From NCBI RefSeq assembly GCF_015062935.1, contig NZ_SUTM01000023.1, forward strand, positions 1 through 45,292: 45,292 nucleotides of DNA, in the 5' to 3' direction. Every line of letters begins with the position of its first letter. Positions within the stretch are counted from its first letter, which is position 1. The stretch comes from Methanobrevibacter sp. Its GTDB lineage: Archaea > Methanobacteriota > Methanobacteria > Methanobacteriales > Methanobacteriaceae. This document shows positions 1-45,292 of the stretch, piece after piece. The translations under genes were made by a program, and so were the position numbers. The notes beneath the pieces were generated by a model, which searched no databases, was not told the DNA's origin, and worked only from the letters and a program-made list of their open reading frames with translations.

Positions 1-1
1 T

Positions 2-40
2 AATTCTACTTTCGTGGGAAAGTACCAGCCCGTGAAGTAA
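2..40 (+). pseudogene. tnpB: C-terminal end of a TnpB-type transposon protein (cut by window edge)
   Basis: The first 13 codons in this frame read NSTFVGKYQPVK followed by a TAA stop, which resembles the C-terminal tail of IS200/IS605-family TnpB proteins (RNA-guided nucleases). Only the tail is in the window, so it cannot be said whether the gene is intact. The hairpin and TTCAA directly downstream fit the right end of such an element, which supports the call. Calling it a pseudogene only reflects that it is partial here. Confidence 0.55.
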
Positions 41-75
41 GAATCCTCGACCTCTTACAGGTCGAGGTAGTTCAA
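41..75 (+). mobile_element. Right end of an IS200/IS605-type element
   Basis: A perfect 9-bp inverted repeat (CCTCGACCT at 45-53, AGGTCGAGG at 59-67) with a 5-base loop lies just after the TnpB stop and is followed by TTCAA at 71-75. Subterminal hairpins followed by a TCAA-type cleavage site are typical of the right ends of IS200/IS605 elements, and this segment usually also forms the 3' scaffold of the TnpB guide RNA. The left end lies outside the window. Confidence 0.55.
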
Positions 76-295
76 TTAAATGAGTTTGTTTGTTTGATTT
101 CAATGTTGAAATAAAATTGTATGATACATTCAAATCATAAAATTATTTATATGATTTATAACTACAATATAATTGTTGAAAGATTAATAAACCGTAAAAT
201 TATTTGGGATAACTTGGTAATCCTTGTTCATAAAAGCATATATTACCAAATATTATCGCCGGATATAGGTTAAGCTACTAAACAGGTGATTTAAA
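76..295. promoter_or_regulatory. Intergenic region with promoter of the zinc-ribbon gene
   Basis: AT-rich sequence between the transposon end and the zinc-ribbon gene. A TATA-like element (GCATATATTA, about 237-246) precedes a leader of some 30 bases and the ribosome binding site AGGTGAT at 284-290. Nothing else was recognised. Confidence 0.4.
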
Positions 296-451
296 ATGTG
301 TTCTAGTGGAGGGCCAATGGCCGATATTGATTTGAAAAAATTGAAAACAAAAAAATACCATTGCAAAGATTGTGGAAATTCCTTTAAAGGTCTGGGAAGA
401 AAAGTAGTTTGTCCTTCTTGCCAAAGTGACAACGTTGAACTTGCAGAGTAA
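296..451 (+). CDS. Small zinc-ribbon protein, 51 aa
   Basis: A 51-residue protein with two CxxC knuckles (CKDCG and CPSC), the signature of a rubredoxin-like or FmdB-like zinc ribbon. The start ATG at 296 follows a good AGGTGAT site; a second in-frame Met (residue 8, after GGP) is possible but lacks its own site. It is likely a zinc-binding adaptor or DNA/RNA-binding protein, but no specific role can be read from the sequence. The next gene starts about 40 bases downstream after a T-rich stretch. Confidence 0.75.
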   Translation: MCSSGGPMADIDLKKLKTKKYHCKDCGNSFKGLGRKVVCPSCQSDNVELAE

Positions 452-492
452 ATAAAATTTACTCTATTTTTTATTTTTTTTTAGTGATTTTT

Positions 493-945
493 ATGAACAT
501 TGATTTTGAAAACGATGAAATTCTATTTATTGAAGGTGAAACAGGAATGGTAGGCATCGTTAAAGTGGCCTATGAAAATAAGATGCTCTTTATAGCCACC
601 CAGGACAACGAAGAAATAGTTCAGTTTTTGGAATCAGATGACATTATTGCGGTATCAAATTTCAAGAAAGACAAAAGGGCAATACGTTCACAGGCATACC
701 TCAGCCGTGAAGAATCATCCCCTTTAGTAATTTTAAACAAGGATCATCCATCAACCAAACGTTTGGAAACTGTTATATCAATTGGAGATGAGGTTAATCT
801 GAATTGCAACATTACTCCAGGAACCCATCCTGAACAGAATGTATTGTGTTCATGTGACAGTCTATCTGGACTCGAAATTGTCAAAACACCGACCGGCGTT
901 AGACTGAACCGCCAATTTGATGATTATTCAATAGAAAAATTTTAG
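493..945 (+). CDS. Conserved hypothetical protein, 150 aa
   Basis: I do not recognise this family. The ATG at 493 (protein starting MNIDFENDEI) is preferred to the in-frame GTG at 484, because the GTGATT at 484-489 sits at the right distance to serve as the ribosome binding site. The product is a soluble, acidic alpha/beta protein without signal peptide or membrane segment. Its C-terminal part carries a CxC-like CSCDS motif near residue 117. It is followed after 8 bases by the DUF116 gene, so the two are probably co-transcribed. Confidence 0.7.
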   Translation: MNIDFENDEILFIEGETGMVGIVKVAYENKMLFIATQDNEEIVQFLESDDIIAVSNFKKDKRAIRSQAYLSREESSPLVILNKDHPSTKRLETVISIGDEVNLNCNITPGTHPEQNVLCSCDSLSGLEIVKTPTGVRLNRQFDDYSIEKF

Positions 946-953
946 GTTGAAAA

Positions 954-1595
954 ATGTTATTTGTCGACTCATTTTACATGTTTTTAGGACAGTTAGTTGT
1001 TCTTGTAATTGGTATTATACTCATATTATTGATTATAGCACTTATTTTAGGAATTCTTTTTGCACGGAAAAACAAGATAAAATTCCCGAGATTCCTGCTG
1101 TATATAGTTGATTTGCTGTATTCTCCTTTAAAGACAATAGCTCACTTTTTAAAATTGGACGAGAATCTCATTGACGATATGGCCATAAAGGTCCGTGATG
1201 AGCTCAACAAGGAAAAATTCAGGCGGATTCCTGCTGAAAAAACATTGGTGTTCCTACCTCATTGTCTTAGACATGGGGATTGTCCTGCAACACTTCAAAA
1301 GGAAGGTCTTAACTGTACTGAATGCGGATTGTGCTCCATCGGAGTCATCAAAAAGAAATCCGAACCATTAGGCTATAAATTATATATTGTTCCGGGTTCA
1401 AGTTTTGTCAAAAAGATAGTTATGGAAAACAAATTCCAGGCTGTACTTGGTGTGGCATGCCATGAAGATTTAAATCAGATGATGATGCTTTTGTCTGATT
1501 TTTGCCCGCAGGGCGTCCTTCTTGAAAAAACAGGATGCTTTGAGACAAAAGTTAATGTTAAAAAAGTATTTGAAAAATTGGATTCCAAATACTGA
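954..1595 (+). CDS. DUF116 family membrane protein, 213 aa
   Basis: The N-terminal 40 residues form one or two hydrophobic helices. The soluble part carries the cysteine pattern of DUF116 (COG1852): PHCLRHGDCPA, CTECGLCSIG, then VACHEDL and a late FCPQG. These cysteines are well placed for metal or Fe-S binding. The biochemical role of DUF116 is unknown to me. It follows the 150-aa gene by 8 bases, likely in one operon, and its stop faces the convergent TPR gene with only about 19 bases between them. Confidence 0.85.
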   Translation: MLFVDSFYMFLGQLVVLVIGIILILLIIALILGILFARKNKIKFPRFLLYIVDLLYSPLKTIAHFLKLDENLIDDMAIKVRDELNKEKFRRIPAEKTLVFLPHCLRHGDCPATLQKEGLNCTECGLCSIGVIKKKSEPLGYKLYIVPGSSFVKKIVMENKFQAVLGVACHEDLNQMMMLLSDFCPQGVLLEKTGCFETKVNVKKVFEKLDSKY

Positions 1596-1614
1596 TTTGA
1601 CACTTTTAACTATA

Positions 1615-2625
1615 TTATAAAATATCCTGAATATTTCTTATTTTTTCAAAGGTTTCTTCATCTTTTGTAATGTCAAATTTAAGATTTAGGAAATATAATT
1701 CTTGGTTAAATAGCTTATTTTCCTCATATTCTTCAATCAGTTCGTCCAATGTTGTTAAAATGAATGGATTCACTCCAATTTGAATATTTTTATTTTTAAG
1801 AATATCGATACTTTCTTCAAGGGTCAAATCGATTTTGGGATTTTTGCTTTTGATGTAGTTGATTTCTGCATATGCCATTGGACTTAATTCAAATGTCATA
1901 CTGTATCTGAACAGTGCAAATGCGGTATCAAGCTGGTCTTCTTCTACATAATAGTATCCGAGTGTCCTGTAGCATCTTGCAATGTCTTGAGGATAATATG
2001 CATATTTGAGTGCATCAGTTGTATGCATGTAATATTTATTGTATGTATAGGTGTGCACCTTGTATATCTCACACAGCTCCAATATAATTCTTGAAGAAAC
2101 CGGATTTATCTTAATGGCTTTTTTCAGGTATATCTCAGCTTCCTCGTATTTTTTCGATTCAAGAAGTAAAAATCCGTATATATAATATAAGTCAAGAAGA
2201 GGCTTATTGTCGGGAATGTATCTTAAAGTCTTTTCAGCTCCAACATATGTGTTGAATAATATTTCTTCTAAAGGGTTTGTGAAAAAGTGATATTCGCTTA
2301 CTTTATCGTCTTCAAACATTCCCGGAAAACTTTTCATGAAATTGTCCAATTTTTCTAATGCAGTGCTGTACTCTCCGCTTTCGATGTCATAGGAAATGTC
2401 ATTTAAAATATCCATTATGGGATTTTCCTGATCTGATACTTCAATAAATTCGTTTTTTTCATCTTCGCTGAGGCAATCCCACATCATACGGGAGATTTCC
2501 TTAATTATCTCTTTGTTGTAGGGATGGTCAGCGTATTTTTCAATCTGTGAGGATAAATACTGTCTGTTTAAATCCGGGTTTTCACCTAAATTAGACTTGA
2601 TTTCATTTATTATCTTTTCGTACAT
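1615..2625 (-). CDS. TPR-repeat protein, 336 aa
   Basis: A helical protein with tetratricopeptide-like repeats, clearest in the centre (segments such as YEEAEIYLKKAIKINP and LDTAFALFRYSMTFELSP). It has no signal peptide or membrane segment and is probably a cytoplasmic protein-interaction scaffold. The ATG at 2625 (MYEKIINEI) is preferred over the longer form from 2673 because TTAGGTG lies just upstream of it and the extra 16 residues translate promoter-like sequence. It is divergent from the thermosome gene, which raises a chaperone-related role, but that is speculation. Confidence 0.8.
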   Translation of the reverse strand: MYEKIINEIKSNLGENPDLNRQYLSSQIEKYADHPYNKEIIKEISRMMWDCLSEDEKNEFIEVSDQENPIMDILNDISYDIESGEYSTALEKLDNFMKSFPGMFEDDKVSEYHFFTNPLEEILFNTYVGAEKTLRYIPDNKPLLDLYYIYGFLLLESKKYEEAEIYLKKAIKINPVSSRIILELCEIYKVHTYTYNKYYMHTTDALKYAYYPQDIARCYRTLGYYYVEEDQLDTAFALFRYSMTFELSPMAYAEINYIKSKNPKIDLTLEESIDILKNKNIQIGVNPFILTTLDELIEEYEENKLFNQELYFLNLKFDITKDEETFEKIRNIQDIL

Positions 2626-2745
2626 TAACACACCTAAAGTTAGATTAATAGGTAATATATTTATATTAGCCAAACTTATATTATATATGTATAAAAATTT
2701 ACTTTTATATTATTTTATTTAAAAAAAATTTAAGGTGATTATGAA
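2626..2745. promoter_or_regulatory. Divergent promoter region between the TPR and thermosome genes
   Basis: About 120 AT-rich bases with several TATA-like stretches in both directions (for example CTTATATTATATATG near 2680-2694 and CTTTTATATTA near 2702-2712). An AAGGTGAT ribosome binding site lies just upstream of the thermosome ATG. No clear heat-shock palindrome was recognised. Confidence 0.5.
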
Positions 2746-4395
2746 ATGGCAAATCAACCAATTTTTATTCTTCCTGAAGGAACAGAAAGATATTCAAAAA
2801 GAGATGCTTTAAGAATGAATATCACTGCATCTAAAGTATTAGCTGGTATTGTCAGAACTACTTTAGGTCCTAAAGGTATGGATAAAATGTTAGTTAACTC
2901 ATTAGGTGATATTACTGTCACTAATGATGGTGCAACTATCATGAGAGAAATGGAAATTAATCAACCTGCAGCTAGAATGCTTGTTGAAACAGCTAAAAAA
3001 CAAGAGGACATTGTTGGAGACGGAACCACCTCTGTTGTAGTTATTGCAGGTGAATTATTAGCTAAAGCTGAAGAATTATTGGATGACGGTATTGCAACTT
3101 CTGTTGTTGTAAAAGGATTTAGAAACGCAACTGCAAAAGCAATTGAGCTTTTAAATGATATTGCTATTGATGCAGATGATGAAGAAACCCTTAAAAAAGT
3201 TGCTGTTACAGCTATGAGTGGTAAAGGTTCAGATTATGCAAAAGACCACTTGGCTGATCTTGTTGTCAAAGCTGCTTTAAGAATTGAAGAAGACGGAAAA
3301 TCCGACATTGACAATATTAATATTCAAAGAATTTCCGGTGATGCAGTAGAAGATTCATTCTTAGCTGAAGGTATTGTTATTGATAACGCTCCTGTTTCCA
3401 AAAACATGCCAAAGGAAATTGAAAACGCTAAAATAGCAATCATGAAATATCCAATTGAATTAAAAGATATCAATACTGATACTAAACTTGACATTACAAG
3501 TCCTGAACAGTTAGAATTATTCTTACAAAATGAAGAACAAATGATTAAAGACTTAGTGCAAAAAATTATCGATTCCGGCGCTAATGTGTTATTCTGTCAA
3601 AAAGGTATTGACGATTTGGCTGAACACTACCTGAAAAAAGCAGGTATCATGGCTTACAAAAGAGTTAAAAAATCTGATATGGAAAGAATTGAAAAAGCTA
3701 CAGGTGCTAAACTTGTAACTGACATTGAAGATTTATCTCCTGAAAAATTAGGTACTGCTGGTCACGTATATCTTGATAAAGTATTTGATCATGAATTAAC
3801 ATTCATTGAAGAGTGCGAAAATCCAAAAGCATCATCCATTGTACTTAGAGGAAGTACCCGTTATGTAACTGAACAAATTTCCAGAGCATTAGACGATGCT
3901 TTAGGTGTTGTTGCAGCTACTATTGAAGAAGGTAAAGTCCTCATCGGTGGAGGAGCTTGTGAAATTGATTTGGTAAAACAATTAAGAGAATATGGTGAAT
4001 CTGTAAGCGGAAGAGAACAATTAGCTATATTGAAATATGCTGAAGCTTTAGAAGTTATCCCAAGAACCTTGATTGAAAATGCAGGTTTGGACACCATTAA
4101 CTTAATTGCTGATTTAAAAGCTGCTCACGAAGATTCAAAATTCATGGGTGTCAATGTATTTTCAGGTCAATTAATGGATATGAAAGAAGCTGGTGTTATT
4201 GAACCTTTAAGAGTTAAAATCCAAGCTTTACAATCTGCTGGCGAAGCATCTGAAATGATTTTACGTATTGATGATATGATCGCAGCAAGAAATGCATTAG
4301 AATCTACCGGACCTGATGAGTCTGGTAATGATGCAAGTGGTATGCCTCCAATGCCAGGTGCTGGCGGAATGGGTGGAATGCCACCAATGATGTAA
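2746..4395 (+). CDS. ths: Thermosome subunit (group II chaperonin), 549 aa
   Basis: ATP-dependent protein-folding chaperonin of the archaeal cytosol, forming a double ring with a built-in lid. Diagnostic motifs are [11 protein letters not shown] near residues 40-50, VTNDGATIM near 60, GDGTTSVVV near 92 and GGGACEIDL in the C-terminal equatorial domain. The C-terminal tail is a Gly-Met-rich [10 protein letters not shown], typical of group II chaperonins. Full length for the family. The start at 2746 follows AAGGTGAT. The stop codon lies between the arms of a hairpin followed by a T-run. Confidence 0.97.
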
Positions 4396-4427
4396 ATTTA
4401 ATTTTACATCCTCTTTTTTTTATTTTT
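4389..4427 (+). terminator. Hairpin plus T-run after the thermosome gene
   Basis: GATGTAAA at 4389-4396 pairs with TTTACATC at 4403-4410, followed by a run of T. The 5' arm contains the thermosome stop codon. Confidence 0.65.
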
Positions 4428-4807
4428 CATGCTTATTTTTAATTATACTAACTTAAATTCATCGTTTTTTATTCTAAATAAGTTTAAATCAATGTTTTTT
4501 GATTAAATAGCTTTAAATTATATGTAATTTTATATGATAAATGTTTAAATAATGGATTTTAGTTTAATATAGTTAAGTTACTTTAAATATTATTTCATAT
4601 TGTTAAATCCTTTTAGAGGCTTTTTCAACAAAAATTTTACTTATTTCCTTATTTTCATTAAGTTTTAGCCTTATTTTTAAAAAATAAACAAGAATAATGC
4701 TATTTTGGAAATAAAAAGGTTTATATAAGATATTTGTAATAAATAATGTTGAAGTGAGATGATAATCTCACAGATGTTTAAAAAAATTGTTATGGAGGTA
4801 AATTATT
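4428..4807 (+). promoter_or_regulatory. Long AT-rich intergenic region and leader of the wall-hydrolase gene
   Basis: About 380 bases with no convincing gene. A promoter is seen near its end: AAAAAGG then TTTATATAAG at 4720-4729. A small hairpin (GTGAGAT 4754-4760, ATCTCAC 4765-4771) would lie in the 5' leader of the transcript, and a strong GGAGGT at 4794-4799 precedes the TTG start. The part from 4440 to 4700 is extremely AT-rich and holds nothing I can name. Confidence 0.5.
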
Positions 4808-7800
4808 TTGAACAAACAATTATTACTCGCTGTTTTTTTAGTGTTCACTGTTTTATTTTCAGTCAGTGCAATATCTGCTAGCGATGTAAATGTTACAGAT
4901 TCATATGCTACTAGCTTAGTAGATGACACATCAGATGTATCAGTCCCATTGGAGAAAACTGCTGATTCATCAGAAATTTCTGTATCTAGTGATTCAAATG
5001 TTGATAATGATTCATCTAAAGTTTCTCTATCAAGTGAAGAAGTTTTAGGATCTGAAAATTCAAATACTTTATCAACTAACACGAATGAAAATTCTAATGA
5101 TGGTGTAAATGGGGTTATTGGTCTATCTATATCCGATAATTTGGTATATGGGGCAACCGATAATGTTTCTTCTACTGTAAAAATTGCAGACACTATCAAA
5201 TCAAGTGATGTTACTAAATATTATAAAGGAAGCACAAAATATACCGCTACATTTACCGACATTAACGGTACTGCATTAGCAAATACAAACGTAAAGATTG
5301 TGGTAAATGGCGTATCAAATACTGTTAAAACCAATTCAAAAGGTGTAGCTTCCTTAGCAGTCAATCTTAAACCTGGTACTTACAAGGTTACAGCAACCAA
5401 TCCGAGTACCAAGTATCAATTAACTACAACTTTTAAAATATTAACTACAATTAAAGCAAGTGATGTTACTAAAGTTTATACTGATGCAAAGAAATTTACT
5501 GCAACATTCTTAAAAAGCAATGGTAAAGCTTTAGCTAACAAAAATGTTAAGTTTAAGATTAATGGAAAAACTTATACTGTAAAGACAAATAGCAATGGTG
5601 TAGCTAGCCTTTCAATGACTAATCTCAAAAAAGGAACCTATAAAATTATTTCATATAACACTGACGGTTTAACTAAGAAAAATACTGTTAAAGTAGTTTC
5701 ATCTACTACATCCAAGTTAACCTCAACTGCTTATACATTCCTTAAAAGTGATACTAAAAAAATCAGAGTCAAATTACTCAATGGTTTAGGCTATGCACCA
5801 GGTTCTGGAAAAATTATTAAATTTACAATTAATGGAAAAACTTATACTTCAAAAACCAATTCTAATGGGTATGCATATTTGACATTACCTAACCTTGCTA
5901 ATGGAGTATACACTATAAAATATAAATTCGATGGAAATGCATTTTATAAGGCATCCAGTTCTACAAATAAAGTTACAATCATTCCAAGTAAAACAGCAAC
6001 TTTCACTGTAAAAAGTGATACTACCTATGGATATGGAGTAAGCAATACATTTAAAGTTGCTTTAACATCCGGAAGTGTGCCTTTAGCAAGTAAAACTGTT
6101 ACCTTGACATTGGATGGTAAAACTTATACTAAAACCACTGACGCTAACGGAATAGTGTCATTACCTGTCTCATTATCTATTGGTAAATATCCAATTACCT
6201 ATGCTTTTAAAGGAGACTCCAAAGTTAATGCAAAAACAGGATCTTCTACAATCACTGTTAAAGAAAGAGGAGCAACTACACTAACATGGAGTAGTGGAAC
6301 TTCATTCTACAGCGGTGCACAGACCTATAAAGTCTTGTTGAAAGATTCAAATAAAAAAGCATTATCAGGTAAAACCGTAAAATTAACTGTCAACGGTAAA
6401 ACATATACTGCAACCACATCTTCAACAGGTTATGCTACATTCAGCGTAAATGTTGGTGTGGGCAACTATACTGTAACTTATAAATATGAAGCAACTAGTG
6501 ACAATGACAATGCTCCAAGTAGTTCAAGCACTAAAATCAGTGTTGTGGAATCAGAATTATCCAACGGATACGGATACTGGGTTTTCGGTGCGGACATGAA
6601 GAAAGTGGACTTAAGCTCATTAGCTTCAAAAGGAACTACTGACATATTTTTAAACTTTTACGCTATAACTACTCACGGTAAATCAGCTGTTGAATCTTGG
6701 ATTGCATCTGCAAATAAGTTGGGACTCAGAGTCCATATTTGGATGCAGGCATTTTATGACGGAAGCTGGGTTAATCCGGTTAAAAGTGGATCTCCAAACA
6801 CTGCTTACTTCAATCAAGTAATTAATGAAGCAAAAACATATGCTGCAATTAATGGTGTTGCCGGAATTCACTTTGATTACTTAAGATATCCTGGTACCGC
6901 TTATAAAACTACCGGTGGAACAGCGGCAATCAGTCAATTTGCTAAATTAGCTGCTGAAACACTTCATAAAATCGATTCTAACCTTATTGTTTCATGTGCA
7001 GTAATGCCTGAAACAACCAGTAATATCTATTATTACGGTCAGGACATTTCAGCACTCAGTACCTATATGGATGTTGTAATTCCTATGGTCTATAAAGGAA
7101 ATTACGGAAAAACCACTTCATGGATTACTTCAGTAACCAAATGGTTTGTTGAAAACTCCAAAGGTGCTCAGATTTGGATCGGATTACAAGGTTACAAATC
7201 AGATAGTGATGTTACTAAATTATCCACAACTGATATAACCAAGGATGCTCAGGCAGCTATTACCGCAGGAGCAACAGGTTCAGTCATATTCAGATGGGGT
7301 GTAACAAACCTTGTTAACTATAATTCATTATCAAGTACATCCACATCTACAACTCCAACAACTGGATCTGTTAAAATTGCAGATATTTTATCTGCTGCAA
7401 ATACATTAAAAACTTCAATAGCATCAAGCGGCGTTGTACCTGAAAAAGTAACTGTTGCTGGAGTAAGCTATTCAACTCCTCAGTTCTTATATATGATGTC
7501 TCAGGCTATTGTTCTGATTGATTCAGGAAAAACAACTGCTGAAGTTTTACCTGTAACCGCATCAGCTCCTTCAAGTTCAAGTGGAGATGCTTCTGGTAAA
7601 TTGCTCGAAACAGATTATGTTGATGTTGCATCCAGAGTGGCTAGTTATATTTCATCTAATCAGCAAGCTCCAAATTACGCTAGTTCTGATTTAGGTAAAA
7701 TCAAATATGAAAATTTAGTTGATGCGTTTGCTAGAGTATTGGCATACTATAAGACAAACTCTCAAATGCCAAATTATGTTGTAATTAAAGAGATTTCATC

Positions 7801-8815
7801 ATCCACTAGCTCAACTACAACTACTACTCCTACTAGTTCCTCTGCAACTGCTAAAACCATATCAATCAAGAATATTTTAACCGGTGCTTCTAATTTGAAA
7901 ACATATATTTCAAATAACAATAAGCTTCCGACTACAGTTACTGCTGGCGGAATCACATTCACCACAGAAGAATTCTTGTATCTGATGAGTCAGGCAATAT
8001 ATCAAATCGGTAATTCAAATTCATCCAATATTGCTTATATCAGTGGTGTTAGTGCAGCTTCTTCTCCTACAGGAGACACTATCAGTTCAGAACAGTTAAC
8101 CAAGACAAATTATATTACTGTAGCAAATAATGTTGCAAAATTCATTGCAACAAACAAGCAAGCTCCAAATTATGCTTCATCTGCTGTAGGTAAAATTATT
8201 TATACTGAATTGGTTGATTCATTCTCACGTGTATTGGCTTATTATAATACCAATGGTGCTTTACCTAATTATGTAGTAATCACTTATGGATCAAGCAGCA
8301 GCAGTTCAACTGTTTCAGCTACAGGTAATGGTTTAAATCAGAAAAATACTGTAAGTGATGTTTCCGCTTATCTGAAATCAACTACCAACTGTCAAGTGGG
8401 AAATAGTGCAATCAAATCTATTGTTAATTCTCTTACTTCCGGTTTGACCAGTGATTTGGATAAGGCAAAAGCAATTTATAATTATGTAAGGGATCAAGTG
8501 TCCTACAGTTTCTATTATAATACAAAATACGGAGCAGCAGGAACATTATCTGCTAAAACAGGTAATTGTGTTGACCAAGCTCATTTAGTAATTGCTATGT
8601 TCAGAACTGCAGGTCTTGCAGCCAGATATGTTCATGGAACCTGTTATTTCACTTCAAGTGGAAGTACATACGGTCACGTATGGGCTCAGGTATTAGTCAA
8701 TGGACAATGGTATGTAGCAGATTGTACAAGTGCTAGAAATTCCTTCGGTAATGTAGTGAACTGGAATACAAATTCATTCACACTTCACGGAATTTACTCA
8801 AGCATTTCTTTCTAG
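4808..8815 (+). CDS. Secreted adhesin-like protein with glycosidase-like barrel, pseudomurein-binding repeats and PeiW-like endopeptidase domain, 1335 aa
   Basis: Modular surface protein. Order: signal peptide (about 1-24); a Ser/Asp-rich stretch; several Ig-like repeats of about 90 residues (about 125-580); a TIM-barrel domain (587-840) with the HFDYLRYP motif of GHL10-like glycoside hydrolases (Asp690); four helical pseudomurein-binding type repeats in two pairs (about 855-1165), separated by Ser/Thr linkers; and a transglutaminase-fold domain (1175-1335). The last has Cys1254 in GNCVDQAHL, His1290 in GHVWAQV and Asp1305 in YVADCTS, the triad layout of the phage endoisopeptidases PeiW and PeiP. 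The start is TTG after GGAGGT. It probably acts in the cell wall, as autolysin or remodelling enzyme or against neighbouring methanogens. The peptide-cleaving call rests on family motifs; the glycan-cleaving call is inference. Confidence 0.88.
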   Translation: MNKQLLLAVFLVFTVLFSVSAISASDVNVTDSYATSLVDDTSDVSVPLEKTADSSEISVSSDSNVDNDSSKVSLSSEEVLGSENSNTLSTNTNENSNDGVNGVIGLSISDNLVYGATDNVSSTVKIADTIKSSDVTKYYKGSTKYTATFTDINGTALANTNVKIVVNGVSNTVKTNSKGVASLAVNLKPGTYKVTATNPSTKYQLTTTFKILTTIKASDVTKVYTDAKKFTATFLKSNGKALANKNVKFKINGKTYTVKTNSNGVASLSMTNLKKGTYKIISYNTDGLTKKNTVKVVSSTTSKLTSTAYTFLKSDTKKIRVKLLNGLGYAPGSGKIIKFTINGKTYTSKTNSNGYAYLTLPNLANGVYTIKYKFDGNAFYKASSSTNKVTIIPSKTATFTVKSDTTYGYGVSNTFKVALTSGSVPLASKTVTLTLDGKTYTKTTDANGIVSLPVSLSIGKYPITYAFKGDSKVNAKTGSSTITVKERGATTLTWSSGTSFYSGAQTYKVLLKDSNKKALSGKTVKLTVNGKTYTATTSSTGYATFSVNVGVGNYTVTYKYEATSDNDNAPSSSSTKISVVESELSNGYGYWVFGADMKKVDLSSLASKGTTDIFLNFYAITTHGKSAVESWIASANKLGLRVHIWMQAFYDGSWVNPVKSGSPNTAYFNQVINEAKTYAAINGVAGIHFDYLRYPGTAYKTTGGTAAISQFAKLAAETLHKIDSNLIVSCAVMPETTSNIYYYGQDISALSTYMDVVIPMVYKGNYGKTTSWITSVTKWFVENSKGAQIWIGLQGYKSDSDVTKLSTTDITKDAQAAITAGATGSVIFRWGVTNLVNYNSLSSTSTSTTPTTGSVKIADILSAANTLKTSIASSGVVPEKVTVAGVSYSTPQFLYMMSQAIVLIDSGKTTAEVLPVTASAPSSSSGDASGKLLETDYVDVASRVASYISSNQQAPNYASSDLGKIKYENLVDAFARVLAYYKTNSQMPNYVVIKEISSSTSSTTTTTPTSSSATAKTISIKNILTGASNLKTYISNNNKLPTTVTAGGITFTTEEFLYLMSQAIYQIGNSNSSNIAYISGVSAASSPTGDTISSEQLTKTNYITVANNVAKFIATNKQAPNYASSAVGKIIYTELVDSFSRVLAYYNTNGALPNYVVITYGSSSSSSTVSATGNGLNQKNTVSDVSAYLKSTTNCQVGNSAIKSIVNSLTSGLTSDLDKAKAIYNYVRDQVSYSFYYNTKYGAAGTLSAKTGNCVDQAHLVIAMFRTAGLAARYVHGTCYFTSSGSTYGHVWAQVLVNGQWYVADCTSARNSFGNVVNWNTNSFTLHGIYSSISF

Positions 8816-8845
8816 TGACTGCGATACAGTTTAAAACTTAAATGT

Positions 8846-8891
8846 ATGATTAATAAGACATTTATTAATCATTCTTTTTTTCTTATTTTTT
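8846..8891 (+). terminator. Strong hairpin terminator after the wall-hydrolase gene
   Basis: A perfect 11-bp inverted repeat (ATGATTAATAA 8846-8856, TTATTAATCAT 8862-8872, loop GACAT) followed by long T-rich runs. Confidence 0.75.
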
Positions 8892-8900
8892 CAAAATTCT

Positions 8901-8926
8901 TTAGGCATATCAAAACTTTTTTATAC
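8901..8926 (+). promoter_or_regulatory. Candidate DtxR-type operator and TATA box of the dtxR-like gene
   Basis: TTAGGCATATCAAA (8901-8914) lies immediately upstream of the TATA-like TTTTTTATAC ending at 8926. It is almost identical, in sequence and spacing, to the element in front of the structured RNA at 23199-23222. The left arm TTAGG resembles known DtxR/IdeR half-sites. This suggests autoregulation by the protein encoded next; it is inferred and not proven. Confidence 0.5.
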
Positions 8927-8971
8927 TTTCAACAATAAAATTTAAATCAATTGCATATGCTAGGTGGTTTA

Positions 8972-9688
8972 ATGGCTGATAGTAAAAATATTAGTGAAAA
9001 TATTGAAGAATACTTGGAAGTTCTCTATCGTAATGGAAGTAATGGGGAACAGGTTTCTACTACTACATTATCTAAAGAGCTTGGAATTGCTCCAGGTAGT
9101 GTAACTCAAATGCTTAAAAAATTAGAAGATTTAGGTTATATTACTTATACTCCTTATAAAGGTGCTGTTTTAACAGATGAGGGAATGAAAATAGCTCAAA
9201 AAATTACCAGAAAACACAGAATTCTTGAAAAGTTCCTGTTGGATGTTTTAAAAATTAAAGAAGAGAATGTTCATGACCAGGCCTGTGAAATGGAACACAC
9301 CTTATCTGATGAAGCTGAACGTGCATTATGTACAATGCTGCATCATCCTGACTTATGTCCTGATGACAATATTATTCCTGCATGTAATTTTGATTTTGAA
9401 AGCTGTCAGGAATGTTTCTCCCAAAAAGACTTTGATCAGATTATGAACAGGAAATTCAATTTATTGTCTATTTCTGAATTGAATTCTAATGCGGAAGGAA
9501 CCATATCATTCATTCGTGGAAGTTCAGAACTTTTAGATGAAATCTCAGCCTTGAATATTAAAATTGGTTCACATCTAAGCTATGAATATAATGAAAATCG
9601 TGTAGGCAACCATTATTTGGTTGTAATTGATGATGAAGAGTTAAATGTTCCATTGGAAATGGCTAATAATATTTTTATTAGAATTTAA
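8972..9688 (+). CDS. DtxR/MntR-family metal-dependent transcriptional regulator, 238 aa
   Basis: Three-part architecture. An N-terminal winged helix-turn-helix (LSKELGIAPGSVTQMLKKLE) is followed by a dimerisation and metal-binding domain (ITRKHRILEKFLLDVL, then the metal-site-like EMEHTLSDEAERAL). The C-terminal FeoA/SH3-like domain starts near residue 165. A linker rich in Cys (CPDDNIIPAC, CQECF) may bind an additional metal. The ATG at 8972 is chosen because AGGTGGTTT lies just upstream; the longer reading from 8951 would place that site inside the gene. Such proteins repress iron or manganese genes when metal is plentiful. Which metal it senses cannot be read here. It stands alone, with a matching operator-like site in its own promoter. 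Confidence 0.9.
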   Translation: MADSKNISENIEEYLEVLYRNGSNGEQVSTTTLSKELGIAPGSVTQMLKKLEDLGYITYTPYKGAVLTDEGMKIAQKITRKHRILEKFLLDVLKIKEENVHDQACEMEHTLSDEAERALCTMLHHPDLCPDDNIIPACNFDFESCQECFSQKDFDQIMNRKFNLLSISELNSNAEGTISFIRGSSELLDEISALNIKIGSHLSYEYNENRVGNHYLVVIDDEELNVPLEMANNIFIRI

Positions 9689-9713
9689 CTTTTATTTTCT
9701 TTTTTTACAAAAA

Positions 9714-9721
9714 TTTATATA
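9714..9721 (+). promoter_or_regulatory. TATA box of endA
   Basis: TTTATATA preceded by AAAAA, about 60 bases upstream of the ATG, within the short gap after the dtxR-like gene. Confidence 0.5.
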
Positions 9722-9779
9722 ACATTTATTTCAAAATTATTAGCATTAAATATAATTTATTTCTTTTTGCGGTGTTTTA

Positions 9780-10295
9780 ATGCGTGGAATTTTATCTGAT
9801 GAAATTGTTTCTATAAAAATTGAAGAAGGTAGTAAAAGGCCAATTGCTTTGCATGAAAAAAGCAAATTCGGTAAAATTGAGGCGGACAGTTTAAATCTTT
9901 CATTGATTGAAGCATGTTATCTGTTGGAAAAAGAACGCTTAAACATTTATGAAGATGATATAGAATGCAGCATAGGTTATCTCATTGACCTTTTAAAGGA
10001 GCAGAACAATTACGCTAAATATATAGTCTATCGTGATTTGAAGGATAGGGGCTATATTATTAAAACAGGCTTTAAATATGGTTCTGAATTCAGATTATAT
10101 GACCGTGGAAGGTCACCTGGTCAGGGACACTCTGATTTTTTAGTAAAAATTATTTTTGAAAATTACAGCATTGATGCTTTGGATTTTGCAAGTTATGTCA
10201 GGGTTTCCCACGGTGTAAATAAAAAACTTCTTCTGGCTATTGTTGATGATGACTTTGATATAACATACTATAATATCGAATGGACAAGACCTTAA
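9780..10295 (+). CDS. endA: tRNA-intron (splicing) endonuclease, 171 aa
   Basis: Homodimeric or homotetrameric-type archaeal splicing endonuclease that cuts bulge-helix-bulge motifs in pre-tRNA and pre-rRNA. The catalytic triad is visible with family spacing: Tyr107 (LYDRG), His117 (GQGHSDFLV) and Lys148 (VNKKLLLA), intervals of 10 and 31 as in the Methanocaldococcus enzyme. The length of 171 residues is normal for the short single-domain form. It has its own TATA box and is followed by trpS about 98 bases downstream. Confidence 0.95.
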   Translation: MRGILSDEIVSIKIEEGSKRPIALHEKSKFGKIEADSLNLSLIEACYLLEKERLNIYEDDIECSIGYLIDLLKEQNNYAKYIVYRDLKDRGYIIKTGFKYGSEFRLYDRGRSPGQGHSDFLVKIIFENYSIDALDFASYVRVSHGVNKKLLLAIVDDDFDITYYNIEWTRP

Positions 10296-10393
10296 TTTAA
10301 ATTAAAGAAATCTATTATATTTTGGTATGATTTTATATTTACTATTATAATTATCAAGAGTGTATTGAATTTAAGAGATGTGTTGGTGAAAAT

Positions 10394-11491
10394 ATGGAAA
10401 ATTTAATCGATCCATGGGCATCATTTAGCCTAGATTATGATAAATTGGTAAATCAGTTTGGTATTGGTAATGTTTCAGACATAATTGACGAGATTGAAAA
10501 CCCTCCAAGGTTAATGAAAAGAGGTGTGATTTTCGGTCACAGAGAATTCAATGAAATAAATAATCTGATTAAACAGAAAAAAGATTTTGCTGTTGTCACA
10601 GGTATGATGCCAAGTGGACAAATGCATATAGGTCATAAAATGGTTGTTGACCAGTTAAAATGGTATCAGGAAAAAGGCGCAATGCTGTCATTGACAATTG
10701 CAGATCTTGAATCTTACGCCGCCCGTGGAATGAGCTTTGAAAGGGGTCGTCAAATTGCAGTTGATGAATACCTGACAAACTGGATTGCATTAGGTTTGGA
10801 CCTTGAAAAGGACAATGTCAATGTTTACCTTCAGTCTCAAAATAAGTTATTGCAGGATTTGGCATTCAAGGCATCCAGCAAAACCAATTTCAGTCAGCTT
10901 AAAGCTATTTACGGTTTCACTCCATCAACTAACATTGCCCATATTCAGGCACCTTTGGTTCAGGTTGCAGACATTTTGCTGCCTCAAATTGAAGAGTTCG
11001 GAGGTCCCAAAAAGGTAGTTGTACCTGTAGGTATTGACCAGGACCCACATATCAGATTAACAAGGGACATTGCCCAAAAACTTCACGAGGATTTAGGATT
11101 TTTAACTCCTGCATCCACCTATCACAGATTCTTGACAGGTCTTACAGGAGACAAGATGAGCAGTTCCAAACCGAACACTGCAATTTATCTTAATGATGAA
11201 ACTAAGGATGTTGTTAAAAAGGTCAAATCTGCCAAAACAGGTGGAAGGGAATCTTTAAAAGAGCAACAGGAATTGGGTGGTGAAGTAGATAAATGTGTCA
11301 TTTATGAAATGCTGCTTTATCACTTGATTGATGATGATGAAGAGCTTAAAAAAATCAGAACTGATTGTCTAAACGGAACTTTACGCTGCGGAGACTGTAA
11401 AGTCAGAACCGCAGAGCTGATGGAAGAGTTTTTCGATGATCTTCATGAAAAACAGGTTGAAGCTCGCGAAATTGCCAAAACATTGATATAA
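10394..11491 (+). CDS. trpS: Tryptophanyl-tRNA synthetase, 365 aa
   Basis: Class I aminoacyl-tRNA synthetase charging tRNA-Trp. The HIGH signature is at residues 78-81 (MMPSGQMHIGHKM) and KMSSS at 254-258 (GDKMSSSKPN). Archaeal/eukaryotic-type features include the N-terminal extension DPWASFSLDYDKL. The length fits archaeal TrpS. ATG follows TTGGTGAAA. Its stop TAA shares its last base with the ATG of the SpoIIM-like gene (TAATG), indicating translational coupling. Confidence 0.95.
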   Translation: MENLIDPWASFSLDYDKLVNQFGIGNVSDIIDEIENPPRLMKRGVIFGHREFNEINNLIKQKKDFAVVTGMMPSGQMHIGHKMVVDQLKWYQEKGAMLSLTIADLESYAARGMSFERGRQIAVDEYLTNWIALGLDLEKDNVNVYLQSQNKLLQDLAFKASSKTNFSQLKAIYGFTPSTNIAHIQAPLVQVADILLPQIEEFGGPKKVVVPVGIDQDPHIRLTRDIAQKLHEDLGFLTPASTYHRFLTGLTGDKMSSSKPNTAIYLNDETKDVVKKVKSAKTGGRESLKEQQELGGEVDKCVIYEMLLYHLIDDDEELKKIRTDCLNGTLRCGDCKVRTAELMEEFFDDLHEKQVEAREIAKTLI

Positions 11492-12105
11492 TGCTTGATG
11501 AAATTAAATTAGCATTCCGTGAAAATAAGTGGGCTATTATTCTTTCAATAGCCATACTTTTAGTTTCTATAGTTTTGGGATATTTTCTGGAACCCTATTT
11601 GCACAGTTATTTGAATCCTGTTGTTGAAGACTTGACTCATAAGGTTCAGACAGGAGTTATTACATTAACGTTCGGTGACATCTTCTTCAACAACCTTAAG
11701 ATTATCCTTCAGATGTTTGTTTTCGGAATTGCATTTTGCTTTTCAGTTCTAATTTTAGGATTCAACGGATTTTTTGTAGGATATTATGTTGCCAGTTCAT
11801 CTGACCTTGTTAGAGTTCTGCTTTTAATAATTCCTCATGGAATTTTTGAGTTTTCCTCATGCATTTTGGCATGTGCCAGCGGTCTGATTCTGTTTAACTT
11901 CATAATTAAATTCATCCAAGCCCTATGGCATGATGAAAGCAGTTCCGTTAAAGTTAGCCTAAAGAATTCCTTTTCGGCAAGCTCAAAAAAGCTAAGGCAG
12001 GCAATTATAATTTTTTGCATTTCCCTGATTCTAATGGCAATCGCAGGATTCATTGAGGTGTATCTCACATTACCGATTGCTGAATATATAATTAAATTTT
12101 TATAA
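11491..12105 (+). CDS. SpoIIM-like (stage II sporulation M / DUF95) membrane protein, 204 aa
   Basis: Integral membrane protein with about five hydrophobic helices and the family feature of a short charged N-terminus (FRENKWAIIL) before the first helix. The central segment FGFNGFFVGYY-like (ILGFNGFFVGYYVAS) and IIPHGIFEFSSCILA match the SpoIIM family, which in archaea has no sporulation role. Function unknown. Coupled to trpS by a one-base overlap, and 31 bases upstream of thrC. Confidence 0.88.
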   Translation: MLDEIKLAFRENKWAIILSIAILLVSIVLGYFLEPYLHSYLNPVVEDLTHKVQTGVITLTFGDIFFNNLKIILQMFVFGIAFCFSVLILGFNGFFVGYYVASSSDLVRVLLLIIPHGIFEFSSCILACASGLILFNFIIKFIQALWHDESSSVKVSLKNSFSASSKKLRQAIIIFCISLILMAIAGFIEVYLTLPIAEYIIKFL

Positions 12106-12136
12106 GATACATTAAAAAAATAATAAATGTGATTTT

Positions 12137-13333
12137 ATGATAAGATGTGTTTCATGTGGACAAGAATATGATGATGACGAAGTAATCTACACCTGTGAAA
12201 AGTGTGGATCTGTACTTGAATTAGTTAATGAAATTGATGTTTCTAAAGATACTTTTGACGGCAGAAGAGATAACTTATGGAAATTTAAAGAATGCATCCC
12301 TGTAGATGAGTCAAAAATTGTTTCCCTGGATGAAGGAGGAACTCCATTCTGCAAATGTGACAAGTTAGGCGATGAGCTCGGTGTAAACCTGTATGTCAAA
12401 GTTGAAGGTTCCAACCCTACCGGAAGTTTCAAGGACAGGGGAATGACTGTCGGAATGACAAAAGCTATGGAATTAGGTGTAAGCACCGTAGGTTGTGCTT
12501 CTACCGGTAATACGTCTGCTTCATTATCAGCTTATGCTGCCCGTGCAGGTTTAAGATGTATTGTATTTTTACCTTCAGGAAAAGTTGCACTGGGTAAACT
12601 GGCTCAGGCAATGTTCCACGGTGCAGAAGTAATGTCAATTAATGGAAACTTCGATGAAGCATTAGAAGCAATGACCGCACTTGCTTTAGAAAAACATCTT
12701 TACCTCTTGAATTCAATTAACCCATACAGATTGGAAGGACAAAAAACAATAGGTTATGAAATTGTCCGTGATTTAGGCTGGCAATCTCCTGACAGGATCA
12801 TTTTGCCTGTAGGTAATGCAGGAAACATTTCAGCTATCTGGAAAGGTGTAAAGGAATTCTATGACGCAGGTTTCATAAAAGATTTACCTATGATGACTGG
12901 TATTCAGGCTGAAGGGGCATGCCCTGTAACAAATGCATTTAAAAAAGGAGATAAAAGAGTAGTTCCTGTTGAAAATCCGGAAACTATAGCTACTGCAATC
13001 CGTATTGGTGCTCCTGTAAGTGATATTAAAGCATTAAATGCAATTTATGATTCAAACGGTTATTCAGAAACAGTAACTGATGAAGAAATACTCGATGCTC
13101 AGAAGTTACTTGCAAGAACTGAGGGTATTGGTGTTGAACCTGCTTCTGCAGCTTCCATTGCAGGTCTTAAAAAACTTGTAGATGAAGGTGTGGTGGATAA
13201 AGGTGAAACAATAACTTGTGTTGTTACCGGACATTTACTTAAAGATCCTAACACTGCTATAGATGCATGTACTCAACCTACTCAGGTGGATGCTGATATA
13301 GACACTTTAAGAAAAATTTTGATGAATAAATAA
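12137..13333 (+). CDS. thrC: Threonine synthase, 398 aa
   Basis: PLP-dependent enzyme converting O-phosphohomoserine to threonine, last step of threonine synthesis. The N-terminus carries a zinc ribbon (Cys4, Cys7, Cys20, Cys23) typical of the archaeal and class-II-like forms. The PLP lysine is Lys99 in NPTGSFKDRGM, and the phosphate-binding loop is seen in VGNAGNISA. Homoserine also feeds methionine synthesis, so the downstream metY (28324) is metabolically linked though not adjacent. GTGAT site 6 bases before ATG. Confidence 0.95.
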   Translation: MIRCVSCGQEYDDDEVIYTCEKCGSVLELVNEIDVSKDTFDGRRDNLWKFKECIPVDESKIVSLDEGGTPFCKCDKLGDELGVNLYVKVEGSNPTGSFKDRGMTVGMTKAMELGVSTVGCASTGNTSASLSAYAARAGLRCIVFLPSGKVALGKLAQAMFHGAEVMSINGNFDEALEAMTALALEKHLYLLNSINPYRLEGQKTIGYEIVRDLGWQSPDRIILPVGNAGNISAIWKGVKEFYDAGFIKDLPMMTGIQAEGACPVTNAFKKGDKRVVPVENPETIATAIRIGAPVSDIKALNAIYDSNGYSETVTDEEILDAQKLLARTEGIGVEPASAASIAGLKKLVDEGVVDKGETITCVVTGHLLKDPNTAIDACTQPTQVDADIDTLRKILMNK

Positions 13334-13578
13334 ATTTATCTTATTTTTTTTTTATTTTATATTTTCTTTTTAATTTCAATTATTTCGAACTAAATTGGTA
13401 GTTTTTTTATTTAACCTATTGTATGAAAAACATTTTTAGATTTAATACTTGCACTTTTTATGTTAAAATATCTTGCTTTTTAGTGTTGTAGTTTTTTAAA
13501 ATTAACACTATTAAACCAATATATTTATATATAAGCAAATTTAAATTATTTATTAACAAATTAATGAGGTGAATATAA
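13334..13578 (+). promoter_or_regulatory. Intergenic region with histone promoter
   Basis: T-rich 3' region of thrC followed by an AT-rich spacer. A clear TATA box (TTTATATA, 13524-13531) lies about 48 bases upstream of the histone ATG, and GAGGTGA is its ribosome binding site. No further element was recognised. Confidence 0.55.
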
Positions 13579-13779
13579 ATGAGTGAATTACCAATTGCTC
13601 CTGTAGGAAGAATCTTAAAAAATGCTGGTGCACAAAGAGTAAGTGATGACGCAAAAGTTGCATTAACCGAAGCTATCGAAGACTACGGTAATGACATCGC
13701 TGCAAAAGCTGTAGGCTTTGCTCGTCACGCTGGTAGAAAAACTGTAAAAGCTGAAGATGTAAAATTAGCAATCAAATAG
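13579..13779 (+). CDS. Archaeal histone, 66 aa
   Basis: HMf-type histone fold protein, about 66-68 residues as usual. Recognisable segments are [15 protein letters not shown] at the N-terminus, the central helix [19 protein letters not shown], and the end [15 protein letters not shown]. It dimerises and wraps DNA into extended hypernucleosomes. No tail or insertion. Monocistronic, with its own TATA box and hairpin terminator. Confidence 0.97.
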
Positions 13780-13796
13780 ATTTGTTAGTCTACATG

Positions 13797-13823
13797 GATA
13801 GTAATTTTATTACTATCTCTTTT
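13797..13823 (+). terminator. Hairpin terminator of the histone gene
   Basis: GATAGTAA (13797-13804) pairs with TTACTATC (13810-13817) around a 5-base loop, followed by TCTTTT. Confidence 0.65.
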
Positions 13824-13890
13824 ACACTTTTTAATTTATTTCTGTTTTTTGTTATTGTTTTATTTCAATTTTGGTCTTTTTTTAAAAACA

Positions 13891-14050
13891 TTTATATACT
13901 ATGGGAACCAATTTAATAATGTCTAGTTCTCTAGAATTATTTCATTAATTACTAAATTTTTATTTTTAGTTTTGCTAAAAATTATATGAAATTCAGAAGT
14001 ATTTGTATTGAAAGTCTAATCCCTCTTATTTTTTTCTCGGGATTATATTT
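13891..14050 (+). ncRNA. Possible small RNA or long leader upstream of rpl7ae
   Basis: The 463 bases between the histone stop and rpl7ae hold no gene. A good TATA box (TTTATATAC, 13891-13899) predicts transcription from about 13920. Just there begins a small hairpin (TCTAG 13922-13926, CTAGA 13931-13935), and a perfect 7-bp stem (TAATCCC 14017-14023, GGGATTA 14039-14045) follows. A second TATA-like element (CTATATATA, 14154-14162) is close enough to rpl7ae to be its own promoter. So the upstream promoter either makes a separate short RNA or a 320-base leader. No known RNA family is recognised. Confidence 0.25.
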
Positions 14051-14199
14051 AGTGATATATGAATTATTCAAGAATTAGTATTATTAAAAACTATATTAAA
14101 TTATTCATTTATTGAATAGTTTGAGTAATTTCTATAGTTAAAAAATAATATAACTATATATAATTACATTATATTATGATTCAAAAGAATTATAATATC

Positions 14200-14235
14200 T
14201 GCCGATGGATGGCATAGCCAGATGAAAAAGGAGGT
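14200..14235 (+). promoter_or_regulatory. Compact RNA hairpin in the rpl7ae leader, K-turn-like
   Basis: TGGC (14210-14213) and GCCA (14217-14220) form a short stem closed by ATA. It is flanked by GA on the 5' side (14208-14209) and GA on the 3' side (14221-14222), the arrangement of tandem sheared G-A pairs in a kink-turn. The second stem is weak (about two pairs), so the match is incomplete. The AAGGAGGT ribosome binding site (14228-14235) begins 5 bases later. L7Ae is a K-turn-binding protein, and self-regulation through such leaders has been reported in other archaea. Confidence 0.35.
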
Positions 14236-14242
14236 ATATTTT

Positions 14243-14611
14243 ATGGCAAACATTTATGTAAAATTTGACACACCTGAAGAATTAGCTAAACAAGCTGAAG
14301 AAGCATTAGAAACCGCACAAGCTACTGGTAAAGTAGCAAAAGGTACTAACGAAGTAACCAAATTCATCGAAAGAGGAGACGCAGCATTAGTTGTTATTGC
14401 AGAAGACGTAGATCCTGCTGAAATCGTTGCACACATTCCTGTATTAGCTGATGAAAAAGAAATTCCTTACGTATACTTACCTACCAAAGAACAAGTTGGT
14501 GGAGCTGCTGGATTAACCGTTGGTACTGCATCTGCATGTATTGTAGACGCTGGTGATGCTGAAGCTGCTGTTGCTGAAATCGTAGAAAAAGTTGCTGAAT
14601 TAAAAGAATAA
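14243..14611 (+). CDS. rpl7ae: Ribosomal protein L7Ae, 122 aa
   Basis: K-turn-binding protein of the large ribosomal subunit, also a core part of box C/D and H/ACA ribonucleoproteins and archaeal RNase P. Recognisable segments are ATGKVAKGTNEVTKFIERGDA and VVIAEDVDPAEI, then the VPYVYLPTKEQ-like IPYVYLPTKEQVG. ATG at 14243 is selected because GGAGGT is 7-12 bases upstream; the in-frame ATG at 14222 precedes that site. It is the first gene of the conserved rpl7ae-rps28e-rpl24e-ndk-infB cluster. Confidence 0.97.
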   Translation: MANIYVKFDTPEELAKQAEEALETAQATGKVAKGTNEVTKFIERGDAALVVIAEDVDPAEIVAHIPVLADEKEIPYVYLPTKEQVGGAAGLTVGTASACIVDAGDAEAAVAEIVEKVAELKE

Positions 14612-14626
14612 ATAAATTCTTTTAAT
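14599..14626 (+). other. Intercistronic hairpin between rpl7ae and rps28e
   Basis: ATTAAAAGAAT (14599-14609) pairs perfectly with ATTCTTTTAAT (14616-14626). The 5' arm covers the last L7Ae codons and the start of its stop codon. There is no T-run after it, so it looks like an RNA processing, stability or attenuation element rather than a full terminator. The rps28e ribosome binding site is 11 bases downstream. Confidence 0.45.
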
Positions 14627-14645
14627 GGATTTTTACGGTGATAAA

Positions 14646-14852
14646 ATGGAAGAAGGAACTCCTGCTGAAGTCATTGAAGTTTTAAAAAGAACTGGTATGA
14701 CTGGTGAGGTAATGCAAATTAAATGCAGAATCCTCGATGGTAGAGATAAAGGAAGAATTTTAACAAGAAACATTATGGGACCTGTAAGAGAAGGCGACAT
14801 TTTAATGTTACTTGATACAATTAGAGAAGCTAAGGAAATTAAGACTCCATAG
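14646..14852 (+). CDS. rps28e: Ribosomal protein S28e, 68 aa
   Basis: Small-subunit ribosomal protein with a compact beta-barrel. The family pattern is evident: [37 protein letters not shown] and the C-terminal [19 protein letters not shown] at 14646 follows GGTGAT and gives the normal length of 68; the upstream in-frame ATG at 14625 would add seven residues that translate that site. It lies 13 bases before rpl24e. Confidence 0.96.
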
Positions 14853-14865
14853 AAGGTGTAACAAC

Positions 14866-15027
14866 ATGAGAACTTGTTCATTCTGTAGTAAAGAAATTGA
14901 AGAAGGTACAGGAAAAATGTACGTTAAAAAAGATGGATCAATATATTTCTTTTGTAGCAGTAAATGTGAAAAAAATATGATTAAACTCGGAAGAGTTCCA
15001 AGAAAAGTTAAATGGGTTAAAGAATGA
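14866..15027 (+). CDS. rpl24e: Ribosomal protein L24e, 53 aa
   Basis: Zinc-binding large-subunit protein. It starts [19 protein letters not shown] and has a second pair in [10 protein letters not shown], giving the four cysteines of the L24e treble-clef zinc finger. ATG at 14866 is preceded by AGAAGGTGTAA. The stop overlaps the ndk start (ATGA at 15024-15027), so translation is coupled. Confidence 0.96.
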
Positions 15028-15476
15028 TTCAAAAAAGTTTTGTAATGATGAAACCAGACGCTGTTCAAAGACGTCTTATGGGTAAAATATTATCCCGTTT
15101 TGAAGAAAAAGGTCTTCAAATCGTTGCTTGTAAATTAATTCAAATTGATGAAGATTTAGCAAAAACTCATTATGGAGAACATGCTGAAAAACCATTTTTC
15201 CCAAGTTTAGTAGAATACATCACTTCATCACCATCATTAGCTATGGTAATTGAAGGGGAAGAAGCTATTACTACTATCAGGAAATTAGTTGGTGCAACTA
15301 ATCCTTTAGAAGCAGATCTTGGAACCATTAGAGGAGACTTTGGTATGGATACCGGTAGAAACATTATTCATGCTTCAGATGCTCCTGAATCTGCAGAAAG
15401 AGAAATTGCTCTTTTCTTTAATGAAGATGAAATTTGCGATTACAAAATCGTTGACAATGATTTAATTTACGAATAA
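15024..15476 (+). CDS. ndk: Nucleoside diphosphate kinase, 150 aa
   Basis: Transfers the terminal phosphate from ATP to other nucleoside diphosphates through a phosphohistidine. The active-site histidine is His116 in [14 protein letters not shown]. The N-terminal [16 protein letters not shown] is also characteristic. Length normal. It overlaps rpl24e by four bases in the conserved archaeal order rpl24e-ndk-infB, supplying GTP beside the GTP-dependent translation factors. Confidence 0.97.
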
Positions 15477-15514
15477 ATTTAAATTTAGACATTTATTATA
15501 ACTGAAAAGATACT

Positions 15515-17305
15515 ATGAAAATCAGATCCCCGATTGTATCCGTTTTGGGTCATGTAGACCATGGGAAAACAACTCTGTTAGATTACATTAGAGGCAGCAC
15601 TATCGCTGATAGGGAAGCCGGAGGTATTACTCAACATATTGGTGCTACTGAAATTCCAAACGATACCATTGAAGAAATCTGTGGAAATTTTATCTCAAGA
15701 TTAACTATCAAAGATTTAATTCCGGGATTATTCTTTATTGACACTCCTGGTCACGCAGCATTTACCAGTTTAAGAAAACGTGGTGGTGCATTAGCTGATT
15801 TAGCAGTATTAATTCTTGATATTAATGACGGATTTAAACCACAAACCTTTGAAGCATTAAATATTCTTAAAATGTATAAAACCCCATTCATTGTTGTGGC
15901 AAATAAAATTGACATGATTTTTGGCTGGGAAGTTCATGAAGGTGCTTCATTTAAAGAATCATTTACACAACAGGCTCAAAGTGTTCAGACAGAGTTGGAT
16001 ACCAAAATCTATGAAATCGTAGGTACACTTCACAAAGAAGGTTTCCAATCCGAAAGATTTGATAGAGTCAGCAATTTTGCTTCACAGATTACCATTATTC
16101 CTATCAGTGCAAAAACTGGTGAAGGAATTATTGAAGTTTTAGCAATGCTATTAGGTCTTGCTCAGGAATATCTGACCGAACAGCTTGAAATCAATGAAGA
16201 TTCACCTGCTAAGGGTACAGTTTTAGAAATCAAAGAAGAAGTTGGTTTAGGCCTTACTATTGATAGTATTATTTATGATGGTGTTTTGCGAACTAATGAT
16301 GAAATAGCTTTGATGACATCTTCAAATGAAGTATTAACAACAAAAATCAGATCTATTTTAAGACCACTCCCTTTAGAGGAAATGAGGGATTCCAAAAAGA
16401 AATTCCAAAAATTCGATGAGGTTGTTGCAGCTGCAGGTATCAAAATTGCAGCTCCGAATTTAGATGATGTTGTTTCTGGTTCACCGCTTAGAGTATTAAG
16501 TGACAAAGAAGATGTTGAGGAGGAAATATTAAAAGAAATTGAAGATATTACTATCAGCACAGAAGATGAAGGTATTTTAGTTAAGGCTGATACATTAGGT
16601 TCCCTTGAAGCTATTGTTAAATTATTAAGGGAATTAAAGATTCCAATTCGTGAAGCAAATATAGGTGATGTAAACCGTAGAGATATAATTAATTCATCCA
16701 TTGCATTGAATGAAGACGATGCACATGGTGCAATCATTGCGTTTAACGTGGATGTACATCCTAACTCTTTAGAGGATTTAAACAATTCCGATGTTAAACT
16801 GTTCCAGGGCGATGTAATCTATCAGATTATTGAAGATTATGAAGCTTGGATTGATGAGATGGAGCAAGCCAAGAAGAAAGCATTTTATGATGCCATTATT
16901 AAGCCTGCTAAATTTATGTCTTTACCTAAACTCGTTTTCCGTCAAAGTAAACCTGCAATTATTGGTATCGAATCATTAAGCGGTACAATTAAACAGGGTC
17001 AAACTTTAATTAACAAAAACGGCGATTATGTTGGTGTTATAGCAAGTATGGAAGATAAGGGTGAAACATTGCCTGACATTCCAAGAGGTCAAAGGGTGGC
17101 CATGGCTATTAAAGATGCGGTCGTTGGAAAACATTTTGATGAAGGGGATGAACTATACATAGACATTCCTGAAAAACATTACAAATTCATCGAACGTGAA
17201 TTTAAGGATAAATTAACTGAAGATGAATATGAAACTTTATATGAATTTGTTGAAATTAAACGTAAACAAGATCCAGATTGGGGTAAATTTGGTCTTTTCG
17301 AATAA
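15515..17305 (+). CDS. infB: Translation initiation factor aIF5B (IF2-like), 596 aa
   Basis: GTPase that helps subunit joining and initiator tRNA placement. G motifs: [14 protein letters not shown] (P-loop, near residue 15), DTPGHAAF (G3), NKIDM (G4) and SAKTGEG (G5). The order of G domain, beta-barrel, alpha/beta domain III and C-terminal barrel matches aIF5B, and the length of about 600 is usual for archaea without the eukaryotic N-terminal extension. No intein is seen at the P-loop, where some archaea carry one. Confidence 0.97.
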
Positions 17306-17339
17306 TAAATGAGGGTTAAAAAAATAAAGGAGGAATACC

Positions 17340-17723
17340 ATGGCATTCAAAGTAGTTGTGTCTGATAAAGCTGAATCTTACCAACTTGAAATCGATGAAA
17401 CTAAAGCTTTAAACGGTTTAGTTATCGGCGATGAATTTGATGGTGGAATTGTTGGTTTAGATGGTTACACTTTAAAAATTACCGGTGGTAGTGATAAAAA
17501 CGGTTTTACCATGAAAAAAGATGTTTCTGGTACCAGAAGAATCAAAAGTTTATTAACTGGTGGTATCGGTTACCATCCTAAAGCAGATGGTGTTAAAAGG
17601 AGAAAAACCGTAAGAGGAAACACTATTGCTGAAGATATTGTACAAATCAACACTGTAGTTTCTAAAGCTGGAAGCAAACCAATAGCTGATATTCTTGGTG
17701 CTGATGAAGAAGAGGAAGAATAG
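17340..17723 (+). CDS. rps6e: Ribosomal protein S6e, 127 aa
   Basis: Small-subunit protein. Typical segments are MAFKVVVSDKAESYQLEID, IVGLDGYTLKITGGSDKNGF and RRIKSLLTGGIGYHPKADG followed by KRRKTVRGNTI. The acidic C-terminus ends DEEEEE. A strong GGAGGAAT site precedes the ATG. It leads the second part of the superoperon, with aIF2-gamma following after 61 bases and a small stop-codon hairpin between them. Confidence 0.97.
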   Translation: MAFKVVVSDKAESYQLEIDETKALNGLVIGDEFDGGIVGLDGYTLKITGGSDKNGFTMKKDVSGTRRIKSLLTGGIGYHPKADGVKRRKTVRGNTIAEDIVQINTVVSKAGSKPIADILGADEEEEE

Positions 17724-17784
17724 TTTTACTATTTTTCTCATTTTACTTTTATGTTGAAAAAATTAATTAGAAAGGTGGTTATCT

Positions 17785-18999
17785 GTGAACGTACAGTCAG
17801 ATGTTAACATAGGTTTGGTTGGTCATGTAGACCATGGTAAGACTACTCTAACTAAGGCATTGTCTGGAATTTGGACTGATACTCACAGTGAGGAAACTAA
17901 AAGAGGTATTTCAATCCGTTTAGGTTATGCAGACATTGAATTTAGAAAATGTCCTGAATGCGGTGAACCTGAATGTTACACTACTTCTAAAAAATGTGAA
18001 ATCTGTGGGAGCGAAACTGAATTAATAAGAAAAGTGTCTTTTGTTGATGCTCCAGGTCACGAAACTCTTATGGCAACTATGTTATCTGGTGCTGCAATTA
18101 TGGATGGTGCAGTGTTGGTAATTGCTGCAAATGAGTCTTGTCCACAACCACAAACAAAAGAACATCTTATGGCACTTGATGTTATCGGTGTAAAGGATGT
18201 TATTGTAGTTCAAAATAAAATTGATATTGTATCAAAAGAAAGAGCTATTGAAAGTTATAATGAAATTAAGGAATTTGTTAAAGGTACTTGCGCTGAAGAT
18301 GCTTTAATAATACCTGTATCTGCTCAACAAGGTGCTAATGTAGATATATTAATTGAAGCAATGCTTAAACAAATTCAACCTCCGGAAAGGAATATTGATG
18401 ACACTGCATTGATGCATGTTGCAAGGTCATTTGATATCAATAAACCTGGTTCTGGTGCTGATAAAATCAAAGGAGGAGTTATTGGAGGAACCTTAGTTCA
18501 AGGTAAATTCAAATTAGGAGATACCATTGAAATAAGACCAGGTCCTACTAATAACGGTGAAAGACTCACATTAAAATCTGAAATTATCGGCCTTGAAGCT
18601 AATGGGGAACAAGTTGAAGAAATAGGTCCTGGAGGACTTGTGGGTATTGCAACTAAATTAGATCCATCTCTAACTAAATCAGATTCATTATCCGGAACTG
18701 TTGCTGGTGAAGAAGGTACTTTACCTGACGTATTGGACAGTTTCACTATGGAAGCTAATTTACTTGACCGTGTTGTAGGTACTAAAGAAGAACGTGATGT
18801 CGCTCCAATCAAAATTAAAGAGCCTTTAATGATTAACTGTGGTACAACAACAACCATTGGTGTAGTTACTTCAACCAAGAAAAATGTTGTTGATGTTGCT
18901 CTTAAATTACCAGTTTGTGCAAGCCCTGGTGATAGAGTTGCTTTAAGCCGTAGAGTTGGAGCTCGTTGGAGATTAATAGGTTACGGTATTATTAAATAG
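17785..18999 (+). CDS. eif2g: Translation initiation factor aIF2 gamma subunit, 404 aa
   Basis: GTPase subunit of the aIF2 heterotrimer that brings Met-tRNAi to the ribosome. Motifs: [16 protein letters not shown] (P-loop), the zinc knuckle [10 protein letters not shown] then [19 protein letters not shown] (G3), VQNKIDIV (G4) and VSAQQGAN (G5). The start is GTG ([14 protein letters not shown]) after AGGTGGTT. Full length. The PIN-domain gene starts 10 bases downstream. Confidence 0.97.
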
Positions 19000-19009
19000 A
19001 GGGCAAATA

Positions 19010-19402
19010 ATGAACTCTAAAGAAGTTGTAATAGATACCAATTTTTTTATGGTTCCATTTCAGTTCAATGTTGATATAATCACTGAACTTGAAAATTTAT
19101 TACCTTCTTATAAATTAACTACTCCAAGCTTTGTTATCAATGAATTGAAGGGTTTGAAAAGAAATAATAAAGGAAAAACAAGGTTAAATGCAAATTTAGC
19201 CTTAAAATTAGCTAATTCTTCAAAAATTGAAATAAAGGATATTTCATTATTAGAAAATGAAACTGTGGATGATGCGTTACTTAGAGTTTCAGAAGTATTA
19301 GCTACAAACGATATAGAATTAAAAAATCGTGCAAAGGATAAAGGTATAACTGTTGCATATTTAAGGCAAAAAAAATATATTGCTGTTGAAGGCAAAATAT
19401 AA
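19010..19402 (+). CDS. PIN-domain protein, Fcf1/Utp24-like, 130 aa
   Basis: Small PIN-fold protein with the acidic nuclease residues in VIDTNFFMVP (N-terminal Asp), FVINELKGLK (Glu) and VDDALLRVSE then LATNDIELKNRAKDKG (C-terminal Asp pair). The PIN fold carries Mg-dependent endoribonucleases, and COG1412 members of this form are compared with the pre-rRNA nuclease Fcf1. Sitting between aIF2-gamma and RpoE fits an rRNA-processing role. The match to Fcf1 is by family resemblance only. Confidence 0.88.
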   Translation: MNSKEVVIDTNFFMVPFQFNVDIITELENLLPSYKLTTPSFVINELKGLKRNNKGKTRLNANLALKLANSSKIEIKDISLLENETVDDALLRVSEVLATNDIELKNRAKDKGITVAYLRQKKYIAVEGKI

Positions 19403-19438
19403 TATTAATTAAACTTATCAATTAAACGAGGGATTATT

Positions 19439-20023
19439 TTGTATTATAAAACAAAAATTGAGGATACAGTAAGAATTCCACCTTATGAATTCGAAAAACC
19501 TCTTGAAGAAGTTGCTATCAAAACTTTAAATAAAACCTATGAAGGACGTTTAGATAAAAAACTTGGTTTACTCATCTGTGTTAACAGTATTGATGAAATC
19601 AGTGAAGGCAGACTCATTATGGGTGATGGAGCTTCATATCACAATGTTGTTTTTGAAGCTATTTTCTTTAAACCTGAACAACATGAAATCTTCGATGGTG
19701 AAGTAATCGATATTGTTGATTATGGTGCTTTTGTAAGAATTGGACCTATGGACGGTCTTATACATGTTTCTCAAGTCACTGATGATTATATTAATTATGA
19801 TCCTAAAAGAGGAGCATTAATTGCAAAAGAATCCAATAAAACTCTTGATGAAGGAGACTTAGTTAGAGCTAGAGCAGTTAGCGTATCCATTAAAGACGAA
19901 TCCACCAATAATATTGAAAACAACAGGAATTCTAAAATTCCTCTCACTATGAGACAAACCAATTTAGGTAGATTCGAATGGATTCAAGAAGCTAAAGAAA
20001 AAAGTAGGAGTGGAAATCAATGA
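19439..20023 (+). CDS. rpoE: DNA-directed RNA polymerase subunit E' (Rpo7), 194 aa
   Basis: Stalk subunit of archaeal RNA polymerase, counterpart of Rpb7. An N-terminal RNP-like domain ([17 protein letters not shown]) is followed by an S1 domain ([32 protein letters not shown]). The start is a TTG after ACGAGGGATT. The last four bases overlap the Spt4 start (ATGA), so the two are coupled. The subunit binds nascent RNA and helps open the promoter. Confidence 0.96.
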
Positions 20024-20196
20024 AAGCATGTACAGTTTGTAAAATGATTTCAAGCAAGGATCATTGTCCTAGTTGCGGAAGTCCTACTTCTGATAATTGG
20101 AGCGGTCTTTTAATAATTACTGATCCTGAAGAATCTGAATTAGCTCGTGAATTAAATATTACTATTCCTGGAGAATACTGTTTAAGAGTTAGATAG
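20020..20196 (+). CDS. spt4: Transcription elongation factor Spt4 (RpoE''), 58 aa
   Basis: Zinc-binding partner of Spt5/NusG that keeps RNA polymerase processive. The protein [20 protein letters not shown] has the CxxC...CxxC zinc ribbon, followed by [20 protein letters not shown] and a final GEYCLRVR, all typical of archaeal Spt4. It overlaps rpoE by ATGA, and its length of 58 is normal. Confidence 0.95.
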
Positions 20197-20206
20197 AGGG
20201 TTTTTC

Positions 20207-20716
20207 GTGTTAAAGTTAGATGCAGAATTAAATAAAGATATAATAGTTGAACTTAAAAAACCATTAGGCAAGTTATATCCTGACTTTGAAGATGCTATTG
20301 ATGAGATAAAATCTTCTGAGTTTTTAATTTCTGTTGGTGATGCAACTTTTGAAAATCTTACTAAAAATGAAATATATCCAAATATTGGTATAATTGATAA
20401 TCTTATTCAAAGAAAAAATCATACTCATGAAATCATACGTGCAAATCACATTCTAAAAGCAGATAATCCTGCAGGGTACATTACTGATGATCTATGGGAA
20501 ACCATAGGTAAAGCTCTTGAATTATCTAACAGTGGCGAATGTTATGTAATTGAAGTCAATGGGGAAGAAGATCTTGCAGTTCTTCCTTGCATCATCATGG
20601 CAAATCCTGAAACCGTAATATTATATGGTCAACCGAATGAAGGATTAGTGCTTTTAAAAGCTGGTGATTTAGTAAATAAAGCTAAAAAGCTTATTAACGG
20701 ATTTATTAAAGAATAA
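20207..20716 (+). CDS. GTP-dependent dephospho-CoA kinase (DUF359), 169 aa
   Basis: Archaeal enzyme phosphorylating dephospho-CoA with GTP, last step of coenzyme A synthesis. Recognisable family motifs are KPLGKLYPDF near the N-terminus, ISVGDATFENL, the Asp-containing GIIDNLIQR and NPAGYITDDLW, and the C-terminal EVNGEEDLAVLP with VILYGQPNEG. The start is GTG at 20207 after GAGGG. It is commonly found in this operon position in Methanobacteriales. Confidence 0.92.
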   Translation: MLKLDAELNKDIIVELKKPLGKLYPDFEDAIDEIKSSEFLISVGDATFENLTKNEIYPNIGIIDNLIQRKNHTHEIIRANHILKADNPAGYITDDLWETIGKALELSNSGECYVIEVNGEEDLAVLPCIIMANPETVILYGQPNEGLVLLKAGDLVNKAKKLINGFIKE

Positions 20717-20735
20717 ATTGAACCGAGGTTTAATC

Positions 20736-21047
20736 ATGGAAATTGAATTTATTGAAGAAAAAGATAATAAATTATTTAACAGAAAAGAAATTAAATTTTA
20801 TGTTGATTATGATGGAGAAGCAACTCCTAAAGTTTTAGATATCAAATCTAAATTAGTTGCTTTGTTAAATACTAAAAAAGAATTAATCGTAGTCGACAAT
20901 GTACAACCACACTACGGTGAACCTAGAGCATTAGGTTATGCAAAAGTCTACGACACTGTAGATGATTTAGAATACATTGAAACTGAACATGTTTTAGCTA
21001 AAAATGCAGAACCTGAAGAAGAACCTGAAGAAGAAAGTGAAGAATAG
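20736..21047 (+). CDS. rps24e: Ribosomal protein S24e, 103 aa
   Basis: Small-subunit protein. Segments include NKLFNRKEIKFYVDYDGEATP, LLNTKKELIVVDNVQPHYGE and ALGYAKVYDTVDDLE. It ends in a very acidic tail of alternating Glu and Pro. The ATG at 20736 follows CCGAGGTTTAATC; the in-frame TTG at 20718 would put the site inside the gene. Confidence 0.96.
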   Translation: MEIEFIEEKDNKLFNRKEIKFYVDYDGEATPKVLDIKSKLVALLNTKKELIVVDNVQPHYGEPRALGYAKVYDTVDDLEYIETEHVLAKNAEPEEEPEEESEE

Positions 21048-21056
21048 GTGATTTAT

Positions 21057-21209
21057 ATGGTAAAAAAATCTGATTTATATGAAGTAGATGGAGACAAAAT
21101 TGTAAGAAAAAATCAAATTTGTCCTCGTTGTGGTGAAGGTGTATTCATGGCTGACCATGGTGACAGAGTTGCTTGTGGTAAATGCGGATACACTGAAATG
21201 AAAAAATAA
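21057..21209 (+). CDS. rps27ae: Ribosomal protein S27ae, 50 aa
   Basis: Zinc-ribbon protein of the small subunit, without the ubiquitin fusion seen in eukaryotes. Its sequence has [19 protein letters not shown] and [11 protein letters not shown], giving two CxxC pairs. ATG at 21057 follows AGGTGATTTAT. It ends the superoperon, with its stop codon inside a hairpin followed by a T-run. Confidence 0.95.
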
Positions 21210-21239
21210 GATTTTTTAAATCTTTATTTTCTTTTTTTT
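21208..21239 (+). terminator. Terminator of the translation superoperon
   Basis: AAGATTT (21208-21214) pairs with AAATCTT (21218-21224) around TTT, followed by TATTTTCTTTTTTTT. The 5' arm includes the last two bases of the S27ae stop codon. Confidence 0.65.
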
Positions 21240-21279
21240 ATTATTTTTATTTTTAACTTACTTTTTAGAAGGGATTTTT

Positions 21280-22701
21280 TTGGATAATATTAGAAATGGT
21301 CGTTTTAAGACTGGAATGACTGATGAAGCAGCAGAATATACTTCATCACTTGAAGCTGACATGTTACTTTTTGAAGCTGATATAAAAACTAATTTTGCAC
21401 ACACTTCCATGTTAAAGCATGAAGGCATCATCGATGAGGAAATTGCAGATAAGATTTTATGCGCTTTGGATAATCTTAAGGAAGAAGGCTTTGAGGCTTT
21501 GGTTTTCGATGCATCCATTGAAGATGTTCACATGGCAATTGAAAATTATGTAACTTCCAAGATTGGTCCTGAAGCCGGTTTTATGCATACCGCAAAATCA
21601 CGTAACGATCAGGTCGCATGTGATGTGAGATTAGTTCTTCGTGGAATGATTGAGGAAATCCAAATTGGTATTTTAGAGTTTATGGAAGGATTAGTTGAAA
21701 TGGCAGGAGAACACCTGGAAGATGTTTTCATTGGTTTTACCCACTTGCAGCACGCTCAACCGATTACTATAGCTCATCATTTAATGGCTCATGTTCAAGC
21801 TCTCAAAAGGGATTATGAACGTTTAGCTGATACTTATAAACGTGTTAATTTAAATCCTTTAGGTTCAGCTGCTATGGCCACAACCAGTTTTCCGATAAAC
21901 AGGCAATTGACTACAGATTTACTTGGTTTTTATGCTTATCTTGAAAACTCCATGGACGGTGTTTCAGCACGTGATTTCATCACAGAAACTGTCTTTGATT
22001 TAGTATCTCTATCATCTACACTTGCTAAAATCTGTGAAGAGCTTGTTTTATGGAGTACTTATGAGTTCGGTATTATTGACATGGCAGATGAATATTCATC
22101 AACTTCTTCTATTATGCCGCAAAAGAAAAATCCTGACGTAGCTGAACTTGCAAGAGGAAAAACAAGTATTGCTACCGGTGAACTGATTACAATTCTAACT
22201 ATTCTTAAGGCAATTCCATATACCTACAATAGGGATTTGCAGGAAATCACTCCTCACTTATGGAATGCAGTTAAGGTTACCAAGGACACATTATCCATCG
22301 TAACTAAAATGCTGCTTTCAGTTGAGTTTAAGGTGGAAAGGTGTGCTGAACTTGCAGGTAAAAATTTTGCAACTGCAACCGATTTGGCCGACATTATGGT
22401 TCGTGAAAAACATATACCTTTCAGAACCGCTCATAAGATTGTTGGAAGGATTGTCAATGAAGCTACTGCCAATGAAATGGCGGAAGAGGACATTACATCA
22501 AAATTCATTGATGATATTGCAGTTGAATTGGGCTTTGATGAATTGAATTTAGCTGATGAGTTAATTCAAAAGGCTTTAAATCCTGCCGAAAATGTTAGAA
22601 TTAGGGCTGTACCTGGAGGTCCTGCTCCTGAAATGGTGGATATTGCCCGTAATAATATCAAAGTATTCTTGAATGAAGAATTTGAAAGACATGGAATTTA
22701 A
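21280..22701 (+). CDS. argH: Argininosuccinate lyase, 473 aa
   Basis: Splits argininosuccinate to arginine and fumarate, last step of arginine synthesis. Member of the fumarase/aspartase superfamily, with signature SSIMPQKKNPDVAELARG and FTHLQHAQPITIAHH. HTAKSRNDQV near residue 107 is the substrate loop. The start is TTG (MDNIRNGRFKTGM) after GAAGGGATT. Length normal. Its stop lies inside a hairpin with a T-run behind. Confidence 0.97.
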   Translation: MDNIRNGRFKTGMTDEAAEYTSSLEADMLLFEADIKTNFAHTSMLKHEGIIDEEIADKILCALDNLKEEGFEALVFDASIEDVHMAIENYVTSKIGPEAGFMHTAKSRNDQVACDVRLVLRGMIEEIQIGILEFMEGLVEMAGEHLEDVFIGFTHLQHAQPITIAHHLMAHVQALKRDYERLADTYKRVNLNPLGSAAMATTSFPINRQLTTDLLGFYAYLENSMDGVSARDFITETVFDLVSLSSTLAKICEELVLWSTYEFGIIDMADEYSSTSSIMPQKKNPDVAELARGKTSIATGELITILTILKAIPYTYNRDLQEITPHLWNAVKVTKDTLSIVTKMLLSVEFKVERCAELAGKNFATATDLADIMVREKHIPFRTAHKIVGRIVNEATANEMAEEDITSKFIDDIAVELGFDELNLADELIQKALNPAENVRIRAVPGGPAPEMVDIARNNIKVFLNEEFERHGI

Positions 22702-22728
22702 ACAATTCCTGTTTTATTTTTCTTTTTT
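22693..22728 (+). terminator. Hairpin plus T-run at the end of argH
   Basis: GGAATT (22693-22698) pairs with AATTCC (22704-22709), with the argH stop codon at the loop, followed by TTTTATTTTTCTTTTTT. It separates argH from the next gene, so that gene may depend on readthrough or on a weak promoter not seen here. Confidence 0.55.
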
Positions 22729-22737
22729 GTGATTTTT

Positions 22738-23202
22738 ATGAATTTTAAAAATGTTTTTCTGATTTTATGTATTTCTATTTTGCTTTTTAGTTTGTCTTCT
22801 GTTTTTGCTGAAAGTTTTGACTTGCAGGGAAATACCTTTGAAGTTCCACAGGGTTACTCCATTAATAAAACAAGCGCCCTTTCAACTAAAATGGTTAAAA
22901 ATAATAATACAAATTATACTGTTTTTGTAAGTGTTAATAATTTTACAGATTCCAATGCTTCAATCAATAGCCGGCAGGTTTCCGGATTCAGGTTTTTGGC
23001 TGAAGAAAATTTTGTTTCAGAAAATAATATTCCTGTAACTCAGCAAAATTATATTAAAAACGAATCTTATTACTCCTATTATTCATTTGATATTAATGGT
23101 GCGGGTTATCTTATTGGGTATTCATTTCCGGTTCATGATGATGATTTGGGGGATAAAGACAGTAATCCTGCATTAAAAATAATAGAATCCATTAATGTTT
23201 AG
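22738..23202 (+). CDS. Small secreted protein, 154 aa
   Basis: A hydrophobic N-terminus (MNFKNVFLILCISILLFSLSS with Ala-Glu after it) forms a signal peptide. The mature part has several N-x-S/T sites and patterns such as FEVPQGYSINKTSALST and YLIGYSFPVHDDD. Similar small secreted proteins recur in Methanobrevibacter genomes, but I cannot name a function. The ATG at 22738 is used because GTGATT lies 4 bases before it. Its stop TAG is part of the operator-like TTAGGCATACCTAA that precedes the structured RNA. Confidence 0.7.
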   Translation: MNFKNVFLILCISILLFSLSSVFAESFDLQGNTFEVPQGYSINKTSALSTKMVKNNNTNYTVFVSVNNFTDSNASINSRQVSGFRFLAEENFVSENNIPVTQQNYIKNESYYSYYSFDINGAGYLIGYSFPVHDDDLGDKDSNPALKIIESINV

Positions 23203-23222
23203 GCATACCTAAACTTTATATA
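23199..23222 (+). promoter_or_regulatory. Candidate DtxR-type operator and TATA box for the structured RNA
   Basis: TTAGGCATACCTAA (23199-23212) has inverted arms TTAGG and CCTAA, the half-sites expected for DtxR/IdeR-family proteins. TTTATATA (23215-23222) follows two bases later. The 17-base stretch from the T before TTAGG to the AAAC matches the dtxR-gene promoter element (8900-8916) at 15 positions. Predicted transcription start is about 23242-23246. Binding is inferred. Confidence 0.55.
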
Positions 23223-23241
23223 CTTATACGAACAAACTATA

Positions 23242-23371
23242 ATTGTGGATATAATCTTTTAGATTATTGAAGCATGATTTGCAAGGATGATAGGAAACTT
23301 ATTAAAGGTTCCTCAATGAATTCAATAAGTAAAGCTCAGCTCCTATTATCTCTCTTGCAAATCAATATAAA
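23242..23371 (+). ncRNA. Structured non-coding RNA, possible metal-regulated small RNA
   Basis: No coding frame is convincing here, yet the region is highly folded. A first hairpin is ATAATCT 23251-23257 with AGATTAT 23261-23267. A long nested stem follows: P1 pairs 23275-23285 with 23354-23364 (11 bp), P2 pairs 23286-23295 with 23341-23350 (10 bp, one G-U), and P3 pairs 23297-23303 with 23324-23330 (7 bp). The P3 loop is 20 bases and contains GGTTCCTCAATG. A T-rich end (TCTTATTTTTTAG) near 23371 overlaps the stop of the convergent KH/PP-loop gene. TATA box and operator-like site upstream support an independent transcript of about 130 bases. No Rfam family was recognised. The reverse strand cannot be ruled out but lacks a promoter of equal quality. 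Confidence 0.6.
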
Positions 23372-23373
23372 TC

Positions 23374-24396
23374 TTATTTTTTAGTTTTATAAAAACTCCA
23401 AATTAAATCAAGGGCTTCACCAGGCTCCAATGCACCTGAACGGGTTTCCCTCAATATTCTTTGTATGGAAAATTTCTTCATGTGTGGAAATTTTCTGTGA
23501 ACCTCATAAAGCAGAGGACATCCGAATCCTTTAAACTCCTTTAAATTATAGTTTCTGATTAAGGATTTTATCTCCTGTTTGCCAACGCTTAAACTTGCCG
23601 GCAGGTTCAATCGATATAATGAATCCTCCTGCAGATTTATGCATTGACTGCCAGTTGCAAGCATATCACCAAAGATAATTATTGGGATTTCTCTGTCTTT
23701 AGCATATTTTTTAACCAGTTCTCCGGTATTTTTTGAACATCTTCCGCAGGGATGGACATTGCCTGTAAATGACTCTTCAATAATGTCTGAATAATCTGCC
23801 GGAATGTATTCATGTTCTATGCCTAATCCTTCGGTAAGTGCCTTAATGTTTTGCTTAAATTGATTTGGCAGAATTATTGTTCCAGGATCAACTGTAACTG
23901 CAATAGGGTTAAATCCTAATTTTTTAGCTAAAATAAGTGAAAAACTGCTGTCAACACCTCCTGAAAGTGCAACAACAGCTTCAGTTTTTGGAGATTGATC
24001 GAATTCGTGTTCATTAAAATAATTGTCAAAATTAAAGCTGTAAATGTTTTCCAATTTATTTTCAATAGTTTTTTCCAGATTTGAAAGACCGACCAAGTCC
24101 AAATCCAGATTATGAACAGTTTTTTTGGATAGTTTCAATTTATACTCTTTATTTAAAAAGTCTCCAAATGATTCAACATGTATACTTTCAAGGCCTAACT
24201 TTTCTCTAAGCTTTCCAACTACCCAGCCGCCTTTTCCAATGATTGCTGATTTGTCAGGCCTGTCTTCTGTTATAATCCATAATTCATTGGTATTTTCATT
24301 AAAATATATCTTTTCAATGAAAATGTTTACCTTGTCATGGCCTATTTCTTCTCTGATTTTGTTAACTTCATCCAGAATGAATTGTTTTGTATACAT
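23374..24396 (-). CDS. KH-domain PP-loop ATPase, 340 aa
   Basis: The N-terminal third has a KH-type RNA-binding motif (IGKGGW at 53-58, within AIIGKGGWVVGKLREKLGL). The middle has an adenine-nucleotide alpha-hydrolase PP-loop, SGGVDS at 145-150, and a CGRC pair at 217-220. The C-terminal half contains GDMLATGSQC. This combination is that of tRNA-modifying or sulfur-transfer enzymes related to ThiI/TtuA-type proteins. The exact substrate is not readable. It is the last gene of a minus-strand run MFS-MarR-this gene, 9 bases after the MarR stop. Loss of the MFS promoter region could affect its expression. Confidence 0.82.
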   Translation of the reverse strand: MYTKQFILDEVNKIREEIGHDKVNIFIEKIYFNENTNELWIITEDRPDKSAIIGKGGWVVGKLREKLGLESIHVESFGDFLNKEYKLKLSKKTVHNLDLDLVGLSNLEKTIENKLENIYSFNFDNYFNEHEFDQSPKTEAVVALSGGVDSSFSLILAKKLGFNPIAVTVDPGTIILPNQFKQNIKALTEGLGIEHEYIPADYSDIIEESFTGNVHPCGRCSKNTGELVKKYAKDREIPIIIFGDMLATGSQCINLQEDSLYRLNLPASLSVGKQEIKSLIRNYNLKEFKGFGCPLLYEVHRKFPHMKKFSIQRILRETRSGALEPGEALDLIWSFYKTKK

Positions 24397-24405
24397 TGAT
24401 ATTAA

Positions 24406-24855
24406 TTATAGTTCAACTACTTTAAATAATAACCTTTTCAGAAGTTTAACTTCTTCTTCAGTCATTTTTGATGTAACATTTATTTCCCAGTTTCTGATTA
24501 ATCCAAGCAATTTGTCTGTTTTTTCAGTTCCCTTATCTGTCAGCTCAACTATTTTTTTACGCCTGTTGGTTGGATCTTCACATCTTGTGATATAGCCCAA
24601 ATCTTCGAATTTTCTCAATAGTTTGGCGGTATATCCTTCGCTTACTTTAAACAGTTCCACCAATTCCTTCTGAGTTGTTTTTTCGCTGAATCTGATTCTG
24701 ATTAAAAATGGAAGTTCCGTTTTTGTAATTTCTTCATCATCAAAAGTCTCTTTGAGATATGTTCCGTAATTGGCTATCATCTCTTCAACATAATGATATA
24801 TGTAAATGTTTTCTGCATTTTCTTTTTTAAACTGTGAAGGTAATGTCATTTTCAT
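24406..24855 (-). CDS. MarR-family transcriptional regulator, 149 aa
   Basis: Winged helix protein with the MarR arrangement: an N-terminal dimerisation helix (NIYIYHYVEEMIANYGTYLK), recognition helix region TTQKELVELFKVSEGYTAKLLRKFEDLG and wing CEDPTNRRKKIVELTDKG. MarR proteins usually repress transporters and oxidoreductases in response to small aromatic or toxic compounds. Its ATG overlaps the stop of the MFS gene (ATGA, 24852-24855), so the two were co-expressed. The MFS gene is now broken and its upstream promoter is deleted, so this regulator may be silent or driven from elsewhere. Confidence 0.9.
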   Translation of the reverse strand: MKMTLPSQFKKENAENIYIYHYVEEMIANYGTYLKETFDDEEITKTELPFLIRIRFSEKTTQKELVELFKVSEGYTAKLLRKFEDLGYITRCEDPTNRRKKIVELTDKGTEKTDKLLGLIRNWEINVTSKMTEEEVKLLKRLLFKVVEL

Positions 24856-25670
24856 GCCTCTATGTTATATCTGTTTGTTCTTGTAAAAATCAATATCAAA
24901 TCTACTGCCATAACTGCAATTGCCGCAATCATCACATATTGAACGCCCATTCCGGCAACAACCGCTCCTGCTATTGTTGTACCTAATGTCACACCGACAT
25001 TTCCCATACTTAAGAATATTCCGTTAGCAAATTCAGGTGCATCAGGCGCTGCTGATACCATCCAGTACTGTGAAATGTCGTTTCCGATACCAGCAAGCAA
25101 TCCTCAGAATATCATTAAAATTATTATAGGTATTTTAATTCCGCTGAACATAAATATTCCAACCATTAATATTGAAAAGATGATTGGAAATGTCAGGACT
25201 GTTAGTTTGGTTTTATTGTTAAGCAGTTTTGCTCCGAGCCAATTTCCGACAATGGATGCAACGCCGTAAATGAACAGTACGATACTTAGTTCTGTTCCAA
25301 ATATGTTTGTCATTGAATTCAAAAATTCTGAGATGTATGAATATGCAGTGTACATTCCTCCGTTCAGGAATATGACTCCTAAAACTGATATTATAAATAC
25401 TCCTGTAGTTGCTACCTTGACCTGGTTTCCGTAGGATTGCTCTTTTCCCGGAAGGCTTGGGAAAAATATTATTGTTGCAATCAATGAAACAAAGGTAACT
25501 AAACTAAACCAGAGCATTGAAAATTGATATCCGAAGTTTGTTGCAACAAATGTAGTAATAGGAACTCCAATAATCATTCCTGCTGAAACTCCCATAATCA
25601 CTTTGCTGACTGCATCCTGTGCTTTTTCAGGTTCCACTATTTCTGCAGCAACTGTTAATGCAAGTCCGCA
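24852..25670 (-). pseudogene. Broken MFS transporter (missing N-terminus, internal stop)
   Basis: Reading down the minus strand gives GLALTVAAEIVEPEKAQDAV, then about eight membrane segments and a normal end. It resembles DHA1-type drug or sugar efflux carriers, usually about 390-400 residues. Two lesions are visible. An in-frame TGA at 25104-25106 stands where relatives carry Trp (MIF-stop-GLLAGIGND), most simply a TGG to TGA change. Upstream of about 25667 the frame runs into the antisense of a dehydrogenase gene, so roughly the first third (about four membrane helices), start and promoter are gone. The rest, 24852-25100, still reads cleanly into MarR. Confidence 0.85.
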
Positions 25671-26461
25671 GAGATATCAATGAAGAAAAACTGGAAACTC
25701 TCAAGCATGACTTGACCTATTCCGGTTATGACGTGGAAACTCAGGTAACAAACGCAATGGATCTGGACTCCATCAAGGCATTGGCTGAAAAAGCCGCTTC
25801 ATTAGGTCCTGTAATGTATTTCATTGATACAGCAGGCGCATCACCAAATCAGGCATCACCGGAACACATCATTAACCTTGATTTGATAGGAACATCATAC
25901 GCAATAGACGAGTTCGGAAAAGTGATGGCCAGAGGCGGAGCAGGATTAATCATATCATCCATGACAGGTTACATGCCTTCACCACTTACAAAAGAGGATG
26001 AAAATCTTCTTAGAGTTACACCAACAGATGAACTCAAGGACTTGGACTGTCTAAGTGAGGATGTTATTGTAAATTCAGGTGTTGCATATGTCGTATCCAA
26101 AAGAGCAAACCACCTCAGAGTACAGTATGCATCAGCAGACTCATGGGCTGAAAGAGGCGCAAGAATCAATACCATCAGTCCAGGAATTATTGTAACTCCT
26201 CTTGCTTATGATGAATTTGAAGCAAACGGGGAAGGATATCAAGCTATGATTGACGTCTGCGGTGCAAAAAGGGTTGGAACATCTGATGAAATTGCATATG
26301 CAGCTGAATTCTTATTAAGTGAAAAGGCTGGATTTATCACCGGAATGGATTTGCTAATTGACGGTGGTACAATCGCAGCTATTAACAGTGAAAAATGGAT
26401 ATTCAAATCCAATAATTTTTCCATTAACTTTTTTTATTTTTACTTTCATATATTATCTTGA
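25670..26461 (+). pseudogene. Truncated short-chain dehydrogenase/reductase (N-terminal Rossmann motif lost)
   Basis: From about 25673 the frame reads DINEEKLETLKHDL, the middle of an SDR, and continues with the catalytic-region segments LIISSMTGYMP and AYVVSKRANHLR (Tyr-x-x-x-Lys form YVVSK). The end is GMDLLIDGGTIAA. The glycine-rich TGxxxGxG cofactor loop and about 30 first residues are missing, replaced by antisense of an MFS transporter gene. The final 25 or so codons translate T-rich sequence, so the natural stop also seems lost. The open frame extends upstream to 25619 but that part is not SDR-like. Likely inactive. Confidence 0.8.
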
Positions 26462-26473
26462 GGAGATAGTATT

Positions 26474-27622
26474 ATGGAATATCGCGAATTGGGCAATACT
26501 GGAATTAAGGTATCAGAAATCGCATTCGGTGCCGAATTTTTAGTAGAAAGGCCTTATGAAGATACTGAAGAACTAATTAAAGCATGTGAAGCTAACGGCA
26601 TTAATTTCGTTGACTGTTGGATGAGTGAACCTGACGTACGTTCACATCTGGGAAAGGCAATTAAGCCTAACCGCGAAAACTGGGTCATACAGGGCCATAT
26701 CGGGTCCACATGGCAGAACAACCAGTACGTCAGAACCCGTGAAATGGACAAGGTAATTCCTGCATTTGAAGATTTTATGGAAAGATTTCAGATGGAAACC
26801 CTTGATTTTGGAATGATTCATTATGTTGACCAGCTGGATGATTATAATGAAATAATGAACGGTCCATTCATAGAATATGTTCGAAAACTAAAAGAGGAAG
26901 GGACCATAGCGCACATCGGATTAAGTACTCATAATCCGGATATCGGACTTTTGGCAGCTGAAAATCCTGAAATTGAGCTTTTAATGTTTTCAATAAATCC
27001 TGCATATGACATGTTTGGAGCTATGGATGACATAGAAGAGTATCGTAAAGAGGAAGCATATACAGATTCAATGTTTGGTCTAAACCCTCAAAGGGCAGAA
27101 CTGTATGAATTATGTGAGAAAAACGGAACTGCATTAACAGTGATGAAAGGATTTGCAGGAGGAAATCTGCTTTCCGATGAAACCTCTCCGTTCGGTGTTG
27201 CATTAACACCTATTCAATGTATACACTATTGCTTGGAGCAGAAAGGAGTTTCAAGTATTTTTGTTGGTGTAAAAACAGTTGAAGAACTCGAAGAGTCCTT
27301 GAAATACTGCAGTGCAACTGAAGGTGAAAAGGATTATACAGAAGTATTAAAAAATGCTCCAAAACATTCTTTTGAAGGTCAGTGCACATACTGCGGTCAT
27401 TGCGCACCATGTACTTCTGAAATTGATATTGCAATGGTTAACAAGTTGTTTGATCTTGCAAAAAATCAGGATGAAGTGCCTGCAAGTGTGCAGGAGCACT
27501 ATAACAATCTAAAGTATAATGCTTCAGAGTGTATTGCATGCGGTGACTGTGAACCTAGGTGTCCGTTTAATGTTCACATTGTTGATGTTATGTTGGATGC
27601 TCAGGATTTATTTGGTTTTTGA
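26474..27622 (+). CDS. Aldo/keto reductase with C-terminal 4Fe-4S ferredoxin domain, 382 aa
   Basis: TIM-barrel oxidoreductase of COG1453 type. The N-terminal part starts MEYRELGNTGIKVSEIAFG and has the NFVDCWMSEPDV region. The C-terminal 60 residues carry two Fe-S motifs, CTYCGHCAPC and CIACGDCEPRCPFNVHI. The Fe-S centres suggest electron transfer from or to ferredoxin. ATG follows TTGAGGAG (26458-26465). The gene is intact although its neighbour is not. It probably belonged to one gene block with the broken MFS, SDR and MarR genes. Confidence 0.9.
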   Translation: MEYRELGNTGIKVSEIAFGAEFLVERPYEDTEELIKACEANGINFVDCWMSEPDVRSHLGKAIKPNRENWVIQGHIGSTWQNNQYVRTREMDKVIPAFEDFMERFQMETLDFGMIHYVDQLDDYNEIMNGPFIEYVRKLKEEGTIAHIGLSTHNPDIGLLAAENPEIELLMFSINPAYDMFGAMDDIEEYRKEEAYTDSMFGLNPQRAELYELCEKNGTALTVMKGFAGGNLLSDETSPFGVALTPIQCIHYCLEQKGVSSIFVGVKTVEELEESLKYCSATEGEKDYTEVLKNAPKHSFEGQCTYCGHCAPCTSEIDIAMVNKLFDLAKNQDEVPASVQEHYNNLKYNASECIACGDCEPRCPFNVHIVDVMLDAQDLFGF

Positions 27623-27627
27623 TTAAC

Positions 27628-27670
27628 AATTAAATTATTTTTCAGAAATAATTTAATTTAATATTTTTTT
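27628..27670 (+). terminator. Strong hairpin terminator after the aldo/keto reductase
   Basis: A perfect 13-bp inverted repeat (AATTAAATTATTT 27628-27640, AAATAATTTAATT 27646-27658, loop TTCAG), followed by TAATATTTTTTT. Confidence 0.7.
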
Positions 27671-27705
27671 AAATTCAAAAAATAAATGTATTGGCTATAA
27701 ACAGA

Positions 27706-27881
27706 TTATTCAGGAAATATTTCGTCCCATTCAATAGGTATGTTCATCATTTTAAACAAATGATAGACTCTTTCTTTACCTGTTATTATGTTAGGGTCAT
27801 TCATTCGTTCTTCTGCTTTTCTAAATACTTCTGGATTAGTTATACGTTTTTACATCCATATTCAGCAATTTTAACGGTCAT
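27706..27881 (-). pseudogene. Small gene with single-base frameshift in an A-run
   Basis: From the ATG at 27881 (after AAGGGAGT) the frame reads MTVKIAEYGCKN then a stop. Shifting one base at the A5 run (near 27847) continues as RITNPEVFRKAEERMNDPN and on to KMMNIPIEWDEIFPE before a TAA. One more A in the run would give a single 58-residue protein. The joined protein looks real in composition but is unrecognised. Either a true frameshift mutation or a homopolymer sequencing error. Its start overlaps the 3' end of the next minus-strand gene. Confidence 0.55.
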
Positions 27882-28137
27882 TTGAATACTCCCTTCTTAT
27901 TAATTGTAGTTTATTTATATTTTTATTGTTTATATAATTTTTTAATAGATTTCCGTACTCTTTAAGTATAAACTCATCAATTACTTTAAATGCTTTGTCA
28001 CTAAATTCTAAGGGCAAATCTGATTTTTTAATTGAGGGTACGTCGTTTACTTTTAATTTTGTATATTTTTCACAGTTAATCTGTCTAATTAGCATCAAAA
28101 TCAATATCAAAAGTAAAAATATTTTTTTAAATTTCAT
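27871..28137 (-). CDS. Hypothetical membrane-anchored or secreted protein, 88 aa
   Basis: The N-terminus MKFKKIFLLLILILMLIRQI is a good signal or anchor helix, with Asn-Cys following (NCEKY). The rest is a lysine-rich soluble part. It overlaps the start of the frameshifted small gene by 11 bases, so the two may have been one operon. The ribosome binding site is poor. No family recognised; moderate chance of being a real gene. Confidence 0.45.
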   Translation of the reverse strand: MKFKKIFLLLILILMLIRQINCEKYTKLKVNDVPSIKKSDLPLEFSDKAFKVIDEFILKEYGNLLKNYINNKNINKLQLIRREYSNDR

Positions 28138-28323
28138 ATCTTTGAATTTAGTTTTAATAAGATATAAATCAGTATTTTTTAAATTAAATGGAAATTAATT
28201 TAATAAATGGATTTTTAATATAAATTTCATCATTATGTAATAATTTTAATAGGTTATAACAATTTTTATCCGGATTAAAGAAATGCTTTAATATTAATGT
28301 TAACATAACTATTAATGATTATT
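28138..28323 (+). promoter_or_regulatory. Promoter region of metY
   Basis: AT-rich divergent gap. A TATA-like TTTTTAATATAAATTT stretch near 28211-28226 could serve metY. No SAM riboswitch-like structure was recognised, although metY is a sulfur amino acid gene. Confidence 0.3.
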
Positions 28324-29610
28324 ATGGCTTATGAATTTAAAAACAAAAAAAATATTTCAACAATTGGTGTACATGCCGGTCAGGAAGAAGTAGATGAGAC
28401 CGGTTCAAGAGTAACACCGATTTATCAAACTACATCATATGTATTTGACTCACCTGAGCAGGCTGCAAATAGATTTGCACTTACAGAAGGCGGAAACATC
28501 TACACAAGATTAACTAACCCTACAACTGAAGCATTTGAAAAAAGAATGGCTGCAATTGAAGGCGGAACAGCAGCTTATGCGACTGCATCCGGAATGGCTG
28601 CAATCTTTTATGCGATTATTAACTTAACATGTGTTGGAGACAATATTGTTTCAGCAGATAACCTGTATGGGGGAACCTATGAACTGTTTGAAAATACACT
28701 GGAGGAACTTGGCCGTACAGTAACATTCGTCGACTCCCAGTCCCCTGAATTATTTGAAGAAGCTATTGATGATAAGACAAAAGCTATTTATGTTGAATCA
28801 ATCGGAAATCCTAAATTGGACATTCCAGATTTTGATAAATTGGCAGAAATTGCACATTCACATGGAATTCCATTAATTGCAGACAACACAGTTGGAATTG
28901 GATCTGTAAGACCATTCGACCATGGAGCAGATATCATAGCATCATCTGCAACCAAATATATCGGAGGTCATGGTACTACTTTAGGAGGTATCATAATTGA
29001 AAAAGGCGATTTTGACTGGATGAGCGGTAAGTTTCCAACATTGTCCGAACCTGATGATACATATAACGGATTAATATTTGCTGAAACTTTTGGCGAATCC
29101 GCTTTTACAACAAGAATCAGGACAGTTGTCGGAAGGGATACCGGTGCAGTACCTTCTCCGTTCAATTCATTTTTACTTATGCAGGGTCTTGAAACATTAG
29201 GTTTAAGGATTGAAAGGCACGCTTCAAATGCAATGGCAGTAGCAGAACATCTCGAAGCTCACCCTAAAGTTGCTTGGGTAACCTATTCAGGACTTGAATC
29301 TTCCCCGAACCATGAAGTCGCTAAAAAATATGCCGAAAAAGGTTATGGCGGAATCGTTTCATTCGGTCTTAAGGCAGGTTATGACGGAGCTTTAAAATTC
29401 ATTGAAAACGTTGAGCTGATTTCATTTTTAGCAAACATTGGTGATGCTAAATCTCTTGTAACTCATCCTGCATCAACAACTCATTCCCAATTAACCGAAG
29501 AGCAACAGCTGTCTACCGGCGTAACTCCTGATTTAATCAGATTCTCAGTAGGTATTGAGGATATTGAAGATATCTTGGCTGATGTTGACCAGGCTTTGGA
29601 TAAAATTTAG
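28324..29610 (+). CDS. metY: O-acetylhomoserine sulfhydrylase, 428 aa
   Basis: PLP enzyme of the Cys/Met gamma-family making homocysteine from O-acetylhomoserine and sulfide. Typical segments are STIGVHAGQEEVDETGSR, YTRLTNPTTEAFEKRMAAIE, ATASGMAAIF and the PLP lysine in SSATKYIGGHGTTLGG. Length fits MetY rather than the shorter MetB/MetZ. ATG at 28324 (MAYEFKNKK) is favoured over ATG 28315 by family alignment, but the ribosome binding site is weak for both. A hairpin terminator follows. Confidence 0.93.
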   Translation: MAYEFKNKKNISTIGVHAGQEEVDETGSRVTPIYQTTSYVFDSPEQAANRFALTEGGNIYTRLTNPTTEAFEKRMAAIEGGTAAYATASGMAAIFYAIINLTCVGDNIVSADNLYGGTYELFENTLEELGRTVTFVDSQSPELFEEAIDDKTKAIYVESIGNPKLDIPDFDKLAEIAHSHGIPLIADNTVGIGSVRPFDHGADIIASSATKYIGGHGTTLGGIIIEKGDFDWMSGKFPTLSEPDDTYNGLIFAETFGESAFTTRIRTVVGRDTGAVPSPFNSFLLMQGLETLGLRIERHASNAMAVAEHLEAHPKVAWVTYSGLESSPNHEVAKKYAEKGYGGIVSFGLKAGYDGALKFIENVELISFLANIGDAKSLVTHPASTTHSQLTEEQQLSTGVTPDLIRFSVGIEDIEDILADVDQALDKI

Positions 29611-29612
29611 AC

Positions 29613-29642
29613 AGGGACATCCTCCCTACAACTTTTTTTTTT
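29613..29642 (+). terminator. Hairpin terminator of metY
   Basis: AGGGA (29613-29617) pairs with TCCCT (29623-29627), followed after five bases by a run of more than ten T. Confidence 0.6.
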
Positions 29643-29750
29643 AAATTAATATCTTTTTTTGTTATTCACTAATTTTTTGAAAAAATTTTAATATATAAAA
29701 TATATAACATTAAAATATAGTTTAGATATGCAAAATTAAAGGGGATAACA

Positions 29751-31616
29751 GTGTTTAGAAAAATTAAAGGAAGTTTGGCTATAATTTCAATTATTTTCAT
29801 TTGCATTGTGGCGATGGGCATGGTTTCCGCTTCAAATAATGATACTTTAGCTACTGACAGTTCATTAGACGGAGCAGTTCACGCAAATGAGTCGGGTGGA
29901 AAGCATTTTGAAGATGTGCAAAATCAGATAAATGATGCAAAAGACGGTGATGAAGTAAATTTAAGCGGAGTTGTATACACTCCGTTAAATAGGGATGATG
30001 ACACTTATAAACAGATAACTCTAAAAAAATCCATTAATATAAGTGGTGTTGAAGGGAAAACAATTTTTAACGCACATGGTCTTTGGGGAATATTTCTTGT
30101 AAAAAATATAAATCATGCTGTATTTAAAAATATCACATTCACAGGCTCCATCAGCGGAAGTGCGGTATCTGTAGTTGATTCCAATGCTGATTTTATTGAC
30201 TGCGTTTTTGATTCAAATCAGGGAAGTGTCGGCAGCGGTCTGCAGGTATATTCAAACAACAGGGACATGACTGTAAATATCATTAACTGCACTTTCAAGA
30301 ATAATGGTGCCGGATTGGATTATGCAGGCGTTGGAGGAGGAATAGCTCTTGGCCATTATGACCACACTCTTACAACAAACATAAAAAACTCCTATTTCTT
30401 CAATAATATTGCCTTAAGGGGCGCAGGAATTTATATTGCAGGCAGTGATGAAAGAAAAGGTTATCTGAATATAGACAATACCACTTTTGAAGAAAACCGC
30501 ATACAATATCAGGAAGTCGAATTCATTGAAATCAGCGGATGCGATATCGGATTCTGGGGGTACTATAAGTACGATACCAAAATCTCCAATTCCCGGTTCA
30601 TAGACTCCTATGATGAAGAAAATAATTATACATTGGCCCTGCTTCTTGCAAGGGATAATAATCTGGTGAACAATACCTTTTTAAACAGCAGATTGGCATT
30701 TGAAAAAACTGACGCTATTATTAAAGACTGCAGTTTCCAGAATTCAAGTTTGGAATTTTTCTTTGATGGATTCGAAAGCTATCTCTATGAACCTACTCCA
30801 GCTCCAAAAAGTGAAAACTTGAACTATAACATTGACAATTGTAATTTCTCAGATTCATTCATTGTTGTCGGACAGGGAGCTATCAGAAACTCTAATTTTG
30901 ACGGAACTTCAATCTACAAGAATTCTCAAAAAGGCTTAAAATTGGAAAACTGCATATTTGCAAACCGATCAAACATTAAAGCATTTTCCAATATCAATGT
31001 TTTAAATTCCCAATTCCTTGATAATTCAGTCATTAAACTGGATTCATTATCTCTGAAAGCTGACATATCCAAAATATCTAAGGTAACCTACAATTCAGGC
31101 AAGAAAATCACAATTAAACTCATGGATGCAGTTACTGGTGAAATGGTCAGTGGAGTAAAAGTTAAAATTGCAGATTCCAAAGCTAAAAAAACTTATTATG
31201 TGACAACTGATAAAAACGGTAGGGCATATTTTGTTTTAGATACTAGATTAACTTTAGGCAGTCATAATCTTGAATTCAGCTGTGATGATTCAAGGTATAC
31301 TTTAACCAAATCCAAACAGTCCATTACAGTTTCAAAAGCCAAAACCACAATTGCTGCTCCAAAGGTAACCGGCAAATTTAAAAAATCCAAATATTTCAAG
31401 GTTACAGTTAAGGATAAAACAACTAAAAAAGCAGTAAAAGACATTAAAGTCAAAATCAAGGTGGGTAAAAAGACTTTCAATGTCAAGACCAATTCCAAGG
31501 GTGTAGCTCAAATCAACACAAAATCCCTAGCTATTGGAACTCATAATGTGGTTATATCTTCTGGAGATTCCGGTTATTTGATGTCTTCTAAAAGTACAAT
31601 TGTTATTAAAAGATAG
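29751..31616 (+). CDS. Adhesin-like surface protein with beta-helix and Ig-like repeats, 621 aa
   Basis: Signal peptide at residues 1-27 (IISIIFICIVAMGMVSAS). Residues about 40-430 are a right-handed parallel beta-helix, with recurring Asn-rich turns such as FKNITFTG, IDNTTFEEN and INCTFKNN. Two Ig-like (Big_1-type) repeats finish the protein (about 444-530 and 535-621), the last very lysine-rich (KKTFNVKTNSKGVAQI). Such adhesin-like proteins coat Methanobrevibacter cells and are thought to bind glycans or partners. Start is GTG at 29751 after AAGGGGATAA. No protease motif is seen. Confidence 0.88.
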   Translation: MFRKIKGSLAIISIIFICIVAMGMVSASNNDTLATDSSLDGAVHANESGGKHFEDVQNQINDAKDGDEVNLSGVVYTPLNRDDDTYKQITLKKSINISGVEGKTIFNAHGLWGIFLVKNINHAVFKNITFTGSISGSAVSVVDSNADFIDCVFDSNQGSVGSGLQVYSNNRDMTVNIINCTFKNNGAGLDYAGVGGGIALGHYDHTLTTNIKNSYFFNNIALRGAGIYIAGSDERKGYLNIDNTTFEENRIQYQEVEFIEISGCDIGFWGYYKYDTKISNSRFIDSYDEENNYTLALLLARDNNLVNNTFLNSRLAFEKTDAIIKDCSFQNSSLEFFFDGFESYLYEPTPAPKSENLNYNIDNCNFSDSFIVVGQGAIRNSNFDGTSIYKNSQKGLKLENCIFANRSNIKAFSNINVLNSQFLDNSVIKLDSLSLKADISKISKVTYNSGKKITIKLMDAVTGEMVSGVKVKIADSKAKKTYYVTTDKNGRAYFVLDTRLTLGSHNLEFSCDDSRYTLTKSKQSITVSKAKTTIAAPKVTGKFKKSKYFKVTVKDKTTKKAVKDIKVKIKVGKKTFNVKTNSKGVAQINTKSLAIGTHNVVISSGDSGYLMSSKSTIVIKR

Positions 31617-31641
31617 ATTTTTCTATCTTCTTTCTTTTTTT
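31610..31641 (+). terminator. Hairpin terminator of the 621-aa adhesin gene
   Basis: AAGATAG (31610-31616) contains the stop codon and pairs with CTATCTT (31623-31629), followed by CTTTCTTTTTTT. Confidence 0.6.
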
Positions 31642-31752
31642 CATATGCCATTTCAAGGTCAATTCATTTAGGCAACTATAAATAATAATAGCAATAAAAT
31701 TTTATTCAATAACTTAAATATTTTAAGTTTAATATTTTAATGAGGTTAAACT

Positions 31753-32724
31753 ATGGTAAGTGTAAACGTAGAAGCTAAAAAAACCGTAGATGTAATGATT
31801 GAAAAAGCAGATGAATTAAACATTGCTGTTGAAACTTTAGGCAATGGCGCTACTGTCATTGACTGTGGTGTTAATGTCGACGGAAGTTTTAAGGCAGGAG
31901 AACTTTATACTAAAGTTTGTCTTGGTGGACTCGCAGATGTTGGAATTTCAATTCCTGGAGATTTATCTGAAAAATTCGCACTTCCTTCAGTAAAAATCAA
32001 AACTGACTCACCTTCTATTTCAACCTTAGGTTCTCAAAAAGCAGGTTGGTCTGTATCTGTAGGAGACTTCTTTGCATTAGGTTCTGGTCCTGCTAGAGCT
32101 ATTGCATTAAAACCAGCAGAAACCTACGAAGAAATTGATTATGAAGACAAAGATGCTGATTTAGCAATCTTAACTTTAGAAGCTGATGTATTACCTGGTG
32201 AAGATGTTGCACAATACATTGCTGATGAATGTGACGTTGATGTCAAAGATGTTTACTTACTTGTAGCTCCTACTTCTTCCCTTGTTGGATCCATCCAAAT
32301 TTCCGGAAGAGTTGTTGAAAACGGAACCTACAAAATGTTAGAAGCAATCAAATTCGATGTAACTAAAGTAAAACATGCAGCAGGTATCGCACCAATCGCA
32401 CCAGTTGACCCTAACGGACTTAAAGCTATGGGTAAAACAAACGATGCGGTTTTATTTGGTGGAAGAACTTACTACTATGTAGAATCCGATGAAGACGATG
32501 ACATTGCTGAAGTAGCAGCAAAATTACCTTCCTCCGCAGCTGACGGATATGGTAAACCATTCTATGAAGTATTTAAAGAAGCTGAATTTGACTTCTACAA
32601 AATTGATAAAGGAATGTTTGCTCCTGCAGAAGTTGTCATTAACGATTTAACTACTGGTAAAATTTACAAAGAAGGATTTGTAAACGCTGATTTACTCAAA
32701 AAATCCTTTGGTGTAGATGAATAA
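31753..32724 (+). CDS. mch: Methenyltetrahydromethanopterin cyclohydrolase, 323 aa
   Basis: Methanogenesis enzyme converting formyl-H4MPT to methenyl-H4MPT, third step of CO2 reduction to methane. Family landmarks: KADELNIAVETLGNGATVIDCG, GGLADVGISIPGD, WSVSVGDFFALGSGPARA and the C-terminal KTNDAVLFGGRTYYYVE. Length and start (ATG after GAGGTTAAA) are normal. High codon bias toward the strong-expression pattern, as in the superoperon. It stands alone, with a TATA element at about 31675-31684. Confidence 0.97.
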   Translation: MVSVNVEAKKTVDVMIEKADELNIAVETLGNGATVIDCGVNVDGSFKAGELYTKVCLGGLADVGISIPGDLSEKFALPSVKIKTDSPSISTLGSQKAGWSVSVGDFFALGSGPARAIALKPAETYEEIDYEDKDADLAILTLEADVLPGEDVAQYIADECDVDVKDVYLLVAPTSSLVGSIQISGRVVENGTYKMLEAIKFDVTKVKHAAGIAPIAPVDPNGLKAMGKTNDAVLFGGRTYYYVESDEDDDIAEVAAKLPSSAADGYGKPFYEVFKEAEFDFYKIDKGMFAPAEVVINDLTTGKIYKEGFVNADLLKKSFGVDE

Positions 32725-32752
32725 TTTTATTCATCTTTTTTCTCTTTTTTTC
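32716..32752 (+). terminator. Hairpin terminator of mch
   Basis: GATGAATA (32716-32723) pairs with TATTCATC (32728-32735), with the stop codon at the arm and loop, followed by TTTTTTCTCTTTTTTT. Confidence 0.65.
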
Positions 32753-32845
32753 TAACATTTTTTTCGCTATATTTAAATACTATTAATTTTTAATAATTAT
32801 ATGCTCTTTAATAAGGGACTTTAAATAAATTAAAAGGTGAAAAAA

Positions 32846-33562
32846 ATGGGTTTAGGCGATATCCTATCAGATTCAGTGGTATATCCATTTTCTGATATTA
32901 CAAAATTTTTAATCGTAGGTGTAATTGCATTATTCTCCGGTTTATCTGCTCTTTTTGGAAACTGGGGTGTAAATAATTTTATATTAGTTACATTAGCAGG
33001 TATTTTAGGATTAATATTTACATTAATTCTTGCCGGATACGGTGTTAGAGTAACTAAATACGCAATCAACCGTTCAAATGAACTTCCTGATCTGGATTTG
33101 CAAAACAATTTGATCGATGGTATTAAATCTTTAATAATAGGTATTGTTTACTTTATAATTCCAATTATTATCACACTAATTTTTGCTATTATTACCGGTG
33201 CAATCAGTGCAGGATTCAATCAGATGATGGCAGGATTAGGTGTATTTTTAGTTATTGTGGTCATTGTCTTTATATTCTTTGCTATATTTGAAATGGTTGC
33301 TCTTGCAAGATTTGCAGACACCGGAGAGCTCGGTGAAGCATTGAATATAGGTGAAGTAATTGAAGATGTTAAAAGAATAGGCGTTGGTCAAATAATTTTA
33401 TTTGCAATCGCATCTGTAATAATTTTAATCGTTGCATCTTTACTTGTTTCAGTTTTAGGTTTTATTCCATTTATTGGAATTATAATTGCTCAATTGATTA
33501 TAGGAGCATTTACAACCCTTTTCTACAGTAGAGGTATTGGTTTATTATATGCTGGTGCATAA
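32846..33562 (+). CDS. DUF4013 family membrane protein, 238 aa
   Basis: Polytopic membrane protein of about five or six helices, with the family opening GLGDILSDSVVYPFSDITKFL and the middle GYGVRVTKYAINRSNELPDL. Such proteins are common in Methanobrevibacter and their job is unknown. ATG at 32846 follows AAGGTGAAAA; the upstream in-frame GTG at 32837 lies within that site. Starts about 120 bases after mch. Confidence 0.85.
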   Translation: MGLGDILSDSVVYPFSDITKFLIVGVIALFSGLSALFGNWGVNNFILVTLAGILGLIFTLILAGYGVRVTKYAINRSNELPDLDLQNNLIDGIKSLIIGIVYFIIPIIITLIFAIITGAISAGFNQMMAGLGVFLVIVVIVFIFFAIFEMVALARFADTGELGEALNIGEVIEDVKRIGVGQIILFAIASVIILIVASLLVSVLGFIPFIGIIIAQLIIGAFTTLFYSRGIGLLYAGA

Positions 33563-33613
33563 ATAAATCATTCTTTTTCTTTTTTTTTAAATTATCTTAT
33601 AATAAATATTTTT

Positions 33614-33703
33614 TTAGAGGCATTCCTATTTTTTTAGGATATCTTAAAATTAATAAAATTTTTAAAGTATAATTTTAATATATATTATTATTCTATATAG
33701 AAT
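33614..33703 (+). promoter_or_regulatory. Regulatory region of the first rubrerythrin gene
   Basis: Three elements are visible. TTAGGATATCTTAA at 33634-33647 resembles the operator-like TTAGG sites elsewhere in the window. TAGAGGCATTCCTA (33615-33628) is a related but poorer form. ATTCTATATAGAAT at 33690-33703 is a perfect 14-base palindrome near the predicted start, downstream of the TATA-like TTAATATATATT around 33675. The arrangement suggests control by metal or oxidative stress; this is inferred. Confidence 0.4.
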
Positions 33704-33741
33704 ATCAATTCAACTTTTTAGTTGTAATGGAGATGTATAAA

Positions 33742-34287
33742 ATGGCAGACTTAAAAGGTACAAAAACTGAAGCAAACTTACAAGCAGCTTTTGCTGGTGA
33801 GTCCCAAGCACATACTAAATACCAATACTTTGCTGCAAAAGCAAAAGAAGAAGGTTACGTTCAAATCCACGATATTTTCATGGAAACTTCCAAAAATGAA
33901 AGAGAACACGCTAAAATCTGGTTCAAACTCTTACACGATGAAGACATTCCAGACACAATAGCTAACCTCAATGCTGCAGCAGACGGTGAAAACGAAGAGT
34001 GGACTGCAATGTACAAAGAGTTCGCAGAAACCGCTAAAGAAGAAGGTTTCCCAATGATTGCATTCTTATTTGAAAAAGTAGGTGCAATCGAAAAAGAACA
34101 CGAAGAAAGATACAGAACTTTACTTGCAAACGTTGAAAACGATGCAGTATTCAACAAAGAAGAAGACATCGAATGGAAATGTGAAAACTGTGGATTTGTT
34201 TTCTCAGGTCCTAACGCACCTGAAAAATGTCCTGTATGCGGACTTCCTAAAGCACATTTCGAAGAAAGAGCTACCAACTTTAAATAA
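33742..34287 (+). CDS. rbr: Rubrerythrin 1, 181 aa
   Basis: Non-haem iron peroxidase that reduces hydrogen peroxide in anaerobes. The N-terminal four-helix bundle holds diiron-binding Glu residues ([43 protein letters not shown]). A C-terminal rubredoxin domain carries CENCGFVF and [14 protein letters not shown] at 33742 ([10 protein letters not shown]) follows GGAGATGTA. The next gene is a close paralogue. Confidence 0.94.
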
Positions 34288-34358
34288 GCTCTCTTTTTTT
34301 ATTTTTTTTTTTAAAATTTAACTGATCAATAATATAATTTTTATTTAAGAGTGATAAT

Positions 34359-34904
34359 ATGGCAGATTTAAAAGGAACCAAAACTGAAGAAAACTTAAAA
34401 GCAGCTCTTGCTGGAGAATCCCAAGCACGTGTAAAATATGAATTTTATGCATCCCAAGCTAAAAAAGACGGATACGTTGAAATCAAAGAAATTTTCCAAG
34501 AATCATCAGACAATGAAAAAGAACATGCAAAAATTTGGTTTAAATTATTAAATGGCGGAAAAGTACCTGACACTTTAACCAACCTTGCTGACGCAGCTGC
34601 TGGTGAACATGAAGAATGGACTTCAATGTACAAAGAATTCGCTGAAACTGCACGTGAAGAAGGCTTTGATGATATTGCAGACTTATTTGATGCTGCAGGT
34701 GCAACTGAAAAAGCACACGAAGACAGATACAACGCTTTAACTGATAAAATCAAAGCTGATAAAGTATTCAAAAAAGATGAAGAAATTGCATGGAAATGTA
34801 ACAATTGTGGATACATCCATTATGGAAAAGAAGCTCCTGAAGTATGTCCATTATGTGATCACCCACAAGCTCACTTCAGAAAACAAGATACCAGTTATAT
34901 CTAA
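34359..34904 (+). CDS. rbr: Rubrerythrin 2, 181 aa
   Basis: Paralogue of the gene immediately upstream, same length and same domain order. Diiron helices are seen in ALAGESQARVKYEFYASQA and [17 protein letters not shown]; the rubredoxin part has CNNCGYIHYG and CPLCDHPQAHF. It begins 71 bases after the first gene, behind a T-run, and has an AGAGTGATAA site. A tandem duplication followed by divergence is the simplest history. Its TATA-like element (ATAATATAATTT) suggests it can be expressed on its own. Confidence 0.94.
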   Translation: MADLKGTKTEENLKAALAGESQARVKYEFYASQAKKDGYVEIKEIFQESSDNEKEHAKIWFKLLNGGKVPDTLTNLADAAAGEHEEWTSMYKEFAETAREEGFDDIADLFDAAGATEKAHEDRYNALTDKIKADKVFKKDEEIAWKCNNCGYIHYGKEAPEVCPLCDHPQAHFRKQDTSYI

Positions 34905-34912
34905 ATTCAAAC

Positions 34913-34938
34913 GGAAGTTCAAACTTCCTATTTTTTTC
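34913..34938 (+). terminator. Hairpin terminator of rubrerythrin 2
   Basis: GGAAGT (34913-34918) pairs with ACTTCC (34923-34928), followed by TATTTTTTTC. Confidence 0.65.
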
Positions 34939-34998
34939 TATTTTTTTTACATTAACTTTTTAACATATTAATTGTATAATAGTTATTAAGTTGATATT

Positions 34999-36408
34999 AT
35001 GATTGAAAACAATATATGTCTTTTAACCGACAGTTATAAAGTAACTCATCACTATTTCTATCCAAAAGGCACTGAAAAGATTTATTCTTACCTTGAAAGT
35101 AGGGTTGGTGCTGAGTTTAACAAAACAATTTTTTACGGACTTCAGTATATTATTAAAAAGTATTTGGAAGGCCAGGTAGTCAGTCAGGAAAAAATTGATG
35201 AGGCCGACAAACTTATATCAGAACACATTGGTCCTGGAATTTTCAACAGGGACGGCTGGCAATACATTTTGGATGAACATGACGGCAGATTGCCAATTGA
35301 AATAAAGGCGGTCAGCGAAGGAACTCCTGTAGATGTCAGCAATGTATTGATGACTGCGGAAAACACTGATAAAAAGTCATACTGGTTACCTAATTATCTT
35401 GAGTCTTTGCTTTTGCAGGTCTGGTATCCATCCACCGTTGCAACATTGTCCGCTGAAGTGAGAAAACTGGCCAATTTTTACCTTGAAATAACAGGTTCAG
35501 CCAAGGATAATCTTGACTTCATGCTCCATGATTTCGGCTACCGTGGAGCTACATCAACAGAATCATCAATGCTGTGTGGGTCTGCACATCTTCTCAGCTT
35601 TTCAGGAACTGATACAATTCCTGCTTTAACAATTCCTGAAAACTATTACAATGACTCCGCTTTATACGGATTTTCAGTTCAGGCAACAGAACACAGTGTA
35701 ATGACTTCTCTTGGTCCTGAAGGTGAAATAAACCAGATTTTAAATGTCATTGACAATGCAAAAGATGGAATACTGTCCATTGTTATTGATTCATATAATT
35801 ATCGGGACTTTTTGATAAATACAGGAAAATCGGGCAGCCAGCTAAATGAAGCTATCCTAAACTTCCTGGACGGTGAAAACAACAAAATAGTATTCAGGCC
35901 TGATAGCGGAGAGCCTGTTTCAACAACAATTGATTGTCTGAACTTGCTTTCAGAAGGTTTTGGAAGCCATCTAACAGATAAAGGTTACAAGGTATTCGAT
36001 TTAAACATTGGTCTTCTATGGGGAGACGGTCTTAACTATCAGAAAATACGTGATATCCTGTTTGCAATGAAATCCAACGGATGGGCTGCCCAAAACATAA
36101 TATTCGGTATGGGTGGGGGACTTCACTCATCTGTAACCAGAGATACCCAGAGAAATGCATTTAAATGTTCAGCACAATTGCGTGATGGCCAATGGCATGA
36201 CATATTCAAAAACCCTCTTGATTCAAGTAAAAAATCAAAAACAGGAAGATTTAAATTAATTAATGAAAATAATTCATTTAAAACAGTTTCTATTGATAGT
36301 GATGGTGAAGATTATCTTCAAACAGTATTCAAAGATGGTGAACTGTTGATTGAAGACAGTTTCGGAGACATCAAAGCAAGAGCTTTAAAATACTCTAATT
36401 TCTTATAA
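34999..36408 (+). CDS. nadV: Nicotinamide phosphoribosyltransferase, 469 aa
   Basis: Joins nicotinamide and PRPP to make NMN, the salvage route to NAD. Landmarks are LLTDSYKVTHHYFYPKGTEK and YSYLESRVG at the N-terminus, DFGYRGATSTES, ATEHSVMTSLG and the C-terminal FGMGGGLHSSVTRDTQ. The length is typical of NadV/NAMPT. This enzyme is patchy in archaea and more common in bacteria and their phages, so horizontal gain is possible. No NMN adenylyltransferase gene is adjacent. Confidence 0.93.
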   Translation: MIENNICLLTDSYKVTHHYFYPKGTEKIYSYLESRVGAEFNKTIFYGLQYIIKKYLEGQVVSQEKIDEADKLISEHIGPGIFNRDGWQYILDEHDGRLPIEIKAVSEGTPVDVSNVLMTAENTDKKSYWLPNYLESLLLQVWYPSTVATLSAEVRKLANFYLEITGSAKDNLDFMLHDFGYRGATSTESSMLCGSAHLLSFSGTDTIPALTIPENYYNDSALYGFSVQATEHSVMTSLGPEGEINQILNVIDNAKDGILSIVIDSYNYRDFLINTGKSGSQLNEAILNFLDGENNKIVFRPDSGEPVSTTIDCLNLLSEGFGSHLTDKGYKVFDLNIGLLWGDGLNYQKIRDILFAMKSNGWAAQNIIFGMGGGLHSSVTRDTQRNAFKCSAQLRDGQWHDIFKNPLDSSKKSKTGRFKLINENNSFKTVSIDSDGEDYLQTVFKDGELLIEDSFGDIKARALKYSNFL

Positions 36409-36425
36409 TTTCGTTCAAAAATTTT

Positions 36426-36459
36426 GGAGTTTTTTTTAACTCCTCCACTATTTTTTTTT
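36426..36459 (+). terminator. Hairpin terminator of nadV
   Basis: GGAGTT (36426-36431) pairs with AACTCC (36438-36443), followed by TCCACTATTTTTTTTT. Confidence 0.6.
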
Positions 36460-36504
36460 AAAAATATTTTACATTTTAACTCTTATTTTCCTTTAAAAAC
36501 AATT

Positions 36505-36575
36505 AATATTTATATTAGGATATCTAAAGATAGTTATATTCTATATCTTTAACATATTATAGAGATTAAATTGGA
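36505..36575 (+). promoter_or_regulatory. Promoter and operator-like site of the protease adhesin
   Basis: TTTATATT is a TATA-like element near 36509-36516. TTAGGATATCTAAA (36515-36528) overlaps its 3' edge and resembles the TTAGG-type sites at 8901, 23199 and 33634. A site here could block the promoter. GGAGGAAT precedes the TTG start. Confidence 0.35.
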
Positions 36576-36584
36576 GGAATAAAT

Positions 36585-39500
36585 TTGAATAAGCTTAAAT
36601 TAACATTACTGTTGTCAATATTCTTTCTGCTGATGCTAGTGCCGGCAGGTTATGCAATGGATAATGACACTGCGGTTCTTGGTGAAAGTTCTGCCGATTA
36701 TTATTTTGATTCAAATGTCGAAAATGATAATGGAGACGGATCAATATACAATCCCTACAAGACATTAACTTCCGATAGAATTAAAGACAATTCCATTATT
36801 CATCTGGCTAACGGAGAATATGAACTGGACTGGGGAAGTAATCCCGATAATGTGAGTATAAAAGGAACTGATGCCAGCAAAACTATCATTTCTTATTCTG
36901 GAATAGGTTTTGATTTAAAAGGTTCCCTATCATTATCAGATGTTACTTTAAGCGGTTTAGGAATAAGGGCTAGTGGAAACAATTTAACAGCAACAAATAC
37001 AATTTTCAAAGATTTCTCATCTGCCTCCAATAATGCAATCAATTCTAAGTCAAATGTTATCCTCTCAAACTGTTCTTTCATATCCAATTCTGCAGGTACC
37101 GGAGGAGCTATTTACATGAACGGAGGTACTTTGACTATTTCCGATTCACTGTTTAAGGATAATGCGGCCGATAAGTACGGTGGTGCCATTGCATGTGAGG
37201 ACGGTACTTATATTGAGATTGATGATTCAAAATTCCTCAATGATTATTCCAATGCAGAGGCAGGTGGTGCGATTTATTTAAAAGATGTTGAGCTAGTTGC
37301 AAATAATGTTGAAATAATCAACTGTTCCGCTCCATTCGGTGGAGCTATAGCTTCTTTAAACTCAAAGGTCTCTCTAAATAATTTTACCGCTAAAAACAAT
37401 AGGGCTAAATACTACGGAGGTGCTGTCTATTCATTGTATCATTCCTTTGAAATCACCCATTCAGCATTAACCAACAACAGTGCAGGCAATGGTGGTGCAA
37501 TATTTGCCGATGGCGTTTCTGACTTTATAATAAACAATAATGTATTCACTGATAACTCTGCAAGCATTGGAAGTGCTGTTTTTTCACAGATAAGTGATTT
37601 TTATTATGATTCCCTATATGATAAGGCATTGAATAACAAATTTGTCAACAATGATGCATATGTTAACAAAGGATTGAATTTAACATTTAATAATAATCAG
37701 CATATCCTATTCAAATTAAATGCATCCTATAACGGCAGTTTACCTTCTTATTATAATTTAAGGGATTTAGGACAGGTTTCCACAGTTAAAAATCAGGGAA
37801 GCGGAGGTAACTGCTGGGCATTTTCTTCACTGGCCGCTTTGGAATCTGCAATTTTAAAGTCCACAGGCATTGAATATGATTTATCCGAGGAAAACATGAA
37901 AAACATAATGTCATTTTATTCCACTTACGGCTGGTCAATGGAAAACAATGTTGGAGGATATGACAAGATGGCTGTAGGTTATCTAACCAGCTGGCTAGGT
38001 CCGGTCAATGAAAGTGATGATGATTATGACTCCAAATCATTATTGTCCCCATTGATTGCAAGCTTTGTCCATGTTCAGAATATTGTATTTTTAACAAGAA
38101 GTAATTTCACAGATAATGATGCAATTAAGAAATCCATAATGGATTACGGTGCCGTTGCTACAAGTATATACTGGTCAAGTTCATATCTCAAAGGAAAAAA
38201 TTACTATTATTCAGGATCTACCGGTGCAAACCATGCGGTAGCAATTGTAGGATGGGATGATAACTATTCAGCTTCAAACTTCAGGAACACTCCTCCGGGT
38301 GACGGTGCATGGATTATTAAAAACAGTTGGGGAACCAGCGGTGGAGATAAAGGATTTTACTATGTTTCATATTATGATACTAAATTTTCACAGCCTGGAA
38401 AATATGTTTCCTATGCCATTATATTAAATGATACAATCAAATATGACAAGATTTACCAGTATGATGTTCAGGGCAGATCTGATATCTTTTTAAATTATAC
38501 AAACACCGTCTGGTACAAGAATAAATTTGAAGCTACCTCTGATGAATATCTCTCTGCAGTATCAACATACTTTGAAAAATCTACAGACTGGGAATTATCT
38601 GTTTATGTTAATGATGCATTGAAACTCACAAAATCCGGAAAAGCCATAGTAGGTTATTCCACTATTGATTTAGGAAAATTCATTCCAATCAAAACAGGCG
38701 ATATCTTTGAGGTTGTCTTTAAGGTAACTGTTGACGCCAATGCAAGCGTTCCTATCTCAGAGGCTGTTTCATTCAATGAAGAAACATACCATGAAAATAT
38801 TTCATTTATAAGCTATGACGGAAAAAATTGGGTTGATTTCTATGATTTGGAATGGACATTCCCTGACCATACTTATGCATCACAGGTAGCATGCATTAAA
38901 GCATTCACTATTTCAAACCCTCTGAACACTCAAATTAATTTAACTTTAACAAACAGAGGCAAAAACAGTACAGATATAATTGCCACAGTTTTCGATGAAT
39001 ACGACAATATCATAACTCATGGAACTGTAGTTTTCTCAGTTGGCGGTGCTGAACGCACTGTAGCTATCAGCAACGGAATTGCAAAGTATTCTAATGCAAA
39101 AATAACTGACGGAATCAATAATTACTCTGCAAGATTCAGCGAAACAGGTTACAATCCGTCAAGCAATTTTGTTCTTGTATCCAATAATGTAATTGATACA
39201 AACATCAGTTTAACTTTCTCTTCTGTAGACGTTAATCCGGTTACAATTACTGCTAATATCAACGGCCAGAACGGAAATCCTGTGGAAGGTGGAGAAGTTG
39301 TTTTCACCATTGAAGGCGTAAACTACACAGTAAGTGTAGAAAATGGTTATGCAAGCTTAACCCATACATTCAAAAGCTTTGGAGTAAACAATATTTTAGC
39401 AGCATACAGGGATGCATACAGTTACGGACCAAGTCAGACAGAAAAGACAATTGAAATCTCACTTCACGATGCACGTGTTGACATTAACGTTGATTCCCAG

Positions 39501-41303
39501 TATAATCCTGTAACAGTTACTGTTAATGTGGTCGATGAGAATGGAAACAAAGTAAATGCAGGTAATGTGGTTTTAAAGATTGAAGGCAGCGAATATACTG
39601 TTGGCATAACAGACGGCAAGGCAAGCTTAACTCACGTTTTCACCAGGTTCGGCAGTCAAATCATCACAGCCGCTTATAGTGATGATTCATATAACTATAA
39701 TTCAAACAATACCCAAAAGGACATTTCCGTCAATTTGAAAAATACTAATTTGGAAATTGATCACGATTATAATGCAAACAACCCTGTTAATTTAACCTGC
39801 ACAATAACTGACGGCGATGGCAATCCTGTAGATACAGGCAAAGTTTATTTCAACTTTGGCGATGAAACTAGGGAGGTAGATGTTGCAGACGGTGTTGCAA
39901 GTATTGAGTATGTATTTAAAAACACTGGTATCAATGATGTTTCAGTTAGTTATGTTGACGGATACTACTATGCAGATTCTTCCAAGAATATCTCTTTAAA
40001 CGTATCTAAGATTCCTGTCGGATTATCTGTTGATGTAAATCAGATTAAAGATTCATTGACAATTACAATAAACCTTTCACAAGCTTTAGATGAATATGTT
40101 GTTGTTTATGTTAATGACGAGTACAATATATTGAAATCATCAAAAGGTCAGGCAGTATTGAATCTCAACAGCGCATATCCTGGAACATATTTAATCAAAA
40201 CCAATGTGAACAGTTTAATTTATGATTCAGGCATTGTAGAAAAAGAGTTCAAAGTAAAAGAAAGATCTACAACCATAATCTGTGATACATCAAAACTTGC
40301 TTATGATAAAGTTTTGCACTGTTCTGTTGTCCTGGAAGATGAATTCGGTTATGTTATTCCAAATTCTCAAGTTTCAATGACTGTTGGAGGCAAAACATAT
40401 TCCGCTGTTACCAATGAATCAGGTGTTGCGGTATTTAAGTTCACCTCAGGAATTGGAACTGCCAGTGCAGTATTTTCATTCAAGGGTGATGAGAACTATC
40501 AAAAATCATCCCTGACCAAAAAATTAACCATTGACTCATCAGTCCAGATGCCGACAGCCGCTAAATACACATACAATGCGGATTATGAAGTTAAGCTTGT
40601 GGACGGCGCAGGCAATGTAGTGAAAACAGAGGATGTAAATGTTCTTGTTGACAGCAAGGACGAATTTACAGTATCTACAGATTCCAAGGGCATTTTACAC
40701 TTTAACATATCATTATCAGTTGGAAGTCACACAATCACCGTAACCAATCCTGAAACCGGTGAAGTCAAATCTCAGACAATCAGTGTTGCTGCACGTATCA
40801 ACGGAAATAAGGCTTTGACAATGTATTACGGTTCAGGCTCAGCATACAAGGTCAGAGTATATGACGACAATGGAAATATAGCAAAAGGCGTTGAGGTAAC
40901 ATTTAAGATTGACGGCAGAATCTACTCAAGAATCACTGACTCCAACGGTTACGCTTCACTTAAAATCACTTTAGCCCCAAAAACATATACAATAACTGCC
41001 AGTTATAAAGACTACAAAGTGTCCAACAAGGTTGTTGTCAAACCGACATTGATTTTAAAGGATAAAACAGTTAAAAAATCAAAGACTTTCAAATACACTG
41101 TCAAACTGCTTAACAATAAGGGTAAAATTTTGAAATATAAGTATGTTAAAGTCAAGTTCAAAGGCAAAACATATAAGGCTAAAACCAACTCCAAGGGAAT
41201 AGCCACATTCAAACTAAAATCCTATTCAAAAGTAGGTAAATTCACATTAACAGCAACTTATGGTTCTGCAAAAATAAGTAAAAAGATAACAGTTAAAAAA
41301 TAA
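36585..41303 (+). CDS. Adhesin-like surface protein with papain-like (C1A) protease domain, 1572 aa
   Basis: Domain order: signal peptide (1-25, ending GYAMD); beta-helix of Asn-rich repeats (about 35-375, with GGAIYMNGG and GGAVYS turns); papain-like protease (about 385-605); a lectin-like beta domain (about 620-780); and about nine Ig-like repeats (785-1572). The protease has all expected residues: oxyanion Gln404, nucleophile Cys410 in GNCWAFSS, His550 in ANHAVAIVGW and Asn580 in IKNSWGT. No pseudomurein-binding repeats are seen. The last 100 residues are very basic (KFKGKTYKAKTNSKG), which may hold the protein to an acidic wall. Start is TTG at 36585 after TTGGAGGAAT. It probably cleaves host or neighbour proteins at the surface, but substrate is unknown. 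Confidence 0.9.
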   Translation: MNKLKLTLLLSIFFLLMLVPAGYAMDNDTAVLGESSADYYFDSNVENDNGDGSIYNPYKTLTSDRIKDNSIIHLANGEYELDWGSNPDNVSIKGTDASKTIISYSGIGFDLKGSLSLSDVTLSGLGIRASGNNLTATNTIFKDFSSASNNAINSKSNVILSNCSFISNSAGTGGAIYMNGGTLTISDSLFKDNAADKYGGAIACEDGTYIEIDDSKFLNDYSNAEAGGAIYLKDVELVANNVEIINCSAPFGGAIASLNSKVSLNNFTAKNNRAKYYGGAVYSLYHSFEITHSALTNNSAGNGGAIFADGVSDFIINNNVFTDNSASIGSAVFSQISDFYYDSLYDKALNNKFVNNDAYVNKGLNLTFNNNQHILFKLNASYNGSLPSYYNLRDLGQVSTVKNQGSGGNCWAFSSLAALESAILKSTGIEYDLSEENMKNIMSFYSTYGWSMENNVGGYDKMAVGYLTSWLGPVNESDDDYDSKSLLSPLIASFVHVQNIVFLTRSNFTDNDAIKKSIMDYGAVATSIYWSSSYLKGKNYYYSGSTGANHAVAIVGWDDNYSASNFRNTPPGDGAWIIKNSWGTSGGDKGFYYVSYYDTKFSQPGKYVSYAIILNDTIKYDKIYQYDVQGRSDIFLNYTNTVWYKNKFEATSDEYLSAVSTYFEKSTDWELSVYVNDALKLTKSGKAIVGYSTIDLGKFIPIKTGDIFEVVFKVTVDANASVPISEAVSFNEETYHENISFISYDGKNWVDFYDLEWTFPDHTYASQVACIKAFTISNPLNTQINLTLTNRGKNSTDIIATVFDEYDNIITHGTVVFSVGGAERTVAISNGIAKYSNAKITDGINNYSARFSETGYNPSSNFVLVSNNVIDTNISLTFSSVDVNPVTITANINGQNGNPVEGGEVVFTIEGVNYTVSVENGYASLTHTFKSFGVNNILAAYRDAYSYGPSQTEKTIEISLHDARVDINVDSQYNPVTVTVNVVDENGNKVNAGNVVLKIEGSEYTVGITDGKASLTHVFTRFGSQIITAAYSDDSYNYNSNNTQKDISVNLKNTNLEIDHDYNANNPVNLTCTITDGDGNPVDTGKVYFNFGDETREVDVADGVASIEYVFKNTGINDVSVSYVDGYYYADSSKNISLNVSKIPVGLSVDVNQIKDSLTITINLSQALDEYVVVYVNDEYNILKSSKGQAVLNLNSAYPGTYLIKTNVNSLIYDSGIVEKEFKVKERSTTIICDTSKLAYDKVLHCSVVLEDEFGYVIPNSQVSMTVGGKTYSAVTNESGVAVFKFTSGIGTASAVFSFKGDENYQKSSLTKKLTIDSSVQMPTAAKYTYNADYEVKLVDGAGNVVKTEDVNVLVDSKDEFTVSTDSKGILHFNISLSVGSHTITVTNPETGEVKSQTISVAARINGNKALTMYYGSGSAYKVRVYDDNGNIAKGVEVTFKIDGRIYSRITDSNGYASLKITLAPKTYTITASYKDYKVSNKVVVKPTLILKDKTVKKSKTFKYTVKLLNNKGKILKYKYVKVKFKGKTYKAKTNSKGIATFKLKSYSKVGKFTLTATYGSAKISKKITVKK

Positions 41304-41321
41304 GGTTAAAAAACCTTATTT
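41298..41321. terminator. Bidirectional hairpin between the adhesin and thyA
   Basis: AAATAAGGTT (41298-41307) pairs with AACCTTATTT (41312-41321) around AAAA. The left arm includes the adhesin stop codon and the right arm includes the thyA stop codon, so one structure can end both convergent transcripts. Confidence 0.65.
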
Positions 41322-42014
41322 ATTAGCTTTAATTAAGTTACGGGCTGCTTTTAAGTCAGTATTATAGATATGGCCTGAGGTTGAGTGGTAGTGAACTCCA
41401 CCAAAGTTTAATTTTTCACCAACAATTTCCTTGTTGACTTCTTCTTTCATTTTCAATCCCAGATACGCTATGAAAAACATATTGGAGTAAAATGCTCCGA
41501 AAATATCATTGCTTCTGAATATGCAGTGAATTGTTAATTCATTGTCACGTACAATGCATTGAAGGAACTGAAGACATGGAATATCTTCCCTGTCGGCATC
41601 CAATTGAGGATCAATTGTAACTGCCACTGCCCTGTTTGATCCGGTTGCAGTCAGGATTCTCTGTTTCATTGTGTTGAACTGGTCAACATCAAAATGAGCA
41701 TAGATACGGTTAGGGTAAGTGTAAACAAATCCCTGGTCGTCAGGATTTTCAGCTGATTTTACATATTCATATAATGCATCGCTTTTGATAGGACAACCTT
41801 CCATATCGAATTTTCCGGATTTGATGTCACTTAATAGCATGTCAGGTGTGTAGTGCTGATATTTTGCCCTGAATTTTAAATTGAACGGGTCATCAATTAT
41901 ATAAAAATTTCCAAGACTCTCAATTAAATGGTGATTTGAGTCTTTATAAGTTTCTTTTCCTTGCTTGAGGATTTTATTTACAAAATCCAAGTAACATTGA
42001 TTAATAGTTAACAT
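41316..42014 (-). CDS. thyA: Archaeal-type thymidylate synthase, 232 aa
   Basis: Methylates dUMP to dTMP. The active-site cysteine region reads REDIPCLQFLQCIV, followed by the dUMP-binding RSNDIFGAFYSNMFF, which fit the short archaeal ThyA known from Methanothermobacter, smaller than bacterial ThyA. ATG at 42014 (MLTINQCYLDF) is favoured: AAAGGGATG gives proper spacing to it, while ATG 42023 would touch that site. A TATA element (TATATATAC on the minus strand, near 42056-42064) lies upstream. Confidence 0.88.
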   Translation of the reverse strand: MLTINQCYLDFVNKILKQGKETYKDSNHHLIESLGNFYIIDDPFNLKFRAKYQHYTPDMLLSDIKSGKFDMEGCPIKSDALYEYVKSAENPDDQGFVYTYPNRIYAHFDVDQFNTMKQRILTATGSNRAVAVTIDPQLDADREDIPCLQFLQCIVRDNELTIHCIFRSNDIFGAFYSNMFFIAYLGLKMKEEVNKEIVGEKLNFGGVHYHSTSGHIYNTDLKAARNLIKANK

Positions 42015-42235
42015 AAAAAACATCCCTTTAAATTAATTAAGATTATGTTTTGTAAAGTATATATAATTACAGTAATTTGGTTAAAAAGTTTCAACTGTTG
42101 CGTTGTTATGTAGATTTCATGATTTATTTTATTCAAGTTTAATTATTTAATTTATAATTTTAAAGATAGTTATTAAAATTTTAATAAATGTTGTTGTAAG
42201 TGATGGTTTAATTAAGTGTAATTGTATTTATTCGA

Positions 42236-42811
42236 TTACTTTTTTTCGTTGACTTTTCTTACAACTTTTGCGGGAACACCTGCAACTATGGTATCAGGCT
42301 CAACATCCTTTGTAACAACAGCACCTGCTGCAATGATGGCGCCGTCACCAATGGTAATTCCCGGCAATACTGTAACGTTTGAACCTAACCATGCACCGTC
42401 TCCTATCTTAATAGGTGCAGGAAGTAGATTTGCTCTTTTTTCAGGGTCTTCCTGGTGGTTTAATGTTAAAAGACATGTATTGTGACCTATCAATACGTTG
42501 TCTCCTATAAAAATTCCTCCCTGATCCTGCATGGTACAATTTGAATTAATGAAAACGTTTTCTCCAAGATGGATGTTTTTGCCGCAGTCTGTGTGGAACG
42601 GTGGAACCAGTCTTAATGATTCATTTACTGGTTGAGAGGTAAGCTCTGCAAATATTTCTCTAACTTCATTTTCAGGGTGATATTCGCAGTTCAATTTACT
42701 TTTTATTCTAGTGGCTTCAAGAAGCAGTTCATTAAACATTTCCTGAACCTCGGAAGGATATTCAACTTCCTTTCCGCTATTGACATAATCTAAAAAATCT
42801 TTTAATTCCAT
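42236..42811 (-). CDS. Sugar O-acetyltransferase (maltose/galactoside type), 191 aa
   Basis: Left-handed beta-helix acetyltransferase of the Maa/LacA family. An N-terminal helical part (SEVQEMFNELLLEATRIKSKLNC) precedes hexapeptide repeats such as IGDGAWLGSNVTVLPGITIG and DGAIIAAGAVVTKDVEPD, with the final PAKVVRKV. The catalytic His lies in LIGHNTCLLTLNHQ. It acetylates sugars with acetyl-CoA. Stand-alone, facing away from the module at 43011. Confidence 0.92.
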   Translation of the reverse strand: MELKDFLDYVNSGKEVEYPSEVQEMFNELLLEATRIKSKLNCEYHPENEVREIFAELTSQPVNESLRLVPPFHTDCGKNIHLGENVFINSNCTMQDQGGIFIGDNVLIGHNTCLLTLNHQEDPEKRANLLPAPIKIGDGAWLGSNVTVLPGITIGDGAIIAAGAVVTKDVEPDTIVAGVPAKVVRKVNEKK

Positions 42812-43010
42812 TTTATCACTATTTTAGTATTGGTTGTCTTAACTTAATATAATTGTTGTGAATTTGTAAAATTGTTTTAAGTCCGTAAAATTGATTTAAT
42901 TTACTTAATTATTTTTAAAATAGGTTATAACTAAGTTTGGAACAAGTTTTGGAAAAAATTTTTATATTATTTTATTTAATTTTAATATATATGATTTTTA
43001 GGTGGTTTTT
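42812..43010. promoter_or_regulatory. Divergent promoter region between the acetyltransferase and the nucleotidyltransferase-like module
   Basis: AT-rich. GTAAAATTG occurs twice (about 42866 and 42886). A TATA-like TTTTTATATTATT lies near 42959-42971, and GGTGGT (43001-43006) is the ribosome binding site for the plus-strand gene. Confidence 0.4.
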
Positions 43011-43490
43011 ATGAATTTAAAATATGATGGTCAGGGATGTCTTTTATAGGGAATATATGATTTGTCCATTGGAGAAGTTGAAAATGAGTTTGTAAATGGG
43101 AAATCTCAAAGAAGACATGATATATTTGAAAATTATAAGTGTCATCTTAAAGAAATAAAAGATACGAATTGCTGTTTGAATCATTGGATTGATGGAAGTT
43201 TTGTTACCTTGAAGGAAAATCCTAATGATATTGATACATTTACGGAATTTGATGGTGTTAAGGCCAAAAAATTAGGAATTCTTGATGAAATAGATAATAT
43301 TATTTATGATGCTCCTTTAAGAACAAATAATTTTTGTCATTCTTTTAGAGTGTTTAAGGTTCCTCAATCCTGGCGGAAGGATTATGATGAGTATATAACA
43401 ATTAAATCAAGGATATTATTTATATTATTTCCTTCAGATAGTAGAACAAATGGTGTAAAAGGTTTTTTAAAGTTAAAAATGGTGAATTAA
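43011..43490 (+). pseudogene. DUF6932-like nucleotidyltransferase-fold gene with in-frame amber stop
   Basis: From ATG 43011 the frame reads MNLKYDGQGCLL, then TAG at 43047-43049, then GIYDLSIGEVENEF and onward without break to 43490. The opening fits DUF6932-type proteins, where a PPGIYDL-like stretch is expected just here, so the stop appears to interrupt the native gene. The body carries WIDGSFVTLKENPNDID, the GS...DxD signature of nucleotidyltransferase folds. A shorter form could start at TTG 43062 without a good site. If the stop is not read through, about the last 147 residues are lost. The next gene begins on the very next base. Confidence 0.7.
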
Positions 43491-44147
43491 ATGTTTTTCA
43501 ATACTATTAAAGAATATGATGAAGAATTAAAAAATATGGAAGACATGTTAAATGATATGGAAAAACGCATAGAGTTGTATCCTGATAGGGTATTGACAAA
43601 AGGAAATTACCGAACATTAAAAGAGATTTATACTATTATTTTCAATGATAAAAATGATTTTCTCAGGATGATGGATGACAGCATTAATCTGCACATTTCT
43701 GGTGAAGAGATAAAAAATCATAAGATTTCTCTTTCAATCATTACAGGTCTTTTCGGTAACTTTCAGGATTTGATTGCATTTTTGTCAAATTTTCTGAAAG
43801 ATTCCAAAAACTATACTTTTGAAAGTCATGATTTAAAACTTGAAGAGGTTACCAGCGGATCCATTCAGATACTCTTTTCAATGGATGATGATATAACCAA
43901 TTTGGAGGAGGTCTATCTAAATCATCAGGTCTTTGAAAGGCTTTTGGATTTGGTTGAATGCAATATTGATGATTTGGAAAAACAAATTGATGTCATCGGC
44001 ACACAGTCCATGAATGCATATAAAAAATTTCTGAAAATTCTAATCGAAAATGAACTTGATTTTACTCTTGAGAATAATTCAAGAAAAGCGGGCCTGACAC
44101 ATGAAGAGTCATTGAAAATATATGAAAAAATAGATGATGGTATTTAA
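43491..44147 (+). CDS. Hypothetical partner protein, 218 aa
   Basis: Unrecognised family. The N-terminal 60 residues are predicted coiled coil (IKEYDEELKNMEDMLNDMEK). A middle part with LFGNFQDLIAFLSNFLKD is followed by LEEVTSGSIQILFSMDDD. No signal peptide or membrane segment. ATG directly follows the stop of the nucleotidyltransferase-like gene, and its binding site GGTGAA lies inside that gene, so the two form a coupled pair. Its last bases overlap the convergent M14-like gene. Confidence 0.72.
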   Translation: MFFNTIKEYDEELKNMEDMLNDMEKRIELYPDRVLTKGNYRTLKEIYTIIFNDKNDFLRMMDDSINLHISGEEIKNHKISLSIITGLFGNFQDLIAFLSNFLKDSKNYTFESHDLKLEEVTSGSIQILFSMDDDITNLEEVYLNHQVFERLLDLVECNIDDLEKQIDVIGTQSMNAYKKFLKILIENELDFTLENNSRKAGLTHEESLKIYEKIDDGI

Positions 44148-44842
44148 TCGCAAGCGAATTTTACCATCAAATCGAATAATTCTTTAGCTTTATTGGTTGA
44201 ATCCTGTTCTGTAATGTCTTCAGGAATTTCATATACAAAAGTAGGATATCCTCCCTGAGCTATTGGTTTGGATACAAGAACTGCAGATGTTGATTTGTAT
44301 TCTTCATTGCCTGTTACTGGATAATAATTGAAATCACTGCTTTCGTTAACCTTTTTGGCAGTATCCACTGAGGCATTATCCATCTCAGGTGTGGCCAGAT
44401 AGAATCCCTGTCCGTAAGTAGGTATGTGTGAATGGCTTATGATTACACAATCAGCATCTGATTTGGTAACGTCAGGATTTACAAAGTCATGAACGAGACT
44501 TTCTCCATTGGCTCGGCCCTCATTATAATCCTGAGGGTTTTTTGTCACGTTGGTTTGATAATGGATGATTTTGACATCACTGTGGTCATTGACGTATTCC
44601 CTTGCGGCCTTAATTTCAGGGTCTATTGATAAGGGTTCTCTCGGATGGATTCCTGTAATTAGGGCTATAGTTTTATCAGCGCTTGCATTACCATAAACAA
44701 ACTTTTCAACAGTGCCGTTTTCAGTGTTTCCAAGGACGGTTCCTGTTGCATTTTGTGTCATTGGTTTGGATTGAATGAATATTAATCCTGCAAGAAGTAT
44801 TAAAATTACAGCTATTAAAATGATTTTAGTTTTTCTCTGCAA
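44144..44842 (-). CDS. Membrane-anchored M14/AspA-like metallopeptidase or deacylase, 232 aa
   Basis: An N-terminal transmembrane anchor (IILIAVILILLAGLIFIQS) is followed by an extracellular domain. GIHPREPLSI has the HxxE zinc-binding form of M14 carboxypeptidases and succinylglutamate desuccinylases. ISHSHIPTYG supplies a third His and TFVYEIPED a likely catalytic Glu. The domain is short, nearer to AstE/AspA types. It may trim peptides of the cell wall or environment; this is inference. ATG follows AGGTGAAATT. Overlaps the convergent partner gene by four bases. Confidence 0.6.
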   Translation of the reverse strand: MQRKTKIILIAVILILLAGLIFIQSKPMTQNATGTVLGNTENGTVEKFVYGNASADKTIALITGIHPREPLSIDPEIKAAREYVNDHSDVKIIHYQTNVTKNPQDYNEGRANGESLVHDFVNPDVTKSDADCVIISHSHIPTYGQGFYLATPEMDNASVDTAKKVNESSDFNYYPVTGNEEYKSTSAVLVSKPIAQGGYPTFVYEIPEDITEQDSTNKAKELFDLMVKFACD

Positions 44843-45292
44843 AATTTCACCTATTACAATATATATTTCAGATATATAATAGTTTTTTAGATTTGCTCAA
44901 TGTCAAATTTTAGAGTTAATACTGTTTAAACCATTCAGGATTGCTTTTGAAATGTTTTTTCATAAGTTCGGTTCGACATTTCATCATGTTTTCATATTTT
45001 TCCGGATTTTCATTTTTTATCTTTAAAATTCGAGAATACCTCGATTTCTGCAAGTTGGGGATGAATTGAAAAGTTGGGTGTACTTTTGTTAATTGTCTAT
45101 ATAATTAGTTATTTTTTAAAATAAGCTTTTTTTATAAGGTATTTAGGGGGATTATTTATATTCACTATACTTTTTGATTTTTCATATTAATATTGGAAAA
45201 TTAATACTTTTCATTTGCTCTCTTACTATTTCTTTATAAATGGGGAAGTTGTTAATTTAATATTAGTGAGTCTTTAATTTTTGTATGTTAAA
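44843..45292. other. Terminal non-coding region
   Basis: Very AT-rich. The first 50 bases contain the minus-strand promoter of the M14-like gene (TATATATC near 44870-44880). A gene remnant lies at 44916-45104. From 45105 to the end nothing was recognised. Confidence 0.4.
44916..45104 (-). pseudogene. 5'-truncated gene remnant, about 62 residues
   Basis: On the minus strand an open frame without a start codon runs to a TAA at 44916-44918, ending HFKSNPEWFKQY. It includes HPTFQFIPNLQKSRYSRIL and NPEKYENMMKCRTEL. The regular charged helices look like the end of a once real protein, but there is no Met or ribosome binding site at the beginning and a stop lies just upstream. Family unknown. Confidence 0.35.

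Follow-up and report, generated by a model that had tools for sequence, protein, structure and literature searches.

Does a secreted wall protein of Methanobrevibacter carry an enzyme that cuts the sugar chain of pseudomurein? The question is raised by one gene in a 45,292-nucleotide stretch of Methanobrevibacter sp. DNA, referred to here as the window. An earlier note on this DNA described a glycosidase-like barrel fused to wall-binding repeats and a cysteine domain, and proposed the barrel as a candidate glycan cutter. Pseudomurein consists of GlcNAc and N-acetyl-talosaminuronic acid joined by β-1,3 links, and little was known of wall-degrading lysins in methanogens according to a 2010 review (PMC2989375). 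The pseudomurein-opening enzymes described in the available open-licence PMC literature cut the peptide. That literature, as distinct from subscription papers, yielded no report of an enzyme cleaving the pseudomurein glycan, in agreement with the earlier note. A survey of Methanobrevibacter smithii adhesins lists one 'Putative glycosyl hydrolase domain' and, separately, a group of transglutaminases with PMBR repeats (PMC11532034).

Organization of the gene and its product

The gene and its features are located in the window as follows.

4794..4799, + strand: GGAGGT ribosome-binding site, eight bases 5' of the TTG start (sequence reading)
4808..8815, + strand: whole gene, encoding a 1335-aa secreted wall protein, TTG start (ORF call and Pfam scan)
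4808..4882, + strand: probable signal peptide, aa 1-25 (hydrophobic N-terminus by inspection)
5200..6540 (approximate limits), + strand: tandem Ig-like domains of Big_3_5/Big_1 type (PF16640)
6560..7330, + strand: glycosidase-like TIM barrel of the PF13200 family, aa 587-841 (Pfam, family profile, model, fold matches)
6875..6877, + strand: Asp690, end of β-4, in HFDYLRYP; proposed main catalytic acid (Asp in 80/80)
7010..7012, + strand: Glu735, just past β-5; proposed second catalytic acid (Glu in 79/80, Asp in 1)
7070..7072, + strand: Asp755 (invariant, 80/80)
7610..7786, + strand: first PMBR block, aa 935-957 and 963-993 (local profile, Pfam)
7859..8281, + strand: second PMBR block, aa 1018-1045 and 1128-1158 (local profile, Pfam)
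8291..8812, + strand: transglutaminase-core / Pei-like C-terminal cysteine domain (Pfam, model, fold search, PHROG)
8567..8569, + strand: Cys1254 of the Cys1254-His1290-Asp1305 triad (invariant, 19/19)
8675..8677, + strand: His1290 of the triad (invariant, 19/19)
8720..8722, + strand: Asp1305 of the triad (invariant, 19/19)

When the whole protein was scanned with Pfam, Big_3_5 (PF16640) scored 69.7 bits against a cut-off of 35.5 in 4 stretches. PMBR (PF09373) scored 108.6 bits, above its cut-off of 24.9, also in 4 stretches, so the fusion of wall-binding repeats to the barrel was confirmed. PMBR repeats bind pseudomurein. The barrel, which the earlier note had placed at 6566-7330, was recovered at 6560-7330 by the family profile, and the HFDYLRYP motif is present with the codon for Asp690 at 6875. 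Elsewhere in the window (36585-41303) a 1572-aa surface protein combines a papain-family protease, a lectin-like domain and Ig-like repeats (Pfam).

Sequence family of the barrel

The barrel was assigned to PF13200 (DUF4015), the Pfam 'Putative glycosyl hydrolase domain'. The cut-off of 27 was cleared with 37.9 bits using the whole protein and 41.3 bits using the barrel alone, and 77/80 barrel family members matched PF13200 at E<=0.01. A profile made from A2, an 80-row alignment of non-redundant barrel relatives, picked up PDB 4s1a, which resembles a PF13200 member. No characterised member of PF13200 was found in the open-licence PMC literature. In spore-forming bacteria the domain fused to DUF4015 is described as one that is found with polysaccharide deacetylases as well (PMC12700454).

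The description of the barrel as GHL10-like failed by sequence. The window barrel had no match to PF02638 at E<=0.01, 11/80 relatives matched, and only L110 cleared the PF02638 cut-off among the relatives scanned with Pfam. Weak sequence matches to GH18 were seen in 48/80 barrel rows, with further weak ones among PDB entries. A GH18 chitinase was rejected, as the general-acid Glu, two residues past the last Asp of DxxDxDxE, is missing in 80/80. When the barrel is aligned with GH18, Asp690 takes the place of the motif's final Asp. The residue opposite the acid Glu is 692, which is L, V, I, M, A or T and is Glu in 0/80. Because the GH18 acid position is never Glu, the barrel is not GH18 and the second acid should lie elsewhere, Glu735 being the obvious choice. 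Polysaccharide-lyase chemistry was discounted on theoretical grounds, because no leaving group is present at C4 of a 3-linked uronic acid.

Predicted fold and active site

A2 served as input for an AlphaFold2 model of the barrel, which has eight barrel strands, a mean pLDDT of 96.4 and a pTM of 0.93. Foldseek with this model placed Cwp19 first (E 9e-10) and PgaB second. VIA-align scored the two as a tie: Cwp19 had Z 22.9 (rmsd 3.4 over 254 aligned positions) and PgaB had Z 22.0 (rmsd 2.9 over 252). By fold, the relatives are enzymes of the cell wall or of N-acetylglucosaminoglycan; chitinase-like lectins (the YKL-40 group and RobpsCRA) were also among the matches. The structural features of GHL10, a TIM barrel, an Asp-Tyr past β-4 and the fold of Cwp19, the closest solved fold, are all present in the modelled window barrel, and the GHL10 label holds at the level of the fold only.

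The earlier note had looked to the catalytic acids of a modelled site. Both candidate acids are there, Asp690 (80/80) where strand 4 ends and Glu735 (79/80) where strand 5 ends, and both are invariant too in a 10-row alignment of viral and host barrels. Tyr691 and Arg693 are invariant in 80/80 rows each. The f3 barrels and some f1 barrels (L085-L088, L106-L108, L111, L112) are ∼330–350 residues long against ∼255, which suggests an insertion of ∼90 residues.

The C-terminal cysteine domain

Pfam identified the C-terminal domain as Transglut_core (PF01841) with 83.7 bits, above the cut-off of 23. Peptidase_C71 scored 16.9 bits, under its cut-off of 22, and reached 23.7 in a relative, L113. A profile search with the domain retrieved 3isr (E 6.5e-15), PeiW (E 7.9e-7) and PeiP (E 6.6e-6). 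The domain was modelled with a pLDDT of 94.3, and a fold search matched 3isr, TglA, PeiP (E 1.7e-5) and PeiW (E 5.8e-5). The best fold match was 3isr, a transglutaminase-like enzyme, ahead of PeiP and PeiW. The domain also matched the PHROG pseudomurein endoisopeptidase (E 1.9e-6). The earlier note had called this a PeiW-type Cys-His-Asp domain: the triad and the profile and fold resemblance stand, while membership in C71 gives way to Transglut_core in Pfam. The domain is a transglutaminase core that is PeiW-like at the profile and fold level only.

Distribution and architecture of cellular relatives

A relative of the barrel was found in 133/151 genomes of the phylum and in 20/20 genera, and such recurrence is not due to chance. 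The named barrel loci are almost all from Methanobrevibacter. The barrel was absent from 18/151 phylum genomes even when the 80-row profile was used, which rules out a phylum-wide need for it. Five of these 18 (G017, G019, G033, G143, G145) have a completeness of 90% or more and a contamination of 5% or less, so the barrel is dispensable. A strong transglutaminase homologue (E<=1.2e-57) is kept in 17/18 barrel-less genomes, the remaining genome, G048, having a match of only E 5e-16. G048 is filed under the genus of the window; it has no PMBR, no barrel and this weak transglutaminase match, its contamination is 9%, and it is possibly mis-binned.

PMBR was detected in 11/12 phylum genomes tested, in 0/11 genomes of archaea from outside it and in 0/14 control genomes. 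PF13200 was found in 1/11 and 1/14 of the latter two sets. The transglutaminase profile matched 5/11 archaeal genomes outside the phylum and is non-specific. One archaeon outside the phylum has a PF13200 domain (G160:C35:21909-22382, E 3e-17) within a 2707-aa frame.

Domain architecture was counted in 132 distinct barrel ORFs from cellular loci plus one viral locus, which are the best-scoring loci rather than a random sample, using a PMBR profile built from 11 seeds. A C-terminal transglutaminase-type domain occurs in 48/132, and PMBR is present in 48/48 of those. Among the 76 complete ORFs, PMBR is accompanied by the C-terminal domain in 22 and occurs without it in 8, and the other 46 lack both; the barrel is therefore not always directed to pseudomurein by repeats of its own. 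The triple fusion of barrel, PMBR and transglutaminase-type domain was found in Methanobrevibacter-type genomes, other f1 genera, f3 and one f4 genome (G138), whose C-terminal domain is above the Peptidase_C71 cut-off, and thus extends to the deepest branches sampled. Barrel plus PMBR is present in all four families sampled, f2, f3 and f4 included. The repeats lie ahead of the barrel in L104 (f2), and eight of them lie behind it in G150.

The genome of the window has two more barrels, an Ig-like plus barrel tandem that lacks PMBR and the C-terminal domain. This pair lies at G000:C2:153932-156225 (L002, L003), and many relatives have similar ones. In a quick tree of 112 rows the window barrel groups among the fused forms, and a separate Ig-only paralogue clade (SH-aLRT 98) contains 36 rows from Methanobrevibacter and relatives. 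Architecture, tree and the pattern of absence across genomes together indicate that the barrel is old, movable and dispensable.

Barrels on viral and bacterial contigs

Scanning viral contigs with the A2 profile generated 12 loci, eight of them at 36–52% identity. Further viral scans returned the same eight contigs and one short distant match. In 7/8 viral contigs the barrel is fused to or lies beside a C39- or C71-like cysteine peptidase, two unrelated peptidase types. PMBR is found in 6/8 viral barrel ORFs, five above the Pfam cut-off and one (L146) below it at 18.2 bits. L143, L144, L146 and L147 have ORFs of ∼600 aa in which the barrel is followed by PMBR and then a cysteine domain with a C39 pattern; this domain, tested alone in L144, L146 and L147, gave E 0.009–0.022, below the Pfam cut-off. 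L144 matched PDB 22oc (E 6e-23) and L147 matched PHROG endolysins. L142 joins the barrel to a Pei-like domain (C71 E 0.015, below the Pfam cut-off), and in L145, the same contig as L071, 84 bp separate the end of the barrel ORF from a following ORF with a Pei-like domain like that of L142.

Two viral ORFs, at L148:3624-4709 and L149:1784-2782, consist of PMBR and barrel only and are ∼330–360 aa long. The L149 ORF overlaps a PMBR plus C39 ORF that resembles PeiR (PF03412 E 4.5e-11, PDB 8z4h E 2.5e-10), with a portal gene further on. The gene order in L148 is terminase, portal, PMBR plus barrel and a Mu-F-like head gene, and no peptidase was seen. A local PMBR profile applied to 13 viral loci (1011 frames of at least 50 aa) matched four barrel ORFs and, weakly, one frame of 53 residues. 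A tblastn search of INPHARED phages with the barrel gave no match, and neither the L144 lysin nor the L071 barrel had a match in PHROGs. Because of their PMBR and Pei-like domains, the eight contigs are predicted to infect methanogens, and their barrel proteins appear to have the typical lysin build, a glycan cutter plus a peptide cutter.

Other viral observations were made. L150, L151, L152 and L153 carry very distant barrels (19–31%), two of them with Chlam_PMP repeats, and in L151 a C39-like stretch shares the ORF with the barrel. The region L071:1-3981 is a series of ∼150-aa ORFs, most starting with MKDNNN or MKDTNN, which are probably virion fibre modules; L143 and L144 have comparable series of 140–160-aa ORFs.

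Stand-alone barrels with a signal-peptide-like N-terminus were found on two rumen bacterial contigs (L046:4836-5744 and L050:4698-5858) filed as Verrucomicrobia and Kiritimatiellae. The two are sisters (SH-aLRT 100) within the Methanobrevibacter fused group of the tree. The L046 barrel adjoins a Clp-type ATPase (Pfam) and a TrpB-like gene (by inspection); the neighbours of L050 are less diagnostic. Contamination was rejected as the source of the L046 barrel, as its neighbours look truly bacterial, and they make lateral transfer from methanogens into rumen bacteria likely.

Proposed function of the barrel

Judging from sequence and model, the PF13200 barrel is probably a lysin or autolysin with a putative pseudomurein glycan-cleaving activity. 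That viruses put the same barrel in wall-dissolving proteins suggests that it cuts the sugar chain of the archaeal wall. The candidacy put forward in the earlier note is thus strengthened by the predicted acids, the fold relatives, the viral lysin-type proteins and the order-wide fusions. The window protein would be a pseudomurein autolysin or remodelling enzyme that is secreted, stays bound to the wall and has two catalytic domains. Its PMBR repeats, annotated here and assigned their function from the PMBR literature, would keep it on pseudomurein. Conservation and fold suggest that the barrel would cleave the β-1,3-linked glycan of GlcNAc and N-acetyl-talosaminuronic acid. Asp690 on β-4 would attack or steer at the anomeric centre, and Glu735 on β-5 would act as general acid/base. 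The Cys-His-Asp domain may act on the peptide cross-link, either cutting or forming it. Methanogen viruses, whose domains were observed directly, presumably combine this barrel with other peptidases in lysis or entry enzymes.

The barrel could instead be a glycosidase whose main substrate is another polymer, such as host glycans, the peptidoglycan of bacteria or a polysaccharide of the surface or of biofilms; PMBR would then only anchor it on the wall of the producer. The Ig-like plus barrel proteins without PMBR are common enough (46/76 complete ORFs, the 36-row paralogue clade included) to give this weight, as do the two stand-alone bacterial barrels and the structural tie between Cwp19 and PgaB, an enzyme of biofilm polysaccharide. 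Against that, the barrel occurs with PMBR in all four families sampled, the f2, f3 and f4 branches included, and in 6/8 viral contigs, and its viral partners are of the pseudomurein-peptidase type; we consider another main substrate unlikely. Still less probable is a non-catalytic sugar-binding module, like the chitinase-like proteins that keep the fold but not the acid. The fold search did return such lectins (the YKL-40 group and RobpsCRA), and none of the 80 rows has Glu at the general-acid position of GH18. Yet 79/80 rows, across host and virus lineages, retain another pair of acids, Asp690/Glu735, and a mere sugar binder would hardly need it. The two viral ORFs made of wall-binding repeats and a barrel, with nothing more, also speak against this reading.

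Least probable of all, and by our estimate a long shot, is a role for the entire protein in wall assembly, in which the C-terminal transglutaminase forms cross-links and the barrel trims or merely recognises nascent glycan. In favor of it, the top fold match of the C-terminal domain is the transglutaminase-like 3isr, and a pangenome study put forward the exported transglutaminase group OG0000044 as a pseudomurein cross-linker (PMC11915815). However, the cutting enzymes PeiP and PeiW are also significant matches by both fold and profile, and the viral barrels go with peptidase-type partners.

We therefore favor a glycan cutter, a cell-wall glycosidase of PF13200 with a GHL10-like fold that is probably directed at pseudomurein. 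More tentatively, and with somewhat worse than even chances, the barrel may found a family of enzymes that cleave the pseudomurein glycan, as an archaeal equivalent of the lysozyme-type autolysins and endolysins. Such a family would serve methanogens in wall remodelling and viruses in breaching the wall, with C39 or C71 peptidases or with wall-binding repeats alone, and would have been captured by rumen bacteria, perhaps to attack or scavenge methanogens. A glycan cutter, if true, would help explain sacculus remodelling and division, supply a missing tool for solving pseudomurein glycan structure and for methanogen lysis, and give efforts to reduce methane from the rumen a second target. The viral PMBR plus barrel proteins make the question directly testable, with no peptidase interfering.

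Comparison with known systems

Cwp19 of Clostridioides difficile is described as a surface-anchored GHL10 lytic transglycosylase and autolysin with the active site Asp196-Tyr197 and, according to its authors, no clear second acid (PMC5765458, PMC6016235). It is the best fold match to the window barrel by two programs and shares the Asp-Tyr past β-4 (Asp690-Tyr691 here). Like the window protein, it is a surface protein with repeated wall-binding modules. The window barrel differs in belonging to PF13200 rather than PF02638, in its archaeal wall, in the extra Glu735, for which the available text on Cwp19 names no counterpart (PMC5765458, PMC6016235), and in the fused cysteine domain. Because talosaminuronic acid has no 6-OH, a 1,6-anhydro product of the Cwp19 type would be possible on pseudomurein only at GlcNAc. 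On chemical grounds a hydrolase using Asp690 and Glu735 seems the simpler guess.

DigH of E. coli is presumably a GHL10 member and is not known to have wall-binding repeats or a peptidase domain. It is described as a glycosyl hydrolase whose target is denuded glycan of the cell wall (PMC12288456). Its substrate is bacterial murein, whereas an archaeal wall is proposed for the window barrel. PgaB acts on a biofilm polysaccharide, and we take its C-terminal domain to be GHL13, that is, GH153. Its fold ties with that of Cwp19 as a match to the window barrel, and it has Asp466 on β-4. The PgaB Glu607 is on β-7 (PMC5765458), whereas the second acid of the PF13200 barrel is predicted past β-5.

In a provirus of Methanobrevibacter ruminantium the lytic enzyme is PeiR, a PMBR plus C39 protein (PMC6189367). 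PeiR (C39) and PeiW and PeiP (Peptidase_C71) resemble the window protein in having PMBR and a catalytic cysteine domain with a C-H-D triad. They cut peptide rather than glycan and have no barrel. In the viral relatives the barrel is fused to or lies beside domains of the PeiW/PeiP or PeiR type.

Follow-up and report, generated by a model that had tools for sequence, protein, structure and literature searches.

A Conserved Structured RNA Behind a DtxR/IdeR-Type Operator in Methanobrevibacter: A Candidate Metal-Responsive Small RNA in Archaea

A stretch of 45,292 nucleotides from a Methanobrevibacter genome (the window) contains a structured non-coding RNA, RNA-A, behind a DtxR/IdeR-type operator and a TATA box; the family is strongly conserved in gut Methanobrevibacter and was previously uncatalogued. 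There is hardly any doubt, from comparative analysis, that RNA-A is a real conserved RNA and, on the same evidence, it is a new archaeal RNA family; Rfam, searched at gathering and relaxed thresholds, returned no family for it, the best weak match scoring 22.3 bits against a cut-off of 43. The explanation that we prefer as a whole, a DtxR-repressed RNA that would be induced by metal starvation and act in trans, is reasonably probable. The features of the RNA and its surroundings are as follows:

21280 to 22701, + strand: a gene that we take, from sequence similarity, to be argH (argininosuccinate lyase), the upstream neighbour (orthologue position in members)
23198 to 23213, + strand: DtxR/IdeR-type operator TTTAGGCATACCTAAA (sequence; checked in 49 members)
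23215 to 23222, + strand: TATA box TTTATATA (sequence; member comparison)
23242 to 23366, + strand: RNA-A, structured non-coding RNA (match to covariance model R2, 108.5 bits, E 1.8e-20; model ends, not mapped transcript ends)
23244 to 23274, + strand: 5' hairpin of RNA-A (helices 1 and 2 of alignment A4)
23275 to 23366, + strand: long stem of RNA-A with apical stem-loop (helices 3-6)
23308 to 23320, + strand: apical loop GUUCCUCAAUGAA, containing the anti-ribosome-binding-site sequence UUCCUC (alignments and member sequences)
23334 to 23341, + strand: invariant GCUCAGCU in the 3' internal loop (invariant columns in alignment A1; present in the divergent members examined)
23374 to 24396, − strand: convergent gene encoding a PP-loop ATPase whose N-terminal GKGG segment is KH-like (weak QueC match; KH by eye)

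The minimum-energy fold of 23242-23371 consists of a leading 7-bp hairpin, a long stem of 11, 10 and 7 bp and an apical 5-bp hairpin, and thus contains all the nested stems and the leading hairpin that a first-pass annotation of the window had described. Its energy is −35.7 kcal/mol (z = −4.1), and one of 200 shuffled sequences was equally stable. The annotation's start at 23242 stands, while its end at 23371 is replaced by a conserved end that the covariance models place near 23366. Stems without compensatory changes in related genomes had been named as the observation that would speak against the RNA; in an alignment of 42 members, both partners have changed in 31 of the 39 pairs. In the 5' hairpin (helices 1 and 2) this holds for nine of nine pairs, with 97.5 and 99.2% of cells paired, and in the long stem (helices 3-6) for 21 of 24. 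Across the RNA 96.1% of cells are paired, where slid controls reach 34-48%; the covariation score of 0.352 compares with 0.137 for shuffled and at most 0.075 for slid alignments; on every measure, none of 500 shuffles reached the observed value. Since a model of the same structure was used to fit the alignment, the result leans towards that structure; even so, the controls lie very far below.

Across members the conserved RNA measures about 95-140 nt and comprises the 5' hairpin, the long stem, a variable apical loop and GCUCAGCU, which is the most conserved element and the sole invariant sequence. It lies on the 3' side of an internal loop within the frame AGAA..AC and GU..UUCU. The apical loop UUCCUCAAUGAAUUC is kept among close relatives and replaced in L028-L031 and in the most divergent members. 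In one copy (L026:1546-1714) the 5' hairpin and the long stem are separated by an additional insertion that has a stem of its own.

A nucleotide search of the region covered 139 Methanobacteriaceae genomes; about 30 of them, from the same genus, have the whole region, and many more have the operator and TATA portion alone. The set was extended by reading divergent loci and equivalent intergenic regions. All named contigs carrying the conserved core belong to Methanobrevibacter, including M. thaueri and ruminant-gut MAGs. A covariance search for the fold in Methanobrevibacter genomes had been put forward in the first-pass annotation; model R2, built from the 42 members and run on 152 genomes of the class, found the RNA once per genome in 49 genomes of the genus to which the window belongs, and had no match in the other 19 genera. 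Locus search added a member in genome G051, giving 50 genomes in total, and RNA-A is single-copy in every genome matched.

The promoter is conserved along with the RNA. The 14-mer that the annotation had noted lies at 23199-23212 and TTTATATA starts two bases after it. An operator of this type, 1-2 bases before the TATA box, precedes the RNA in all 49 members checked, 48 of them exact and one with a single substitution; among 48 members measured, 47 operators equal TTTAGGNNNNCCTAAA and the remaining one differs from it by a single substitution, with the TATA box beginning 1 or 2 bases further on. The G051 member (L218) also has an exact operator and TATA box. The 14-bp IdeR/DtxR consensus is TTAGGNNNNCCTAA (PMC8464063), and the RNA-A operator, beside its TATA box, matches this palindrome exactly. 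With one mismatch allowed, the 14-mer is expected 1.5 times per 45-kb window, so that alone it would not stand out. The exact composite of operator and TATA box, however, occurs at least once in 38 of 41 genomes of the genus, against none for a reversed-pattern control, and the window's genome has 23 TTAGGNNNNCCTAA sites against 7 for the control. In sister species and other relatives lacking RNA-A, the flanking genes are mostly kept and operator and RNA are both absent; since the two vanish together, the operator appears to serve RNA-A. Control by DtxR is well supported by this comparative evidence, namely the operator, the RNA and the sole DtxR gene of the genome, and we regard it as very probable.

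These observations suggest a model whereby RNA-A is a stand-alone small-RNA gene repressed by a single DtxR-type metalloregulator. Metal-bound DtxR, its metal most likely Fe2+, would occupy the operator beside the TATA box and block TBP/TFB, an arrangement that fits simple repression of TBP/TFB recruitment. A drop in metal would open the promoter and allow RNA-A to accumulate, and such induction by low metal is likely, if a little less so than DtxR control itself. The RNA might then regulate other RNAs or a protein in trans, the weaker part of the model; post-transcriptional regulation in trans is a somewhat better than even prospect, and a metal-sparing regulatory function is plausible; like RyhB, the RNA might act on mRNAs of iron proteins. 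The shared point of contact would be GCUCAGCU, to which many species could add masking of GAGGAA-type ribosome-binding sites by the UUCCUC loop. This loop is lineage-specific, conserved in most close relatives and replaced in divergent ones, and because divergent members lack UUCCUC it cannot be the family-wide function.

The main rival to antisense pairing is that a DtxR-controlled RNA-A works through protein binding, by sequestration or as a structured cofactor, with GCUCAGCU as the contact. Such a role would account for the pattern of conservation, in which loops vary but GCUCAGCU and the surrounding frame AGAA..AC / GU..GCUCAGCUUCU show little or no variation, and it agrees with the outcome of the target searches, none of which yielded recurrent pairing targets. 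A search for TTGAGGAA-N-ATG gave matches too numerous to interpret. With AGCTGAGC, searched in three genomes (10 of 10, 10 of 21 and 10 of 20 sites examined), a single coding site, at the mfnB-guaB junction, was common to two genomes in addition to the tRNA, and is not convincing; with TTCATTGAGGAAC, for which six genomes were searched allowing at most one mismatch and 30 of 43 sites were examined, only RNA-A itself recurred. Within the genomes searched and the part of the sites examined, these short seeds thus gave no convincing recurrent mRNA site complementary to GCUCAGCU or the UUCCUC loop. RNA-A also adjoins the gene for a protein with a KH-like segment, but this gene and argH are still paired in most genomes without RNA-A, so that the adjacency need not be functional, and conservation of the UUCCUC loop in many close relatives suggests pairing. 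We consider protein binding in place of pairing rather improbable.

The regulator itself is encoded in the window, together with a putative operator of its own:

8951 to 9688, + strand: sole DtxR-family metalloregulator of the genome (ORF call, likely ATG start at 8972; PF02742, 96.7 bits)
8900 to 8915, + strand: degenerate operator TTTAGGCATATCAAAA ahead of a TTTTTTATA TATA-like box, before the dtxR gene (sequence only)

The DtxR-like protein invoked in the first-pass annotation does exist in the same genome: a PF02742 profile search of the genome gave a single match, at 8951-9688, and hence exactly one DtxR-family gene. Autoregulation of dtxR through TTTAGGCATATCAAAA is possible. Matches of the protein in phmmer include ScaR, IdeR, DtxR and MntR, the best ones including the manganese sensors ScaR, SloR and MntR, and its NCBIfam scores lie far below both the MntR and the DtxR cut-offs; because of these scores, "metal" is a safer wording than "iron". 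Both observations would fit a signal of manganese or another divalent metal acting on a real, operator-regulated RNA-A. Against this, the same operator is found ahead of feoB, both in the window's own genome and in a second one (L112), and in an alignment read by eye the HDQACEMEH segment and the RKHR motif upstream of it agree with the metal site of DtxR/IdeR, Cys included. This Cys is of the DtxR/IdeR type, MntR having Glu at that place. A signal other than iron is graded as unlikely, and iron is retained as the favoured metal in the model of DtxR repression.

RNA-A occupies one locus, between argH and the convergent KH/PP-loop ATPase gene, often with a small zinc-ribbon-like frame in between. 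The PP-loop gene stands beside it in nearly all members with enough flank. Could the RNA simply be a cis element, belonging either to argH as its terminator or structured 3' end, or to the convergent gene as an antisense tail lying across it? Most members do have only about 50-130 nt between the end of the argH orthologue and RNA-A downstream, and in the window the RNA ends 7 bases before the convergent stop codon. RNA-A, however, has its own invariant operator and TATA box; a separate gene stands between argH and RNA-A in the window and several relatives, where the distance is greater; the convergent gene lies 180-270 nt further on in many relatives; and in L025 and L027 the locus block is inverted with RNA-A kept. 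A cis element is thus very unlikely, and a stand-alone gene is the preferred reading. Mapped on the PP-loop protein tree, the presence of RNA-A requires 6 changes, against 16.8 for shuffled labels, and is compatible with a history of one gain and about five losses. The idea that the stems are chance inverted repeats in AT-rich intergenic DNA has virtually no likelihood: such DNA folds readily (shuffled versions of 23242-23371 average −21 kcal/mol), but conservation in 50 genomes and covariation far above all controls refute it.

Several other identities were considered and rejected. A riboswitch or other cis leader was set aside because the next gene is convergent, on the opposite strand, leaving no same-strand coding sequence directly downstream. 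As a small protein gene the locus offers longest frames of 6-55 aa, none common across members. Boxes C (RUGAUGA) and D (CUGA) of a Box C/D guide RNA are absent, by eye, from the conserved columns of alignment A1, and a tRNA/tmRNA search found none in the window. GCUCAGCU also occurs in the D-arm of an apparent tRNA-Met gene (antisense matches L135-L137; ARAGORN made no call); RNA-A lacks a partner strand that could form a D-stem, so this was judged a coincidence. A kink-turn in the 5' hairpin was dropped because ordinary pairs replace the internal loop in L020 and L025.

Methanogens rely strongly on iron-sulphur proteins, and in the guts of ruminants and humans Methanobrevibacter ranks among the main sources of methane. 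No archaeal small RNA that responds to metal under the control of a sensor is known to us, and a search of the open-access literature returned none. Archaeal DtxR regulons have reportedly been surveyed by Leyn and Rodionov in 2015. Among known systems, RNA-A most resembles the bacterial RNAs of the RyhB/FsrA type, including IsrR of Staphylococcus, an iron-sparing sRNA that uses C-rich loops (PMC9410917): it shares with them a predicted stand-alone gene behind a metal-sensor operator, genus-wide conservation with that operator and single-stranded pyrimidine-rich loops able to cover ribosome-binding sites. It differs from them in being archaeal, in having a DtxR-type and not a Fur-type sensor, in its invariant element GCUCAGCU and in lacking any Rfam relation. 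Precedent for an archaeal anti-ribosome-binding-site loop, an established mechanism, comes from sRNA154 of Methanosarcina mazei, likewise a lineage-conserved methanogen sRNA, in which one loop covers a ribosome-binding site and which is expressed under nutrient starvation; there the nutrient is nitrogen and not a metal, and no DtxR operator is reported in the sections cited (PMC5867862). The s479 RNA of Haloferax volcanii shares the metal theme as an archaeal sRNA tied to zinc transport, but is encoded between a CRISPR locus and Cas genes, is matured with Cas proteins and, in the sections cited, is not described as DtxR-regulated (PMC8155600). Like other DtxR/IdeR regulons, the predicted one of Methanobrevibacter has the 14-bp TTAGGNNNNCCTAA operator (PMC8464063) and feoB behind it; unlike the usual ones it includes a non-coding RNA gene, and apparently several. 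Archaea thus probably switch on regulatory RNA when iron or a similar metal is short, as bacteria do, and RNA-A offers a genus-level probe, comprising promoter, regulator and fold, for whether they evolved RNA-based metal sparing independently.

Strict operator sites in relatives precede, besides RNA-A, an RNA upstream of argG, a frame of about 20 aa, a methyltransferase-like gene, a P-type ATPase-like gene of putative metal type and an ABC transporter; the operator regulon also includes genes without an obvious metal role, a point against the preferred model. The other operator-led structured candidates, if transcribed, would form a multi-RNA metal response. It is a tentative and somewhat doubtful proposal that Methanobrevibacter has such a metal-starvation response, the first in archaea, in which one DtxR controls RNA-A, the argG-upstream RNA, a multicopy double-operator RNA and the microprotein of about 20 aa, which would jointly economise on iron when it is scarce, broadly in the way of RyhB, IsrR and FsrA, the last of these aided by its Fbp helper proteins. 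Two groups of these loci are:

L037:1501-1800; L065:2324-2630, 9590-9891 and 9250-9552 (G000, C7 and C19): double-operator loci
L044, about 1565-1640; L227, L229, L232, L233: loci of the microprotein of about 20 aa

The second candidate RNA, of about 150 nt (AACTCTTAATTGGG...CCCCTCAATTAAGAGTT...TTCTTCTGC), lies behind the same operator 240-300 nt upstream of argG, at L033 (G000:C1, around 115110-115276, minus strand) and also at L125, L131, L209, L214, L217, L222 and L235; in the window's genome it stands about 300 nt ahead of argG and folds with z = −4.0. With RNA-A behind argH and this RNA before argG, both adjoin arginine genes. In the multicopy non-coding loci, operator-TATA-operator leads into several hairpins and into CUCUCC stretches that are exposed; the candidate RNAs of these loci fold with z = −1.7, −4.9 and −3.8. 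In genus g9, what follows the double operator is a small basic frame, MGRTKSGICGKKQ... (L101, L104). The conserved microprotein (MIIGIENLKEKQKEKEESE-like), with a GGAGG-type ribosome-binding site, stands behind a strict operator and TATA box in several genomes, and the methyltransferase-like gene (MNLEGVEKTMLLTLFAKAQHSQ...) directly behind a strict operator in L043 (G000:C10:18670), L213, L216 and L237. At L036:1495-1570 (the end of G000:C6), operator-TATA-operator is followed by a hairpin, GAGGAACAAATTA..TAATTTGTTCCTC, and a T run; this hairpin and the RNA-A loop have GUUCCUC in common.
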